A stretch of DNA of 64,000 bases, from positions 1,255,501 through 1,319,500 of the forward strand of contig NZ_AP014946.1 of assembly GCF_002355335.1 (NCBI RefSeq), given 5' to 3'. A model generated the notes under the pieces. That model was given only the letters and a program-made list of their open reading frames with translations. It searched no databases and had not been told where the DNA came from. Source of the stretch: Variibacter gotjawalensis. GTDB taxonomy: Bacteria > Pseudomonadota > Alphaproteobacteria > Rhizobiales > Xanthobacteraceae. Below, piece by piece: positions 1 to 64,000 of this stretch; the stretch's first letter is position 1; every line of letters begins with the position of its first letter. The position numbers and the translations under genes are program-made.

Positions 1-155
1 AGAAGAAGGCCTCCGAGAGCCCGCTGTTCAAGAAGATCGTCGAGTCGCAGCTGGCTTTCGCCAAGCGCGCGACGCGTTGGGAGCAGGACACACTGGTCAG
101 CCGCCGCATGGCGTTCGACCACTATTTCGGTGCCAACGCGAAGTCGCCGATCTAA
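1..155 (+). CDS. TRAP transporter substrate-binding protein, C-terminal end (partial)
   Basis: Only the last 50 codons lie in the window; the reading frame starts at base 3 and ends with TAA at 153-155. The fragment contains the stretches ESPLFKKIVESQ and RRMAFDHYFG, which look like the C-terminal helix of DctP-family periplasmic binding proteins of TRAP transporters, in particular the subgroup that partners long-form DctM proteins. The two TRAP membrane subunits follow directly on the same strand, which supports the call. The ligand cannot be judged from this part. A strong hairpin terminator separates it from the permease genes, which would give more binding protein than permease. That expression inference is untested. 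Confidence 0.75.
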   Translation, partial: KKASESPLFKKIVESQLAFAKRATRWEQDTLVSRRMAFDHYFGANAKSPI

Positions 156-174
156 CGGCGCCCTCAAGAAAGAC

Positions 175-207
175 AAAACCATCCGGCCGCTCGCCGGATG
201 GTTTTTT
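175..207 (+). terminator. Rho-independent terminator between TRAP binding protein and permeases
   Basis: An 11-bp perfect stem (AACCATCCGGC at 177-187 and GCCGGATGGTT at 193-203) with a five-base loop is followed by a run of T. It lies 20 bases after the stop codon of the binding-protein gene and 60 bases before the small permease. It probably attenuates read-through into the permease genes. Confidence 0.85.
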
Positions 208-266
208 GCTAGCTGACAGAGCGATTTGAACAATCGCACGCGGCGACTGGGAATAGGGGGAAGCGT

Positions 267-932
267 ATGAGCGTCGAAAAAGCGCTGCACGCGGTCGATG
301 CGATCAGCACGTGGGTCGGCAAAGCCGCCGCCTGGCTGATCATTGGTCTGATGCTGTTGATCTGCGGCGAAGTGTTCAAACGCTACATCCTCAACGCACC
401 GACGGCGTGGATCTTCGACGCCTCGAACATGTTCTACGGCACGCTGTTCATGATGTGCGGCGCCTATGCGCTGGCACAGAACGCGCACGTGCGCGGCGAC
501 TTTCTCTATTCATCGATGCGGCCCCGCACGCAGGCGATGCTCGACCTCGCGCTCTACATCCTCTTCTTCTTTCCAGGCATCGTGGCGCTGGTGATCGCCG
601 GCACTGACTATGCGGCCGACTCTTGGCGCATCCGAGAACACTCGAACGTCACCGCCGATGGCCCGCCGATCTTCCACTTCAAGACTGTGATCCCGATCGC
701 CGGCGCGCTCGTGCTGCTGCAAGGCATCGCCGAGACGGTCCGCTGCATTGTCTGCTTGAAGAACGGTGAGTGGCCGAGCCGCCTTGCCGACGTCAACGAG
801 ATCGACGTCGTCGAAGAGCAGCTCGCCAACTCCGAATACGTCGACGAAGAGTCGCGCCGCCGCGCCATCGAGAGCGCAAAGCACATTGATGAAATCGCGC
901 GTCAACGCGGCTTGGGAGATTCTGAGAAATGA
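267..932 (+). CDS. TRAP transporter small permease (DctQ family)
   Basis: A 221-residue membrane protein with four hydrophobic segments (about residues 18-38, 50-70, 90-112 and 135-158), the usual DctQ layout. DctQ proteins form the small membrane subunit of tripartite ATP-independent periplasmic transporters and bridge the binding protein and the large permease. A GGGGGAAG stretch just upstream of the ATG serves as ribosome-binding site. The C-terminus carries a charged tail of about 55 residues (rich in E, D and R) longer than in minimal DctQ proteins; its role is unknown. The stop codon overlaps the start of the large permease (ATGA), so the two subunits are translationally coupled. Confidence 0.9.
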   Translation: MSVEKALHAVDAISTWVGKAAAWLIIGLMLLICGEVFKRYILNAPTAWIFDASNMFYGTLFMMCGAYALAQNAHVRGDFLYSSMRPRTQAMLDLALYILFFFPGIVALVIAGTDYAADSWRIREHSNVTADGPPIFHFKTVIPIAGALVLLQGIAETVRCIVCLKNGEWPSRLADVNEIDVVEEQLANSEYVDEESRRRAIESAKHIDEIARQRGLGDSEK

Positions 933-2677
933 GTGATCCGGCACTCGGCCTGTTGATGCTCGGCCTGATCGTGGTCGTCATCGTGATGGGCTTCCCGACC
1001 GCCTTCACGCTGATGGGCCTCGGCATCGTCTTCGGCTACATCGCTTTCTACAATCCGGCACAAGCGCTGATCGACAACCGGGTCTTCGAGCTGATGGTCC
1101 AGCGCACTTACGGCGCGATGACCAACGACGTCCTCATATCCGTCCCGTTATTCGTCTTAATGGGCTACGTGATGGAGCGCGGGGCGCTCGTCGACAAAAT
1201 GTTCTACGCGATCCAACTCGCGTTCCGGAACGTGCCGGCTTCGCTTGCGGTCGCAACGCTGATCGTCTGCACCTTCTGGGGTATCGCGTCGGGGCTGGTC
1301 GGCGCTGTCGTCGTGCTGATGGGCGTCATCGCGCTCAACCCGATGCTGCGCGCCGGTTATGACGTGAAACTCGCGACCGGCGTCATCACGGCGGGCGGCA
1401 CGCTCGGCATTCTCATTCCGCCGTCCGTGATGATCATCGTTTATGCGGCCGTCGCCGGGCAGTCGGTGGTGAAGCTTTACGCCGCCGCGATGTTTCCGGG
1501 CTTCTTCCTCGCGCTGCTTTATCTCGTCTACATCATCGGTTGGGCGCTGATCAGCCCGCGCGTTGCGCCGAAGCTATCCGAAGAGCAACTGCGCGTGCCG
1601 GTGCCGGACTGGGTCAGCAAATTCCAGGCGGCTTATTCGAAGAACGTCTTCGTCAGCTTGGTCTCGGCGCTGTTCAATCCCGCCAAGGCGAAAGCGATCG
1701 AGACCGGCAAGGGCCATCTCGCCTACGGGCAGATCGTCAAGAACTTCCTGATCTCGCTGATCCCGTTCATCATCGTCGCCGGTATGCTCGCAACCGCGTG
1801 GTGGTACGTCGTCATCCACCAGCAGGTCGGACCGGAAGCGGTCGTGGAAGGCGTCGAGCAGCTCGGTTCGCCCGACATCGGCCCGAAGGAAGCGACCGAC
1901 GCGCAGAAGGGCGCGCCGATGGGCTTCTACATCGGCTGGGGCATCGCGGTGCTGCTCGGCCTCTTCTACATTTTCCGCTACTACACGCGGCTCACTGCCG
2001 AGCGCTTCGAGATCCTGAAGCTGCTCACCTCCTCGATCATGCCGCTCGGCACGCTCACCGTGGTCGTACTCGGTGTCATCCTGTTCGGCGTCACCACGGC
2101 AACAGAGTCGGCCGCGGTCGGCGCGCTCGGCGCGTTCCTGCTGGCCATTCAAGCGCGCACGCTCGACTGGAAGCGGACGAAGGAGGCGGTGTTCCTCACC
2201 GCCAAGACGACCGCGATGGTGTGCTGGCTGTTCGTAGGTTCGGCCGTGTTCTCGGGCGTCTTCGCGATTCTCGGCGGTCAGGCGCTCGTGGAGAAGTGGG
2301 TGCTCGGCATGAATCTCACGCCGCTGCAGTTCATGATCCTGTCGCAGATGGTGATCTTCATCCTCGGCTGGCCGCTCGAATGGACCGAGATCATCGTGAT
2401 CTTCGTGCCGATCTTCCTGCCGCTGCTCAAGCACTTCAACATCGACCCGATTCTCTGGGGCGTGTTGGTGTTCGTGAATCTGCAGGCCGCGTTCTTGTCG
2501 CCGCCGGTTGCGATGTCCGCCTTCTATTTGAAAGGGGTGGCACCAAAGCATGTGACGATCAACCAAATATTCGGCGGCATGATGCCTTACATGGGCATCG
2601 TCATTCTCTGTATGATCTTCATGTACATCTGGCCCGGCATGACGCTGTGGCTGCCGAACTTCCTCTACGGACGGTGA
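929..2677 (+). CDS. TRAP transporter large permease (DctM family, long form)
   Basis: A 582-residue polytopic membrane protein that forms the transport channel of the TRAP system, using an ion gradient rather than ATP. The N-terminal half has the family pattern, including GVITAGGTLGILIPPS near residues 149-164, and the C-terminal half has the matching LFGVTTATESAAVGALGAF segment. Ordinary DctM proteins are about 425-440 residues; this one has roughly 130 extra residues in the middle (about 210-340) with two extra hydrophobic segments and a soluble loop. Such long forms are known in the mannitol/chloroaromatic subgroup. It overlaps the small permease by four bases and lies one base from the amidase start. 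Confidence 0.9.
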   Translation: MSDPALGLLMLGLIVVVIVMGFPTAFTLMGLGIVFGYIAFYNPAQALIDNRVFELMVQRTYGAMTNDVLISVPLFVLMGYVMERGALVDKMFYAIQLAFRNVPASLAVATLIVCTFWGIASGLVGAVVVLMGVIALNPMLRAGYDVKLATGVITAGGTLGILIPPSVMIIVYAAVAGQSVVKLYAAAMFPGFFLALLYLVYIIGWALISPRVAPKLSEEQLRVPVPDWVSKFQAAYSKNVFVSLVSALFNPAKAKAIETGKGHLAYGQIVKNFLISLIPFIIVAGMLATAWWYVVIHQQVGPEAVVEGVEQLGSPDIGPKEATDAQKGAPMGFYIGWGIAVLLGLFYIFRYYTRLTAERFEILKLLTSSIMPLGTLTVVVLGVILFGVTTATESAAVGALGAFLLAIQARTLDWKRTKEAVFLTAKTTAMVCWLFVGSAVFSGVFAILGGQALVEKWVLGMNLTPLQFMILSQMVIFILGWPLEWTEIIVIFVPIFLPLLKHFNIDPILWGVLVFVNLQAAFLSPPVAMSAFYLKGVAPKHVTINQIFGGMMPYMGIVILCMIFMYIWPGMTLWLPNFLYGR

Positions 2678-2678
2678 C

Positions 2679-4025
2679 GTGACTGATCTATCGGGACTGA
2701 GTGCGCGCGAGGCCGTAGGCGAAATCGCGAGGGGAAAACTGAGCGCCCTCGAATACGCGACGGCTTTGCTCAAGCGCACGCAGGAGATCGACGGCGAGAT
2801 CAAAGCCTTCATCCACTTCGATCCCGAACACGTGCTGATGCAGGCGGAGCGGCTCGATGAGCAGCGCCTCTCCGGCAGACCGCTTGGTCCGCTGCACGGC
2901 GTGCCGGTCGCCATCAAGGACATCTTCGACACTGCGGACTATCCGACCGAGAATGGCTGGGGCGCGCATGCGGGCCGCCGCCCGCGCCGCGACGCCGAAG
3001 CCGTGCGGCGCCTGCGCGAAGCCGGCGCGATCATCTTCGGCAAAACGGTGACGACGGAAGTCGCCTATTTCAATCCGGGCGCGACGCGCAATCCGCATGA
3101 CCTCTCGCGTACGCCGGGTGGTTCGTCCTCCGGCTCCGCCGCGGCGGTTGCGGCCGGCATGGTGCCGCTCGCGCTCGGCAGTCAGACCAACGGCTCGGTC
3201 ATTCGCCCGGCGTCGTTCTGCGGTGTCGTCGGTGTCAAGCCGAGCCACGGCACCATCTCGCGCGCCGGCGTGCTGCTGCTGTCGAAGAAGCTCGATCACG
3301 TCGGCGTCTTCGCGCGCGGTGTCGACGATGCCGCAATGCTGCTCGATGTTCTCGCGGGTCACGACCCGGAGGATAGCGACACGCGCATTCACGCAGCGCG
3401 CGGCTTTGCGGCGACGGCGGCCGGTGAGCCGCCGCTGCCGCCGAAGCTTGCCTTCGTGCGGACGCAGCGCTGGGACCGCGCCGATCCTTCGACACAGAAA
3501 GCCTTCGAGGAGCTCGCGACGAGTCTCGGCGATCACGTCGAGGAGGTCGAGCTCCCGGACTATTTCGCGACCGCTTGGGACGATCATCGCGCCATCATGG
3601 CGCCCGACATGGCGCATCGTTTCGGCGCGGCCGTCGATGCGAGCGGCGAAGCCTCCAGCAAGCAGCTTCACGAGCTGATCGCGCAGGGCAGGGGCTATTC
3701 GGCGGAGCGTTATCTCGGTGCGCTCGGCAACGTGCAGCGCATGCGCGCCTCGCTCGCCGGATTGTTCGAGCGCTATTACGCGGTCCTCACGCCGGCCACA
3801 ACCGGCCCTGCGCCGAAGGGCATGCCGACCGGCGATCCGGTCTTCAACTCGATCTGGACGATGACGGGCCAGCCCTGCGTGACGTTGCCACTGCTCTCGC
3901 ACGACGACATGCCGGTCGGCGTGCAGCTCGTCGGCGCATTCGGCGATGACGCGCGTCTGCTGCGCACCGCGAATTGGCTGACGCAGCACGTCGCGCCGAA
4001 GAAGCGGAAGAAAGCGCGGCGGTAA
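2679..4025 (+). CDS. Amidase (amidase-signature family)
   Basis: A 448-residue cytoplasmic hydrolase of the amidase-signature family, which cleaves amide bonds with a Ser-cisSer-Lys triad. Visible elements are the lysine in VAIKDIFDT (about residue 75), the glycine/serine-rich loop GGSSSGSAAAVAAG (about 147-160) and the nucleophile segment GSVIRPASFCG (about 172-182). The start is a GTG one base after the permease stop codon, so the gene is almost certainly in the TRAP operon. This suggests that the transporter imports an amide, or that the amidase acts on a product of the imported acid; the substrate is unknown. GatA is unlikely because gatB and gatC are absent and the protein is shorter. 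Confidence 0.85.
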   Translation: MTDLSGLSAREAVGEIARGKLSALEYATALLKRTQEIDGEIKAFIHFDPEHVLMQAERLDEQRLSGRPLGPLHGVPVAIKDIFDTADYPTENGWGAHAGRRPRRDAEAVRRLREAGAIIFGKTVTTEVAYFNPGATRNPHDLSRTPGGSSSGSAAAVAAGMVPLALGSQTNGSVIRPASFCGVVGVKPSHGTISRAGVLLLSKKLDHVGVFARGVDDAAMLLDVLAGHDPEDSDTRIHAARGFAATAAGEPPLPPKLAFVRTQRWDRADPSTQKAFEELATSLGDHVEEVELPDYFATAWDDHRAIMAPDMAHRFGAAVDASGEASSKQLHELIAQGRGYSAERYLGALGNVQRMRASLAGLFERYYAVLTPATTGPAPKGMPTGDPVFNSIWTMTGQPCVTLPLLSHDDMPVGVQLVGAFGDDARLLRTANWLTQHVAPKKRKKARR

Positions 4026-4026
4026 G

Positions 4027-5220
4027 CTACTTCCAAACGCTGCGTTCGGCGTCCCAGGTGCGGCCCTTCATGTCCTGCGCGACCGCGGTCGCGAGGCCGG
4101 TGGAGTCGACCGTGTCGCCGGAAGCTTCGCCCTCGCTGCCACCTGACGACGTGACGATGCCGAGGCGCGGTTCCGGCCCGGTGTCGGTCGTCGCGACCGT
4201 CACGGAGCCGACCCACAGCAGCAACTGTTTGCCGCCGACTGGCCGATCGGAGCCGACGATCAGCGCGACCTCGATCGTATCGGTGAGGTCGAGCCCCGGC
4301 ACCGTCGTGTTGGCGCGCTTGAAGCGCAGGTTGGTGACGCCAGTCGCGGGCTCGGGCGAACCGCCATCCGGCTGAGCCTTGAGGAATTTCGCGATCGCGG
4401 GCGTTGCCGCCGCCACAAGCTTCTGGCGGCCTTCGGCGCTTGGATACTCGGCCGGATCGAACGCGATCGCGTTGTCGAGCGAATAGCTGCCGACCGTCCA
4501 ACCGACATTCACGACACCGTCGGTGCCGCGCAACTTGGTGACGAGCGCTGCCGCGCGCAGCGGATCGACGTCGACGCGAATGAATTGACGCCCGGAGCGC
4601 AGCGCGCCACAATCCTGGATGAGGCTGTCGAGGGTGACGCGAACATTCTCGCTGCGCAGCAGCTTGATCACGTCGGCGAACACACGGCGCTCGATATGCG
4701 CGAAGATCGCTTCCGGCGAGACTTCCGAAAAGTCCTTCGGCTCGGCCACGATATTGGTGTCGACCACTTGGCTGTTGCGGAATTCATCCTCGGTGATCGC
4801 GCTGTTCTCGTGCGACGTGACTTCGCTCGTCGCGCCGTCGCGCGTGATAGTGCCGTCGTAGCCGACTGCGTTGCCGGCGGCTTCGCGCGTCAAGCGCACG
4901 GCGATCTGCGATTTGGCTTCCTGGCTCGTCGCGGTGCCGACGAGACGGCCGTCGTTCGGCGTCAGCTCGACGACGAAGCGATCCTTGCGGTTCGACGCCG
5001 GAGTCACCGCATAGCAAATGTCGAGCTGCGCCGACGTCACACGTCCGCCGTTGCGCTTCTCGATCAGATACGCATCGGCCGACGGATCATCCATGATCTC
5101 GCCGGAGAGCTGGAAGTAATGCGTCGACGGCCCGGTCGGCTGCTGCGCTGGGCGGTTCTGAGCCAGAGCCGGCACGGCGAGCACAGCGCAGGCCGTCAGG
5201 GTGAGGGGAAATAGGCGCAT
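4027..5220 (-). CDS. Secreted protein of unknown function
   Basis: A 397-residue protein with a clear Sec signal peptide (MRLFPLTLTACAVLAVPALAQ, cleavage after AxA near residue 20), so it is probably periplasmic. The start at 5220 was chosen because a GGAG motif lies nine bases upstream and the hydrophobic segment then sits at the N-terminus; an in-frame GTG at 5238 is the alternative. The body has no motif I recognise: a short beta-rich N-terminal part, an acidic middle and a C-terminal region with the GSVTVATTDTGPEPRLGIV segment. It ends one base from the convergent amidase gene. No function is proposed. Confidence 0.7.
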   Translation of the reverse strand: MRLFPLTLTACAVLAVPALAQNRPAQQPTGPSTHYFQLSGEIMDDPSADAYLIEKRNGGRVTSAQLDICYAVTPASNRKDRFVVELTPNDGRLVGTATSQEAKSQIAVRLTREAAGNAVGYDGTITRDGATSEVTSHENSAITEDEFRNSQVVDTNIVAEPKDFSEVSPEAIFAHIERRVFADVIKLLRSENVRVTLDSLIQDCGALRSGRQFIRVDVDPLRAAALVTKLRGTDGVVNVGWTVGSYSLDNAIAFDPAEYPSAEGRQKLVAAATPAIAKFLKAQPDGGSPEPATGVTNLRFKRANTTVPGLDLTDTIEVALIVGSDRPVGGKQLLLWVGSVTVATTDTGPEPRLGIVTSSGGSEGEASGDTVDSTGLATAVAQDMKGRTWDAERSVWK

Positions 5221-5298
5221 CGCATTCGTCTCCGGCACGGCGCGATTCGCGCCGGTCGGACCGGAGTTTGCCGCGCCTGATCCGTCAGGTCGAGCGAT

Positions 5299-7392
5299 TT
5301 AGGCGCGTGCGCCCGCAGCTTCGGTCGGATGGAACAGACCATCTTCGCGCTTCTGCATCTGCACATGGCGCTTGTGGAAATTGACAAGCGATGCGCGGTG
5401 GCCGATCGAGATCACAGTGGTATTCGGCAGCGCCGCCAGCACCGTACGGTAGATGTCGGCTTGGCTTTGCTCGTCGAGCGCGGAGGTCGCCTCGTCCAGC
5501 AGCAGCCAGTCCGGCTTTTCGAGCAATGCGCGCGCCATCGCGAGGCGTTGCTGCTCGCCGCCGGACAGTCGCTGCGACCAGTTATCGGGCCGCTCGATGT
5601 CCTCGATCAGCCGTCCGAGGCCGACAGCGGTCAGCACGTCGCGGATCTGCTCCGGCGTGTAGGTATGGTCGTGCGCCGGATAAGCGATTGCGCCCGTCAG
5701 AGTACCGAGCGGAATGTAAGGCTTCTGCGGCAGCAGCATCACGCGCGCATTCTTCGGTAGCTTGATCGTGCCTTTCGCGAAGGGCCAAATGCCGGCGAGC
5801 GCGCGGAAGAGCGTGGTCTTGCCGCAGCCCGACGGCCCGCCGATCAGCGTCGCCTCACCCGGCTTCAAGCGGAAGCCGTCGGCCGAGACGATGGTGCGGC
5901 CGGTCGGAATGCCGAGCTGCAGATCGTCCACTTCGATGCCGCCGCTCGCCGACGTCTGAAGCTCGATCTCGCGTTGATGCCGCGAGTCCTCGACGCTCGC
6001 GAGCGCGCCGTTGAAGGTGGTGAGACGGTCGAGCGTCGCCTTGTATTCGGCGATCGTGCGGTATTGATCGATGAAGAAGTTGAGCGCGTCGGCGACGCGC
6101 GAGAAAGCTCCGGCGGTTTGCTGGAACGCGCCGAGTGTGATCTTGCCGAGGAAGTAGGACGGTGCGCCGAGCAAATATGGGAAGACGACCTGCGCCTGGC
6201 CATAGCCGGCCGTGAAGGTCGTCAGCTTCATGTTGCGGCTCAGAATCTGCAGCGTATTGCCGATGATCGCGCCGAAGGTGCGATCGAGCCGCGCGCGCTC
6301 GGCGGCCTCACCCTTCAGCAGCGCGATCTGCTCCGGATATTCGCGCAGGCGTGCGAGCGAGAACCGGAAGTCGGCTTCGACGCGCTCGCGCGAGAAATTA
6401 AGGCCGATGAGCGGCTTGCCGATCACGTGCGTGAGCCACGTGCCGATGACCGCGTAAGCGAGCACGGCCCAGACGAGGAGGCCCGGAATTTCGATGCCGA
6501 GGCCGGGAAAGACGAAGTCGCGCGAGAGCTGCCACAGGATGACGATGAACGACACCAGCAGCGCCGCTTGCTGCAGCAGATTGATGGTGAGCCGCATCGT
6601 CACGATGATGAAGTTGCTGACGTCGGTTTGGATGCGCTGGTCGGGGTTGTCGGTCGCTTCGCCTGCGAAGCTGAGGCGATAGTGCGTGTCGCCATCAAGC
6701 CAGCGGCCGTAGATGCGCTCAGTGAGCCAGCGGCGCCAGCGCAGCTTCACGCATTGGTCGACGAAGAGTTCGTAGACCGCGAGGCTGATCCAGATCGCCG
6801 CGATCGGCACGAACACCCACAGCAGCTGAAACCAAAACGCTTCGGCATTCTTGTCGCCGAGCGCGTTGAAGAGATCGCGGGAGAAGAGATTGAGGCGCAC
6901 CTGCAGCGCGACCTGCAGGAAGTTGATGGCGACGAGCAGGCCGACCAGGCGCTTGCCGACCTGCGCCTCACCGCGCCCGAGCCACGTGAAAGGGATTTCG
7001 GCATTCTTGGTCGATGGGTCTTTAGTGTCGAAATACGGGTCCGCGATCGCCGTGACGTGGCGGATCGGCGTGAGGAACGACACGCCATAGACGACGGCCG
7101 CGAAGACGACGGCCGCCGACGCCATGAAGGTCGGCGGCAGCAGCGCCGCGATGCTTTCCGGCAGAATGCCGACCGAGCCCGCAAGGCCGAGCGTCGCGAG
7201 GAACAGAAACCCGAGGCCGTACATCGCGATGAAGATGCGCAGGAACGAAGAGATGCGCATTGCGAGGAACACGATGACGGCGAGGATCAGGCCGCTGGCG
7301 CCGACGTAGAGCGGCAGCCCGGTTTGCGTGGAGAGGCTGTGGCCGATCAGGAAAACCGAGAACGCGGCGATCAGGCTGCTGAAAGTGACCAT
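5299..7392 (-). CDS. ABC transporter, SbmA/BacA-type membrane domain fused to ATPase
   Basis: A 697-residue half-transporter. The middle (about residues 130-430) matches the SbmA_BacA/ABC_membrane_2 fold known from BacA, SbmA and the rhizobial peptide transporter BclA. The C-terminal ATPase has Walker A GGPSGCGKTT (518-527), signature LSGGEQQRLAMARAL (about 609-623) and Walker B LLLDEA. Relatives take up or export peptides, bleomycin or cobalamin precursors. The first 110 residues form four extra hydrophobic segments before the core domain, which the short SbmA and BacA proteins lack. It would act as a homodimer in the inner membrane. The neighbouring secreted protein gene is co-directional, 78 bases downstream. 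Substrate unknown. Confidence 0.88.
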   Translation of the reverse strand: MVTFSSLIAAFSVFLIGHSLSTQTGLPLYVGASGLILAVIVFLAMRISSFLRIFIAMYGLGFLFLATLGLAGSVGILPESIAALLPPTFMASAAVVFAAVVYGVSFLTPIRHVTAIADPYFDTKDPSTKNAEIPFTWLGRGEAQVGKRLVGLLVAINFLQVALQVRLNLFSRDLFNALGDKNAEAFWFQLLWVFVPIAAIWISLAVYELFVDQCVKLRWRRWLTERIYGRWLDGDTHYRLSFAGEATDNPDQRIQTDVSNFIIVTMRLTINLLQQAALLVSFIVILWQLSRDFVFPGLGIEIPGLLVWAVLAYAVIGTWLTHVIGKPLIGLNFSRERVEADFRFSLARLREYPEQIALLKGEAAERARLDRTFGAIIGNTLQILSRNMKLTTFTAGYGQAQVVFPYLLGAPSYFLGKITLGAFQQTAGAFSRVADALNFFIDQYRTIAEYKATLDRLTTFNGALASVEDSRHQREIELQTSASGGIEVDDLQLGIPTGRTIVSADGFRLKPGEATLIGGPSGCGKTTLFRALAGIWPFAKGTIKLPKNARVMLLPQKPYIPLGTLTGAIAYPAHDHTYTPEQIRDVLTAVGLGRLIEDIERPDNWSQRLSGGEQQRLAMARALLEKPDWLLLDEATSALDEQSQADIYRTVLAALPNTTVISIGHRASLVNFHKRHVQMQKREDGLFHPTEAAGARA

Positions 7393-7512
7393 GCGGGAAT
7401 GTCCTTGGGCGGCCCTATGGGCCGCGGGCGCGCGACGATCATCGCGCCGTGAGGTGAGGCGTCAAGGAAGGCCCGTTTCTTGTGGCATTTTCAAGGGGGC
7501 GGATGATGGGAC

Positions 7513-7612
7513 GTAGCCCGGATGGAGCGGCGGCGCAGCCGCACGCGTAATCCGGGGGTGAAGGTGCCGCTCCCGGATTTCGCACGGCTGCGCCGCGTTT
7601 CATCCGGGCTAC
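7513..7612. repeat. Palindromic intergenic repeat, GTAGCCCGGATG family, copy 1
   Basis: The element begins with GTAGCCCGGATG (7513-7524) and ends with its exact reverse complement CATCCGGGCTAC (7601-7612). Inside lie further complementary GC-rich stretches (CGGCGCAGCCG and CGGCTGCGCCG), so the whole 100 bases can fold into one long hairpin. A second copy with the same 12-base ends lies at 18761-18860. It occupies most of the 302-base gap between the ABC transporter start and the lpd end. Confidence 0.85.
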
Positions 7613-7620
7613 AGCCGGTA

Positions 7621-7650
7621 AACGAAAATGGCCCGCACGAGGCGGGCCAT
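7621..7650 (-). terminator. Terminator of the sucA-sucB-lpd unit
   Basis: Read on the minus strand, TGGCCCGC and GCGGGCCA (7629-7636 and 7642-7649) form an eight-bp stem with a five-base loop, followed by TTTTCGTTT. It lies 45 bases after the lpd stop codon. Confidence 0.75.
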
Positions 7651-7694
7651 CCTGGTCAAATTGGTTGCTTGCGGGCGGCGCGTGCCGCCCGCGA

Positions 7695-9089
7695 TCACAT
7701 GTGGATCGCTCGCTTCTCGACCGCGAGCGCGGCTTCGCGCACGGCTTCCGACATCGTCGGATGCGCATGCGTCGAGCGCGCGAGGTCCTCGGACGAACCC
7801 GCGAACTCCATCAACACGACGAGCTCGTGGATCATCTCGCCGGCGCCGGCGCCGAGGATATGCGCGCCGAGCACGCGGTCGGTCTTCGCATCCGCCAGGA
7901 TCTTCACGAAGCCATCGGTCGCGCGGTTGGCACGCGCGCGGCCGTTGGCCGTGAATGGGAATTTGCCGATGTTGTAGGCGACGCCCGCGGCCTTAAGCTC
8001 TTCCTCGGTCTTGCCGATCGACGCGATCTCCGGCTGCGTGTAGACCACCGCCGGAATGACTTCGTAATTCACATGCCCGGCTTTGCCGGCGAGTTGTTCG
8101 GCAATCGCGATGCCTTCGTCTTCCGCCTTGTGCGCCAGCATCGGTCCGCGCACGACGTCGCCGATCGCGTAGACGCCCTTCACGTTGGTCGCGAAGTGAT
8201 CGTCGATGACGACGCGGCCGCGATCCGTCGCGATGCCTGCGGCTTCCAGCCCGAGCCCGTCCGTATTCGGACGGCGGCCGATCGCGACCAGCACGATGTC
8301 GGCGTCAAGCACTTTGGCGGCGCCGCCTTTGGCGGGCTCGATCGTGACCTTGCAGCCGGCATCGCTCGCATCGACCTTGGTCACCTTGTGGCCGAGGTGG
8401 AAGGTGAAGCCTTGCTTCTGCAGCAAACGCTGGAATTGCTTTGCGACTTCCTCGTCGTTGGTCGGCAGGATCTTGTCGAGGAATTCGACGACCGTGACTT
8501 CGGCGCCGAGCCGCGCCCAGACCGAACCGAGTTCGAGGCCGATCACGCCGGCGCCGACGACGAGAAGCTTTTTCGGTACTTGCGGCAGCGCGATCGCGCC
8601 GGTCGATGAGACGACGCGCTTCTCGTCGATGGTGACGCCGGGCAGCGGCGCGACCGACGAGCCGGTCGCGATCACGATGTTCTTGGCTTCGAGCTGCTGT
8701 GTCTTGCCGTCAGCGCCCGCGACTTCGACCTTGCCGGCACCGAGAATTTTGCCGACGCCTTGATAGGCATCGATCTTGTTCTTCTTGAAGAGGAAGCCGA
8801 CGCCGTTGACGTTCGCCGTTACGGTGTCGTCCTTGTGCTTGAGCATCGCGGGCAGATCGAGCTCCGGCGTCACCTTGATGCCGAGATGCGCGAAGTCGTG
8901 CCCGGCCTGATGGAACATCTCGGAGGCGTGCAGCAACGCCTTCGACGGGATGCAGCCGACGTTGAGGCACGTGCCGCCGAATGTCTTTTCCTTCTCGACC
9001 ACCGCGGTCTTGAGGCCGAGCTGCGCGGCGCGGATCGCGCACACATAACCGCCGGGGCCGGAGCCGATGACGATGAGATCGAAGGTCAT
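7695..9089 (-). CDS. lpd: Dihydrolipoyl dehydrogenase (E3)
   Basis: A 464-residue FAD/NAD disulfide oxidoreductase that reoxidises the lipoyl arm of the 2-oxoglutarate dehydrogenase complex. Visible features are the N-terminal FAD-binding GSGPGGY (8-14), the redox-active pair in GGTCLNVGCIPSK (about 39-51), the NAD-binding GAGVIGLELGSV (about 180-191) and the C-terminal dimer-interface segment with HAHPTMSEAV containing the catalytic His-Glu. AAGGA lies five bases before the ATG. It is the last gene of the sucA-sucB unit, separated from sucB by the DUF4241 gene. It may also serve other 2-oxoacid complexes. Confidence 0.97.
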   Translation of the reverse strand: MTFDLIVIGSGPGGYVCAIRAAQLGLKTAVVEKEKTFGGTCLNVGCIPSKALLHASEMFHQAGHDFAHLGIKVTPELDLPAMLKHKDDTVTANVNGVGFLFKKNKIDAYQGVGKILGAGKVEVAGADGKTQQLEAKNIVIATGSSVAPLPGVTIDEKRVVSSTGAIALPQVPKKLLVVGAGVIGLELGSVWARLGAEVTVVEFLDKILPTNDEEVAKQFQRLLQKQGFTFHLGHKVTKVDASDAGCKVTIEPAKGGAAKVLDADIVLVAIGRRPNTDGLGLEAAGIATDRGRVVIDDHFATNVKGVYAIGDVVRGPMLAHKAEDEGIAIAEQLAGKAGHVNYEVIPAVVYTQPEIASIGKTEEELKAAGVAYNIGKFPFTANGRARANRATDGFVKILADAKTDRVLGAHILGAGAGEMIHELVVLMEFAGSSEDLARSTHAHPTMSEAVREAALAVEKRAIHM

Positions 9090-9123
9090 TGTTCGTCCTT
9101 ACTCGGGTCGCGAAGCGCCGTTC

Positions 9124-9780
9124 TCACAACGGGCTCCGCGCATCTGCGTTCTTGATGATCTTGAAGTCTGTCACGAGCGCCAATGGCGTTCCGGCTGCGC
9201 ACAAGCCCCAGTAGCTCTGATACGCGCCGTCGCCATTGCCGCTCTGAAATATCGCGACATTGACGGGGTCGTCGTCCAACGGCCAGTACATGAGGTTTTC
9301 TTCGGCCAGAAGGTCCATAACGTAGTCGCCTGCGTCGCCATTTTCGGCAGCGATCGCGACGTCTTTTTTTATCGCTGGGATTGCCTGAGCATCCATGAAG
9401 CAGCTTCGCGCGGAATCGACATCGTGTCCGTGAAATTCTTCAGGATCAGCCGCCACGGCTATGCCGCGCCCCGGCAATCGCGCGAGCTCCCAATGGTCGA
9501 CGGCGCCGGGCGCAAATCGGATGGCTGCAAGGGCGACAAAGTACCCAGCCTCATAGAGCGTCACAGGATATCGGCCGGGCGGTACTTCGCGGACAAACGG
9601 CGCCTGGTCGAGATCAACGATCGGGTCGGTTGCGACCAGCTTTCCGCTCGGCACTTCCAGATCGCCGAGTGGAACGACATCTATGGCGCGCTTCGCCAGT
9701 TCGTCGGGCGTGAGATCGACGACAATGAGATTGCCGTCGCTCAGCATCGCATCACCGGCGCGTTGGTCGCGCTCCGGCAT
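9124..9780 (-). CDS. DUF4241-like protein inside the 2-oxoglutarate dehydrogenase operon
   Basis: A 218-residue soluble protein without a signal peptide. The segments LEVPSGKLVATDPIV (about 41-55) and VREVPPGRYPVTLY (about 63-76), followed by a C-terminal half with YQSYWGL and LVTDFKII, match my memory of the DUF4241 family, whose function is not known. The ribosome-binding site TAAGGAG contains the stop codon of sucB and sits six bases before the ATG, so translation is probably coupled to sucB. The gene ends 34 bases before lpd. Nothing in the sequence indicates an enzymatic role in the complex. The family assignment is from memory and moderately sure. Confidence 0.75.
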   Translation of the reverse strand: MPERDQRAGDAMLSDGNLIVVDLTPDELAKRAIDVVPLGDLEVPSGKLVATDPIVDLDQAPFVREVPPGRYPVTLYEAGYFVALAAIRFAPGAVDHWELARLPGRGIAVAADPEEFHGHDVDSARSCFMDAQAIPAIKKDVAIAAENGDAGDYVMDLLAEENLMYWPLDDDPVNVAIFQSGNGDGAYQSYWGLCAAGTPLALVTDFKIIKNADARSPL

Positions 9781-9790
9781 CGCTCGCTCC

Positions 9791-11029
9791 TTACAAATCC
9801 ATCACGAGACGTGCCGGATCCTCGAGGCTTTCCTTCACGCGCACCAAGAACGTGACGGCTTCCTTGCCGTCGACGATGCGGTGATCGTAGGAGAGCGCGA
9901 GATACATCATCGGGCGGATTTCGATCTTGCCGCCGATCGCCATCGGCCGCTCCTGGATCTTGTGCATGCCGAGGATGCCGGACTGCGGCGCGTTGAGAAT
10001 GGGCGTCGACATCAGCGAGCCGTAGACGCCGCCGTTCGAGATCGTGAACGTGCCGCCCTGCATGTCTTCAAGCTTGAGCGCACCGTCGCGCGCTTTCTTG
10101 CCGAAGTCCGAGATCGCCTTCTCGACGCCCGCAAGACCGAGTTGATCGGCGTCACGCACGACCGGAACCACGAGACCCTTGTCGGTGCCGACCGCGACGC
10201 CGATGTGGTAGTAGTTCTTGTAGATGAGGTCGCCGCCGTCGATCTCGGCGTTGACGGCCGGGATGTCCTTGAGAGCCTGCACGCAGGCGCGGACGAAGAA
10301 GCCCATGAAGCCGAGCTTTGTGCCGTATTTTTTCTCGAACAAATCCTTGTAGCGCGTGCGCAGCGCCATGACTTCCGTCATGTCGACCTCGTTGAAGGTC
10401 GTCAGCATGGCGGCGGAGTTCTGCGCTTCCTTCAGGCGGCGCGCGATGGTGGCGCGCAGGCGCGTCATCTTCACGCGCTCTTCGCGCGATGCATCGTCGG
10501 CCGGCGACGGAGCGCGCACGGCGACCGGTGTCGTCTGCGCGACCGGCGTTGCGGCAGCGGCAGCGCGCTCAACGGCGGCCAGCATGTCACCCTTGGTGAC
10601 GCGATTGTCTTTGCCCGAACCTTCGACTTTCGACGGGTCGACGCCGGTCTCGCTGGCGATGCGCTGAACCGACGGGGCTTGCCCGGCCGGCGGCTGAGCC
10701 GCAGGCGCTGCTGCGGGCGCCGCCTTCTTCTCCTCGGCGGCCGGTGCGGGAGCGGCCTTCTTCTCGGGTGCGGGCGCTGCCTTTGCGCCTGCGCCGCCTT
10801 CTTGGATCTGGCCAAGCAGAGCACCGACGCCGACGGTCTCGCCGTCCTTCGCGGTGATTTCGCCGAGCACGCCGGCGGCCGGCGCCGGGACTTCGATCGT
10901 CACCTTGTCGGTTTCGAGTTCGACAAGCGGCTCGTCGACCGCGACGGCATCGCCCGGCTTCTTGAACCACTTTCCGATCGTTGCTTCGGTGACGGATTCG
11001 CCGAGTGTCGGCACGCGTATTTCGGTCAT
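9791..11029 (-). CDS. sucB: Dihydrolipoyllysine-residue succinyltransferase (E2 of 2-oxoglutarate dehydrogenase)
   Basis: A 412-residue E2 component that transfers the succinyl group to CoA. Domains in order: lipoyl domain (1-77) with lipoylated Lys42 in ETDKV; an Ala/Pro/Lys-rich linker (about 78-120); a peripheral subunit-binding domain (about 122-158, [19 protein letters not shown]); and the catalytic core (about 180-412) with the active-site motif [12 protein letters not shown]. The start at 11029 ([10 protein letters not shown]) fits the family; the frame is open upstream into a repeat, which was not used. The gene is separated from sucA by a 106-base palindromic repeat and is followed by the DUF4241 gene. 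Confidence 0.97.
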
Positions 11030-11056
11030 CAGTATATCCTCAAGAATTCGACCCGC

Positions 11057-11162
11057 CCTCATCCTGAGGAGCACGGGGCGGCAAAGCCGACCTGTGCGTC
11101 TCGAAGGATGGGCGGCCTCGTCCTTCGAGACGCCGTGCTGCGCACGGCTCCTCAGGATGAGG
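11057..11162. repeat. Nested palindromic repeat between sucA and sucB
   Basis: CCTCATCCTGAGGAGC at the left end pairs perfectly over 16 bases with GCTCCTCAGGATGAGG at the right end, and an inner pair (GTCTCGAAGGA and TCCTTCGAGAC) is nested within it. The element fills the sucA-sucB gap and would be transcribed as a long hairpin, which could stabilise the upstream sucA message or lower read-through. Confidence 0.85.
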
Positions 11163-11174
11163 CCGAGAGACTCC

Positions 11175-14117
11175 TTAACCCAACGCCTCTTCCATGAACG
11201 CGGCGAGCTGCGCGAGATGCTTCGACATCAGGCCGGTCGCGGTAGCGGCGGAAGCCGCGCGGCCCGCATAACGCGGCACGCGATGCTTCGCCTGGATGGT
11301 GTTGAGCACCCATTCGATGAACGGCTCGACGAAGAACCAAGAACCCATGTTGCGCGGCTCTTCCTGGCTCCAGACCATCTCGGCGTTCTTGAAACGCGAG
11401 AGCTCCTGCACCAGCGCCTTGGTCGGGAACGGATAGAGCTGCTCGACGCGCAGCAGATAAATGTCGTCGATGCCGCGCTTCTCGCGCTCCTCGTAAAGAT
11501 CGTAATAGACCTTGCCGCTGCACATCACGACGCGGCGGATCTTGTCGTCGGCGACGAGCTTGATCTTCTCGCCTTCGCGCAACTGCGCATCATCCCACAG
11601 CAGACGGTGGAACGACGTGTCGGCGCCAAACTCCGACAGCGCCGACGTTGCGCGCTTGTGGCGCAGCAGCGACTTCGGCGTCATCAGGATCAGGGGCTTG
11701 CGGATCTCGCGCTTAAGCTGACGGCGCAGGATGTGGAAGTAGTTTGCCGGCGTCGTGCAATTGGCGACCTGCATATTGTCTTCCGCCGACATCTGCAGGA
11801 AGCGCTCGAGGCGTGCGGAGGAATGCTCCGGACCTTGGCCCTCGTAGCCGTGCGGCAGCAGGCAGACGAGGCCGGACATACGCAGCCACTTGCGCTCGCC
11901 CGACGAGATGAACTGGTCGAACACGACCTGCGCGCCGTTGGCAAAATCGCCGAACTGCGCTTCCCACAGCGTCAAAGCGTTCGGCTCCGACAGCGAGTAG
12001 CCGTATTCGAAACCGAGCACGGCTTCTTCCGAGAGCATCGAGTTGATGACTTCGTAGACGCCCTGATTTTCGGCGACATGGTTGAACGGCTTGTAGCGCG
12101 CCTCGGTTTCCTGATCGATCAGCACCGAGTGGCGCTGCGAGAAGGTGCCGCGTTCGGAATCCTGTCCCGACAGGCGGACTCGATTGCCTTCCTTCATCAC
12201 CGTGCAGAAAGCGAGGGCTTCGCCGGTCGCCCAATCGATGCCTTCGCCGGTCTCGATTGCTTTGCGGCGGTTGTCGATAAAGCGCTGGATCGTGCGGTGG
12301 ACGTGGAAGCCTTCCGGCACCTGCGTGATCTTGTTGCCGATGTCTTTCAGCTCGGCGATATCGACGCCGGTGTTGCCGCGGCGCGGATCGTCGGCGTCGT
12401 GCGAGACCTTCAGGCCCTGCCACACGCCTTCGAGCCAATCGGCTTTGTTGGCCTTGTAGCCTTGACCGGCCTCGTATTCGGCATCGAGCTTGGCGCGCCA
12501 TTCGGCCTGCACGCCGTCGACATCCGCCTGGGTCATCGTGCCTTCGGCGATCAGCTTCTTGCCGTAGATTTCGACGACACCCGGATGCTGCCGGATGATC
12601 TTGTACATCAACGGCTGCGTGAACGACGGCTCGTCGCCTTCGTTATGGCCGTAGCGGCGATAGCAGAAGATGTCGATGACGACCGGCTTCTGGAACTTCA
12701 TGCGGAATTCGGTCGCGATCTTCGCGGCGAACACGCAGGCTTCCGGATCGTCGCCGTTCACGTGGAAGATCGGCGCTTCGATCATCTTCGCAACGTCGGA
12801 CGGATACGGCGACGAGCGCGAGTAGCGCGGATACGTCGTGAAGCCGATCTGGTTGTTAACGATCACGTGGATCGAGCCGCCCGTGCGATGACCCTTGAGG
12901 CCCGACAGGCCGAAGCATTCAGCGACGACGCCCTGGCCCGCAAAGGCCGCGTCGCCGTGCAGCAGCAGCGGCAGAACCGCCGTGCGGTCGTCCGCCGTGC
13001 AGCCGTGCTGATCCTGCTTCGCGCGGACTTTGCCGAGCACGACCGGATCGACGATTTCGAGATGCGACGGGTTCGCTGTGAGCGAAAGGTGGACCTTGTT
13101 GTTGTCGAACTCGCGGTCCGACGAAGCACCCAAGTGGTACTTCACGTCACCTGAACCTTCGACGTCGTCCGGCGTCGACGAGCCGCCCTTGAACTCGTGG
13201 AAGAGCACGCGGTGCGGCTTGCCCATCACCTGCGTGAGCACGTTGAGGCGGCCGCGATGCGGCATGCCGAGGACGATCTCTTTGACGCCGAGATTGCCGC
13301 CGCGCTTGATGATCTGCTCCATCGCCGGGATCAGCGACTCGCTGCCGTCGAGGCCGAAGCGCTTGGTGCCGGTGAATTTGAGATCGCAGAACTTTTCGAA
13401 ACCCTCGGCTTCGACGAGCTTGCGGAAGATCGCCTTCTTGCCCTCTGGCGTGAAGCTGATCTCCTTATCCGGACCCTCGATGCGCTCCTGCAGCCAGGCC
13501 TTCTGGGCCGGATCGGAGACATGCATGAACTCGACGCCGAGCGTCTGGCAGTAGGTGCGCTTCAGGATCGTGATGATGTCGCGCAACGTCGCGAATTCGA
13601 GACCGAGCACGTGATCGATGAAGATCTTGCGGTCGAGATCGGCTTCCTTGAAGCCGTAGGACGTCGGGTCGAGGTCGCTTTCCGGCGGCTTCTTCTCGAT
13701 GCCGAGCGGGTCGAGATTGGCATGCAGATGGCCGCGCGCGCGGTAGGCGCGGATCAGCATGATGGCCTGGACCGAGTCGCGGGTGGCCTGCTGGACCTTC
13801 TCGGGGGCGATCGCGACGCCCTTTTCGGCGGCTTTGCCCTTGATCTTGTCGCCGAGCTTGGCTTCGACCGCGCTCCAGTTGCCGTCGAGCGCGGCGGTCA
13901 GCTCGTCATTCGGGCGGACCGGCCAGTTCGGCCGCGACCAGGATGGTGCCTTGTCGGTCTCGCCGTCGTTAAGCGCCTCGAAGAAGGTGCGCCACTCGGC
14001 ATCCACCGAGTTCGGGTTTTTGGCGTAAGCGGCCTGAAGGTCTTCGAGGTAGCGCGCGTTACCGCCATAAAGGAAGGACGTTTGTGCGAAAGCTGCATTC
14101 GCATCTTGGCGAGACAT
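11175..14117 (-). CDS. sucA: 2-oxoglutarate dehydrogenase E1 component
   Basis: A 980-residue thiamine-diphosphate enzyme that decarboxylates 2-oxoglutarate in the TCA cycle. The N-terminal segment [17 protein letters not shown] is the E2-binding region typical of SucA. Further on are [10 protein letters not shown], the cofactor-binding [14 protein letters not shown] and the transketolase-like C-terminal half with [19 protein letters not shown]-type sequence. Length is normal for the family. The ATG has AGGAA six bases upstream. It is the first gene of its unit; the sucD terminator lies upstream and 254 bases of non-coding DNA separate them. Confidence 0.97.
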
Positions 14118-14370
14118 GCAATGTTCCTGGCCAAACGGGGTTTGGTGCTACGGGGTTTAGTGCCCAATACGGGTCCGCTGGCATCCGGCGAGCTGCGAAC
14201 CTTCACGTTGTCGCGCCGGATCAAGAAAACTGAATGACGCCGCGCGCTCCCCTGATCTAATGCGCGCGCGCCAACTTGTACACCGGCTTTGTCTCAGATT
14301 CCGCGCGAAATTCGCTTAGGTCTGTAAGTCGGATTCAGTTCTACGACTCCGGGTTGTGCTGCGAGCGCAA
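14118..14370 (-). promoter_or_regulatory. Non-coding region upstream of sucA
   Basis: This stretch carries no plausible gene. Because a terminator closes the sucD unit at its far end, the sucA promoter should lie here. I did not find a convincing pair of -35 and -10 boxes; the sequence has an alternating GC run (GCGCGCGCGCC near 14262-14272) but no clear operator. The assignment as promoter region rests only on position. Confidence 0.4.
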
Positions 14371-14401
14371 ACAAAAACCCCGGCGGGTGAGCCGGGGTTT
14401 T
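14371..14401 (-). terminator. Terminator of the mdh-sucC-sucD unit
   Basis: On the minus strand AAACCCCGGC and GCCGGGGTTT (14375-14384 and 14391-14400) form a ten-bp perfect stem with a six-base loop, followed by TTTTTGTTT. It lies 28 bases after the sucD stop codon, and indicates that sucA is transcribed from its own promoter. Confidence 0.9.
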
Positions 14402-14428
14402 GCAAGTCGTCGCTGCCGGTGGCGGACG

Positions 14429-15313
14429 TCAGCCGTTGAGCGCCTCGACCAGCGTCTTGCCGAGACGGGCCGGGGACGGCGAAACCTTGATGCCGGCCGC
14501 TTCCATCGCGGCGATCTTGGACTCCGCATCGCCCTTACCACCCGAAATGATCGCGCCGGCGTGGCCCATGCGGCGGCCCGGAGGCGCCGTGCGGCCCGCA
14601 ATGAAGCCAGCCATCGGCTTCTTGCGGCCCTTCTTGGCCTCGTCGATCAGGAATTGGGCGGCGTCCTCCTCGGACGAACCGCCAATTTCGCCGATCATCA
14701 CGATCGAGTGGGTGTCGTCGTCGGCGAGGAACATCTCGAGTGCGTCGATGAAGTCCATGCCCTTCACCGGGTCGCCGCCGATGCCGACGGCCGTCGTCTG
14801 GCCGAGGCCTTCGCGGGTCGTCTGGTACACCGCCTCGTAGGTCAGCGTGCCGGAGCGCGAGACAATGCCCACAGAACCGCGTGAGAAGATGTTGGCCGGC
14901 ATAATGCCGATCTTGCAGGCGCCGGCGGTCAGCACGCCCGGGCAGTTCGGGCCGATCAGCTTTGACTTCGAGCCCGAGAGCGAGCGCTTCACGCGCACCA
15001 TGTCGGCGACCGGAATGCCTTCCGTGATGCAGACGATGAGCGGGATCTCGGCGTCGATCGCCTCGCAGATCGCGTCGGCCGCGCCCGGCGGCGGAACGTA
15101 GATCACCGAAGCGTCGGCGCCGGTCGCTTCCTTCGCCTGCACGACGGTGTCGAAAACCGGCAGACCGAGATGCGTCGAGCCGCCTTTGCCCGGCGACGTA
15201 CCGCCGACGACCTGCGTGCCGTAAGCGATCGCGGCTTCCGAATGGAACGTGCCGTTCTTACCCGTGAACCCCTGGGTGATCACCTTGGTGTTCTTGTCGA
15301 TCAGGACTGCCAT
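14429..15313 (-). CDS. sucD: Succinyl-CoA synthetase alpha subunit
   Basis: A 294-residue subunit that binds CoA through its N-terminal Rossmann domain ([16 protein letters not shown], about 12-27) and carries the phosphorylated histidine in the segment [11 protein letters not shown] (about 243-253). With SucC it converts succinyl-CoA to succinate with nucleotide triphosphate formation. AAGGGG precedes the ATG. Unusually, it is separated from sucC by two small membrane-protein genes instead of following it directly. A strong terminator follows. Confidence 0.97.
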
Positions 15314-15361
15314 GCTCGTAACCCCTTAACCTTCCGAAACCCGTTCGACGCCAGCGCGCCG

Positions 15362-15703
15362 TTAAACCTGACTGACGCGGTGTGACCCGCGAGCGAAGAA
15401 GCCGCCGGCACTGAGGCCGGCCGCGAAAAACAATGCACCGAGCGCAACGACGTAAGCGATGTTGCCGACGAAGCCGCAGCCGATATCGGCGCAGCGCGCC
15501 GTGTTGCTCAGCGTAACGCGCAGCGTCTCGGCGAGATGCGAGCCGAACGCGCCGTCGACGAGACGCAAACCCGGCAACGTTCCAACGGCCGCGCTCACCA
15601 CGACGAGGCTCCAATAGCGGCGATACGCACCGCGCGAGATCGCGAATGCGCCGATGACGGCGCCGAGCACGAAGGGCAGAAGCGCGAGCGCGATGCGCAG
15701 CAT
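15362..15703 (-). CDS. Small membrane protein of unknown function between sucC and sucD (1)
   Basis: A 113-residue protein with about three hydrophobic segments (residues 3-23, 31-48 and about 80-102) and a loop holding a CADIGCGF stretch with two cysteines. GAGGAT lies six bases upstream of the ATG. The gene begins ten bases after the stop of the preceding small membrane-protein gene on the same strand. I do not recognise a family. Its place in the mdh-sucCD unit suggests co-transcription, not a proven link with succinyl-CoA synthetase. Confidence 0.65.
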   Translation of the reverse strand: MLRIALALLPFVLGAVIGAFAISRGAYRRYWSLVVVSAAVGTLPGLRLVDGAFGSHLAETLRVTLSNTARCADIGCGFVGNIAYVVALGALFFAAGLSAGGFFARGSHRVSQV

Positions 15704-15713
15704 CGATCGATCC

Positions 15714-16091
15714 TCATGCCGGCTTCCAAATCAGCGGCAGCCAAGAGCCGGTGAAGAACGATGCGACGAGCGCGAAAGCGCCGCCGATCGTGACCCACAA
15801 GCTCAAACGTTCGCGCGACTTCAATTCGCTCCGCACATACGCGACCGCGAGGGTGCCGCCGGCGGCCACCACGTATTTCTCGATCACTTTGCGCACCATC
15901 GCGTTCGGGATCTTCGCGATGAGACGCGCGGCTTCCTCGCGTCCCATGGTGGCGACTTGGCCTTTCATCACACTCTCGAATGCACGCAGCGCGCGGCTGA
16001 ACGCCTGATAGAAAACCGTGCCGACGACGAGCTGCAACAGGCCGAGAAGTCCCAGCACAATCGCAACTGCGTACGTTACGGCCGTCGTCAT
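15714..16091 (-). CDS. Small membrane protein of unknown function between sucC and sucD (2)
   Basis: A 125-residue protein with a hydrophobic N-terminal segment (about 5-30), a helical, charged middle (about 35-75, [18 protein letters not shown]) and two hydrophobic segments toward the C-terminus (about 73-85 and 98-118). It starts 19 bases after the sucC stop codon. No known domain is recognised. The codon usage and GC-rich third positions match the neighbours, so it looks like a long-standing part of the operon and not a recent arrival. Confidence 0.65.
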
Positions 16092-16110
16092 GGCGAAGCC
16101 TGCTTGCGCG

Positions 16111-17286
<1,176 letters not shown>

Positions 17287-17337
17287 CTCGGGTCCCCTTC
17301 AATTCCTCATGGCACTGACGCGTGCCCAATCACGTGA

Positions 17338-17462
17338 CCTCACCTCTCCCATGGGGAGAGGTCGACGCGCTTTAGCGCGGCGGATGAGGGGATTGTGCCC
17401 ACCGAGGCCGTAACCCCTCACCCGGATTTCGTTTCGTCCGACCTCTCCCCATGGGAGAGGTG
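17338..17462. repeat. Palindromic repeat pair, CCTCTCCC family, between mdh and sucC
   Basis: Two hairpins frame the element: CCTCTCCC-AT-GGGGAGAGG near 17343-17361 and its inverted version near 17440-17459. The two hairpins are also complementary to each other, so one long stem is possible. A single-hairpin copy lies after sdhB (49154-49176). The element fills most of the 211-base mdh-sucC gap. Confidence 0.8.
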
Positions 17463-17497
17463 GACCGAGTGCGCGGCGCCCCTACGGCGCCAGCAGC

Positions 17498-18517
<1,020 letters not shown>

Positions 18518-18666
18518 TTATCGCGTTGCACATAACCATTCAAGCGTACCTCTTAGGCAGGCCGTGCCGATCACGAAAAAATCGGTGCGGGCTTCGCTCC
18601 CTGGTTGCTGGCGGCGTCTCTCGGCGAGATGCATCGTGTGCCCTCACCAATCGCGCCTTCTGATAT

Positions 18667-18694
18667 ACATTATGCCAGCGTAATGGGCTGTCAA
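18667..18694 (-). promoter_or_regulatory. Candidate sigma-70 promoter for mdh-sucCD
   Basis: On the minus strand a perfect -35 box TTGACA (18694-18689) is followed after 16 bases by TAATGT (18672-18667). Transcription would begin near 18660, leaving a leader of about 195 bases before the mdh start. The region 18464-18660 holds no gene; the remaining part up to 18869 is mostly a palindromic repeat. Confidence 0.55.
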
Positions 18695-18760
18695 TTGCAT
18701 TTTGATTGGTGAGCTTGCTGCGCCGCAGCGTGTAAGCCGCACTGCGCGGTTTTCCGAGCA

Positions 18761-18860
18761 GTAGCCCGGATGAGCGAGATGCGAAGCATCGATGCGACAT
18801 CCGGGAATCACGCGTCCAGGATATCGCTACAGCACTCCGCGCTTCGCTCATCCGGGCTAC
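18761..18860. repeat. Palindromic intergenic repeat, GTAGCCCGGATG family, copy 2
   Basis: Ends are GTAGCCCGGATGAGCG (from 18761) and CGCTCATCCGGGCTAC (to 18860), perfectly complementary over 16 bases, with shorter complementary tracts inside (GCGAAGC and GCTTCGC). Same ends and same 100-base length as the copy at 7513-7612. It lies just after the zapE stop codon. Confidence 0.85.
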
Positions 18861-18869
18861 GAACAACGC

Positions 18870-20135
18870 TTAAGTATCGATAACCCCGCTGCCGACATCC
18901 TTCTGCCCTTCGCGCTTGCCGTGCGGCAGCGCGAGGTATTCGTCGGAGCGCATTTCGGTCAGGCGCGAGATCGTGCGGCGGAATTCCATCTGCTCGACGC
19001 CCTCAGTCGCGAGATACAGCCCCTCGGGCTCCGCATCTGCCGACGCGACGAGCTTGGTCGATGTGTCGTAGAGCGTGTCGATTAGGGTGATGAACCGCTT
19101 CGCCTCGTTGCGATTCTCGTACCGCATGACCGGGATGCCGCTGATGATCAGCGTGTGAAACTCGTGCGCAATCTTCAAGAAGTCGGCGGCGCCGTGCGGC
19201 TTGCGGCAGAGATCGTCGAACGTGAAGCGCGCAACGCCGATCGCAGTGAGCGGCACGACAACGTCGCGGCCGTGAACCTTCAGCGTGCGCGGCTCACCCT
19301 TCTCGCCGCCCGTGAGTCTGCGCCACGCATCGTCGAGTTTGCCGTCATTCGTCTTGTCGCCCGGCACGTAATAAACCGGCGCGCCGGCAAGCTTTTCAAG
19401 ACGAAAGTCCGTGCGCGAGGTGAGCCGCACGATTTCGCAATGCAGCTTCAGCAAATCGATGAACGGCAGAAACAGCGCGCGGTTGAGGCCATCGCGATAG
19501 AGATCGTCGGGATCGACGTTCGATGTCGCAACGACGACGACGCCGAGTTCGAACAAGCGTTTGAACAAACGCGCGAGGATCATCGCGTCAGCGATATCGG
19601 TGACGTGGAATTCGTCGAAGCAGAGCAGCCACGCTTCGTCGGCAAGCGCCGTCGCGAGCGGCTCGATCGGATCGTCACCCTTCACCTCGCCGCGCTTGCG
19701 CTGCTGCCGCCAGGTGTGCACGCGATCATGCACGTCGAGCATGAATTCATGGAAATGCGCGCGCCGCTTGCGCTGAATCGGGCTCGCCGCGAAGAACAAA
19801 TCCATTAGCATCGTCTTGCCGCGGCCGACGTCGCCGAAAATGTAGAGGCCCTTGATGAGCTGCTGGGTATTCTCGCGGCGGCCGAACAGCCAGCCGAGCG
19901 CGGAGGATTTGCGCGCCATGCGATGTTCGGTGAGCCGCTGCTCTAGCGCCGAATACTTTGCGACCAATTGCTCCTGGGCGGGATCGCGCTCGATCTCGCC
20001 GCTCGCGATCAACGCTTCGTAGCGTCCGCGCATCGACTGCGGCGGCGGCTTGCCGGAGGGCGTGAGCACGCGATCCGGAAACGCATGCGCGCGGCCTTCG
20101 GGCGATTGCGGAGGAGGTTCTTTCGAGGGAGCCAT
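18870..20135 (-). CDS. zapE: AFG1-like ATPase, cell division protein ZapE
   Basis: A 421-residue P-loop ATPase of the AFG1/ZapE family. Walker A is GDVGRGKTML (101-110), and the Walker B-type segment LLCFDEFHVTDIADAM follows at about 168-183. In Escherichia coli ZapE associates with the division ring; mitochondrial AFG1 relatives handle inner-membrane protein turnover. The start at 20135 (ATG) was chosen over an in-frame TTG nine bases upstream. The first 35 residues are proline-rich and not part of the core. It is transcribed alone, with the mdh promoter region downstream. Confidence 0.88.
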   Translation of the reverse strand: MAPSKEPPPQSPEGRAHAFPDRVLTPSGKPPPQSMRGRYEALIASGEIERDPAQEQLVAKYSALEQRLTEHRMARKSSALGWLFGRRENTQQLIKGLYIFGDVGRGKTMLMDLFFAASPIQRKRRAHFHEFMLDVHDRVHTWRQQRKRGEVKGDDPIEPLATALADEAWLLCFDEFHVTDIADAMILARLFKRLFELGVVVVATSNVDPDDLYRDGLNRALFLPFIDLLKLHCEIVRLTSRTDFRLEKLAGAPVYYVPGDKTNDGKLDDAWRRLTGGEKGEPRTLKVHGRDVVVPLTAIGVARFTFDDLCRKPHGAADFLKIAHEFHTLIISGIPVMRYENRNEAKRFITLIDTLYDTSTKLVASADAEPEGLYLATEGVEQMEFRRTISRLTEMRSDEYLALPHGKREGQKDVGSGVIDT

Positions 20136-20206
20136 GTGGGACAAACTTAACTGCGATGAACGTCTAGAGCGAAACGGCTTCGTTTGAAAAGCAGCGAGAC
20201 CGAAAT

Positions 20207-20557
20207 TCAGGCGGCTTCTGCGGAGCGTGGCAAATTGGCGTCGCCCCAGGCTTTCAGTGCCGCGATAACCGGCGCGAGACTGCGCCCGCGTTCCGTCAAA
20301 CTATACTCCACGCGCGGCGGCACTTGCGCGAAAACTTTGCGCAGGACGAGGCCGTCGGCTTCTAGTTCGCGCAACTGCAGCGTGAGCATACGCTGCGTCA
20401 CATTCGGGAGTTTGCGGCGGATCTCGTTGAAGCGCAGGGTGCCTTCGAGCAGGTGGTAGAGGATCACGCCTTTCCACTTGCCGTCGATGAGGCTGAGCGC
20501 GCCTTCGACCGGGCAGCCCGGGCTGCAGTCGAAGTTCGAATGCTTGATACGGGGCAC
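20207..20557 (-). CDS. HxlR-family winged-helix transcriptional regulator
   Basis: A 116-residue protein with the HxlR (DUF24) fold: CPVEGALSLIDGKWKGVIL (15-33) then LRFNEIRRKLPNVTQRML and a C-terminal wing. The GTG start at 20557 is preceded by AAGGA at a good distance and gives the normal family length; the open frame upstream is not needed. Cys11 and Cys15 stand before the first helix, where redox-sensing members such as YodB and QorR carry their reactive cysteine. It is divergent from a quinone-oxidoreductase-like gene, and an inverted repeat overlaps its ribosome-binding site. A thiol- or quinone-responsive repressor is plausible. Confidence 0.88.
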   Translation of the reverse strand: MPRIKHSNFDCSPGCPVEGALSLIDGKWKGVILYHLLEGTLRFNEIRRKLPNVTQRMLTLQLRELEADGLVLRKVFAQVPPRVEYSLTERGRSLAPVIAALKAWGDANLPRSAEAA

Positions 20558-20558
20558 G

Positions 20559-20574
20559 GTATCCTTTTTGATAC
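20559..20574. promoter_or_regulatory. Candidate operator GTATC-N6-GATAC of the HxlR regulator
   Basis: A perfect five-base inverted repeat with a six-base T-rich spacer lies two bases from the regulator start codon and 83 bases before the divergent dehydrogenase. Binding here would block the regulator's own ribosome-binding region and probably the shared promoter area. Operator function is inferred. Confidence 0.5.
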
Positions 20575-20657
20575 TAGTGGCTGAATATGTGCGTTCTTGC
20601 GTCTTGCGAGCATAGGATGCATCTCGGCTCTGTTCAACGATCACAAGGAGCCACGCG

Positions 20658-21671
20658 ATGCGCGCCGTCGCCTACCAAAAATCACTGCCGATCACCGACG
20701 CGAATTCGCTGCTCGATATCGATCTGCCGAAGCCGGAGCCGAAGGGCCGCGATCTTCTCGTCGAGGTCCGCGCAATCTCGGTCAATCCGGTGGATACGAA
20801 GGTGCGCATGCGGGCGCAGCCGCCGGCCGGCGAATACAAGGTGCTGGGCTGGGACGCCGCCGGTGTCGTCGTCGCGGCAGGTCCGGACGCGAAGCTGTTC
20901 AAAGCCGGCGACGAAGTCTGGTACGCGGGCGACATCTCTCGGCAAGGCACGAACGCCGAATTCCATCTTGTCGACGAACGCATTGTGGGGCCTAAACCGA
21001 AATCGCTCGACTTCGCGACCGCGGCGGCGCTGCCGCTGACCTCGATCACGGCTTACGAAATGCTGTTCGACCGTCTCGACGTGAGGCGCAAAGTGCCGGG
21101 CGGCGCGAACGCGATCCTTATCATCGGCGGCGCGGGCGGCGTCGGCTCGATCGCGATCCAGCTTGCGCGCAAACTCACGGATCTCACGATCATCGCGTCG
21201 GCGTCACGTCCCGAGACACAGGACTGGGTGAAGAAACTCGGCGCGCATCACGTCGTCGATCATCGCAAGCCGATCGCCGAACAGGTGAAGTCATTAGGGA
21301 TTGGCGAGCCGTCGTTCGTGTTCTCGACGACGAACAGCGAGCAGCACATCAAGGAAGCCGCCGCATTGATCGTGCCGCAAGGACGCTACGGTTTGATCGA
21401 CGATCCGAAGCAACTCGACGTGTCGGTGCTCAAGGGCAAGAGCCTATCGCTGCACTGGGAGGCGATGTTCGCACGCGCGCTCTTCAAGACCGCCGACATC
21501 GAAGCGCAGCATCGTTTGCTGACTGAAGTCGCGAGCCTCGTCGATAAGGGCGAGATCGTCTCGACGGTGTCGGAGAATTTCGGAACGATCAACGCGGCCA
21601 ATTTGAAGAAGGCGCACGCGCTGATCGAAAGCGGGACCGCGAAGGGGAAGGTCGTCCTGGCGGGATTCTGA
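20658..21671 (+). CDS. Zinc-type alcohol dehydrogenase-like / quinone oxidoreductase
   Basis: A 337-residue medium-chain dehydrogenase/reductase. The N-terminal GroES-like domain has VNPVDTKVR (about 47-55), and the nucleotide-binding domain carries IIGGAGGVGSIAIQLAR (about 155-171). The zinc ligands of true alcohol dehydrogenases are missing, and the sequence is closer to NADPH:quinone reductases of the adh_fam_1 type. AAGGAG precedes the ATG. It is divergent from an HxlR regulator and probably induced by electrophiles or quinones. The exact substrate is unknown. Confidence 0.85.
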   Translation: MRAVAYQKSLPITDANSLLDIDLPKPEPKGRDLLVEVRAISVNPVDTKVRMRAQPPAGEYKVLGWDAAGVVVAAGPDAKLFKAGDEVWYAGDISRQGTNAEFHLVDERIVGPKPKSLDFATAAALPLTSITAYEMLFDRLDVRRKVPGGANAILIIGGAGGVGSIAIQLARKLTDLTIIASASRPETQDWVKKLGAHHVVDHRKPIAEQVKSLGIGEPSFVFSTTNSEQHIKEAAALIVPQGRYGLIDDPKQLDVSVLKGKSLSLHWEAMFARALFKTADIEAQHRLLTEVASLVDKGEIVSTVSENFGTINAANLKKAHALIESGTAKGKVVLAGF

Positions 21672-21680
21672 TTTTCGATC

Positions 21681-21768
21681 GTCATGGCCCGGCTTGCCCG
21701 GACCATCCACGACTTACTTTTGAGTATTCAGCCAAGACGTGGATGGCCCGCATGAAGCGGGCCATGAC
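21681..21768. repeat. Double-hairpin repeat, GTCATGGCCCGG family, copy 1
   Basis: The element starts GTCATGGCCCGG and ends CGGGCCATGAC. Its halves each fold into a hairpin (left: GGCCCGG with CCGGACC; right: GGCCCGC with GCGGGCC), and CGTGGATGG in the right half answers CCATCCACG in the left. It lies between convergent genes and may end transcription from both sides. Confidence 0.85.
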
Positions 21769-21777
21769 GTCGTTGGG

Positions 21778-22524
21778 TCACATCACCACGACGCGCGTGC
21801 CGACCTTCACGCGATCGTAGAGATCCGTGACGTCTTCGTTGCGCATGCGGATACAGCCGGACGAGACGTTGGTGCCGATCGTCCACGGCTCGTTCGAGCC
21901 GTGAATGCGGTAGAGCGACGTGCCGAGATAGAGCGCGCGTGCGCCGAGCGGATTCTCCGGACCGCCGGCCATGAAGGTCGGCAGATCGGGGCGGCGCTGA
22001 AGCATTTCCTTGGGCGGACGCCAATCCGGCCACTCCCGCTTATTCGTGATCGTCTTCGTGCCCGACCACGTAAAGCCTTCGCGGCCGACACCGATGCCGT
22101 AGCGGCGCGCGCGTCCGTCGCCTTCGACGAGGTAGAGGAATTTGCTGGCCGTATCGACGACGATCGTCCCGGCGCCTTCTTTGCCGTGATACTCGACACT
22201 CTGCGGCAGATATTTCGGGTCCATCGGCCGGCGATCCGGCACAGTGATGTGGCTCGGCTCGCCGCGCGCAAGTTGCTGGTAGCGTTGGCCGGAGACACGC
22301 GGCGCGTTGTCGTCGCCGAACATTGCTTCGAAGAGACCGCCGCCCATGTTGCCGCGCTGGTGCGGGCCTTGCTGCACGGCGTAAGCCGGCGCGCGGACCG
22401 CGCGTCGCGGAGCAAACTGATCCGCATACTCGTAGGCCGGGACGACTTCGAACCGTTGGGCGTGAGCGGGGATAGCCGCAAGGAGAACCGCTGCGGCGGC
22501 GGAAACCGGCAGAATGATGCGCAT
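21778..22524 (-). CDS. L,D-transpeptidase (YkuD/ErfK family), secreted
   Basis: A 248-residue periplasmic enzyme that makes 3-3 peptidoglycan cross-links or anchors proteins to the wall. A signal peptide (1-23, ending AHAQ) is followed by an Arg/Gln-rich linker and the YkuD domain (about 115-248) with the catalytic motif HG-x(n)-SSGCIRM: the histidine in RIHGSNEPW and the cysteine in SSGCIRM. The start at 22524 places the signal peptide at the N-terminus. An MFS gene ends 140 bases upstream and the gap contains a CtrA-like motif. It is one of three L,D-transpeptidases in this window. Confidence 0.92.
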   Translation of the reverse strand: MRIILPVSAAAAVLLAAIPAHAQRFEVVPAYEYADQFAPRRAVRAPAYAVQQGPHQRGNMGGGLFEAMFGDDNAPRVSGQRYQQLARGEPSHITVPDRRPMDPKYLPQSVEYHGKEGAGTIVVDTASKFLYLVEGDGRARRYGIGVGREGFTWSGTKTITNKREWPDWRPPKEMLQRRPDLPTFMAGGPENPLGARALYLGTSLYRIHGSNEPWTIGTNVSSGCIRMRNEDVTDLYDRVKVGTRVVVM

Positions 22525-22653
22525 CGACGTACTCTCGAACATGATCGTCGGAACAGAACGCGAGCCGCAACCGAAAGGTCCGCCCGTTGCAAGCGATTAA
22601 GCGCTGCAAAGGCCACCGAATCGTTAACCCGGCGTTTGGGTTACCGGTTAGCG

Positions 22654-22669
22654 TTAGCGGGAGGTTAAC
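22654..22669. promoter_or_regulatory. CtrA-like motif TTAG-N7-TTAAC upstream of L,D-transpeptidase
   Basis: TTAG at 22654, seven bases, then TTAAC at 22665. It is one mismatch from the CtrA consensus TTAA-N7-TTAA known from Caulobacter and rhizobia. It lies about 130 bases before the L,D-transpeptidase start and overlaps the stop codon of the MFS gene. Confidence 0.4.
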
Positions 22670-23861
22670 GCGGGCGCGGGACGAGCACGAAGGCGACAAG
22701 CGCCAGCGCGACGGCAATGCCCGATAGCGCCACGGCCGTGAGATCGGAGGATCGCTCGGCAACAAAGGCGATGATGAGCGGCGAAGCTGATTGGATCGCG
22801 AGCGCCGGTCCCGCAATGCGGCCGATGGTCAGCCCGTATCCTTGCGCGCCGAACAGCGCGAGCGGGACCGTGCCGCGGCATAGTGTGATCAAGCCGTTCG
22901 AGATGCCAAAGAGCAGCATGAAGGCGATCGCGACCGGCGTCGTCAGCCCGAAGATCGCGAGCAGCGCAAAGCCGATCAGCAAGCTTGCTACCGCGAACCG
23001 CGCGACAGTCAGCGGATGCACATCGCGCGCGAACGTGAACTCGCCGAGCCGCGCCAACGTCTGGCAAGGACCGAAAATCATTCCAAGCAACACCGCGGTC
23101 TGCGGATCGATGCCGGCGCGGCCGAACATCGAGAGCAGATGCGCGAGCAGGCCCGACGGCACGAAAGCGTAGACCGCGAAAGCCAGCACGACGAGCGCGA
23201 AGGCGGTGCCGCGCGGTTGCAGCAGAGCGGGGACGGGCGCGCCGTCTGGCGTCGGCGACGGAGTGACGGAAGCGCGCGTTCGCGGCATCAGAGCGTGAAG
23301 CGGCGCGGCAACGAACAGCAGCAGCGCAGCGTAGATCAGATACGTGTTGTGCCAGCCGACGCCGTCGATCAGCGCGCGCGTCGTCGGCCAGCTCACGGTC
23401 GATGCAAGCCCGCCCGCGAGCGTCAGCATCGTGATCGGCCGTCGCGCCGCCGCCCCGAAGATACGGCCGAGCGTCGCGAATGCGGGATCATAGAGGGACG
23501 CCGACATCGCGGCTCCGAGGACGACCCACACGGCGAGATAAGCTATCTGCGATTCGACATGCGGCAACGCCAGCAGACCGGCGGCGCCGAGCAGCGAACC
23601 GAACGGCATCACGCGATGTCCACCGTAGCGATCGATGAAGCTGCCGATGAAGCGCGCAAAAATGCCGGCCGTCAGGATGCCGAGCGAATAGCCGCCCATC
23701 GTGAAGGCCTTCGACCAACCGCGCTCGGCGGCGATCAACGGCACCATCAGCACCGGCGTGTAGTAGATCGCGCCCCACGCGAGGACCTGCGTGACGCCGA
23801 GAAAAACCACGGCGCGCCACGGACCGGCGAAGAAATCGGATGTGCGGGATGCGAACGACAT
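22665..23861 (-). CDS. MFS transporter
   Basis: A 398-residue carrier with 12 hydrophobic segments in two halves separated by a proline-rich loop (about 195-215). The start GVTQVLAWGAIYYTPVLMVPLI and the loop GSFIDRYGGHRVM (about 72-84, the MFS motif-A position) are typical of the major facilitator superfamily. Substrates cannot be inferred. It is on the same strand as, and 141 bases upstream of, the L,D-transpeptidase gene, and 64 bases downstream of a lipoprotein gene that reads the same way. Confidence 0.88.
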   Translation of the reverse strand: MSFASRTSDFFAGPWRAVVFLGVTQVLAWGAIYYTPVLMVPLIAAERGWSKAFTMGGYSLGILTAGIFARFIGSFIDRYGGHRVMPFGSLLGAAGLLALPHVESQIAYLAVWVVLGAAMSASLYDPAFATLGRIFGAAARRPITMLTLAGGLASTVSWPTTRALIDGVGWHNTYLIYAALLLFVAAPLHALMPRTRASVTPSPTPDGAPVPALLQPRGTAFALVVLAFAVYAFVPSGLLAHLLSMFGRAGIDPQTAVLLGMIFGPCQTLARLGEFTFARDVHPLTVARFAVASLLIGFALLAIFGLTTPVAIAFMLLFGISNGLITLCRGTVPLALFGAQGYGLTIGRIAGPALAIQSASPLIIAFVAERSSDLTAVALSGIAVALALVAFVLVPRPR

Positions 23862-23925
23862 GAAGTACGCGCATTAAACTACGCGCGTGCCGTTACGTCA
23901 GCAGATTGTTGAAGCGCCGCGCTTT

Positions 23926-24483
23926 TTAGCGCGGCGTCGAGGTCGGCGCTGCAGAGGCCTGCGGCGTGCGGCGGCCCGCCGTGCGCGGTGCCGTCGCGCC
24001 GCAGCGGACGTAGATCGCGATGCCGTAGCGGCCGGCAACTTCCGCATCGACCCACTTGAGCGACATCGTCGAGCCGTCGAACGTGACGAATTCGCGGTCG
24101 AGATTTTCACCGGATGCGCCATCCGGGCCGAGGAAGCGTCCGCCGCCCGGTCCACCCTTGGTGCGCAGCTCCTGCGGCGCGCTCTGGTCGGGCAGATGCA
24201 TCATCACGCCGCCGTTCGGGCCGCGATTGATGACGTAAGGATTGCCGCATTGGCTGCGCGCCTGGGCCATCGTGCGGCCGCGGTCCGGTTCGTTGTGATA
24301 GGAGGCAAAGCCCCAGCGGCCGACGAGGTCTTCGTTGGCGATACCGGGTGCCGGAGGCGCATTCGCGGGCGCAGCCGCCTGAGGGGCAGGCGCAGGTGAG
24401 CCCCCACCGAAGAAGCTCGACGGTGAAGACTGACATCCGGCCAGCGTCAAAGCGGCCAACCCAACGATAGCAATACGCAACAT
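23926..24483 (-). CDS. Putative lipoprotein of unknown function
   Basis: A 185-residue protein with a lipoprotein signal peptide: MLRIAIVGLAALTLAGC, Cys17 being the lipid site. A Pro/Ala-rich linker follows (about 22-48), then a small globular part (about 50-160) with LVGRWGFASYH and LDREFVTFDGSTMSLKWV, and a Thr/Ala-rich end. The start at 24483 is chosen because it puts the lipobox at the normal distance; ten upstream codons are open but unlikely. Function unknown; probably attached to the outer membrane. Confidence 0.7.
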   Translation of the reverse strand: MLRIAIVGLAALTLAGCQSSPSSFFGGGSPAPAPQAAAPANAPPAPGIANEDLVGRWGFASYHNEPDRGRTMAQARSQCGNPYVINRGPNGGVMMHLPDQSAPQELRTKGGPGGGRFLGPDGASGENLDREFVTFDGSTMSLKWVDAEVAGRYGIAIYVRCGATAPRTAGRRTPQASAAPTSTPR

Positions 24484-24646
24484 TCGCTCCCTCCGAGCTT
24501 CAAACATTGCCATAGATCAGAGAATTTCGACACCATTTGGTTAATGCACCGTACCGGCACGAAAATCTTTGCGTGAAATCGGCAACAACCGTATGCCGCA
24601 ACCGCTGCCGACGGCTTTGCAGCGCCGCGAGATACCGTCGCGATTT

Positions 24647-24674
24647 CTTGACACTGTCATGTCCCTGGCCTATC
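24647..24674 (+). promoter_or_regulatory. Heat-shock sigma factor (RpoH)-like promoter of groESL
   Basis: CTTGAC (24647-24652) and CCTATC (24669-24674) are 16 bases apart, resembling alphaproteobacterial sigma-32 promoters (CTTGAC...CCTATAT type). The predicted transcript begins a few bases before the CIRCE element. Confidence 0.55.
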
Positions 24675-24686
24675 TCCCGTGCAGCT

Positions 24687-24713
24687 TTGGCACTCCACGG
24701 GAATGAGTGCTAA
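24687..24713. promoter_or_regulatory. CIRCE element (HrcA operator) of groESL
   Basis: TTGGCACTC, nine bases, GAGTGCTAA: the right arm matches the CIRCE consensus perfectly and the left arm has one change (TTAGCACTC expected). HrcA binds this inverted repeat to repress chaperonin genes. It lies 65 bases before groES. The hrcA gene is not in the window. Confidence 0.95.
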
Positions 24714-24778
24714 GTCCAGTCCGCATCACAAAATCCCCCTGGGCGCGGTTTTCGCGTTCACCCCCACGAGGAAGACGA

Positions 24779-26732
<1,954 letters not shown>

Positions 26733-26756
26733 GAAGTCCGACCAACTCAACAACGA

Positions 26757-26784
26757 AGGGCGCGGAGCAATCCGCGCCCTTTTT
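26757..26784 (+). terminator. Terminator of groESL
   Basis: AGGGCGCGGA and TCCGCGCCCT form a ten-bp perfect stem closed by a GCAA tetraloop, followed directly by TTTT. It lies 24 bases after the groEL stop codon. Confidence 0.95.
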
Positions 26785-26894
26785 CTTTGCGGTTTGGCCA
26801 AGAGGCTTAACGCCGGCGTAACAACGTATGGTTGTGCGATTCCAACTTTGGTAACGGCTGTCTGCTAGCGTCTCGGCCAACAATAAGGCTGGGG

Positions 26895-28718
26895 ATGCGC
26901 GGGTTTCTCTCACAACTGAGGCTGTGGAGCGCGGCTGTCGCGCGGCGACTGGCCGTGCTCGTCGTCGCGTTTGCGACGCCGGCGCTCGCGCAGGACGATA
27001 CCCCGGTCATTCGCTTCCAGCTCAACTGGGTCAACCAGGCGCAATTCGCCGGCTTCTACGTCGCCGAGGCGATGGGCTTCTATCAGCGCGAAGGCATCGC
27101 GGTGGAGTTCGTGCCGGGCGGTCCTGCCTTCCCTGGCGCGCCGATCCAAGACCCGCTGCTGATGCTTGAACTCGGCGGTGCGGACGTTGCGGTCGCTTGG
27201 ATGTCGAACGCCTTCGCGGCGCGCGCCAACGGCCTCGACGTTCTCAACATTGCGCAGGTTTTTCGCCATCCCGGCACGTCGCTGATCTGTCTGCGCGAGT
27301 CGGGCATCAAGCGTCCGGCCGACATCAAGGGCAAACGCATCGGCGTCTGGAACATCGGCGAGCAACTCAATCTCAGCTATTGGCTGCGTCAGCGCGGCAT
27401 GACGATGGACGACGTGACGACGATCACGCAGCGGCCGGACGGCGCCGATCTCATCGAGCGCACGCTCGATTGCGTGATGGCGATGTCTTACAACGAGTAT
27501 TGGACGCTGCTGGGCAAGTTCCGCCACGCCGATCTCTTCGTCGTTCGCTTCGGCGACGAAGGCAGCGCATTCCTCGAAGACGGGCTTTACGCGCGCGATG
27601 ACACCATCGCGGATCCCGTGATGCGCGATCGCTTGGCGCGTTTCGTTCGCGCCAGCGCCGACGGCTGGCGCTATGCGAAAGACAATCCGGAAGTCGCCGT
27701 CGCGGTAACGATGCATCGTGCGCCGGGCGCCGACGCGGTGCATCAGCGCCGTATGCTCGAAACCATCTTCGCGATCGCCGAACCGCATCGCGATTTCGGG
27801 CTGCTCGATCTCACGAGCTTCGGCCGCAGCGTCGATATTCTGGCCGACAGCTCGGACGCGAAAGCTGCCGCCGCGGCGCGCGTCGGCTGGACGCACGAAG
27901 TGTGGCGCGAGGCACATCGCAATTCTGGCCCCGTGCAACTTACGCCTGCCGCAAAGCACTATCTGGCACGCATCGTCGACTCGCCGTGGTTCTTCATCAT
28001 CGGCCTGACCGGAACGCTTGCCAGTATGGTCGGCGCATTCATGCGCGCCGTGCAGCGGCGTTACGATCTGTGGGGCGCGTTCATCCTGACGCTGCTGGCG
28101 ATCGGCGGCGGCACGCTGCGCGATCTTCTCGTCGGCGGCGATCGTCTGCCGCTCTTCATGTTCAAGGATCCGATCTACATCACGCTCATCGTGATGGTCG
28201 TCGTCTTCGGCACGGCGATCACGCGCTCGCTGTCCGACGCAGCACTCGATTCACGACGTTTCGCGGTGTGGCGCGAAACGTTCGACGCGGTCGGCGTTGC
28301 AACTTTCACGGTGCTCGGCACCAAAGTCGCGATCATCGCGGGACTGCCTTGGTATTGGGCGCCGTTCTGCGCCGCGCTGAGTTGCGCCGGCGGCGGCATG
28401 CTGCGCGACATCGTGACGGGGCGCGAGCCGCGCACATTCCTCGGTGAACCATACGAAGAGATCGCGGTGGTCGGCAGTCTCGCGCTGTTCGGCATGCTGC
28501 TGTTCGCCAGCCGCTACGAGCATGCGGATTGGATGGTGACCGCCGCAATCCTCGTGACGATGGTCAGCGTCTTCGCAGCGCGTATGTCGGTGGTGCTGCT
28601 CGGCTGGCGTTCGTATCGCCTCGGCTCGGCCGTCGAGGATCCGCCGATTGAGCCCACGGTTACGATTCTGCCGTCGCCTGTCGCGGCGCCGTCGCTAGAA
28701 TCGCAGAAAGTTGCGTAA
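26895..28718 (+). CDS. Periplasmic binding protein (NMT1/THI5-like) fused to a TRIC/UPF0126 channel
   Basis: A 607-residue fusion. Residues 1-33 are a signal peptide ending ALAQ. Residues 37-345 form an ABC-type binding-protein domain of the NMT1/THI5 type: FQLNWVNQAQFAGFYVAEAM (41-60), GFYQREGI and a GKRIGVW segment. Residues 364-573 are a complete TRIC-family channel domain of seven hydrophobic segments in two repeats, each with the diagnostic GGG-x-LRD (404-410 and 499-505). TRIC proteins are trimeric cation channels with an outside N-terminus; bacterial UPF0126 members include YadS-type glycine carriers. A secreted binding domain at the channel's outer end is thus topologically consistent. 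No ABC ATPase or permease lies nearby. The ATG at 26895 has AAGGCTGGGG before it; an upstream in-frame start would displace the signal peptide. Confidence 0.85.
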   Translation: MRGFLSQLRLWSAAVARRLAVLVVAFATPALAQDDTPVIRFQLNWVNQAQFAGFYVAEAMGFYQREGIAVEFVPGGPAFPGAPIQDPLLMLELGGADVAVAWMSNAFAARANGLDVLNIAQVFRHPGTSLICLRESGIKRPADIKGKRIGVWNIGEQLNLSYWLRQRGMTMDDVTTITQRPDGADLIERTLDCVMAMSYNEYWTLLGKFRHADLFVVRFGDEGSAFLEDGLYARDDTIADPVMRDRLARFVRASADGWRYAKDNPEVAVAVTMHRAPGADAVHQRRMLETIFAIAEPHRDFGLLDLTSFGRSVDILADSSDAKAAAAARVGWTHEVWREAHRNSGPVQLTPAAKHYLARIVDSPWFFIIGLTGTLASMVGAFMRAVQRRYDLWGAFILTLLAIGGGTLRDLLVGGDRLPLFMFKDPIYITLIVMVVVFGTAITRSLSDAALDSRRFAVWRETFDAVGVATFTVLGTKVAIIAGLPWYWAPFCAALSCAGGGMLRDIVTGREPRTFLGEPYEEIAVVGSLALFGMLLFASRYEHADWMVTAAILVTMVSVFAARMSVVLLGWRSYRLGSAVEDPPIEPTVTILPSPVAAPSLESQKVA

Positions 28719-28720
28719 GC

Positions 28721-28894
28721 CTAAGCCGCGTCTTCCAGCTTGCCGTCCTTGATGCAGTAGAGATGCTCGTCGCCGCAGCATTCGCAGCGGACGTAAAGGC
28801 GGATGTTGCGCGTGCGCGCGAAAGTCTGGCGGTCGGTGCGGATGCCGGAACGCACGAGGGCGCCGGTACGCGGGCAAGCAAACGTGAGACTCAT
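28721..28894 (-). CDS. Small cysteine-rich protein, possible zinc ribbon
   Basis: A 57-residue protein starting MSLTFACPRTG, with cysteines at 7, 37, 39, 40 and 47; the cluster RCECCGDEHLYC (36-47) resembles half of a zinc ribbon. The first knuckle has only one cysteine (CPRTG), so metal binding would be atypical. It is convergent with the TRIC fusion gene, two bases apart. I recall similar short proteins in Bradyrhizobium relatives, without function. Its promoter would lie near the CtrA-like motif at 28941-28957. Confidence 0.65.
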   Translation of the reverse strand: MSLTFACPRTGALVRSGIRTDRQTFARTRNIRLYVRCECCGDEHLYCIKDGKLEDAA

Positions 28895-28940
28895 GCGGGG
28901 TCCTCGAGCGTCTGACTGCCGTCCAGGATCGCGCCGGTTT

Positions 28941-28957
28941 GGTTAACGTTTCGCTAA
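28941..28957. promoter_or_regulatory. CtrA-like motif GGTTAA-N7-CTAA
   Basis: TTAA at 28943-28946 and CTAA at 28954-28957 are separated by seven bases, so the reverse strand reads TTAG-N7-TTAACC. It lies 47 bases before the small cysteine-rich gene (minus) and about 150 bases before the membrane-protein gene at 29103 (plus). CtrA binding is inferred. Confidence 0.4.
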
Positions 28958-29102
28958 AAGACTATAGTCCTGCGGCAACCTGCCGCTGGCGGCCTGCCAT
29001 GGCGTTGCCCGGATTGATCGCCATTTGCGGCAACCGGCGGCTGAACGTTGACCGCCGAACCAGCGACAAATGTGTCATAGTTCGCTGTCACGAAAGATAG
29101 CC

Positions 29103-29696
29103 ATGCGCCGCCTGTTAAAGCCGCTCTGGATCGTCCTCGCCGTCATCTTCCTCGCGGAAGCTTGGCTTTGGAGCCATCTGCAGCCGATCGTCGCCTGGAT
29201 CGTCAATCTCGTGTCGCTCCCGGCCGTTCGCGCGAAAGTCGCCGGCTGGATCGAAAAGCTGCCGCCGTGGGTAACGCTGTTCGTCTTCATCATCCCGGCC
29301 GTTTTGTTGTTTCCGATCAAGCTGCTCGGGCTCTGGATGTTGGCCAAGGGGTCTTGGCTCGGCGCGATGGCGGTGCTCGGCCTTGCCAAGGTGGTCAGCA
29401 TGGGCGTCACCGCCTTTATCTTCGAGGTGACGAAGCCGAAACTGCTGCAGATGGCCTGGTTCGCCTGGGCCTACGAGAAAGTGCTGGCTGGCTTGGCTTG
29501 GGCCCACCGCAACGTCGACCCGATCAAGGCGCGGTTGAAGGCATTCGCTCATGAGACCTTCGACCCGATCCGCCGCCGTGCACGCAAGTTGTTCTGGCTA
29601 ATGCGCGGCGAGCGCCGCGGCCGGTTCCTCCGCCGCCTCATGCGCATCCGTAAGCGGATGCAGACGACCGCGCCGGCCGCCCCACGCAGCGTCTAA
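29103..29696 (+). CDS. Membrane protein of unknown function with basic C-terminal tail
   Basis: A 197-residue protein with about three hydrophobic segments (7-25, 57-80 and 85-108), a Trp-rich helix (about 118-135, MAWFAWAYEKVLAGLAWAH) and an Arg-rich tail (about 155-190). The start at 29103 puts the first hydrophobic segment at the N-terminus; 11 upstream codons are open. No known domain is recognised. It is followed by a palindromic repeat and convergent with a 54-codon gene. Confidence 0.65.
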   Translation: MRRLLKPLWIVLAVIFLAEAWLWSHLQPIVAWIVNLVSLPAVRAKVAGWIEKLPPWVTLFVFIIPAVLLFPIKLLGLWMLAKGSWLGAMAVLGLAKVVSMGVTAFIFEVTKPKLLQMAWFAWAYEKVLAGLAWAHRNVDPIKARLKAFAHETFDPIRRRARKLFWLMRGERRGRFLRRLMRIRKRMQTTAPAAPRSV

Positions 29697-29719
29697 CCCG
29701 GGCTGCCAACCCCAAGAGC

Positions 29720-29809
29720 GTCATGGCCCGGCTTGTCCGGGCCATCCACGTTTTACTTCCTCGCAGTCTCAGCCCAGACGTGGATGGCCCGCGTGAAGCG
29801 GGCCATGAC
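29720..29809. repeat. Double-hairpin repeat, GTCATGGCCCGG family, copy 2
   Basis: Starts GTCATGGCCCGGCTTGTCC and ends GCGGGCCATGAC. The left hairpin is GGCCCGG-CTTGT-CCGGGCC; the right is GGCCCGC-GTGAA-GCGGGCC. Same arrangement as the copies at 21681, 30577 and 59877. Confidence 0.85.
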
Positions 29810-29835
29810 GGCGTGATGAGGCGAGGCGTAGAGGG

Positions 29836-29867
29836 CAAAAACGCAAAAGGCCGCCATGCGGCGGCCT
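29836..29867 (-). terminator. Terminator of the 54-residue protein gene
   Basis: On the minus strand AGGCCGCC and GGCGGCCT (29848-29855 and 29860-29867) form an eight-bp stem, followed by TTTTGCGTTTTT. A second GGCCGCC hairpin lies at 29914-29932, immediately after the stop codon. The stretch 29697-29941 otherwise holds only the double-hairpin repeat. Confidence 0.7.
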
Positions 29868-29941
29868 GTGGAGACGCCCTTTAGGCGCCCAAAATCCCAA
29901 TCCGGAAGCTAAAGGCCGCCCCGGAGGCGGCCCGAGCCGTC

Positions 29942-30106
29942 TTAAGCCGCGCGGGCGGTTAGCTCGATCGAGCGGGCCGAGTCGGCCTGAGCCGTATAGC
30001 GCGAGGCCATACGCTTAAGTTCCTTGGCGATGTCCTCGACGGCGCATTCGCGCGCGAGACGCTCGCAACGTTCGGCCTGTTGTCGCAGATACGCAGAGTC
30101 AAACAT
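29942..30106 (-). CDS. Small helical protein of unknown function
   Basis: A 54-residue protein starting MFDSAYLRQQAERCERLA and ending in ELTARAA. It is almost entirely helix-forming, with Arg, Glu and Ala repeats and two cysteines (14 and 21). Short proteins with a YLRQQAERC-type start are frequent in Bradyrhizobium relatives, to my recollection, and have no assigned role. Two hairpins with T-rich ends follow the stop codon, which supports it being a real transcription unit. Confidence 0.6.
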   Translation of the reverse strand: MFDSAYLRQQAERCERLARECAVEDIAKELKRMASRYTAQADSARSIELTARAA

Positions 30107-30260
30107 AACTTTCTTATTCTCCGTTGGCGCCTAATGCGTCCTCTGACCATTAGTGTGCGCGCACAAGTTTAAGGTTCAGCTAAATCGTATGAATACGCTC
30201 GCTGTTGATCTTTATGTTGTGCCTGACTGTGCCTACATCGTGGCGGCAGAGGGGAAGTTT

Positions 30261-30566
30261 ATGGCCAAAGTCGAAGTTTCCATTCCGCACAGCCTCGGTA
30301 AGGACGAGGCGGCGCGCCGGATCAAGGCCGGGCTCGAAAAGGCGCAGGGCGGCTTTGCCGGGCTCACACTGACCGATCAGACCTGGACCGGCGATACGAT
30401 GGTGTTCAAGGCCGGCGCCATGGGGCAGTCCGTGCCGGGCGAGATCGACGTCGCGGAACAGAGTGTCCGGATTGCGGTCGATCTGCCGTTCTTCCTCGCC
30501 GCAATGGCGGAGACCGCCAAGGGCATGATCGAGAAGCAGGGCCAGTTGCTGCTGGAGAAGAAGTAG
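30261..30566 (+). CDS. Polyhydroxyalkanoic acid system family protein
   Basis: A 101-residue cytoplasmic protein starting MAKVEVSIPHSLGKDEAARRI. The pattern of an N-terminal helix-turn, the central beta strands GDTMVFKAGAMGQSVPGEI and the C-terminal KGMIEKQGQLLLEKK fits the PHA_gran_rgn family, small proteins often encoded near polyhydroxyalkanoate genes though not here. The start at 30261 is preceded by GAGGGGAAG; 36 upstream codons are open but lack such a site. Function uncertain. Confidence 0.78.
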   Translation: MAKVEVSIPHSLGKDEAARRIKAGLEKAQGGFAGLTLTDQTWTGDTMVFKAGAMGQSVPGEIDVAEQSVRIAVDLPFFLAAMAETAKGMIEKQGQLLLEKK

Positions 30567-30576
30567 GGCGTTGGTC

Positions 30577-30666
30577 GTCATGGCCCGGCTTGTCCGGACC
30601 TTCCACGACTTCCTTCAACGACACAGAAAGCAAGACGTGAATGGCCCGCATGAAGCGGGCCATGAC
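30577..30666. repeat. Double-hairpin repeat, GTCATGGCCCGG family, copy 3
   Basis: Starts GTCATGGCCCGGCTTGTCC at 30577 and ends GCGGGCCATGAC at 30666. It separates the convergent PHA-system gene and the DUF4337 gene, and may end both transcripts. Confidence 0.85.
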
Positions 30667-30674
30667 GTTTCTGG

Positions 30675-31274
30675 TCAGAACAAATGGATCGCGTGGGGGG
30701 CGAACAGCCCGATGCCCATGAAGAAGATCCCCAGGATTCCGAGACCGGCCGCGATGTAGGTCAGCGCGATCATGCCCGTGATCACCGTCGATGACGCGAG
30801 CACGATGCCGATCTGGAACGCGGCGGACGAAACCTCGAAGTGGTGATACTTCGCGAAGAACTTGTCGCGCTTCTCTTCGGCCACCTTGGCGCGCGCCATC
30901 AGTTGCTTGCGGCCTTCTGGCGGATCGGCTTCGTCCTGATAGCGGGCCGCGGTGTCGCGCCACTTCTTGATCTGCGCGTCGTAGGCGGCCTTCTTGGCCG
31001 GATCCGCGGTGGTCGCGGATTCGAGCGCGAGCGCTTCCGCTTCGGTCGCCAGCGTCGTGATGCGGATCGTCTTAGCCTGGAAGAAGTTCCAGAGGTTGGA
31101 CGCCTCGATATTCAGGCTCAGCGCTTCGGTCTGCGCGCTCTTGCCGAGCGTCTCCGCGAAAGCGAGGAACAGCGCGATCACCGCGATCAGCAGCGCGATC
31201 GTCTTGTTGCGCCCTTCGATCGGCCCGTGGTCGTCGTGACCGTGTCCCGGGCCGTGATGTCCATGTCCAGACAT
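30675..31274 (-). CDS. DUF4337-family membrane protein
   Basis: A 199-residue protein with a His/Gly-rich N-terminus (GHGHHGPGHGHDDHG, 3-17), a hydrophobic segment (about 24-42), a long helical soluble part (about 45-130, NLWNFFQAKTIRITTLATEAE) and two C-terminal hydrophobic segments (about 145-165 and 172-195). The domain order and the WNFFQAKTIR segment match DUF4337. The function of the family is unknown; the His-rich start may bind metal, which is speculation. The start at 31274 is used; ATG at 31286 is the alternative. Confidence 0.8.
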   Translation of the reverse strand: MSGHGHHGPGHGHDDHGPIEGRNKTIALLIAVIALFLAFAETLGKSAQTEALSLNIEASNLWNFFQAKTIRITTLATEAEALALESATTADPAKKAAYDAQIKKWRDTAARYQDEADPPEGRKQLMARAKVAEEKRDKFFAKYHHFEVSSAAFQIGIVLASSTVITGMIALTYIAAGLGILGIFFMGIGLFAPHAIHLF

Positions 31275-31415
31275 AAGCTCTCCCATGCTGCCGTGCGGAC
31301 CGGCAGGGTCCGTTGAAAATGGCGGCTAACGCTTTAGCGGAGAGATGTGACGACGAGAAGCGGCGCCGCCGTGGCGGTGCGGCGACGCACAGAAATTAAT
31401 TGCGGCGCGGGAGCG

Positions 31416-33068
31416 TCAGCGAGCGCCGGCGGCGCCGAAGCGGCTCTCGAAGCTGCCGGCCGGGACCACCGGGGTTGCGCCCGAAAGGGTCGGGGCTTGC
31501 GGCTGATCGCCCGCGGCGGCGGTCCGCTGCTGCGGCTTGGCGTCCGCCTTCTTGGGCTCGGGCTTCTTGGCAACCTCTTGCGGCTTCGCGTCGGGCTTCT
31601 TGGCCGGCTCAGGCTTTTTAGCAACTGCACGCTCCTCGCGGCGCGGTTGTGTCGAACCCGTGCGGGTGGGAGCGGGGCGCTGGGCCTGCTGCGGAGCAGG
31701 GGCCGCCGGGGCAGCGCCACCAAACCATTTGCCGACCGACTCGCGGCTATTGGTGATGAGGTTCGAGACGAAACCGGTGGTGCCCTCGCTCTGCGGGGCC
31801 GGTTGAGCATATGCGGTCGGCGGTGCGGAGACCGGCACGGCCGAGCGGACCGTACTGGTGCGGACCGAGGTTGCCGGTGCGGCTTGCGCGGTCTGCGAGC
31901 GGCCGGCGCTCTTCGGCGCGGGACGCGGGAAGGGAACACCCGATGCCGTGCCAGCGCTCGTCGTTTCGACGCTCTGCACCGGCTCGGCTTGCATCGTGGC
32001 TTCCGGAGCCGACGCAAGCGCGACCTGCTCGGGCGTCGACTCGCGATAGTCGAGCGGGCCCGCGAGCGGACGCTTTTCGACCTGAACACTGAGGCGGCCG
32101 CGTTCGTCGCGCACTTCGCGCGACGTGTAGATTTTCTCGAACGCCGGATGCATGCCGCCGTCGCGACCGCGATGCAGCGCGATCGTCGGCGTGTTCTTCT
32201 TCACGAAGTCCTGGAAGGCTTGATCGTCGCGCCGCGCCTTGGCTGACACTTCGCTCATGATGGCTTCCGGCACGCGATAAGCCGGGCATTTCTCCAAAGC
32301 CTTGTATTCGAGCGGCGCGCCGTTCGGCGACTCGCTGCCGTTGAACACATATTTCTTCTCGCAGACATCGACCTTCGGCTGCTGACGCGTGACTTCGAAG
32401 TGGTCGTAGCCTTCTTTCAGGTTTTTCCAGAAGGCGAGATGCGGCGAGTTGCGATGCTTCGCCATGTTCAGCGCCGTCATCCGGAACGGAAATGCCTGCA
32501 CCTGGAAGCCGCGTTGCCCCGCGAAGAATGCTTCGCGGCCGAGCGCGAAGATCTCGGCGATCTGTTCGTCCGTCATCGAGTAGCAACCGGACGACGAGCA
32601 ATCGCCGTGCACCATCAGATGCGCGCCGGTGCGGCCATGCGCACGATCGAACGCGTTCGGATAACCGAGGTTGAACGACAGATAGAAGCTGGAATTCGGG
32701 TTCATCATCGTCGGCGAGATCGTGTAGAAGCCTTCCGGCGCTTGCCGATCGCCTTCCTTGATCTTCGGGCCGAGCTGACCGGACCAGCGGCAAATCGGAT
32801 AAGTCTTCAGCAGCGCGAATTGGCCGGAAGCATCCTGCTTCCAAATTTCCATCTCGGCTTCTTCCTTGAAGACCCGGACGAGAACCGGGCTGCCCTTCGT
32901 CATCTGCTTGCGCTCGATCAGCGCGACAGTTTCGGCAGGCAGCGGTTTGAGATGTTTTGCCGAGTAAGGGCCGTCGACTTGGCAAGCCGATAGCGCCAAC
33001 GCGCATGCAAGCGCGGCAGCCGCCGGGAGCAACCCGACGCGGGCGCGAACGTAACCAAAGCTCATCAA
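31416..33068 (-). CDS. L,D-transpeptidase-like lipoprotein (YafK type) with long disordered tail
   Basis: A 550-residue lipoprotein. The lipobox LSAC puts the lipid on Cys29. The catalytic domain (about 60-240) has the YafK-like pattern ending VHGDCSSSGCYSM, with His154 and Cys162 as predicted catalytic pair. YafK relatives cut or form meso-diaminopimelate linkages in the cell wall. From about residue 330 to the end the protein is Ala/Pro/Lys-rich and probably disordered, reaching across the periplasm. The next gene upstream on the same strand is a related protein with an N-terminal anchor. A palindromic CtrA-like motif lies about 105 bases before the start. Confidence 0.85.
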   Translation of the reverse strand: MMSFGYVRARVGLLPAAAALACALALSACQVDGPYSAKHLKPLPAETVALIERKQMTKGSPVLVRVFKEEAEMEIWKQDASGQFALLKTYPICRWSGQLGPKIKEGDRQAPEGFYTISPTMMNPNSSFYLSFNLGYPNAFDRAHGRTGAHLMVHGDCSSSGCYSMTDEQIAEIFALGREAFFAGQRGFQVQAFPFRMTALNMAKHRNSPHLAFWKNLKEGYDHFEVTRQQPKVDVCEKKYVFNGSESPNGAPLEYKALEKCPAYRVPEAIMSEVSAKARRDDQAFQDFVKKNTPTIALHRGRDGGMHPAFEKIYTSREVRDERGRLSVQVEKRPLAGPLDYRESTPEQVALASAPEATMQAEPVQSVETTSAGTASGVPFPRPAPKSAGRSQTAQAAPATSVRTSTVRSAVPVSAPPTAYAQPAPQSEGTTGFVSNLITNSRESVGKWFGGAAPAAPAPQQAQRPAPTRTGSTQPRREERAVAKKPEPAKKPDAKPQEVAKKPEPKKADAKPQQRTAAAGDQPQAPTLSGATPVVPAGSFESRFGAAGAR

Positions 33069-33172
33069 CGCAATACTCTCCAGATGACGCTTATTAGCAT
33101 CTGACCAGTACGGTTAAGAACCCGCCAAAATGAAGACGCGCGGGCCACGATTGCTGTGACGTGGGTCGGAAT

Positions 33173-33191
33173 GGTTAACGCCCCGCTAACC
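33173..33191. promoter_or_regulatory. CtrA-like palindrome upstream of the L,D-transpeptidase lipoprotein
   Basis: GGTTAACGCCCCGCTAACC is nearly palindromic and contains TTAA-N7-CTAA, matching the CtrA spacing. It sits about 105-123 bases before the lipoprotein gene. The rest of the 216-base gap (33069-33284) shows no gene. Confidence 0.4.
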
Positions 33192-33284
33192 ACCCAAATC
33201 GATGGCTGAACCATAGCAAAAAGCGCCCGAAAAGCGAAATCACGCCCAGGCACCCTTTACAAAACAACAACTGGGATGATCCAA

Positions 33285-34493
33285 TTACCGCTGAGCGAAC
33301 ATTCCAAGGAAGCTCGGATGCGTGCCGCCGTCGAGGCGGGTCGCCATCGTCGGCGCCAGCGGGGCAGCCTGCGTCTTCTTCGACAGCGCCGCGACTTGAG
33401 CAGCGTCCGCCTGCTTCTTGGCGGCAAGACGCGAGATCAGACTCGACGCTATGCGGTCGGCGCCGCAGCTTTGGCCGAAGCCGTAACGGCCGTTGCAGAC
33501 CTGAATTTGCGGTGGCTGCCGCGTCATCTCGAACAGGTCGTGGCCTTCCTTCAGGTTTTCCCAGAAGTCGATATGCGGCGAGTTGCGGTGCTTGGCGAAA
33601 TTGGCCGGGGTCATGCGGAACGGATAGGCCTGGATTTGGAACGCGGCCTGGCCGCCGTCGAACGCATCGTTGGCGAGTTGGAAGATCTCTTCGATCTGCG
33701 CGTTGGTCATCGCGTAGCAGCCGACCGATTTGCAGTCGCCATGCACCATCAGGAACGAGCCGGTGCGTCCGTGTGCGCGGTCATATGCGTTCGGGAAACC
33801 GACATTGAATGACAGGTGATAGGCCGAGTTGGGGTTCATCGCGCCCGGCGTCACCGCGTAGAAACCCTCGGGCGATTGCAGATCGCCGGTCTTCACTTTC
33901 GGGCCGAGCAGGCCCGACCAGCGGCAGATCGGATACGTCTTTAAGTGCACGTAGGAGCCGCTTTTCTCACGCTTCCAGACTTCAAGCTCTGCTTCCTGCT
34001 TGAAGATGCGCAGCATGATCGGAGCCTTCTTCTCGAGGCCCTTCTGCGCCATCAGCTGGCTTGCCGGAAGTTTGCTATGCGGCTGCGGCGTGAGCCCAGG
34101 CAGGTCCGCATGGATCATCGGCTGCGGTGCCGGCAGTGTTGCCGGAGCGGCAGCGACGCGATGCGGCTGCGGCGTCGCGGCGACGATCGGCGGGAAGGTG
34201 CTGGGTAGGGTCGCGTTCGGCACGATCGCGGACGGGTTCACCGCCATCAGCGGCGAAGGTTTCGGAGCGGGCAGCGGCGCGACGGTTGCGAGCTTGTCGG
34301 ATTTCTTCGAGGGCGGCTCGAGCAGGTTCAGCGCGCCGGTCGTCTCCGGATCGGTCGCCGCGACAGGCTTGCGCACCTCGTCGGCTGAAGGGAGCACGAA
34401 GAGGATCACATAGACCGGCGCCATAAAGGCAACGAGACAGACCGAAACGGCTCCGATGAGCCACATCAAGTCTTTGAACGAACGCGACGCCAA
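33285..34493 (-). CDS. L,D-transpeptidase-like protein (YafK type), membrane-anchored
   Basis: A 402-residue paralogue of the protein encoded next to it. A single N-terminal hydrophobic segment (about 11-35) anchors it, followed by a Pro/Ala/Thr-rich linker (about 38-150) and the catalytic domain (about 155-330) ending VHGDCKSVGCYAM, with His251 and Cys259 as the predicted pair. The two proteins align across the catalytic domain (KTYPICRWSG, NPNS, YDRAHGRTG) but differ in anchoring: this one by an uncleaved helix with the disordered part before the domain, the other by a lipid with the disordered part after it. Confidence 0.85.
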   Translation of the reverse strand: MASRSFKDLMWLIGAVSVCLVAFMAPVYVILFVLPSADEVRKPVAATDPETTGALNLLEPPSKKSDKLATVAPLPAPKPSPLMAVNPSAIVPNATLPSTFPPIVAATPQPHRVAAAPATLPAPQPMIHADLPGLTPQPHSKLPASQLMAQKGLEKKAPIMLRIFKQEAELEVWKREKSGSYVHLKTYPICRWSGLLGPKVKTGDLQSPEGFYAVTPGAMNPNSAYHLSFNVGFPNAYDRAHGRTGSFLMVHGDCKSVGCYAMTNAQIEEIFQLANDAFDGGQAAFQIQAYPFRMTPANFAKHRNSPHIDFWENLKEGHDLFEMTRQPPQIQVCNGRYGFGQSCGADRIASSLISRLAAKKQADAAQVAALSKKTQAAPLAPTMATRLDGGTHPSFLGMFAQR

Positions 34494-34751
34494 CAGATTC
34501 TCCCGGACGGGCCGACGAAGAGGCGGCGCCCTTATAGCGCGCCAGGCCTCGCCAGATGCTTAACAATCGATTGCGGCACGATATTGAAGCATGATCAAGC
34601 CTTAGGCACTAAACCGGTTAATCGCCATGGTCTCGCCACTGTGCCGGAACCGGCACAGTCTCCGAAACATTGTCGTGCCGCTCGCCGCAGTCGTTGTGGG
34701 AGCGCCGGCCGCCCGGTAAGGTGTGGCAGAATGTGATCATCGAGGGTTGCC

Positions 34752-35093
34752 ATGCGTTTGAAAGTCCTGTTCGCGTTGCTGACGGCAGCCGGTGTCGTCT
34801 GGGCCGCCTGGCCAACCGATGCCGACGCGCAGACCCGCCGCCGTGGCGCCACCCGCGTTGTTGAGGACTATCCGGGCGCCCGTCCGCGCGTTGTTCGCTC
34901 CCGTACCCGCGTCACGGTGCGACGCGAGCGCTCGTTCCTGGATCCGGGCACCACGGTGCAGCCGCGCAGCTACGGCTATACGGACTACGCGCTGCCGATC
35001 AACAGCGGTCCGGATAGCGCGTATGACCCGAGCGGCTCGCGCCGCTCCCCGCTGCCGAACAATTTCGATCTGCCGTACTACACGCGCTACTGA
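34752..35093 (+). CDS. Small secreted basic protein of unknown function
   Basis: A 113-residue protein with a signal peptide (MRLKVLFALLTAAGVVWAAW, cleavage near DADAQ at 23-27) followed by an Arg-rich stretch (QTRRRGATRVVEDYPGARPR) and a Tyr/Pro/Ser-rich C-terminus ending NNFDLPYYTRY. It resembles small periplasmic proteins seen in Bradyrhizobium relatives; no function is known to me. It is divergent from an L,D-transpeptidase gene; the 258-base gap holds no other gene. A perfect terminator follows. Confidence 0.7.
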   Translation: MRLKVLFALLTAAGVVWAAWPTDADAQTRRRGATRVVEDYPGARPRVVRSRTRVTVRRERSFLDPGTTVQPRSYGYTDYALPINSGPDSAYDPSGSRRSPLPNNFDLPYYTRY

Positions 35094-35116
35094 TCGCGCG
35101 ACTGCGGCTTGCAACG

Positions 35117-35144
35117 AAAAGCGCGCCCGACGGCGCGCTTTTTT
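35117..35144 (+). terminator. Rho-independent terminator after the small basic protein
   Basis: AAAAGCGCGCC and GGCGCGCTTTT form an 11-bp stem with a four-base loop (CGAC), ending in six T residues. It lies 23 bases after the stop codon. Confidence 0.95.
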
Positions 35145-35171
35145 GTTGTCGCTCCCCTGCACGCACGCTCC

Positions 35172-35200
35172 GTCATGGCCCGGCTTGTCCGGGCCATGAC
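35172..35200. repeat. Single-hairpin repeat, GTCATGGCCCGG family
   Basis: GTCATGGCCCGG, loop CTTGT, CCGGGCCATGAC: a perfect 12-bp palindrome. It looks like a half unit of the double-hairpin repeats, joined from the outer ends of both halves. Confidence 0.85.
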
Positions 35201-35218
35201 GACGGGGCTAACTGCAAC

Positions 35219-35584
35219 TTAATTAAACGGGTTCTTCCAGCCACGTTGCTGCTTCGGCGGGAACGCCGTCGACAGATAAGTGAGGATCACCTCGCGCTCT
35301 GCGCCTTCGATCGCCGGCATGTTGTGCCGCTGCGTCATCAGCGTGACCGTATCGTCCCAAGCATTGCGGGTGAGGCCCTGCGCCGCGATGAGTTTGAAGT
35401 TGTGGCACGCGATGCAGGCGTAGAACGTCTCGTCGCGCCCTTGCCCTTCCGGAAAATCCTCCGGCCTTTCTTCACCCGGCGTGTAACCCGGCACGGTGGT
35501 TTGCGCCGCAAGAGGAGCAGCGAAAGCGAAAGCCGCGAGCAACGCGCTCGCGGCCAAGAGTTTCGATTGACGCAACATCATCAT
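35219..35584 (-). CDS. c-type cytochrome, SorB-like subunit of sulfite dehydrogenase
   Basis: A 121-residue periplasmic monohaem cytochrome. A signal peptide (about 1-28, ending APLAAQ) precedes the haem site CIACH (about residues 56-60), and the distal methionine is probably in RHNMPAI. Its start ATG at 35584 overlaps the stop codon of the molybdoenzyme gene upstream (ATGA), so both are coupled, as in the SorAB sulfite dehydrogenase of Starkeya. ATG codons at 35581 and 35578 are also possible starts. It would pass electrons from the molybdenum centre to a respiratory cytochrome. Confidence 0.85.
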   Translation of the reverse strand: MMMLRQSKLLAASALLAAFAFAAPLAAQTTVPGYTPGEERPEDFPEGQGRDETFYACIACHNFKLIAAQGLTRNAWDDTVTLMTQRHNMPAIEGAEREVILTYLSTAFPPKQQRGWKNPFN

Positions 35585-36873
35585 CCAATCAACACGGCGA
35601 TCCGGTGCATCGGGTTGGCGCCGTAGCCCTGCGGATTCCAATTCGCCGCAACGTGCGGCTGCGCGACATTCGCCGTATCGGTCGCGCGCGACCAGATCTC
35701 GTAGTAGCCGTCGCTCGGCACTTTGACGGACGCGGTCCAGCGCTGCCAATCGTACTTGTTCTTCGGCGGCGACAGCTTCGCGCGCACCCAGGTTGCGCCG
35801 TAGTCGGTCGAGACGTCGACGAACTTGACGGCGCGATCGCCGGCCCATGACGCACCGCGGAGTTTGAGTTCACGCGTGCCAGCCGCGAGCTTGGTGCCGT
35901 TCGCCGGTGACGTCACGATCGACCGCACCGGCATCGATTCGAGATCGCGGAAGTTTTTCTCGTCGGTCTTGCCTCCCGGAACCATCGGGTTGATCGTCAC
36001 GCGATATGACGTGCCGCCCATGCCGGGCCCATCGTGTTCCTTCTCGCGCACCCAGACGCGCGTCACCCACTTCGCCGAGACGGATGCCGGCCAGCCCGGC
36101 ACGATCAGACGCAACGGTCCGCCGTGAATGATCGGCAACGGCTGACCATTCATCGCCCAGACGAGAAGGTTGTTCTCGTCCATCGCCTTCTTGATCGGCA
36201 CGCCGCGCGACAGTGAAACTTTTCCGGCTTCGCCCGACAAATGTCCGTCGGCGCCATAGTGTCCGGTGAACTTCGCTGACTTCTTGACGCCCGCGGCTTT
36301 GAGCACGTCTGAGAGTCGCACGCCGGTCCATTCCGCGCAGCCGACGCCGCCGTTGGTCCACTGATTGCCGCGCGCCGGCGGCGAATAGAACGAGCGTCCG
36401 TTGCCGCCGCATTCGAGCACCAGGCGTCGCGTCACGTTGGGGAATTTCGACTTGAGTTCCGTGATGGTGAACTTCACGGGCTTGTCGACTTCGCCGTCGA
36501 TAACGAATTCCCACTTGTCGACGTCGACCGTCTCGGGCGGAATGCCGTTATTGCGGATGAAAAACTTCGCCGTCGGTGTCGTATCGTCGTCGAGGAGGCT
36601 TTCGGGCGTCTCCGCTACCAGCGGGCGATCGCCGAGAACGACGAGCCCTTCGTCCTTACCCGGGAACTTCAAATGCTGAGGCCCCTTCTGTTGCTGCGCG
36701 GCCGGCGCGCCACCACTTGGTGCGGCCTGTTGCGCGTTGGCTTCGCGAACGCTTCCTCCACTTCCAAGCCCCGCGCCGACGGCGGCAACGGAGCCAGTCG
36801 CCAACAATTGGCGGCGGCTCAAACCCAAAGCATAAGTCGTCGGCGTGGCGCCGGTTCCCATCGGATCCTGCAC
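35581..36873 (-). CDS. Sulfite dehydrogenase-like molybdopterin oxidoreductase, SorA-like
   Basis: A 430-residue enzyme with a twin-arginine signal (SRRQLLATG, about 17-25), so it is exported folded with its cofactor. The molybdenum-ligating cysteine is in LECGGNGRSFYSP, and the C-terminal dimerisation domain contains IVTSPANGTKLAAG. Sulfite oxidase family members oxidise sulfite to sulfate. The GTG start at 36873 is preceded by GGGAGAG at the right distance; ATG at 36861 is also possible. It overlaps the cytochrome gene by four bases, matching SorAB. A different substrate cannot be excluded. Confidence 0.85.
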   Translation of the reverse strand: MQDPMGTGATPTTYALGLSRRQLLATGSVAAVGAGLGSGGSVREANAQQAAPSGGAPAAQQQKGPQHLKFPGKDEGLVVLGDRPLVAETPESLLDDDTTPTAKFFIRNNGIPPETVDVDKWEFVIDGEVDKPVKFTITELKSKFPNVTRRLVLECGGNGRSFYSPPARGNQWTNGGVGCAEWTGVRLSDVLKAAGVKKSAKFTGHYGADGHLSGEAGKVSLSRGVPIKKAMDENNLLVWAMNGQPLPIIHGGPLRLIVPGWPASVSAKWVTRVWVREKEHDGPGMGGTSYRVTINPMVPGGKTDEKNFRDLESMPVRSIVTSPANGTKLAAGTRELKLRGASWAGDRAVKFVDVSTDYGATWVRAKLSPPKNKYDWQRWTASVKVPSDGYYEIWSRATDTANVAQPHVAANWNPQGYGANPMHRIAVLIG

Positions 36874-36984
36874 GTTTCTCTCCCGGTCGTTTCTCCACAT
36901 CTGGAGAAATCTGTTCTCAAACTAGCGGCTGGAAGAGAACGGTCAACCTGGGAACACAACCTTCACAAGAAGAATTGATAGCCA

Positions 36985-38421
36985 ATGGCTTCGACCGCTC
37001 TCCTCTGGTTTCGCGACGATCTTCGTCTCGGCGACAACGCCGCGCTCCGCGCCGCAGCAGGCGCCGACGCGCTCGTCTGCCTCTACGTTCTGGAGGAAGA
37101 GGGCGTGCGCCCGCTCGGCGGTGCGTCGCAATGGTGGCTGGCAAATTCGCTGCGCGCGCTCGACGCGGCGCTGCGCGAGAAGGGCCAGAAGCTGATCCTG
37201 CGCAGCGGCAATGCGGCCGAGATCGTGCCGGCGCTCGCGGATGAGATCGGCGCGAGCGAAGTGTTCTGGAATCGCCGTTACGGACCGGCCGAGAAGATCG
37301 ACGGACAAGTGACGCGCGCGCTGAAGCAGCGCGGCATCGAGGCGAAGACTTTCGCGGGCGCTTTGTTGCACGAGCCGGACGCGATCAAAGGCTCTACTGG
37401 CGCTGCGCCAAAGATCTTCGCGCCGTTCTGGAAGCGCCTGCGCGCGGCAGGCGATCCGCCGGCGCCGATACGGGCGCCATCGAAATGGCCGTCGACGAAG
37501 CGCGTCGCCAGCGACGATCTCGCCGATTGGTCGCTCGAGCCGACGAAGCCGGACTGGGCCGGCGACATGCGCGACGCGTGGGCACCGGGCGAAGACGGTG
37601 CGCGCAAGCGCCTGCACGCTTTCGTCGACGGCGCGCTATCGACCTATGCGGACAGCCGCGAACGCGCTGACCGCGATGGCTCGTCGCGTCTGTCGCCGCA
37701 TCTGCGTTTCGGTGAAGTCTCTCCTACGCAAGTTTGGCACGCCGCTAAGCACGCGCTCGATGCGCCCGCGAAGGAGCGGCCGTCGCCCGCGTCGGTTGAC
37801 AAATTCCTCGCCGAACTCGCGTGGCGCGATTTCGCGCATCACCAGCTGCGCGCATATCCGAAGATCGCGGACGAGAACATGCGCGATCAGTTCGATCGCT
37901 TTCCGTGGTCGGAGGAGCGCAAGGGTTTCACGGCGTGGACGCGCGGGCAGACCGGCTATCCGCTGGTCGATGCCGCGATGCGCCACCTTTGGGCCGAGGG
38001 CTGGATGCCGAACCGCCTGCGCATGCTGACCGCGTCGTTCCTCATCAAGCATCTCCTTAGCGACTGGCGGCGCGGCGAGAAGTGGTTCTGGGACACGCTC
38101 GTCGATGCGGACCCGGCGAACAACCCGACCAACTGGCAGTGGGTCGCCGGCAGCGGCATCGATTCCGCGCCGTATTTCCGCATCTTCAATCCGGTGACGC
38201 AGAGCGAGAAGGCCGACCCTGACGGCGACTACGTGCGCAAATGGGTGCCCGAGATCGCGAAGCTGCCGGCACAGTTTCTCACAGCGCCGTGGGAGGCCTC
38301 GCCGATGGAGCTTGAGGAAGCCGGCGTTCGGCTCGGGAAGACTTATCCGGAGCCGATCGTCGATCACAAGGAAGCGCGCGAGCGCGCGCTCGGCGCACTC
38401 AAGAAGATGACCGGAAAGTAG
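36985..38421 (+). CDS. phrB: Deoxyribodipyrimidine photo-lyase
   Basis: A 478-residue FAD enzyme that splits UV-induced cyclobutane pyrimidine dimers with light. The N-terminal antenna-binding domain starts ALLWFRDDLRLGDNAAL (about 4-20); the C-terminal helical domain contains FLAELAWRDFAHHQL, the FAD-binding GYPLVDAAMRHLWAEGW and NWQWVAGSGIDSAPYFRIFNP-type sequence. Length is normal for class I photolyases; the match is better to photolyases than to cryptochrome-like forms. It is transcribed alone, divergent from the SorA gene. Confidence 0.93.
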   Translation: MASTALLWFRDDLRLGDNAALRAAAGADALVCLYVLEEEGVRPLGGASQWWLANSLRALDAALREKGQKLILRSGNAAEIVPALADEIGASEVFWNRRYGPAEKIDGQVTRALKQRGIEAKTFAGALLHEPDAIKGSTGAAPKIFAPFWKRLRAAGDPPAPIRAPSKWPSTKRVASDDLADWSLEPTKPDWAGDMRDAWAPGEDGARKRLHAFVDGALSTYADSRERADRDGSSRLSPHLRFGEVSPTQVWHAAKHALDAPAKERPSPASVDKFLAELAWRDFAHHQLRAYPKIADENMRDQFDRFPWSEERKGFTAWTRGQTGYPLVDAAMRHLWAEGWMPNRLRMLTASFLIKHLLSDWRRGEKWFWDTLVDADPANNPTNWQWVAGSGIDSAPYFRIFNPVTQSEKADPDGDYVRKWVPEIAKLPAQFLTAPWEASPMELEEAGVRLGKTYPEPIVDHKEARERALGALKKMTGK

Positions 38422-38433
38422 ACATCAACCGGC

Positions 38434-38457
38434 GTCATGGCCGGAGCAGGCCATGAC
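38434..38457. repeat. Short palindrome related to the GTCATGGCC family
   Basis: GTCATGGCC, six bases, GGCCATGAC: a perfect nine-bp hairpin between convergent phrB and leuB, sharing the outer ends of the GTCATGGCCCGG repeats. It may act as a two-way terminator. Confidence 0.75.
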
Positions 38458-38470
38458 TCCGAGTTTGGGA

Positions 38471-39586
38471 TTAAGCCGCCTTCGCGAGCTTGCCGAATTC
38501 CGCGATGATCGCGTCGCCCATCTCGCTCGTCGACGCTGCTTTGCCGTCGCCCTTGATATCCGCGGTGCGCAGGCCGGACGCGAGAACGTTGGCGATCGCC
38601 GCATCGATCAGGTCGGCTTCCTTCAGCGCATCGAACGAATAGCGCAGCGCCATGCCGAACGACGCGATCATTGCGATCGGGTTGGCGAGGCCCTTGCCGG
38701 CGATATCCGGCGCGGAGCCGTGCACGGGCTCATACATCGCATGGCGCTTCTTCGTCTTCGGATTGATCTCGCCGAGCGAAGCCGACGGCAGCATGCCGAG
38801 TGAGCCGGTCAGCATCGCGGCGATGTCGGAGAGCATGTCGCCGAACAAATTGTCGCATACGATGACGTCGAACTGCTTCGGCCAGCGCACGAGCTGCATG
38901 CCGCCCGAGTCGGCGAGTTGATGCTCGAACTCGACGTCCGAATATTCGCGCTTATGCAACGCGGTCATCACTTCGTTCCAGAGTACGCCCGTCTTCATGA
39001 CATTGCGCTTTTCCATCGACGTGACCTTGTTGCGACGCTTGCGCGCCAGCTCGAAGGCTACGCGGCCGATGCGCTCGATTTCGTAGGTGTCGTAGATCTG
39101 CGTGTCGATCGCGCGCTTCTGGCCGTTACCGAGATCCGTGATCGTCTTCGGCTCTCCGAAGTAGACGCCGCCCGTGAGCTCGCGGAGGATCATGATGTCG
39201 AGGCCTTCGACGACCTCTGGCTTCAGCGATGACGATGCCGCGAGCGCCGGAAAGCAGACCGCCGGCCGCAGATTCGCGTAAAGCTGCAGATCCTTGCGCA
39301 GCCGCAGGATGCCGGCTTCGGGGCGGATTTCATACGCGACCTTGTCCCACTTCGGGCCGCCGGCGGCGCCGAACAGAATGGCGTCCGTCGCTTTCGCGCG
39401 CTCCATATCGGCGTCGGTGATCGGCACGCCGTGCGCATCGATCGCGCAGCCACCGCACATCGCCTCTTCGGTTTCGAAGCGACCCATGCCGTTAGCATTC
39501 ATGTAGGCAATAAGCTTCTTCACCTCGCCCATGACTTCGGGGCCGATGCCGTCGCCGGGGACGAGGAGGAGGTTGTGCGTTGCCAT
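38471..39586 (-). CDS. leuB: 3-isopropylmalate dehydrogenase
   Basis: A 371-residue NAD-dependent enzyme of leucine synthesis that oxidatively decarboxylates 3-isopropylmalate. It starts with [18 protein letters not shown] and carries the metal- and substrate-binding region [19 protein letters not shown] (about 244-262) and the C-terminal [14 protein letters not shown]. The length and the GVYFGEP segment near 140-146 are typical of LeuB and distinguish it from tartrate and isocitrate dehydrogenases. leuC and leuD are not in the window. Confidence 0.95.
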
Positions 39587-39659
39587 GATGAAAAGCCTTC
39601 GGGTGGGTGGATCAAGTCGGGCGGATTGCTAGTGCGACCCGCCCCGCTTGGCAAGCTCG

Positions 39660-40055
39660 CTAGGCTTTCTTCGCCGTGACCTCGATCTCGATCTTCATTT
39701 CGGGCTTATAGAGCCCGGTGACGCCGACGATCGTCGCGGCCGGGCGCGCATGCGCAAAATAAGTTCCGAAGATCGGAAACACGCGGTCCGCATAAGCGAT
39801 TTCGGTGACATAGTAGACCGCGCGGACGACTTCGTTGATCGAGAAGCCGGCTTTCTCCAACGTCTCCGTGATGGTCTTGAAGCAATTGTGCGTCTGATCT
39901 TCGACGCTCTCCGGCAGCACCATTGTCGTATAATCGTAGCCGGTAGTTCCCGCCACGAAGCACATGTCGCCGACGATGACGGCGCGGCTATAGCCCGCGA
40001 CTTTTTCGAACGGTGAGCCGGTCGAGATCAGGTGTCGGGTCAAGCGGGCCTCCAT
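39660..40055 (-). CDS. RidA-family protein
   Basis: A 131-residue protein of the RidA/YjgF family, many of which hydrolyse reactive enamine/imine intermediates. Typical segments are DMCFVAGTTGYD (about 30-41), NCFKTITETLEKAGFSINEVV and the end RPAATIVGVTGLYKPEMKIEIEV-like region containing the conserved Arg-Pro. The start at 40055 matches family length; the long open frame upstream runs into the TIR gene on the other strand. It is divergent from the first TIR gene, 87 bases apart. Confidence 0.88.
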   Translation of the reverse strand: MEARLTRHLISTGSPFEKVAGYSRAVIVGDMCFVAGTTGYDYTTMVLPESVEDQTHNCFKTITETLEKAGFSINEVVRAVYYVTEIAYADRVFPIFGTYFAHARPAATIVGVTGLYKPEMKIEIEVTAKKA

Positions 40056-40142
40056 GTTATTGCTATTGCAAACGTAACGTTCGCCCGATCTATTCCGCAT
40101 CAATAGCCACAGCGTCAAGAAAGCCCGACGGGTTCCCGCGAA

Positions 40143-42818
40143 ATGACTTCCGATGTGCGCCCGCCGCAGCCTCTGCTTTACGACGCCTTCATCTCCTACA
40201 GTCACGCGAAGGATAAGCCGGTCGCTTCCGCGATCCAGTCGGTGATCCAGAAGCTCGGCAAGCCGTGGTACCGGCGGCGCATGCTGCGCATCTTCCGCGA
40301 CGACACTTCGCTTGCCGCAACGCCGGAACTCTGGCCGACGCTGGAGAAAGTGCTCGACCAATCGCGCTTCATCTTGGTACTCGCCTCGCCCGAATTCGCA
40401 CGCTCAAAGTGGTGCGGCATGGAGGTCGCGCATTGGCTCAAGCACAAGAGTCTCGACACATTTTTGATCGCAGTAACGGACGGCGAACTCAAATGGGATG
40501 AGGCGGCGGGTGATTTCGTCTGGGACGAAAAGACGCCGCTGCCGGCGGTCTTTAGGGGACACTGGAAGAACGAACCGAAATGGATCGACTTTCGATCGTG
40601 GCGCGAGGCGCCGAACGCGTCCGATCCGAAATTCGTCGACGCGGCGGCCGATCTTGCCGCCGCGGTGCATGGGTTGCCGAAAGAGGATTTGCTCAGCCAA
40701 GAAGTACGTCAGCAGAAGCGCGCGCTGCGCCTCGCCTGGAGTGCGGCGGCTTCGCTGACGATATTGGCGGCCGGCGCCGGATGGCAGTGGTACGAAGCTG
40801 AAGCGGCCAAACGCGCCGCCATCGCGTCGGAAAAAGTCGCGGTCGCCGAGCGAGATCGCGCCGAAAAGAATCTCGCACTCGCGCGCGGCGCGGCGGACGA
40901 TCTCGTCTTCAAGATAGCGCAGGGCTTGCGCGAAGTGCAGGGCATGCGCGTCGAGTCCGTGCGCAAAATTCTCGAGACCGCGCAGAGCGTGATGGACGAA
41001 CTTGTCCGCTCCGCACCGGACGATCCGCGTTTGCTGCGCAGCCGCGCCGCGATGTTCAGTGAGTTCGCCGTCACTTATATGGCGACCGGCGATCTGCCGC
41101 GCGCGCGCGAGGCCGCCGAGCAGAGCGTTGCGATCAGCCGCGGCGTTCTCACCAAGGCACCGAACGAGGAGGGCGCCGAGGATGCGTTGCGCTTCGGCCT
41201 GACTCGCCTCGCGCATGTAAAATTCCGCGCGGGCGACATCACGGGCGCGCTCGCGGCTTATCGCGAAAGCCTCGACCTTGCGAAGAAGCTCGCGAACGCT
41301 GCGCCTAACGATATCGACCGCCGGCGACAAGTCAGCGTCGGCCTCAGCCATGTCGGCGACACGCTGATGCGCATCGGCGATCGCAAGGGCGCTTTGCCTT
41401 ATTACGAAGAGGCGCTCGGCATCACGCGCGAGATCGCGGCGAAGAGACCGGACGATACGGAAGCGCAGCGCGATCTCAGTGTCGCGATCGAAAAGATCGG
41501 CGATCTTCAGGCGCGCGTCGGCGAGATCGCGGCTGCGCTGGAGCTTTACGAAGAAGCGTTGGTGATCGGCCGCAAACTTGCTGAACGCGATCGCACCAAC
41601 ATGCAGGATCAGCGCTATCTCGGGATCTCGATGGAGAAGATCGCCGATCTGCGTTCGCGTTCGGGCGATCGCGCGGGTGCACTCGCGGCTTATGCCGAAT
41701 GTCTGCAGATACGCCGCGAGATGGTCGCGCTCGATCCGGAGAATGCCGGCTGGCAGTCCGAACTCGCTGTCGCATACGGCAAGCTCAGCGATGCCAGGAT
41801 GGAGGCGGGCGAAAAGGCAGGCGGGCTCGAAGCGCATCGCGCCGCGCTCGACATTCGCCGCAAGCTGGTGGCGCGCGATCCCGGCAATGCGGGCTGGCAA
41901 CAAGCGCTAGCGCTGACCTTGCAGCGGCGCGGCGACTACACGAAGGACGCGGGCGACACCGACGCGGCACTCGCCGCGTATGAGGAATCGCTTGCGATCA
42001 TGCGCGCATTGTCGGCGCGCGATCCCGACAACCACGATCTGCTCACCGACGTCAGCGTCAATCTGAACAAGATCGGCAATATGCGCATAGCGGCCGGCGA
42101 CGTCGACGTCGGCCTCGCAATGCTCGAAGACAGTCTCGCGATTCGCCGCCGTCTGGTTGCGTTCGACAGCAGCAATGTCGATTGGCAATACAGCCTCGGC
42201 GCCAGCCTCGACTACATCGGCAATGTGCGGATGACGCGCGAGGATGTGAGCGGCGCGCTCGCGGCCTACGAAGAGAGCCTTGCGATCTTCCGCCGCCTCG
42301 TCGCGACCGAAGGGCGCAACGTGCGCTGGCGCTATGCCGCCGCGCTCGCGATGTCGCGCACCGGCGATGCGCTGGTCGCGCGCAAAGACCTCGGCGAGGC
42401 GATCAAGCGTTATGCGGAGAGCCTTGCGGGCTTTCAGCAACTTTCGAAGCTCGATGCAAGCGGTACGATCTTCATTCGCGATATCGCGCTGACGGCAGAA
42501 AAACTTGGCGATCAGCAGGCGCTGGCCGGCGGCAAGAGCGATGCGCTTGCGGCGTTCGAGGAATCCGCCGTGCATTTCCGTAAGCTCGCCGACGGCGATC
42601 CCGATGAGCGGCTGTGGCGCGTGCGGCTCGTCATCATACTTGCGAAGCTGAGCGAAGTGGCCGAACGGCCGCGCGCAATCGCGGCGTTGCGCGAAGGCCT
42701 CGCCATCATGGAGGCGTTGCAGGCTGCGGGCCGGCTGCCGTTAGCGCAGGAGCGCTGGCCCGATCTTTTCCGCAGCTATCTCGATCGTTGGCTCGCCGAG
42801 AACACGGTCTCGCCGTGA
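40143..42818 (+). CDS. TIR domain-transmembrane-TPR protein, long form
   Basis: An 891-residue protein. An N-terminal TIR domain (about 11-152) has DAFISYSHAKDK and the SKWCGMEV motif with Glu94 in the position of the catalytic glutamate of TIR NADases. A single hydrophobic segment (about 196-213) follows; the arginines and lysines before it suggest an N-inside orientation, with the rest in the periplasm. After a short coiled region come 11 to 12 TPR-like units of about 48-50 residues, many with GD-x(2)-GALAAYEESLAI. The stop codon overlaps the start of a second TIR gene (GTGA). Role in defence or signalling is inferred; no phage-defence partner of known type lies next to it. Confidence 0.88.
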   Translation: MTSDVRPPQPLLYDAFISYSHAKDKPVASAIQSVIQKLGKPWYRRRMLRIFRDDTSLAATPELWPTLEKVLDQSRFILVLASPEFARSKWCGMEVAHWLKHKSLDTFLIAVTDGELKWDEAAGDFVWDEKTPLPAVFRGHWKNEPKWIDFRSWREAPNASDPKFVDAAADLAAAVHGLPKEDLLSQEVRQQKRALRLAWSAAASLTILAAGAGWQWYEAEAAKRAAIASEKVAVAERDRAEKNLALARGAADDLVFKIAQGLREVQGMRVESVRKILETAQSVMDELVRSAPDDPRLLRSRAAMFSEFAVTYMATGDLPRAREAAEQSVAISRGVLTKAPNEEGAEDALRFGLTRLAHVKFRAGDITGALAAYRESLDLAKKLANAAPNDIDRRRQVSVGLSHVGDTLMRIGDRKGALPYYEEALGITREIAAKRPDDTEAQRDLSVAIEKIGDLQARVGEIAAALELYEEALVIGRKLAERDRTNMQDQRYLGISMEKIADLRSRSGDRAGALAAYAECLQIRREMVALDPENAGWQSELAVAYGKLSDARMEAGEKAGGLEAHRAALDIRRKLVARDPGNAGWQQALALTLQRRGDYTKDAGDTDAALAAYEESLAIMRALSARDPDNHDLLTDVSVNLNKIGNMRIAAGDVDVGLAMLEDSLAIRRRLVAFDSSNVDWQYSLGASLDYIGNVRMTREDVSGALAAYEESLAIFRRLVATEGRNVRWRYAAALAMSRTGDALVARKDLGEAIKRYAESLAGFQQLSKLDASGTIFIRDIALTAEKLGDQQALAGGKSDALAAFEESAVHFRKLADGDPDERLWRVRLVIILAKLSEVAERPRAIAALREGLAIMEALQAAGRLPLAQERWPDLFRSYLDRWLAENTVSP

Positions 42819-44596
42819 CGGACGCGGGAATGCCGCATAGCCGTCCGGATGCGCTCTACGACGCGTTCATTTCCTACAGCCACGCTAAGGATAAACCGCT
42901 CGCGGCGGCAATCCAGTCGGTGATGCAGAAGCTCGGCAAGCCGTGGTACCGGCGCCGTGCGTTGCGCGTCTTTCGTGACGACACCTCGCTCGCCGCAACC
43001 CCGGAGCTGTGGCCGACGCTGGAAAAGACGCTCGACCGTTCGCGTTACCTCATCATTCTCGCATCGCCAGAATTCGCGCGCTCGAAGTGGTGCGGCATGG
43101 AAGTCGCGCACTGGCTCGAGCGCAAGAGCCTCGACTCCGTTCTGATCGCGGTGACGGACGGCGAGCTCGCATGGGAAGGCGACGATTTCGTCTTCGACGA
43201 ACGCGCGCCGCTACCGGAGATACTCAAAGGCCGCTTCAAGAACGAACCGAAGTGGATCGATTTTCGAGCCTGGCGTGACATGCCGGTCGCATCCGATCCG
43301 CGGTTCGTCGATGCGGCGGCAAATCTCGCGTCCGCCGTACACGACTTGCCGAAGGATGATCTGCTCGGCCAGGAGGTGCAGGCGCAGAAGCGCGCGCTGC
43401 GGCTTGCATCCTCCGCGGCTGTCGTGGTGGCCTTGCTTGCCGCCGGCGCAGGCTGGCAATGGTATGAGGCATCGCGCCAGCGCGCCGAAGCGCAGATGCA
43501 GCGCGATCACGCCGAGCGCAATCTGGCACTTGCACGCAAAGCCGCCGACGATCTCGTTTTCAATCTGGTGCAGAAAGTGCGCAGCGTCGAAGGCATCCGC
43601 GCCGACGTGCTGCGCCGCGTGCTTGAAGTCGCGCAGTCGGTCATGGACGATCTCGCGCGCGGTGCGCCGAACGATCTCGAAGTGCTGAAAAACCGCGCCG
43701 CGATGCTGACCGAGTTCGTTACGACCTATCTTGCGCTCGGCGATGTGCAGCAGGCGCAGAAGTCGGCCGAAGAGGGCGTCGCGCTCCTGCGCCGGATCGT
43801 TGCGGCGCGGCCGGCCGAGACGCTCGCACTCGGCAATCTCGCGGTCGGTCTCGAAAAGCTCGGCGATGTGCGCAGCGCAGCGGGCAACCATGAAGGCGCG
43901 CGCGCCGCTTACGACGAGGGCGTCACGCTGGTGCGCCGGACCGCCGCCGCCGAGCCGAACGATACCGAGCGCGGCCACGATCTCTCGGCGCTCCTTATCA
44001 AACTTGGCGACGCACGCGGCCAGCTAAACGACGTCGCGGGCGCGCGGGCGGCTTATGACGAGGCGCTCGCGGGCGCGCGCATCCTCGTATTGCGCGATTC
44101 CAACAACACGCGATTGTTGCGGCTCGTTGCCGGTTGCCTCAATCGGCTTGGTCTTCTGCTGCAGGCCGACAAGAACGATCGTGCGGGCGCGCTCGCGGCC
44201 TATGAGGAAGGTCTCACAATCACACGGCGGCTGGTCGCGGCATCTCCGCAGGATGTCGACCTGCAGCGCGACTTGTTCGTCCACCTCACCAATTTCGGCG
44301 ACGTGCAGCGCGACGGCGGCGATCGGCCCGCCGCGTTAGCGCTGTACGAGGAAGCGCTGACCGTGATCCGACGGCTGGCCGCCAGCGATCCCGACAACGC
44401 GATGTGGCAGGGCGATATCGTCTTCGTGCTGTATCGCGTCGGCCAGCTCGCCGAGCCGAAGCGCTCCGCCGCTGCTTACCGCGAAGGGCTCGCGATTCTC
44501 GAAGCGCTGGAGAAAGCCGGAAAGCTCGATGCGGCCCGACGCGGTTGGCTCGCCGAAATGCGCAGCATCGTCGCGAAGCTCCCGGCCGAAAACTAA
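42815..44596 (+). CDS. TIR domain-transmembrane-TPR protein, short form
   Basis: A 593-residue paralogue of the preceding protein. The GTG start at 42815 overlaps the stop codon of the first gene (GTGA); an ATG five codons on is the alternative. The TIR domain (about 13-155) is nearly the same, with Glu96 in SKWCGMEV, and the hydrophobic segment lies at about 200-217. Only five to six TPR-like units follow, against 11 to 12 in the partner. The AADDLVFNLVQKVRSVEGI segment after the membrane helix is also shared. Tandem duplication with later change in TPR number is the simplest reading. It ends convergent with and overlapping a LysR gene. Confidence 0.88.
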   Translation: MTDAGMPHSRPDALYDAFISYSHAKDKPLAAAIQSVMQKLGKPWYRRRALRVFRDDTSLAATPELWPTLEKTLDRSRYLIILASPEFARSKWCGMEVAHWLERKSLDSVLIAVTDGELAWEGDDFVFDERAPLPEILKGRFKNEPKWIDFRAWRDMPVASDPRFVDAAANLASAVHDLPKDDLLGQEVQAQKRALRLASSAAVVVALLAAGAGWQWYEASRQRAEAQMQRDHAERNLALARKAADDLVFNLVQKVRSVEGIRADVLRRVLEVAQSVMDDLARGAPNDLEVLKNRAAMLTEFVTTYLALGDVQQAQKSAEEGVALLRRIVAARPAETLALGNLAVGLEKLGDVRSAAGNHEGARAAYDEGVTLVRRTAAAEPNDTERGHDLSALLIKLGDARGQLNDVAGARAAYDEALAGARILVLRDSNNTRLLRLVAGCLNRLGLLLQADKNDRAGALAAYEEGLTITRRLVAASPQDVDLQRDLFVHLTNFGDVQRDGGDRPAALALYEEALTVIRRLAASDPDNAMWQGDIVFVLYRVGQLAEPKRSAAAYREGLAILEALEKAGKLDAARRGWLAEMRSIVAKLPAEN

Positions 44597-45486
44597 ACCT
44601 CCGCCCGCATATGTTCGACGAGCTGACGTGCGTAAGGCGCGAGCGTTTCCATGCTGCGCACGCAGATCGTCAATTCGCGCCGCGCCCAAGCGTCCGTAAG
44701 ATCGACAACGCGGATCGCCATGCTTTTCACGGCCCAGCGCGCCGTCGTATCCGGCACGACGCCGATGCCGACCTCGCGCTCCGCCATGCGGCAGACGGCG
44801 TCGAACGAACGCAGCTGCACGCGCAGGCGCAACGATCGCCCCGCCCGGGCAGCTTTGTCGGAGAGAAAGCGCTGGATCGCGCTCGATCGATCAAGCCCGA
44901 CGAAATCGTGGTCGAGCACTTCCTCGAAGCTCAAATGCGAGCGTTTCGCCAGCGGGTGATGATCGGCGACCACCAGCACGAACCGGTCGCTGCGGAACGG
45001 GAAGGTGACGAGACTACCCTTATCCACGGTCCCGGCCACGATACCGATATCGCCGACGCCTTCGGCGATCAGCCCAACGATTTCATCGGACAGGCGCTCC
45101 TCGAGGTCGACGCTGACATGCGGGTGCTTGGTGAGGAACGTGCCGAGCGTCTCCGGCAGAAACTCCGTCAGTGCGTTGGTGTTCGACAGCACCCGCACTT
45201 GGCCGCTCTGGCCGCCCGCATAGGCGCCGAGTTCTTCCCGCAACCGCTCCGACTGGGCCAAAATAATGCGGGCATGCTGCAGCAGCGTCCTGCCCGCCGG
45301 GGTCGGCGTCACGCCCTGGCGGCTGCGCACCAGCAGCGGGGCGCCGAGGGCTTCCTCCATGTTGCGGACTCGCGTGGAAGCTGCAGCTAGCGCGAGATTT
45401 GCACGCTCCGCTCCATGTGTGATGCTGCCCGCTTCAACCACGTGGCGAAACAAGCTGAGATCCGGGATGTCAAACCGGGCTGGCAT
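44593..45486 (-). CDS. LysR-family transcriptional regulator
   Basis: A 297-residue regulator with an N-terminal winged helix-turn-helix (about 8-65, LFRHVVEAGSITHGAERANLA) and a periplasmic-binding-protein-like effector domain (about 90-295). The stop codon overlaps that of the second TIR gene on the other strand. It is divergent from sdhCDAB, with 176 bases between. An exact inverted repeat just upstream of the ATG contains a T-N11-A core, the usual LysR box. Effector unknown. Confidence 0.9.
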   Translation of the reverse strand: MPARFDIPDLSLFRHVVEAGSITHGAERANLALAAASTRVRNMEEALGAPLLVRSRQGVTPTPAGRTLLQHARIILAQSERLREELGAYAGGQSGQVRVLSNTNALTEFLPETLGTFLTKHPHVSVDLEERLSDEIVGLIAEGVGDIGIVAGTVDKGSLVTFPFRSDRFVLVVADHHPLAKRSHLSFEEVLDHDFVGLDRSSAIQRFLSDKAARAGRSLRLRVQLRSFDAVCRMAEREVGIGVVPDTTARWAVKSMAIRVVDLTDAWARRELTICVRSMETLAPYARQLVEHMRAEV

Positions 45487-45491
45487 GCCAA

Positions 45492-45512
45492 TCCTTCGCG
45501 TTACGCGAAGGA
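45492..45512. promoter_or_regulatory. Inverted repeat with LysR-type T-N11-A core
   Basis: TCCTTCGCG, TTA, CGCGAAGGA: a perfect nine-base inverted repeat at six to 26 bases before the LysR start codon. The core TCGCGTTACGCGA is T-N11-A. It may be an autoregulatory site, or a site that also serves the sdh promoter about 150 bases away. Confidence 0.45.
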
Positions 45513-45662
45513 AGAATACAAAAATAAGGGATTGAGCGCTACAGAAAGTCGGTTATCTGTTCGCGATAGACGAAGTTTAGGATTGTTCTGGTTTGAGTTT
45601 TCCGCGAATGCGCGGCATCTCGTCGCCGGCGGCAATTTTAGGCGGCATATCGGAGAGACTTG

Positions 45663-46070
45663 ATGGCCGAGGCACCATCCCCCGCCAAGGCGCGGCCCCT
45701 ATCACCGCACCTTTCCATCTACAAACCCATGCTCTCGATGATGATGTCGATCGTGCATCGCATTACGGGCGTCGGCTTGTATTACGGCATGATCATCCTT
45801 GCTTGGTGGCTGATGTCGGCCGCTATCGGCCCGAACCCCTATTCGAACGTTCAGGCTTTCGCCAACAACGTCTTCGGCAAACTGATCCTGTTCGGCTTCA
45901 CCTGGGCGCTGATGCACCACCTGCTCGGCGGCATCCGCCATCTGGTGTGGGACATCGGCTACGGCTTCGAGCCGAACGAGCGCGAGATGCTCACTTGGGC
46001 GACGCTGATCGGCGGCATCGCGCTCACGATCCTCGTCTGGGTCATTGGTTTTCTGGTGGTGGGGCTCTGA
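45663..46070 (+). CDS. sdhC: Succinate dehydrogenase cytochrome b556 subunit
   Basis: A 135-residue membrane subunit with three hydrophobic segments that helps bind haem b and quinone. RPLSPHLSIYKPM (14-26) and HRITGVGLYYGM are diagnostic of SdhC, and LMHHLLGGIRHLVWD carries the haem-ligand histidine. The start ATG at 45663 has GGAGAG five bases upstream. Its stop codon overlaps the sdhD start by one base (TGATG), so the two are coupled. Confidence 0.95.
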   Translation: MAEAPSPAKARPLSPHLSIYKPMLSMMMSIVHRITGVGLYYGMIILAWWLMSAAIGPNPYSNVQAFANNVFGKLILFGFTWALMHHLLGGIRHLVWDIGYGFEPNEREMLTWATLIGGIALTILVWVIGFLVVGL

Positions 46071-46465
46071 TGGCTGACAAGGGACAAAGCATCCGCACCC
46101 CGATGGGCCGCGTCCGTGGCCTCGGCTCGGCACACTCCGGCACCAAGCATTTCTGGCATCAGCGCCTGACCGCCGTCGCGGCCATTCCGCTGACCATCGG
46201 CTTCTTCATCATCATGTTCTCGGTGATCGGGCGCCCGCACGCGGCGGTGACGCAGACGCTCGGCTCGCCGATCGTCGCGATCATCATGCTGCTGTTCGTG
46301 CTGACGACGATTTATCACATGTATATCGGCATGCAGGTCGTGATCGAGGACTACGTCCACAACGAGCTCGCCAAGATCCTGCTGATCATGTCGAACAATT
46401 TCTTCTGCGTGGCGGTCGGCTTCGTCTGCGCCTTCGCGATCCTCAAAATGAGCTTCGGAGTTTAA
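46070..46465 (+). CDS. sdhD: Succinate dehydrogenase membrane anchor subunit
   Basis: A 131-residue anchor with three hydrophobic segments. The N-terminal part [20 protein letters not shown] and the [17 protein letters not shown] segment, with the haem-ligand histidine, are typical of alphaproteobacterial SdhD. Together with SdhC it forms the quinone-binding membrane part of complex II. sdhA follows two bases after the stop codon. Confidence 0.95.
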
Positions 46466-46467
46466 GC

Positions 46468-48300
46468 ATGGCAACGAATGGAAACGGCGCTGCCGCTCCG
46501 GGCGTCAACGGCAAGGCTTACCCGATCGAAGATCACACCTTCGACGTCGTCGTTGTCGGCGCCGGCGGCGCGGGTCTGCGCGCGACGGTCGGGTGTTCCG
46601 AAGCCGGCCTGCGCACCGCCTGCATCACCAAGGTGTTCCCGACGCGCTCGCACACGGTGGCGGCGCAGGGCGGCATCTCGGCCTCGCTCGGCAATATGGG
46701 CCAGGACGATTGGCGCTGGCACATGTACGACACCGTCAAGGGCGCCGACTGGCTCGGCGACCAAGACGCGATCGAATATCTCTGCCGCAACGCGCCGGCC
46801 GCGATCTACGAGCTCGAGCACTGGGGCGTGCCGTTCTCGCGTACGCAGGAAGGCAAGATCTACCAGCGCCCGTTCGGCGGCATGACGACGAACTACGGCA
46901 AAGGCACTGCCCAGCGCACCTGCGCGGCGGCCGACCGCACCGGCCACGCCATCCTGCACACGCTGTATGGCCAAGCCGTGCGACACTCGGCGCAGTTCTT
47001 CATCGAATACTTCGCCATCGACCTCATTATGGATGACGACGGCCAGTGCCGCGGCGTCATCGCGCTCAAGCTCGACGACGGCACCATCCATCGCTTCCGT
47101 GCGCAGACGACGATCCTGGCGACCGGCGGCTATGGCCGCGCCTACTTCTCCTGCACGTCCGCGCATACCTGCACGGGCGACGGCAACGCGATGGTGCTGC
47201 GCGCCGGCCTGCCGCTCGAGGACATGGAGTTCGTCCAGTTCCACCCGACCGGCATCTACGGCGCGGGTTGCTTGATCACTGAAGGCTCACGCGGCGAGGG
47301 CGGTTACCTCGTCAACGCAGAAGGCGAGCGCTTCATGGAGCGCTATGCGCCGTCCGCGAAGGACCTCGCCTCGCGCGACGTCGTCTCGCGTGCGATGACG
47401 ATCGAAATTCGCGAAGGCCGCGGCGTCGGCAAGCAGAAGGATCATATCTATCTGCATCTCGACCATCTCGACCCGAAGATCCTGCACGAACGCCTGCCGG
47501 GCATCTCGGAAAGCGCACGCATCTTCGCCGGCGTCGACGTGACGCGCGAGCCGATCCCGGTGCTGCCGACCGTCCACTACAACATGGGCGGCATTCCGAC
47601 GACGTATCGCGGCGAAGCCAAGACCAAGAAGAACGGCGATGCCGAGACTGTCGTCTCCGGCCTGATGGCGATCGGCGAAGCCGCATCGGTCTCGGTGCAT
47701 GGCGCCAACCGTCTCGGCTCCAACTCGCTGACCGACCTCGTCGTGTTCGGCCGCGCGGCGGGCCTGCGCTGCGCCGAGCAGCTCGAAGCCGGCGCGCAGC
47801 AGCCGGATCTGCCGAAGGACTCGGCCGAGCGCGCGCTCTCGCGCCTCGATCGTTTCCGCAATGCTTCGGGCAGCACGCCGACCGCCGAACTCCGCCTTAA
47901 GATGCAGAAGGTCATGCAGACCAACTGCGCGGTGTTCCGCACCGGCGAAGTGCTCGACGAAGGCCAGAAGCTCATCCATCAAGTCTACGGCGGCATGAAG
48001 GATGTCGGCGTCACCGATCGCTCGCTGATCTGGAACTCCGACCTCGTCGAAACGCTGGAACTCGACAATCTGCTTGGCCTCGCGGTCGTCACGATGGAGT
48101 CTGCGCTCAACCGTCAGGAAAGCCGCGGCGCGCATGCTCGCGAGGACTTCCCGGATCGCGACGACCAGAACTGGATGAAGCACACGCTCGCCTGGCTCGA
48201 TTACGACACCGGCAAGGTGTCGATCGATTATCGCGACGTGCACACCTACACGCTCTCGAACGATGTCTCGTACATCGAGCCGAAGGCGCGTGTGTACTGA
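46468..48300 (+). CDS. sdhA: Succinate dehydrogenase flavoprotein subunit
   Basis: A 610-residue FAD subunit that oxidises succinate to fumarate in the TCA cycle. [14 protein letters not shown] (about 30-43) binds FAD, and [12 protein letters not shown] (about 64-75) holds the histidine that carries covalent FAD. The catalytic arginine region and [17 protein letters not shown] (about 412-428) are present. Normal length. Confidence 0.98.
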
Positions 48301-48335
48301 GCCTTCGCGCTGACTTTAGGAACTGAGAGACACCG

Positions 48336-49115
48336 ATGGTCGAATTTTCGCTTCCCCGCAATTCGAAGGTCACCGAAGGCAAGACCTGGCCGAAGCCCGA
48401 GAAGGCCGAACACGTCACCGAATTTCGCGTCTATCGCTGGAATCCGGACGACGAGAAAAATCCGCACGTCGACACGTACTATGTCGATCGTCACGATTGC
48501 GGCCCGATGGTGCTCGACGCGCTGATCTGGATCAAATCCAAAGTCGACGCGACGTTGACCTTCCGCCGCTCCTGCCGTGAAGGCATCTGCGGCTCGTGCG
48601 CGATGAACATCGACGGCACTAACACGCTCGCCTGCACACGGGGCATGGACGAGATCGACGGCACCGTGAAGATCTATCCGCTGCCGCATATGCCGGTCGT
48701 GAAGGATCTCGTGCCGGACCTGACGAACTTCTACGCGCAGCACGCCTCCGTGCAGCCGTATCTGCAGAACATTACGGCGACGCCCGAGAAGGAATGGCGT
48801 CAGAGCGAAGGTCAGCGCAACAAGCTTGACGGCCTCTACGAGTGCATTCTGTGCGCTTGCTGCTCGACCTCGTGCCCGAGCTACTGGTGGAATTCGGACC
48901 GCTATCTCGGCCCGGCCGCGCTGCTTCAGGCGCACCGCTGGCTGCAGGACTCACGCGACGAAGCGACCGGCGAACGTCTCGACTTCCTCGAAGATCCGTT
49001 CCGCCTCTATCGCTGCCATACGATCATGAACTGCGCCAAGGCGTGCCCGAAGGGCCTCAACCCCGCCAAGGCGATCGCCGAGATCAAGGCGAAGATGGTC
49101 GAGCGCCAGGTTTAA
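48336..49115 (+). CDS. sdhB: Succinate dehydrogenase iron-sulfur subunit
   Basis: A 259-residue subunit with three iron-sulfur clusters that move electrons from FAD to quinone. [15 protein letters not shown] binds the [2Fe-2S] cluster, [11 protein letters not shown] and [14 protein letters not shown] the [4Fe-4S] and [3Fe-4S] clusters. It follows sdhA after 35 bases and ends the sdhCDAB operon. A CACCTCTCCC palindrome lies about 40 bases downstream. Confidence 0.98.
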
Positions 49116-49153
49116 GCGCTCGATCGGTTCCGGCATCGCCGCGACCTCGGCTT

Positions 49154-49176
49154 CACCTCTCCCATGGGGAGAGGTG
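49154..49176. repeat. Palindrome of the CCTCTCCC family after sdhB
   Basis: CACCTCTCCC-AT-GGGGAGAGGTG folds into one hairpin and matches the end hairpins of the pair at 17338-17462. It lies between sdhB and the DUF1697 gene. Confidence 0.75.
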
Positions 49177-49221
49177 GGCGCCCGTGATGACGCTGACGTC
49201 TTGAGCGACTAAACCCACTAC

Positions 49222-49755
49222 ATGTCCGTCTACATCATCCTCTTTCGCGGCGTCGGTGGTGCGACGCAGCTGCCTGTCGCGAAGCTGCGCGAGGCGCTGA
49301 CCGCAGCCGGCTTCGAGAATGTCGCGACTTACATCAACAGCGGCAACGCGGTCGTGAAGAGCGCGCTCGGCCACGAGAAGGTCGTCGAGACGATCGCGGG
49401 CATCTGCCGGAGGACCTTCAAGTTCGACAAAGCGATCTACGCCATTACGCTCGCCGAGTGGACAAAGCTCATCGCGTCGAACCCATTCAAGAACGCGACG
49501 GAGCCCGGCAACCTGCTGCATGCCGCGTGGCTCGCCGAAAAGCCGAAAGCTGCTGACGTGAAAGCGCTCGAGGATCTGGCAGACAACGGCGATCGCTTCG
49601 CGGTGGTCGGCAAGATAGCGTATCTGCACACGCCGAATGGTTTCTCGAAATCGAAGCTGTCGGAGAAGTTCGACAAGAAGATCGGCGTGCCGAACACCGC
49701 GCGCAATTGGAACACCGTGCTCAAGCTTGAAGAACTTGCGGAGAAAGCCAAATGA
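49222..49755 (+). CDS. DUF1697 family protein
   Basis: A 177-residue protein starting MSVYIILFRGVGGATQLPV, with the segment FENVATYINSGNAVVKS (about 31-47), both typical of DUF1697, and the C-terminal GVPNTARNWNTVLKL motif. The function of the family is not established. It overlaps the VOC gene by four bases (ATGA), so the two are coupled. Confidence 0.88.
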   Translation: MSVYIILFRGVGGATQLPVAKLREALTAAGFENVATYINSGNAVVKSALGHEKVVETIAGICRRTFKFDKAIYAITLAEWTKLIASNPFKNATEPGNLLHAAWLAEKPKAADVKALEDLADNGDRFAVVGKIAYLHTPNGFSKSKLSEKFDKKIGVPNTARNWNTVLKLEELAEKAK

Positions 49756-50162
49756 TCGATCACGTCGGCATTCCAGTGACGGACTACGAGACATCGAAGG
49801 CCTTTTACACGGCCGCCTTCGCGCCGCTCGGCATCACGCTGATCGCCGAAGTCGGCGGCGATCTCACGAAGAGTAAATCACCTGCGGTCGGTTTCGGTCG
49901 CGGCGGCAAACCGGATTTTTGGATCGGCGGCGAGGGCGGCGTCGGAAAAAATCCGATCCACGTTGCAATCACGGCGCCGAACCGCAAAGCCGTCGATGCC
50001 TTCTATGCGGCGGCTTTGCGCGCAGGTGGCCGCGACAACGGCGCGCCGGGCATCCGCGCGCATTATCATCCGAACTATTACGCGGCTTTCGTGCTCGATC
50101 CGGACGGGCAGAATATCGAAGCGGTCTGCCACGGCGGCGAGACGCAAGTAAGCTTCACGTAG
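49752..50162 (+). CDS. VOC family protein (glyoxalase/bleomycin-resistance fold)
   Basis: A 136-residue protein with the vicinal-oxygen-chelate fold: MIDHVGIPVTDYETSKAFY at the start and YYAAFVLDPDGQNIEAVCH at the end, with metal-ligand His4 and the C-terminal Glu. Such proteins act as dioxygenases, isomerases or resistance proteins; the substrate cannot be judged. It is coupled to the DUF1697 gene upstream. Confidence 0.88.
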   Translation: MIDHVGIPVTDYETSKAFYTAAFAPLGITLIAEVGGDLTKSKSPAVGFGRGGKPDFWIGGEGGVGKNPIHVAITAPNRKAVDAFYAAALRAGGRDNGAPGIRAHYHPNYYAAFVLDPDGQNIEAVCHGGETQVSFT

Positions 50163-50163
50163 C

Positions 50164-50197
50164 CTAAAAAGAAAATGGCCGGCCCGAAGGCCGGCCA
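50164..50197 (-). terminator. Terminator of the GNAT gene
   Basis: On the minus strand TGGCCGGCC and GGCCGGCCA (50176-50184 and 50189-50197) form a nine-bp stem with a four-base loop, followed by TTTTCTTTTT. It lies 38 bases after the stop codon of the acetyltransferase gene and may also stop transcription from the VOC gene. Confidence 0.85.
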
Positions 50198-50234
50198 GTG
50201 AAAGAGGCATGCCCGGTTAACCGGGTTCCCTTTC

Positions 50235-50867
50235 TTATTTGATCGCTGCGGTCTGCGCCTGTTCGGTGTCGCCCTCTGCGCGCAGACGCGGGAGCGGGAA
50301 CTTGAACAGCCGTTTGTGCACGTCGAGCATCGCGGTCGCGAAGTTTGCCGAGTCCGCGACGACTTCGCGCATTACCGACACCGGCGTTGGATAAGGCGTT
50401 TCGACTTCGCCGATCACGCTGCCGTACTCGAACGAGAACTGCGCATCGAACTTCTTCGCCAGCTGCTGCATGCGCTGATTGTCGGCGAGACAAATCATGT
50501 GCAGCGTGCGGATGCCGCGATTGCGTGCGGCAAGCAGCATCTGCGACATCAGCGCGGAGCCGACGCCGTGGCTCTGCCATTCGCGTTCGATGCTGAAGGC
50601 AGCTTCCGCATCGACGTCGGTCTTGTCGCGCACGGCGCGGAGTTCAGCGACGCCGCGCAAAACGCCGTCGACGTAATAGCCGTACAGCACCGCATCGAGC
50701 GTGCTCGCCAGCTTGACGTATTTTTGGATGAAGGCGTCGGACACGCCGCCGCCGAAGCGCAATCGCCGGCTCTCGGCATCGAGGCGCAAAAGGTGGTCGC
50801 GATACGCGTCCGTTTCGGTGATCCAAATCTTGCGGACCAGACTGTTGGCCGGAAGCAGATCGGTCAT
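50235..50867 (-). CDS. GNAT family N-acetyltransferase
   Basis: A 210-residue protein with one GNAT domain (about 10-165). The acetyl-CoA-binding motif A is REWQSHGVGSALMSQML (about 95-111), and SRRLRFGGGVSDAFIQKY near the start is typical of a GNAT subgroup frequent in alphaproteobacteria. The C-terminal 45 residues are extra. Substrate unknown. A 340-base AT-rich region lies upstream. Confidence 0.85.
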   Translation of the reverse strand: MTDLLPANSLVRKIWITETDAYRDHLLRLDAESRRLRFGGGVSDAFIQKYVKLASTLDAVLYGYYVDGVLRGVAELRAVRDKTDVDAEAAFSIEREWQSHGVGSALMSQMLLAARNRGIRTLHMICLADNQRMQQLAKKFDAQFSFEYGSVIGEVETPYPTPVSVMREVVADSANFATAMLDVHKRLFKFPLPRLRAEGDTEQAQTAAIK

Positions 50868-51148
50868 GGTTCAAATCTCCTGACTGACCTTGAACGCCTT
50901 CCGCCCCGCGACAAGTAACACGTCGCCATCTATCGGGTTCTTAAGATTCGCCCTGTGTTTTGTGTATGTAGACATACAACATAGCCGCAATAAGACAGTG
51001 CGCTGATTTTAGATGTCACGCTTAATGCGTGCATCATTTGGAAGCAGATCGCAGTTGTATTTGTGATTGCACGCTCGCAGTGCGTTTCATTTCGATGCTG
51101 ATGCTCAATCTACCGGCAGAGATGCCGCGAATGATCCAGCGATCCCTG
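50868..51148. other. AT-rich intergenic region with the palindrome TGTATGTAGACATACA
   Basis: No gene is visible here. The region is more AT-rich than its surroundings. TGTATGTAGACATACA at 50963-50978 is a near-perfect inverted repeat (seven-base arms, AG spacer) about 100 bases before the GNAT start, in the form of a typical repressor operator. A second small inverted repeat, CACGC-TTAAT-GCGTG, lies near 51017-51031. The promoter for the GNAT gene should be here. Confidence 0.5.
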
Positions 51149-51178
51149 AAAAAGAACAGCCGGCGCGAGGCCGGCTGT
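51149..51178 (-). terminator. Terminator of the DUF2076 gene
   Basis: On the minus strand ACAGCCGGC and GCCGGCTGT (51156-51164 and 51170-51178) form a nine-bp stem with a five-base loop, followed by TCTTTTT. It lies 30 bases after the stop codon. Confidence 0.85.
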
Positions 51179-51207
51179 CTTGAATCGGGATTGTCACAAG
51201 CGAGTGA

Positions 51208-52107
51208 TTACTCCTCGTTGTAACCGTCCTGCATGTCCTCGTGATCGAGATCCTCGTCCTCGTTATCATCATCGTCGTTGTCGTCGTCGCCTTCGTCGTC
51301 TTCCTTCTTGGCCGACTGATTCTGATTGAAGCCGCGGCCACGCGAACCCGAGATGTCGTTAAGGCCTGCGTCCTTCGCGAGTTCGTTGTTGCCCGACGAA
51401 CGTCCGCCGCCGAGCTGATCGAGCGCGCCTGCCATCGGACCTTTCTGGTCACCGTGGCCGCCCATCGCGGAGCGAATGCCGTTCATCAACAAGCCGCCGC
51501 CGATTGCGCCGGCCGCGACCGCTGCCGCGGTGCCGAGAAATCCGCCGACGCCGCTGCGCGGAGGTTCACCCGGAGGAGGGCCACCTTGCGGACCGCCATA
51601 CGGCTGCGCGCCGCGCGGGTCACCGTATTGCGGGCCACCACGGGGATCGCCGTATTGCTGCGGACCGCCACCGCGCGGGTCCGCGCCGTAGCGCGGGTCG
51701 CCGCCGAAGCCCGGAGGTGCACCCATCGGCGCATCGCGTCCGCCGCTTTGCGGAACGGAGCCACGCGGGCCGTTGTCCCAAGGACTGCCGCCCTGCGGTG
51801 CGCCGCCGCCGAGCACGTCGCCCGTGTTCCACTTCGAGCGCCGATCGCCGAGGAAGCTGCCGCCGCTCTGCTGGCCGCCACTCTGCGCTTGCGCGAGCTG
51901 GCCTTCGAGCTCCGAGATGCGCGCGTCGGCCGAGCGCAGGCCTTCGTCCTGCAACAGCACGGTTTGCACCAGCGAGTAGATTGCGTTCGGCGCGCGCGAG
52001 AGGCCTTCGCGCATCAGCCGTTCAGCATCGGGATCGCGCTTTTCGCGCTCGAGTTGGGTCAGTCGATCGAATAGATCAACGACCAGCTGGCGTTCTTCCG
52101 GCGTCAT
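51208..52107 (-). CDS. DUF2076 domain protein with glycine-rich and acidic regions
   Basis: A 299-residue protein. The N-terminal helical part (1-75, MTPEERQLVVDLFDRLTQLE) matches DUF2076. The middle (about 80-190) is a low-complexity region of Gly, Gln, Pro and Asp, including several GDPRGG and GGPQGG repeats. A hydrophobic glycine-zipper-like stretch follows (about 191-215), then a C-terminus dominated by Asp and Glu (about 270-295). No signal peptide is visible. Function unknown. Confidence 0.82.
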   Translation of the reverse strand: MTPEERQLVVDLFDRLTQLEREKRDPDAERLMREGLSRAPNAIYSLVQTVLLQDEGLRSADARISELEGQLAQAQSGGQQSGGSFLGDRRSKWNTGDVLGGGAPQGGSPWDNGPRGSVPQSGGRDAPMGAPPGFGGDPRYGADPRGGGPQQYGDPRGGPQYGDPRGAQPYGGPQGGPPPGEPPRSGVGGFLGTAAAVAAGAIGGGLLMNGIRSAMGGHGDQKGPMAGALDQLGGGRSSGNNELAKDAGLNDISGSRGRGFNQNQSAKKEDDEGDDDNDDDDNEDEDLDHEDMQDGYNEE

Positions 52108-52181
52108 CGAGACTCTCCCAGTTGCGCATTGGCGCGCGCGGAAAACCTATGTGTCGCGCGTGGCCGAATCATGTTTTCGGC

Positions 52182-53012
52182 TTAAGGACGCGCGAGCGTC
52201 ACGTCTGCCTTTTGAAGATCGGCCAAGAAGGCGTCACTCGCGAAGTAGGCATGCTCGCGTTGACGTAGTTGGGTGACGGGGTCGAGACGTTCAAGCGTCG
52301 CGTCGACGAATCCCGGATGACACATGACAAGGCCGCCGTCCGGCAAGCCGTTGAGGAAGCTTGGGAAAATACGCGAAAAATCGGTCGCGGAGCTGAACGT
52401 ATAGGTGCCCGCGAAGGCCGGATTTGTCGCGAGGCCAAATGCCGCAGCGTTTGCTTTGAACGTTCGCGACAGTGCGTCGAGTAACATGCCCTTTGGATCG
52501 CCGAGGCCGGCCGGCTGCGCGCGGCCCCCTTGGCGGACCCGAGCGCCGGGCGCGTGTTTTGCCGTTGCCGCCAGCACGGCGTCGCGGATTTGCGGGAAGA
52601 GTTGCACGTGCTGATGCCCGTCGACGAAATCCGGCGCGCGGCCGAACAGCTCAGCGAAGCGCGTGAACTGCGCGTCCACCTCGCGCGCCAACGCGGCACG
52701 ATCGAGTTGGCGCGCCAGCGCACGCAGCAGCATCGGTGTCAGCGTCGGAAATGCGCCGTCGCTGAGCGGTGTGAAGTTTGGCGTTAGCGGCCGGAACGGG
52801 GCCGTCAGCGTGACGTGCAATCCGATCGCAGCATTCTTGTCGGCGCCTACGCAATCGAGGAGCGCGCGCGCAGCGTCCGCGTCGCATGCGGGCTGTGCCG
52901 TCATAACGGAGGTCGCGTTGAGGCGGCCACGTTCGATCAGATCGCGAATCGCAGCATTGACGCCCGGCGCCATGCCGTAGTCATCGGCGCAGAGCCAGAT
53001 GCTGCGCATCAC
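52182..53012 (-). CDS. YdjC/ChbG-family carbohydrate deacetylase (HpnK-like)
   Basis: A 276-residue metal-dependent deacetylase. LCADDYGMAPGVNAAI (7-22) holds the catalytic aspartates, and DFVDGHQHVQLFP (about 127-139) the metal-binding histidines. Members remove acetyl groups from chito-oligosaccharides or, as HpnK, act near hopanoid synthesis genes. It overlaps the GT2 gene by four bases and is transcribed first, so the two enzymes probably modify the same glycan or lipid-linked sugar. Confidence 0.85.
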   Translation of the reverse strand: MMRSIWLCADDYGMAPGVNAAIRDLIERGRLNATSVMTAQPACDADAARALLDCVGADKNAAIGLHVTLTAPFRPLTPNFTPLSDGAFPTLTPMLLRALARQLDRAALAREVDAQFTRFAELFGRAPDFVDGHQHVQLFPQIRDAVLAATAKHAPGARVRQGGRAQPAGLGDPKGMLLDALSRTFKANAAAFGLATNPAFAGTYTFSSATDFSRIFPSFLNGLPDGGLVMCHPGFVDATLERLDPVTQLRQREHAYFASDAFLADLQKADVTLARP

Positions 53013-54040
53013 TCGGCCACGACCTCGCGGTCCGCGCTGCGGACTGAGTCAATCTTAGCCAGCGTCTTCACCGAATGCTCGGCGACGAAATACGACGGGC
53101 GGCCTTTGATCTCGGAGAGCACCTTGCCGATATATTCGCCGACGATCCCGATCATGATCAGCTGCACGCCACCGAGCACCATCATGCCGACGACGACGGA
53201 CGGATAACCCGGCACGCTCTGGCCGAAGAACACGGTCTCGACCAATATCTGCACGCCGAAGACGAAGGCGACACCGGCCATCAGGAGGCCGAGCATGCTG
53301 GCGATGCGCAGCGGCGCGACCGAGAAGGACGTCAGCCCCTCGATCGACAGCGACGCCAGCGCTTTCATGTTCCAGCTCGACACGCCGTGTTCGCGTTCGG
53401 CCGGCTCGTAATTGACGCGAAGCTGCTTGAAGCCGATCCAGCTCGCCAGGCCTTTGAAGAAGCGATTGCGCTCCGGCATGCGGCGCAGCGCGTCGGTCGC
53501 CCGCGGCGAAAGCAGGCGGAAGTCGCCGGCATCTTCCGGGATCTTGTGCCGCGCGCTCCAGTTCAGCGTCTGGTAGAAAACTTTCGCGAACAATTTGCGC
53601 AGCAGCGGCTCGCCATCGCGATTGGCTTTCGCCGTGTAGACGACGTCGTAGCCCTCATCCATCCAATGCGAAACGAGTTCCTCGGCAAGCGTCGGTGGAT
53701 GTTGGCCATCGCCGTCCATGAATAGCGTCGCGCCGAGCCGGGCGTGATCGAGACCCGCGAGCAGGGCGGCTTCCTTGCCGAAGTTGCGCGATAGCGAGAC
53801 GGCCTGCACGTCGAGATACGGTGTCGGCGCAAGGTCGCTCGCGACCGCGAAGGTATCGTCGCGGCTGCCGTCGTCGACATAGACGACCTCGCACGCAAGG
53901 CCCCAGCGCGCGGCGAGGTGTTCGGCGAGCGTGCCAAGACGGGTATGCAGCGACCGCAGGCCCTGGCCCTCGTTATAGGCCGGGACGATGATCGACAGCC
54001 CGGACTTGGATGCGGGGCGCGCGGCAGGGGCCTGTTTCAT
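53009..54040 (-). CDS. Family 2 glycosyltransferase with C-terminal membrane anchor
   Basis: A 343-residue GT2 enzyme. The catalytic domain (about 12-240) has VPAYNEGQGL, VDDGSRDDT and FMDGDGQHPP, the last with the metal-binding DxD-type residues. Two hydrophobic segments (about 248-270 and 285-308) anchor it. The order is that of polyprenyl-phosphate glycosyltransferases such as GtrB and ArnC. It is coupled to the YdjC gene and divergent from a GtrA-type flippase candidate, which fits transfer of a sugar to undecaprenyl phosphate followed by flipping. Confidence 0.88.
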   Translation of the reverse strand: MKQAPAARPASKSGLSIIVPAYNEGQGLRSLHTRLGTLAEHLAARWGLACEVVYVDDGSRDDTFAVASDLAPTPYLDVQAVSLSRNFGKEAALLAGLDHARLGATLFMDGDGQHPPTLAEELVSHWMDEGYDVVYTAKANRDGEPLLRKLFAKVFYQTLNWSARHKIPEDAGDFRLLSPRATDALRRMPERNRFFKGLASWIGFKQLRVNYEPAEREHGVSSWNMKALASLSIEGLTSFSVAPLRIASMLGLLMAGVAFVFGVQILVETVFFGQSVPGYPSVVVGMMVLGGVQLIMIGIVGEYIGKVLSEIKGRPSYFVAEHSVKTLAKIDSVRSADREVVAE

Positions 54041-54155
54041 TTCGCTCTCGGTTTACCTCTTGCTGGCATCATATCCCAGCAAAGTTGAAACTCGGTAGCT
54101 TTCGGGAAGCCGAGGCTTTGCGGAAATAATCTGCTATAGCGGCCGCGCGGCGGCG

Positions 54156-54257
54156 CTAGAGCATTTTCAAGTGAAGTGGACCCCGGTTCACGTCAAGAAA
54201 ATGCGACCACTCAAGAATCGAGAGCCCCGCTTTTGATTTTATCAAAGCGGGGGCTCT
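54156..54257. repeat. Two adjacent hairpins in the gtrA leader
   Basis: GCATTTTC (54161-54168) pairs with GAAAATGC (54197-54204) around CAAGTGAAGTGG... and GTTCACG, a form of the palindromic element starting CTAGAGCATTTTCAAG that is scattered through Rhizobiales genomes. Directly after it AGAGCCCCGCTTTTGAT (54221-54237) and ATCAAAGCGGGGGCTCT (54241-54257) form a second, near-perfect hairpin of 17 bases. No gene is present in the gap. Confidence 0.75.
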
Positions 54258-54278
54258 GGCTGCCCGAGGAGCCGCGTT

Positions 54279-54686
54279 ATGGTGCGCAAGACAATCAGTT
54301 TCGGCCTTGTCGGCGTCATCAACGCGGCCGTGGATGCCAGCGTTTTCTTTGCCGCAATCAATTGGCTGACCGATTCGCGCATCGTCGCCAACGTCCTGGC
54401 CTGGCTGGTGGCGGTGTCCGGCTCTTACGTGATGAATTCGTACACGACCTTCGCGGTCGAGTCGGGCCGCAAGCTCCAGCTCCAGGATTATTGGAAATTT
54501 GTCGCTTCGGGCATCCTCGGCATGGTGGCGAATACCGCGACCCTGCTCATCGTCGACCACTTTGCGCCGCTATGGGTCGCCAAGCTGGTCGCCCTCGCCG
54601 TCAGCTTCGTCGTCAATTTCTCGATGTCGCACTTCGTCATCTTCCCGGCGAAACGCGCCGCCGAGAATAAGCCGCCGGTGGGTTAG
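54279..54686 (+). CDS. GtrA family membrane protein
   Basis: A 135-residue protein with four hydrophobic segments (about 5-27, 36-57, 72-94 and 97-120), the GtrA layout, and the [10 protein letters not shown] signature near its end. GtrA proteins are thought to flip lipid-linked sugars across the inner membrane. It is 239 bases from, and divergent to, the GT2/YdjC pair. The last four bases overlap the hisG stop on the other strand. Confidence 0.85.
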
Positions 54687-55663
54687 GCGGCGTCCAAGCC
54701 ACCTGTGAGCTTGTCGTAGAGCGGATTGTCACGCGTGAAGACGTAATCGAGGCGCGAGACCGACACGGCCTCTGCTCCGCGCGCGCGCAATAACTCGGCG
54801 AGCGCATGCACGTTACGCGGCGGGCAGTGCAGCGTGATCATGCCGGACGACGTCGGCCCGCCGAACGGCGACACGACACCGAATTTCTCGCGCGCTTCCG
54901 ACAGCAACGCATCGTCGCAACCTGCAAAGCGCGTGCGCACTTCGCTGAACGCATCGGCGCGATCCTGTGCCGTGATGCGATCGAGAATGATGCGCGCGGA
55001 TTCGCGCGCCGCGTCGCTCCACGGAGCCGTCTTGCTGGCGACGAGGTTGGCCTGCGAGCGCAGCATCACCCCATCGTCGACGACCTTCAGCGCGTTGGCG
55101 GCGAGCGTCGAGCCTGTCGTCGTGATGTCGACGACGAGTTCGGCTGAACCGGCAGCGGGTGCACCTTCGGTCGCGCCGAGGCTTTCGACGATACGATAAT
55201 CCGCGATGCCGTTCTTGGCGAAGAACTGCCGCGTGAGATTGAGGTACTTCGTCGCGACGCGCATCTTGCGATCGTTGCGCAGACGGAAGGATGTCGCGAC
55301 GTCGTCGAGGTCCGCCATCGTGCGCACATCGATCCACGCTTGCGGCACAGCGACGACAACGTTCGCATAGCCGAAGCCGAGCGGCGTGAGCATGACGACC
55401 TTGCGGTCCGCGTCCGTGATGTATTCGCGGACAAGGTCTTCGCCCGTGATGCCGAAATGCGCCGCGCCTTGCGCCAGCTGCTGCGTGATGTCCGACGCCG
55501 ACAGGTACGCGACCTCGACGCCGTCGAGCCCTTCGATCGCGCCGCGATATTCGCGCGTACCGCGCGGCTGCACCAGCTTGAGGCCCGCGCGCTTGAAGAA
55601 GTCGTGCGTCTGTTCCTGCAGGCGGCCCTTCGACGGGACCGCGATGATGAGGTGCCCGTTCAC
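54683..55663 (-). CDS. hisG: ATP phosphoribosyltransferase catalytic subunit
   Basis: A 326-residue enzyme for the first step of histidine synthesis. [12 protein letters not shown] (8-19), LGITGEDLV-type sequence (FGITGEDLV) and the PRPP-binding [16 protein letters not shown] (about 175-190) are visible. It is longer than typical short HisG but still works with HisZ, as in other alphaproteobacteria. The GTG start overlaps the hisZ stop (GTGA), which couples them. Confidence 0.95.
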
Positions 55664-56784
55664 GCTGCACCTCCCACATCCGCCAATCGATCGGGCCAGA
55701 CCGCGAAGCCGACCGCCGGGATCGCCTGCGCGGCACCAAGACGCGCCAGCATGCCGTCGTATCGTCCGCCGGCGACGAGATAACGTCCGTCGCTGCGCTT
55801 CGGATCATGCAGTTCGAAAACGAGGCCCGTATAGTAATCGAGGCCGCGTCCGTAGCTCGTCGAGAATTTCACGCGCGTCACATCGAGCCCGCGCGCGGCG
55901 AGGAAGCCCGTGCGGCTCTCGAACAGATCGAGCGCCTGTTCCATGTTGAGTTTGGCATCGGCCGACAGTGCGCGCAGCGCGGCCGCGGCTTCGTCCGGGT
56001 CCGCCGCGATCGCAAGGAAGCGTTGAATAACGGCCGTCATCTCTTGCGGCAGACGTGTCGCGGTCGACAGCGCGGCCTGATCGAGGAAACGCTCGGTGAT
56101 TTCGTTGATCGAGCGTCCGCCGACTGCCGTAATGCCGGCAATCGAGATCAGGTCGCTGATCAGCGCCTGCGCGCCTTTGCGATCCTGCCCGGCAAGAGCC
56201 GCGAGCACGCCCTGATATTCCGAGCGCTCGCTCGCCGCGACATTGAGGCTGACGAGATCGTTCTGGAGCGACTCGGCGCGGTTGAAGTCTTTCACCAGGC
56301 GGCGCTTCCACGCCGCCGGCAGATCGATCGCTTCGATCAATGCTGCGAAGAGGCCGACATCGCCCATGCGAATGTCCGGCGCGGTGAGGCCGTAGTGCGC
56401 GGTCGCTTCTAGCCCAAGCGCAACCATCTCGGCGTCCGCCGCCGCGATATCGGTGCGCCCGAACGACTCGATACCACCCTGGATGAACTCAGCGGTCGCC
56501 TCGCCGCGATAGCGGAAGACTGGGCCGAGGTAACAGAAATTCGCCACGTCGCCGGCAGCAGCCGAGGCGAGATAGTCGCGCGCGACCGGGATCGTCAGGT
56601 CGGGGCGCAGACAAAATTCGCGGCCGCCAGCGTCGGTGGTCAGATACATGCGGCGGCGGATGTCCTCGCCCGAGAGGTCAAGAAACGGCTCCGCCGGCTG
56701 TAGAATCGCTGGATTGGCGCGCGCGTAGCCCTGCGCTTCGAACTGCGCGGTCAGGCTTTCGGCACGGGGATCGGTGGCAGTCAC
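55660..56784 (-). CDS. hisZ: ATP phosphoribosyltransferase regulatory subunit
   Basis: A 374-residue HisRS-like protein without aminoacylation activity that activates short-form His[21 protein letters not shown] (about 28-47) and [16 protein letters not shown] are typical of HisZ. The GTG start at 56784 fits the family N-terminus ([10 protein letters not shown]); a longer frame starts at 56862, with no clear ribosome-binding site for either. It overlaps hisG by four bases and follows hisS. Confidence 0.92.
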
Positions 56785-56942
56785 GATTACGGTCTTACGC
56801 TGGTGTGGAAGTGGTTGGTCGGAGACCACGGAAGTCGGTTCAATTCGTCGAAAATGTATCACGCCGCACGTTACGCTTCAGGCCGCTCGCTAAACGCAAT
56901 TAACGCGGCCGTGTTAAGGATTTGATGACGATAGTCGCCGCG

Positions 56943-58430
56943 TCAGGAATGTCGGGCCAAGACCTCGCGAACCGCCTCGACGAGCTTGTCTTCCGGCACC
57001 GCGAATTGGGCGGAGCGCGCCTCGCGATACTCCTCGTGCGACGTGATGGCGGCAGCGGCCTTAGCGCCCTCGATCAAATCCTTGATCTGCACTTCGCCGC
57101 GCGCCTTCTCGTCGCCGCCCTGGATGACGACGCACGGCGCGTTGCGCTTGTCGGCATATTTCATCTGGTTGCCGAAATTCTTCGGGTTACCGAGATAGAG
57201 TTCGGCGCGAATGCCGGCGCCGCGCAGCGCCTGCACCATGCGCTGATAATCCGCGATGCGATCGCGATCGAAGATCGTGACGACAACAGGACCGAGTGTT
57301 TTCTCCGCGCCCAGCTTGCCGATCATCGTCAGCGCGGCTTGCAGGCGCGAGACGCCGATAGAGAAACCGGTCGCGGGCACGGGCTCCGGACGGAAGCGCG
57401 AAACGAGCCCGTCGTAACGGCCACCGCCGCCGACCGAACCGAAGCGCACCGGGCGCCCCTTTTCGTCCTTCGTCTCGATCAGAAGTTCGGCTTCGAACAC
57501 CGGCCCTGTATAGTATTCGAGACCGCGCACGACCGACGGATCGATGCGGATGCGATCGTTGCCGTAGCCAGCGCCCTCGACGATCTTCGCAATTTCGGTG
57601 AGTTCATCGATGCCTTCACTGCGCCGTGCGGAAGCTTCGCCCGTGCCGCGAATGGCGGCGAGAACGTCCGTGTTGCTGCCTTCGTAGCGGCGGACCTTGC
57701 TGATGATTTCTGCGGCTTGCTCTGCACTGAGCCCGGCGCCCTTCGTGAAGTCACCGGATTCGTCTTTGCGCCCCGTCGTCAGAAGCAATGCGACGTCGGC
57801 TTCGGAGAATTTATCGAGCTTGTCTATCGAACGCATCACGGCGAGCCGCACGCCGGCATTCTCATTGCCGCCGATGCCGATCTCTTCCATCACGCCATCG
57901 AGCACTTTGCGATTGTTCACTTTGATCACGTAGTCGCCGCGCGGAATGCCGAGTGCTTCCAGCGTATCCGCCGCCATCATGCAGATCTCGGCATCTGCGG
58001 CGGGTGAGCCGCTACCGACCGTGTCGGCGTCGAACTGCATGAACTGACGGAAGCGGCCCGGTCCCGGCTTCTCGTTGCGGAAGACATAGCCGGCGCGATA
58101 GCTGCGATACGGCAGCGCGAGGTGCTGATAGTTCTCCGCGACGTAGCGCGCGAGCGGCGCAGTCAGATCGTAGCGCAGCGACAACCACTGCTCGTCGTCG
58201 TCCTGAAACGAAAACACGCCCTCGTTCGGCCGATCCTGATCCGGCAGGAATTTGCCGAGCGCGTCCGTGTATTCGATAGCCGGCGTTTCCACCGGCTCGT
58301 AGCCGTAAAGTTCGTAGACGCGGCGGATCGTCTCCGTCATCTCGCGCGTGGCTGCGATCTCGGCCGGGCCGCGATCCGCGAAGCCGCGCGGCGCGCGCGC
58401 TTTAAGACGAGTAGGTTTCTGTTTCGACAT
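56943..58430 (-). CDS. hisS: Histidine-tRNA ligase
   Basis: A 495-residue class II aminoacyl-tRNA synthetase. [15 protein letters not shown] near the start, then motif 2 ([21 protein letters not shown]), and the histidine-binding [12 protein letters not shown] and GGGGRYDGL motifs. It is longer than the 420-residue bacterial form, which is normal for this lineage. The start at 58430 ([10 protein letters not shown]) is chosen; 16 codons upstream are open. It is upstream of hisZ on the same strand, which groups the true synthetase, its paralogue and hisG. Confidence 0.95.
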
Positions 58431-58543
58431 TTGAAAATTCCTTCGGCCCGCTTGGTATCCGACGCTTCCTTTGGCCACAAGGTGGCGGCTGCCTTTGCAG
58501 CATGTTCTTGTTTTGTTCCAATCGTCATGCGATGCTTTTCGCC

Positions 58544-59722
58544 ATGGCCCGCAGCAACAAGCCGTTTCCGAAAAAGCCGGTCTTTGCCAACCCGGTGAAG
58601 GATTCGCCTTACGCTTTCACGTTCGACGAGACCGAAATCAAGCCGCAGGCGCAGAAGGGACGCGGCGCCGTCAGCAATCAGGCGAGCACACGCTTCGAGC
58701 GTTACACCTCGGTTCGCGTCGACGATGGGTGGCAGCATGCTGGCAGCGAAACAGAAGAAGAACCGCGGCCGGAGACGCAGCTCTTTCTCGATACATCGCG
58801 CAGCATCGTCATGCGCAACGATTCGCCCGATATCGGTTTCTCGGCGAGCCTCAATCCATATCGCGGCTGCGAGCACGGTTGCGTCTACTGCTTCGCGCGC
58901 CCGTCGCACGCGTATCTCGGCATGTCGCCCGGTCTCGATTTCGAGACGAAGATTTTTCACAAGCCGAACGCCGCCGAATTGCTGCGCGCCGAGTTCGCGC
59001 GGCGCACGTATCGGCCCGAGTCGATTCTCATCGGCATCAACACGGATTGCTATCAGCCGCTCGAGCGCAAACTCGAAATCACCCGCAGCATCTTGAAGGT
59101 GATGGACGAGCATCGTCATCCGTGCAGCATCATCACGAAGTCGGCGCTTATCCTGCGCGACCTCGATATCTTGGCCCCGATGGCTGCGCGACGTCTCGTG
59201 CGAGTCGCCGTGACGCTCGGCACGTTGAGCGCCGACATCCATCGCAAGCTTGAACCGCGCGCACCCGCGCCGCAAAAGCGCGTCGCGACGATGCGGGCGC
59301 TATCCGCCGCCGGAATTCCGGTGACGATCATGGTCGCCCCGATGATTCCGGCGATCAACGATCACGAGGTCGAGGGCTTGTTGGAAGCCGCGCACGATGC
59401 CGGAGTGCGTCACGCCGGCTACACGGTTCTGCGCTTGCCGTGGGAGCTAAAGCAAATTTTCGAGGAATGGCTCACCGCGCATTTTCCGGATCGCGCATCG
59501 CACGTGCTCAGCTTGCTGCGCCAGATCTACGGCGGGAAACTCTACGACTCGGCCTGGGGTGTGCGTGGCAGAGGGACGGGGCCGTATGCGCAGCTCATCG
59601 GCCAACGCTTCCGCGTCGCGTGCGAGAAGCTCGGCCTCAACCGCGACGACAAGACGCTCGACCACAGCCAGTTTCGCAAGCCGTCGAAAAATCCCGGGCA
59701 GATGGAGATGTTTGGGGATTGA
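58544..59722 (+). CDS. PA0069-type radical SAM protein
   Basis: A 392-residue radical SAM protein with the cluster-binding motif [12 protein letters not shown] (about 110-121), preceded by [12 protein letters not shown], the hallmark of PA0069/Rv2578c relatives. The C-terminal half includes [12 protein letters not shown]-type sequence ([15 protein letters not shown]). The function is unknown, though the family is related to spore photoproduct lyase. The start at 58544 gives [12 protein letters not shown]; 14 upstream codons are open. It is divergent from hisS. Confidence 0.88.
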
Positions 59723-59724
59723 TG

Positions 59725-59853
59725 GTCATTCCGGGGCGCGAGCGCTGTGCAAAGCACAGCCGAGCGAGCCCGGAATCCATATTCGCTGCAGGGAGTATGG
59801 ATCCCGGACAGCCGCCGTTCGCTTCGCGAACTAACAGCGGCTTCCGGGATGAC
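59725..59853. repeat. Palindromic repeat, GTCATTCCGG family
   Basis: GTCATTCCGGGGCGCG at the left and CTTCCGGGATGAC at the right are inverted partners, with two nested pairs inside (GCTGTGCAAAGCACAGC, and GGATCCCGG near the middle). It fills the gap after the PA0069-type gene and adjoins a double-hairpin repeat. Confidence 0.75.
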
Positions 59854-59876
59854 TACGGCGATTTCTTACGTACGCC

Positions 59877-59962
59877 GTCATGGCCCGGCTTGTCCGGGCC
59901 ATCCACGACTTCACTGAGCTAGAAAGCAAGACGTGGATGGCCCGAATGAAGCGGGCCATGAT
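59877..59962. repeat. Double-hairpin repeat, GTCATGGCCCGG family, copy 4
   Basis: Starts GTCATGGCCCGGCTTGTCC and ends GCGGGCCATGAT. Same left hairpin (GGCCCGG-CTTGT-CCGGGCC) and same ACGTGGATGGCCCG right half as the other copies; only the final base pair of the outer stem differs. Confidence 0.85.
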
Positions 59963-60025
59963 GGAGAGGGTCGCAGAGCCCTCAGTCCGTCATGAGCGCG
60001 GAGAGAGTTGCGAACTCAGCGTGAC

Positions 60026-60589
60026 TTACTGAATCGTCACTGGGAGCGTTACGCTGCCCTTCTTTCCGGTGACTTCATCGCGCAGCGTCGTCTCGACCTG
60101 ATAATTGCCCTTCGGCAGCCCCGTGATGTTGTAGGTGAAGTTCACCATGAACTCGCGATTGCGGAATCGACTCGTCAGATTGAAGCGCTGAAAGCCTTCC
60201 TTCGCGAACAACTGTTTGCCGTTCGAATCGCGGATCGCGACGTCGGCGATGAAGTCGGTCTGCCAAGCGTCACCCTGCTTGCGCCAACCGAAGCCGACCG
60301 GCTCTCCGTAGAGCAGGAACGGCTCACCATCCGAAAAAGTGTTGTTCGGCTTCTGATTATAGATGCCGTAGCCTTCGCCCTTCTGCGTCACCCAAACGGC
60401 GCGGCGGAAGACGAGCGGCGCTTTTTCCCACAACACGTCGATAGCTTGGTCGAGCGCGTCGATAGCCTCAATGGTGCGCCCACGCGCGAGCAGGCCCTCG
60501 GCTTCCTTCGCCTTGTCGCCGATCGATTGTGCGGAAGCGGGTAAAGCGGTCGCAAGCGTCAGCAACGTCGCGGCGATGATTTTGCGCAT
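60026..60589 (-). CDS. Secreted protein of unknown function
   Basis: A 187-residue protein with a signal peptide (MRKIIAATLLTLATALPASAQ). Residues 26-55 form a TPR-like helix pair (AKEAEGLLARGRTIEAIDAL), and the rest (about 70-187) is beta-rich with VTLPVTIQ at the end, like an Ig-type periplasmic domain. It lies 21 bases after the stop codon of the flavin-oxidase gene on the same strand. I do not recognise a family. Confidence 0.7.
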   Translation of the reverse strand: MRKIIAATLLTLATALPASAQSIGDKAKEAEGLLARGRTIEAIDALDQAIDVLWEKAPLVFRRAVWVTQKGEGYGIYNQKPNNTFSDGEPFLLYGEPVGFGWRKQGDAWQTDFIADVAIRDSNGKQLFAKEGFQRFNLTSRFRNREFMVNFTYNITGLPKGNYQVETTLRDEVTGKKGSVTLPVTIQ

Positions 60590-60610
60590 GTGTTTCTTCT
60601 TTTCTGAGTT

Positions 60611-61243
60611 TTAGTAGAGCGTCTGCTTGATGCGCTCCGGATAGAGCTTGTCGTATTCGACGCCTTTGATCTCGCCCTTCGACAGTGCCTCGACCATCGT
60701 GCCTGTCGAGGGCAGCGCGGAGCGCTGAATTTGCGTTGCCGGGTCCCAGAGCTTCGAGCGCACGATCGCTTTCGAACACTGGAAGTAGACGCGATCGACC
60801 GTGACGACGATCACGCTGCGTGGCTGCTGGCCGTTGACGACGAAGCGTTCGAGCAATGCGGGTTCGACGGAGATCGCGGCGCGGCCGTTGACGCGCAGCG
60901 TTTCGCCGACGCCGGGAATGAGGAACAGCAGCGAGATGCGCGGATCGCGAATGATGTTGCGCAGGTTGTCGATTCGATTGTTGCCGCGCCGGTCCGGCAG
61001 CAGCAGTGTCTTTTGATCCGCAACCTCGACGAAACCCGGCGCGTCGCCGCGCGGCGAGCAATCGAGCCCTTCGTCCGACACGGTCGCGACTGAGCAGAAC
61101 GGAGACGCTTTAATCATCGCGCCGTAGTGCTCGGAGATGTAGTCGATCTCCTTCGCGACGGCCGCACCGGACGGGTGGCCGTACCGCTCTTCGAGTGCTT
61201 CGAGCGACGTGATGTGGTGCGGGTTGATAACGTTCTTGTTCAT
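60611..61243 (-). CDS. FMN-dependent pyridoxamine 5'-phosphate oxidase-fold protein
   Basis: A 210-residue protein with the split-barrel flavin fold: FCSVATVSDEGLDCSPRGD (about 50-68), FVEVADQKTLLLPDRRGNNR (about 71-90) and LLFLIPGVGETLRVNG. This matches the MSMEG_1061-type PPOX subgroup, oxidoreductases of unknown substrate. The start at 61243 has GAGGAT before the ATG; 27 open codons upstream are not used. It is followed on the same strand by a secreted protein gene. Confidence 0.82.
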   Translation of the reverse strand: MNKNVINPHHITSLEALEERYGHPSGAAVAKEIDYISEHYGAMIKASPFCSVATVSDEGLDCSPRGDAPGFVEVADQKTLLLPDRRGNNRIDNLRNIIRDPRISLLFLIPGVGETLRVNGRAAISVEPALLERFVVNGQQPRSVIVVTVDRVYFQCSKAIVRSKLWDPATQIQRSALPSTGTMVEALSKGEIKGVEYDKLYPERIKQTLY

Positions 61244-61286
61244 GCGATCCTCGTAAGCCGAATTTACAACAACCACACGTCGCTGA

Positions 61287-62546
61287 CTATGCGGGAGTGA
61301 GAAACTTCCCGTCTTCGCCCGCAATCATGCAGTCGAGAATGCTTCCAGGTAAAACGTCGGTGAGACGCACCGGCAAAAAGTGCTCCGTTCGCCCAATCCC
61401 GCCGCGTTCCGCCAAAATCTGCCGCCGTGCGCCGACTTCGCCGGCGAGCCGCGCGCGGAAAGCAGCCTCACCCTTTTCGCGCAGCCGCTTCGCGCGCTCC
61501 TTGACGGCGCGGCCGTCGACCTGCGGCATGCGCGCCGCCGGTGTGCCGGGGCGCGGCGAATACGGAAACACATGGAGATGCGTCAGGCCGCATGCATCGA
61601 CGAGATCAAGCGATTGTTCGAACATCGCGTCGGTTTCGGTCGGGAAGCCCGCAATGATATCAGCGCCGAAAACGATGTCTGGCCGCAGACGCCGCGCCTC
61701 GTCGCAGAAACGGATCGCGTCGCCGCGCGAATGTCGCCGCTTCATGCGCTTGAGGATGAGATCGTCGCCCGCCTGGAGCGAGAGATGCAGGTGCGGCATC
61801 AACCGCTCTTCCTCGGCAAGCGCGATCATCAGATCGTCATCGGCCTCGACCGAGTCGATCGACGAGATGCGCAGGCGTTCGAGTTCCGGCACGTGCTTGA
61901 GAATCTGCCGCACGAGTTTGCCGAGCGTCGCTTCACCCGGCAGCCCGCTCCCGTAGCTCGTGATATCGACGCCCGTCAGCACGACTTCGCGCGCGCCGCG
62001 TTCGGTCAAGCGCCGGATCTGCGTGACGACTTCGCCCATCGGAACCGAGCGCGAATTTCCACGGCCGTATGGGATGATGCAGAAGGTGCAGCGGTGATCG
62101 CAACCGTTCTGCACCTGCACGAAGGCGCGCGTATGCCCTTCCAGCCCATCGATCAGATGCAGCGCGGTTTCTTTGACGGAGAGAATGTCATCGACCGCGA
62201 TTTTCTCTTCCGCGCCGATGCCGAAAGCGTTCGCGGTGGCGCGCCAGCCCTCCGCCGAGAGCTTTTCCGAGTTGCCGATGACGCGCGTCACTTCCGGCAT
62301 GTTCGCGAATGTCTGCGGCTCGGTCTGCGCCGCGCATCCGGTCACCAGAATGCGCGCGCCTGGCCGCTCGCGCGCCGCGCGGCGGATCGCCTGCCGCGCT
62401 TGCCGCACGGCTTCGCCGGTCACCGCACAGGTGTTGAAGACGATCGTGTCGGTGACGCCCGCGTCGGCGGCGTGCGCCCGCATCACTTCGGATTCGTGAA
62501 TGTTGAGCCGGCACCCGAAGGTGACGATGTCGATATCAGGCCGCAT
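61287..62546 (-). CDS. mtaB: tRNA t6A37 methylthiotransferase MtaB
   Basis: A 419-residue radical SAM enzyme that adds a methylthio group to t6A37 in tRNA. The N-terminal domain holds cluster cysteines ([22 protein letters not shown]), and the radical SAM motif is [15 protein letters not shown] (about 149-163). The C-terminal TRAM-like region binds RNA. It overlaps the dapF stop region by 11 bases, so it is co-transcribed with and downstream of dapF. Confidence 0.94.
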
Positions 62547-63411
62547 CGCTCGCCGCGAACAGCTTCGGGTCGAAGCGCCCTTCGTATTCGTACGCGACCG
62601 GCCCGGTCATCAGGACGTGGTTGTCCTTCTCACGCCACTCGATGACGAGATCGCCGCCCGGCAGCGTTACCGTCACGGTGCGGCCGGTGCGCCGTGTGCG
62701 CGCGGCCGAAACCGCCGCCGCGCAAGCCGCCGAACCACAGGCAAGCGTCAAACCGGCGCCGCGCTCCCACGTGCGGACGATGAGATGTTCCTTCGACACC
62801 ACCTGCGCGAGTGAGATATTTGCGCGCTCCGGGAAGATCGGATGGTTCTCCAGCATTGGGCCGATGCGCGAGAGATCGTAGGCGTTGACGTCATCGACCC
62901 AGAAGATCGCGTGCGGGTTGCCCATGCTCATGACCGACGGCGAGTGCAGAATCGGCTTGTCGATCGGCCCGATCTGCAGCGCGATTGCGCGCGTATCCTG
63001 AAATTCGTCGGCGAGCGGAACTTCATTCCAGGCAAACTTCGGCACGCCCATATCGACCGTGAAGCGGCCGTCCGCGTTCGGCCAGGAGTCGAGCAAACCG
63101 GCCGCCGTCTCGAACGTCATCTTGCTCTTGCCGGTTTCCTTGGCGACCAGCGAGGCGATGCAGCGTGTTCCGTTACCGCAGGCGCCGGCTTCGGAACCGT
63201 CCGTATTGTAGATGCGCACGAACGCGTCGGTGCCGGGCGTCTTTGCCGGATAGAGCGCCATCATCTGATCGAACGGCGCGCCGTCCGGTCCGGCGGCAGC
63301 CCGCGCCTCGTCGGCACTGATCGCCAACGGCTTTTGCCGCATGTCGACGACGACGATGCGGTTGCCGAGCCCGTTCATCTTGACGAACGGATGATTGCCG
63401 AGCGTGCTCAT
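62536..63411 (-). CDS. dapF: Diaminopimelate epimerase
   Basis: A 291-residue enzyme that converts LL- to meso-diaminopimelate for lysine and peptidoglycan synthesis. [13 protein letters not shown] starts the first half; catalytic Cys78 is in GACGNGTRC and the second cysteine in [10 protein letters not shown]. The start at 63411 has GGAAA upstream; a GTG four codons before is possible. It is the first gene of the dapF-mtaB pair. Confidence 0.95.
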
Positions 63412-63630
63412 ATGGCTTTCCACGAATGCGCCATCTGCCTAACGGCGGGCGCGAAATTTGCAAGGCTTGAGCTTTGCAACGCGCAATATAGTCGCCGTGA
63501 TGCGCTTTTGCGACTCTCGCGCCGGAATACTGAACAGGCTCAAGAATTTCCCTTTAGTGGGGGCGGACCCATGCTAGATTCCAGGCATTATCAGAAGGGG
63601 CGTTCCGCCTCTTTGTCCCGAGGAGACTCT

Positions 63631-64000
63631 ATGGTTCGCGCCCTTCAGTTCGCCGCGATCCTGTTGCTGACAGGCTCATTGAGTCTCAATGCGCAAACGC
63701 CGGCTCCGACGCCGCCGGCCGATCCGCAGCCTGCGCAGCCCGCACCGGCACAACCGGCGCCTGCGCAGCCGCCTGCCGCCCAGCCGGCCCCGCCGGATCA
63801 GCCGCCCGCCAATCCGGATTTCGGCGTCGAAGTGACGGTGCCGCCGCGCACGATCGTCTTCCTCAAGGGCACGGCCAACTGGGACTCGGCCTACGACACG
63901 CTGATCGACAGCTTCAAGACGCTCAACGATTTCCTCAAGCGCGAGAGCCTGACCGCGGCGGGATCGCCGCTAACGATCTACACGTCGACCGACGATACAG
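63631..64000 (+). CDS. Secreted GyrI-like domain protein (N-terminal part)
   Basis: The gene runs past the window; 123 codons are seen. A signal peptide (MVRALQFAAILLLTGSLSLNAQ) is followed by a Pro/Ala/Gln repeat region (about 23-62), then VEVTVPPRTIVFLKGTANWD, the start of a domain that I recall as a GyrI-like small-molecule-binding fold in secreted Bradyrhizobium proteins. The ribosome-binding site GAGGAGAC precedes the ATG. It is divergent from dapF; the 207-base gap holds no other gene. Confidence 0.7.
   Translation, partial: MVRALQFAAILLLTGSLSLNAQTPAPTPPADPQPAQPAPAQPAPAQPPAAQPAPPDQPPANPDFGVEVTVPPRTIVFLKGTANWDSAYDTLIDSFKTLNDFLKRESLTAAGSPLTIYTSTDDT

Follow-up and report, generated by a model that had tools for sequence, protein, structure and literature searches.

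We identified in Variibacter gotjawalensis a gene that joins, in a single reading frame, a substrate-binding protein of the NMT1/THI5 type to a TRIC (UPF0126) membrane domain, and this fusion is evolutionarily maintained in five lineages of two orders. It is real and old, and the protein is probably self-sufficient, because homologues occur in other genomes and the neighborhoods of their genes are unrelated. We tentatively favor, at a probability of roughly 45%, a single-polypeptide, ATP-independent, binding-protein-dependent permease, in which a solute would be captured and would then be passed to, or open, the TRIC pore. The gene lies in the window, by which we mean the whole 64,000-nucleotide stretch of DNA that was analyzed, and its features, in window positions, are as follows.

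26755..26782, + strand: terminator-like hairpin 3' of groEL, 12 pairs and a T tail, a consensus match only
26895..28718, + strand: complete fusion gene, binding protein (NMT1/THI5 type) and TRIC, 607 codons plus stop
26895..26990, + strand: predicted signal peptide, residues 1-32, basic n-region and hydrophobic core, by sequence inspection
27000..27917, + strand: substrate-binding protein domain, residues 36-341, from the Pfam NMT1 core (49-268) and homologue alignment
27918..27980, + strand: linker, residues 342-362, with juxtamembrane helix LTPAAKHYLARIVD, conserved among fusions
27981..28601, + strand: TRIC domain, seven transmembrane helices, residues 363-569, from PF03458 and the model
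28104..28124, + strand: first GGG-x-LRD kink motif, GGGTLRD, residues 404-410, from the sequence
28389..28409, + strand: second GGG-x-LRD kink motif, GGGMLRD, residues 499-505, from the sequence

The original prediction, made from the letters of the sequence, was of one frame comprising a signal peptide, an NMT1/THI5 domain and a seven-segment TRIC domain with both GGG-x-LRD signatures. Pfam, alignment and a structural model agree that both domains are complete, and both signatures were found, at residues 404-410 and 499-505. The 607-codon frame (26895-28718, + strand) translates without an internal stop. A TTG at 26832 offers an alternative upstream in-frame start that would give a longer protein; the ATG at 26895 has AAGG upstream and coincides with the beginning of the predicted signal peptide. 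This signal-peptide-like N-terminus reads MRGFLSQLRLWSAAVARR-LAVLVVAFATPALA ahead of the putative cleavage site and QDD behind it, the placement of the site after ALA being a by-eye call.

Four other genomes encode homologues that span the full length and keep the order of the domains, and Pfam detects both domains in all four. The homologue in G068 (53% identity) comes from the same family as the window organism, those in G215 (46%) and G242 (40%) from another family of the same order, and that in G675 (L080) from another order, with 35% identity in the alignment. A frameshift or assembly error joining two genes had been set as the test that could overturn the prediction; such an artifact, or a decaying pseudogene fusion, is exceedingly improbable and is rejected because of these four full-length homologues, the frame being uninterrupted and the core motifs conserved in both halves. 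The source genome is a single contig. The NMT1-TRIC fusion is rare, being present in 2 of 150 relatives and in 3 of 397 genomes of the order. No match joining both halves was found in 274 gammaproteobacterial genomes, and no place on plasmids covered 80% of the query. Viral contigs carry TRIC relatives, those read having no binding domain, and they yielded no relatives of the binding domain. A link to anti-phage defense was considered and dropped, as there was no PADLOC match.

The gene adjoining the fusion in the window is groEL, and the hairpin between the two suggests that the fusion is its own transcription unit. No evident partner gene adjoins the fusion in G242. Going by names read from translations, the neighbors elsewhere are a dehydratase and an aminotransferase gene (G068), a leuA-like gene and a gene for a GGDEF protein (G215), and HU- and Lon-like genes (G675). 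An operon partner was therefore rejected, the window having none, with the terminator-like hairpin after groEL, and the other four fusions lacking a shared neighbor. Around all five fusions, no cognate ABC permease or ATPase genes were seen, which supports the earlier suggestion that the protein may act without an ABC ATPase. These unrelated neighborhoods argue that the protein probably works alone. Downstream of the fusion in the window is a gene (29070-29696, + strand) for a hydrophobic 208-residue protein with no Pfam match. The window also holds a neighboring pair of YkuD-type L,D-transpeptidase genes on the - strand (31416-33068 and 33285-34493), the first of which encodes a long low-complexity C-terminal tail.

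The TRIC half matches PF03458 (UPF0126/TRIC, whose present Pfam name is Gly_transporter) in two stretches with an E value of 1.9e-21 and 76.1 bits against a curated cut-off of 23.5. The protein was modeled with AlphaFold2 (m4a0037362d65) from a shallow 10-sequence alignment, giving a mean pLDDT of 61.5. Values in the TRIC part are mostly 75-92; the binding half was modeled poorly, and we therefore draw no docking from the model. The modeled helices (364-387, 392-413, which is kinked, 426-445, 454-481, 488-507, 520-538 and 545-569) match those of solved TRICs, and Foldseek gives the TRIC half a TM-score of 0.88 against the Rhodobacter sphaeroides TRIC 5h36_E. The break of TM2 at GGG is visible in the helix list, and the modeled linker forms a helix at 351-361 before TM1 starts at 364. 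The first GGG-x-LRD motif is near-invariant across 31 aligned TRIC rows. By alignment, the SsTRIC gate residues D97, F104 and Y153 correspond to D464, F471 and Y520 and are mostly kept, and the SsTRIC plug-latch R137 corresponds to R504 (28404-28406) of the window protein. Every one of the 26 other aligned TRICs has Arg at this position, and the five NMT1 fusions have R, L, S, R and L.

Crystallized prokaryotic TRICs are trimers, and prokaryotic TRICs have a positive-inside orientation, to which the topology determined for E. coli YadS conforms (PMC5477506). The window protein has 11 K+R on its predicted inside loops and tail versus 3 on its outside loops, a charge bias that predicts an N-out TRIC. 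The original prediction placed the binding domain in the periplasm on such an N-out TRIC, and the signal peptide together with the charge bias points to the same location.

The binding half matches Pfam NMT1 (PF09084) at residues 49-268 with an E value of 1.4e-37 and 130.2 bits (curated cut-off 20.5), and it matches ThiY (3ix1) with an E value of 1.4e-11. The domain is complete, since ABC homologues of about 40% identity align over nearly its whole length, and its best-scoring relatives are stand-alone proteins of 36-45% identity. In six of the eight ABC-relative neighborhoods that were read, the binding-protein gene lies beside dihydropyrimidinase or dihydropyrimidine dehydrogenase genes. In G133, G129, G117, G128 and G102, it accompanies genes for an ABC ATPase, a dihydropyrimidinase, and a Zn-dependent amidohydrolase. 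Its G338 counterpart adjoins genes reading as dihydropyrimidine dehydrogenase, and in G026 and G126, ABC genes alone are evident. Curated models back the names of the G133 dihydropyrimidinase, the G133 amidohydrolase, and the G129 methylmalonate-semialdehyde dehydrogenase. Across the mature domain, 42 positions hold the same residue in every one of the five fusions and in 16 or more of 17 ABC relatives, among them W45, Q48, Q50, W102, YNE (199-201) and EDG (228-230). The NMT1 half thus arose out of the ABC binding proteins of pyrimidine catabolism or alongside them, a point absent from the original prediction. In the tree of binding domains, the ABC relatives cluster in a clade of their own (96/90), separate from the fused forms; the five fused domains may or may not be one clade (43/0), and branches are long.

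An identity as the THI5 HMP-P synthase was also considered. In the alignment to 4esx and 4esw, the latter an H66G mutant, the position of His66 is occupied by N105 and that of Lys62, which we take to be the PLP lysine of THI5, by A101. Because the catalytic His is replaced by Asn105, the fusion is not a THI5 enzyme. The presence of the same pyrimidine operon in the fusion genomes was likewise rejected, as their dihydropyrimidinase homologues show 30-41% identity and a close permease is absent; permease homologues there reach at most 37% identity, versus 61% between two true partners.

A wider pattern, absent from the original prediction, is that of a TRIC subfamily with two kinds of binding domain. 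When the class was searched with the TRIC part, the nearest relatives in other Alphaproteobacteria were mostly long frames with an N-terminal half of the SBP_bac_3 type, identified by Pfam in all four tested and by alignment in the others. This set comprises 20 sequences from at least 14 alphaproteobacterial genomes, at the following loci.

L066:2001-3713 (G104), L081-L093 and L097-L102: SBP_bac_3-TRIC loci, in genomes that are often small (0.9-2.6 Mb)

The conserved Arg and Asp, which in this family bind the carboxylate and the amino group of an amino acid, respectively, are kept in 20/20 of these sequences. The occurrence of SBP_bac_3-TRIC beside NMT1-TRIC makes the binding-protein-TRIC fusion a recurrent architecture. 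In the TRIC tree, the NMT1 fusions fall into a single clade (97/95), and the SBP_bac_3 fusions share a different branch with a small number of stand-alone TRICs. The two kinds of fusion may have arisen independently or through an exchange of the binding domain. Two SBP_bac_3-TRIC genes stand close together on the same strand at G588:C1:754917-757359, G691:C2:19466-21965 and G636:C12:224525-226954. In G056 (L073:154-1542 and 1698-2429), a putative histidine kinase gene is closely followed by the gene for an SBP_bac_3-side TRIC that has no binding domain.

In the permease that we favor, the binding domain would sit in the periplasm above the outer opening of the TRIC pore, with three such domains to a trimer, and would capture a small solute with high affinity. 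Via the short linker into TM1, the solute would be presented to the pore, or the pore would open beneath it, and the solute would enter without ABC subunits. For SBP_bac_3 members, the ligand would probably be an amino acid, which fits the genetic link of UPF0126 to glycine use. For NMT1 members, including the window protein, it would probably be a small compound of the pyrimidine pathway or something related, a guess that we hold loosely because it comes from the gene neighbors of the nearest ABC homologues.

A permease is consistent with two complete domains conserved at full length across five lineages and two orders, with the unrelated fusion neighborhoods, and with the retention in 5/5 fusions of positions common to the ABC homologues. 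The ligand-binding Arg and Asp of all 20 SBP_bac_3 members and the mostly kept TRIC gate residues point the same way. UPF0126 genes matter for the use of glycine in 11 bacteria (reviewed in PMC12173739), and TAXI-GltS offers a precedent, a binding protein joined to a transporter that is not of the ABC type (PMC12344293). However, the pore constrictions of crystallized TRICs measure 0.7-2.0 Å (PMC5401562) and a purified prokaryotic TRIC gave single-channel currents (PMC5477506), so the pore would be too narrow for a pyrimidine unless rearranged. Moreover, the known SBP-dependent secondary transporters are believed to use an elevator mechanism (PMC12344293), which is not obvious for TRIC. The attachment of two unrelated binding-domain classes to one TRIC subfamily would also suit modular gating.

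Alternatively, the fusion may be a ligand-gated cation channel, in which closure of the receptor would open a K+-conducting TRIC pore and the ligand would not be moved, as in GluR0 with an unrelated pore. This reading is possible and ranks close behind the favored permease. One prokaryotic TRIC formed ion channels in bilayers (PMC5477506), the SsTRIC pore is narrow and plugged by Tyr (PMC5401562), and in GluR0 a K+ pore is coupled to a domain with the binding-protein fold (PMC6385376). Two binding-domain classes on the same TRIC subfamily are what interchangeable sensors might look like, and the linker is short and conserved. The plug-latch Arg is replaced in three of the five NMT1 fusions and is Arg in 26/26 other TRICs, but the window protein retains R504. 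A gated channel also sits less easily with the glycine-use genetics of UPF0126 in 11 bacteria (PMC12173739), and no conserved signaling partner is found near the fusions.

An unlikely third option is that the binding domain acts as a tethered scavenger or allosteric regulator, raising the local ligand concentration or tuning an ordinary TRIC (for K+ or glycine) with no direct hand-over. Gram-negative Alphaproteobacteria have a true periplasm, which makes tethering unnecessary for retention, and a short, conserved linker also argues against it. On its side, TRICs with no binding domain at all are complete, and tethering is the explanation offered for the TAXI-GltS fusions of Firmicutes (PMC12344293).

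No description of a binding-protein-TRIC protein turned up in the literature searched, the 2011 TRIC survey of Silverio and Saier lying outside its reach; that survey reportedly mentions fused domains. Similar to the prokaryotic TRIC/UPF0126 proteins (RsTRIC 5h36, SsTRIC 5wtr, CpTRIC 5wuf and E. coli YadS), the window protein has seven helices, two GGG kinks, the gate residues, and the fold. Known prokaryotic TRICs consist of about 210 residues and the transmembrane domain alone (PMC5477506), whereas the window protein adds an N-terminal binding protein and signal peptide. The binding half resembles NMT1/THI5-type ABC binding proteins encoded near pyrimidine-catabolism genes; it is about 40% identical to them along its full length and has conserved positions in common with them. 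These ABC relatives are separate proteins encoded beside ATPase and permease genes, whereas the fusion is solitary and has its own membrane domain.

The arrangement also recalls TAXI-GltS of Lachnospiraceae and the BP0402/BP0403 pair of Bordetella pertussis, with an N-terminal binding protein and a C-terminal non-ABC transporter (PMC12344293). TAXI and GltS, however, are other families, and GltS is modeled as an elevator dimer, whereas TRIC is a small trimeric channel fold. Before TAXI-GltS was described in 2025, TRAP and TTT alone were known as binding-protein-dependent secondary transporters (PMC12344293). The membrane part of the fusion is TRIC, not TRAP, TTT or GltS, and we do not claim its membership of the SBP-dependent secondary transporters. 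In GluR0 and the ionotropic glutamate receptors, a binding-protein fold is likewise coupled to a cation pore (PMC6385376). Their pore, however, has an inverted K+-channel fold and splits the binding domain into which it is inserted, whereas the binding domain of the window protein is continuous and followed by a C-terminal TRIC. The chances seem to us evenly balanced that the binding-protein-TRIC fusions of Alphaproteobacteria make up a class, not described before, of channels or transporters that are operated by a binding protein and independent of ATP, with two unrelated binding-domain classes on one TRIC subfamily and three receptors per pore trimer.

The cargo of prokaryotic TRICs is unsettled, with bilayer work pointing to cations and genetics to glycine. 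A natural pore wired to a ligand-specific binding domain makes it testable whether the ligand is carried or gates the pore. The authors of the TAXI-GltS work suggested that such transporters may need an elevator mechanism, an idea that further classes would put to the test (PMC12344293); a TRIC-based case, if true, would be a direct test. Such a case would also add a second natural way of joining a periplasmic-binding-protein fold to a cation pore, beside that of the glutamate receptors.
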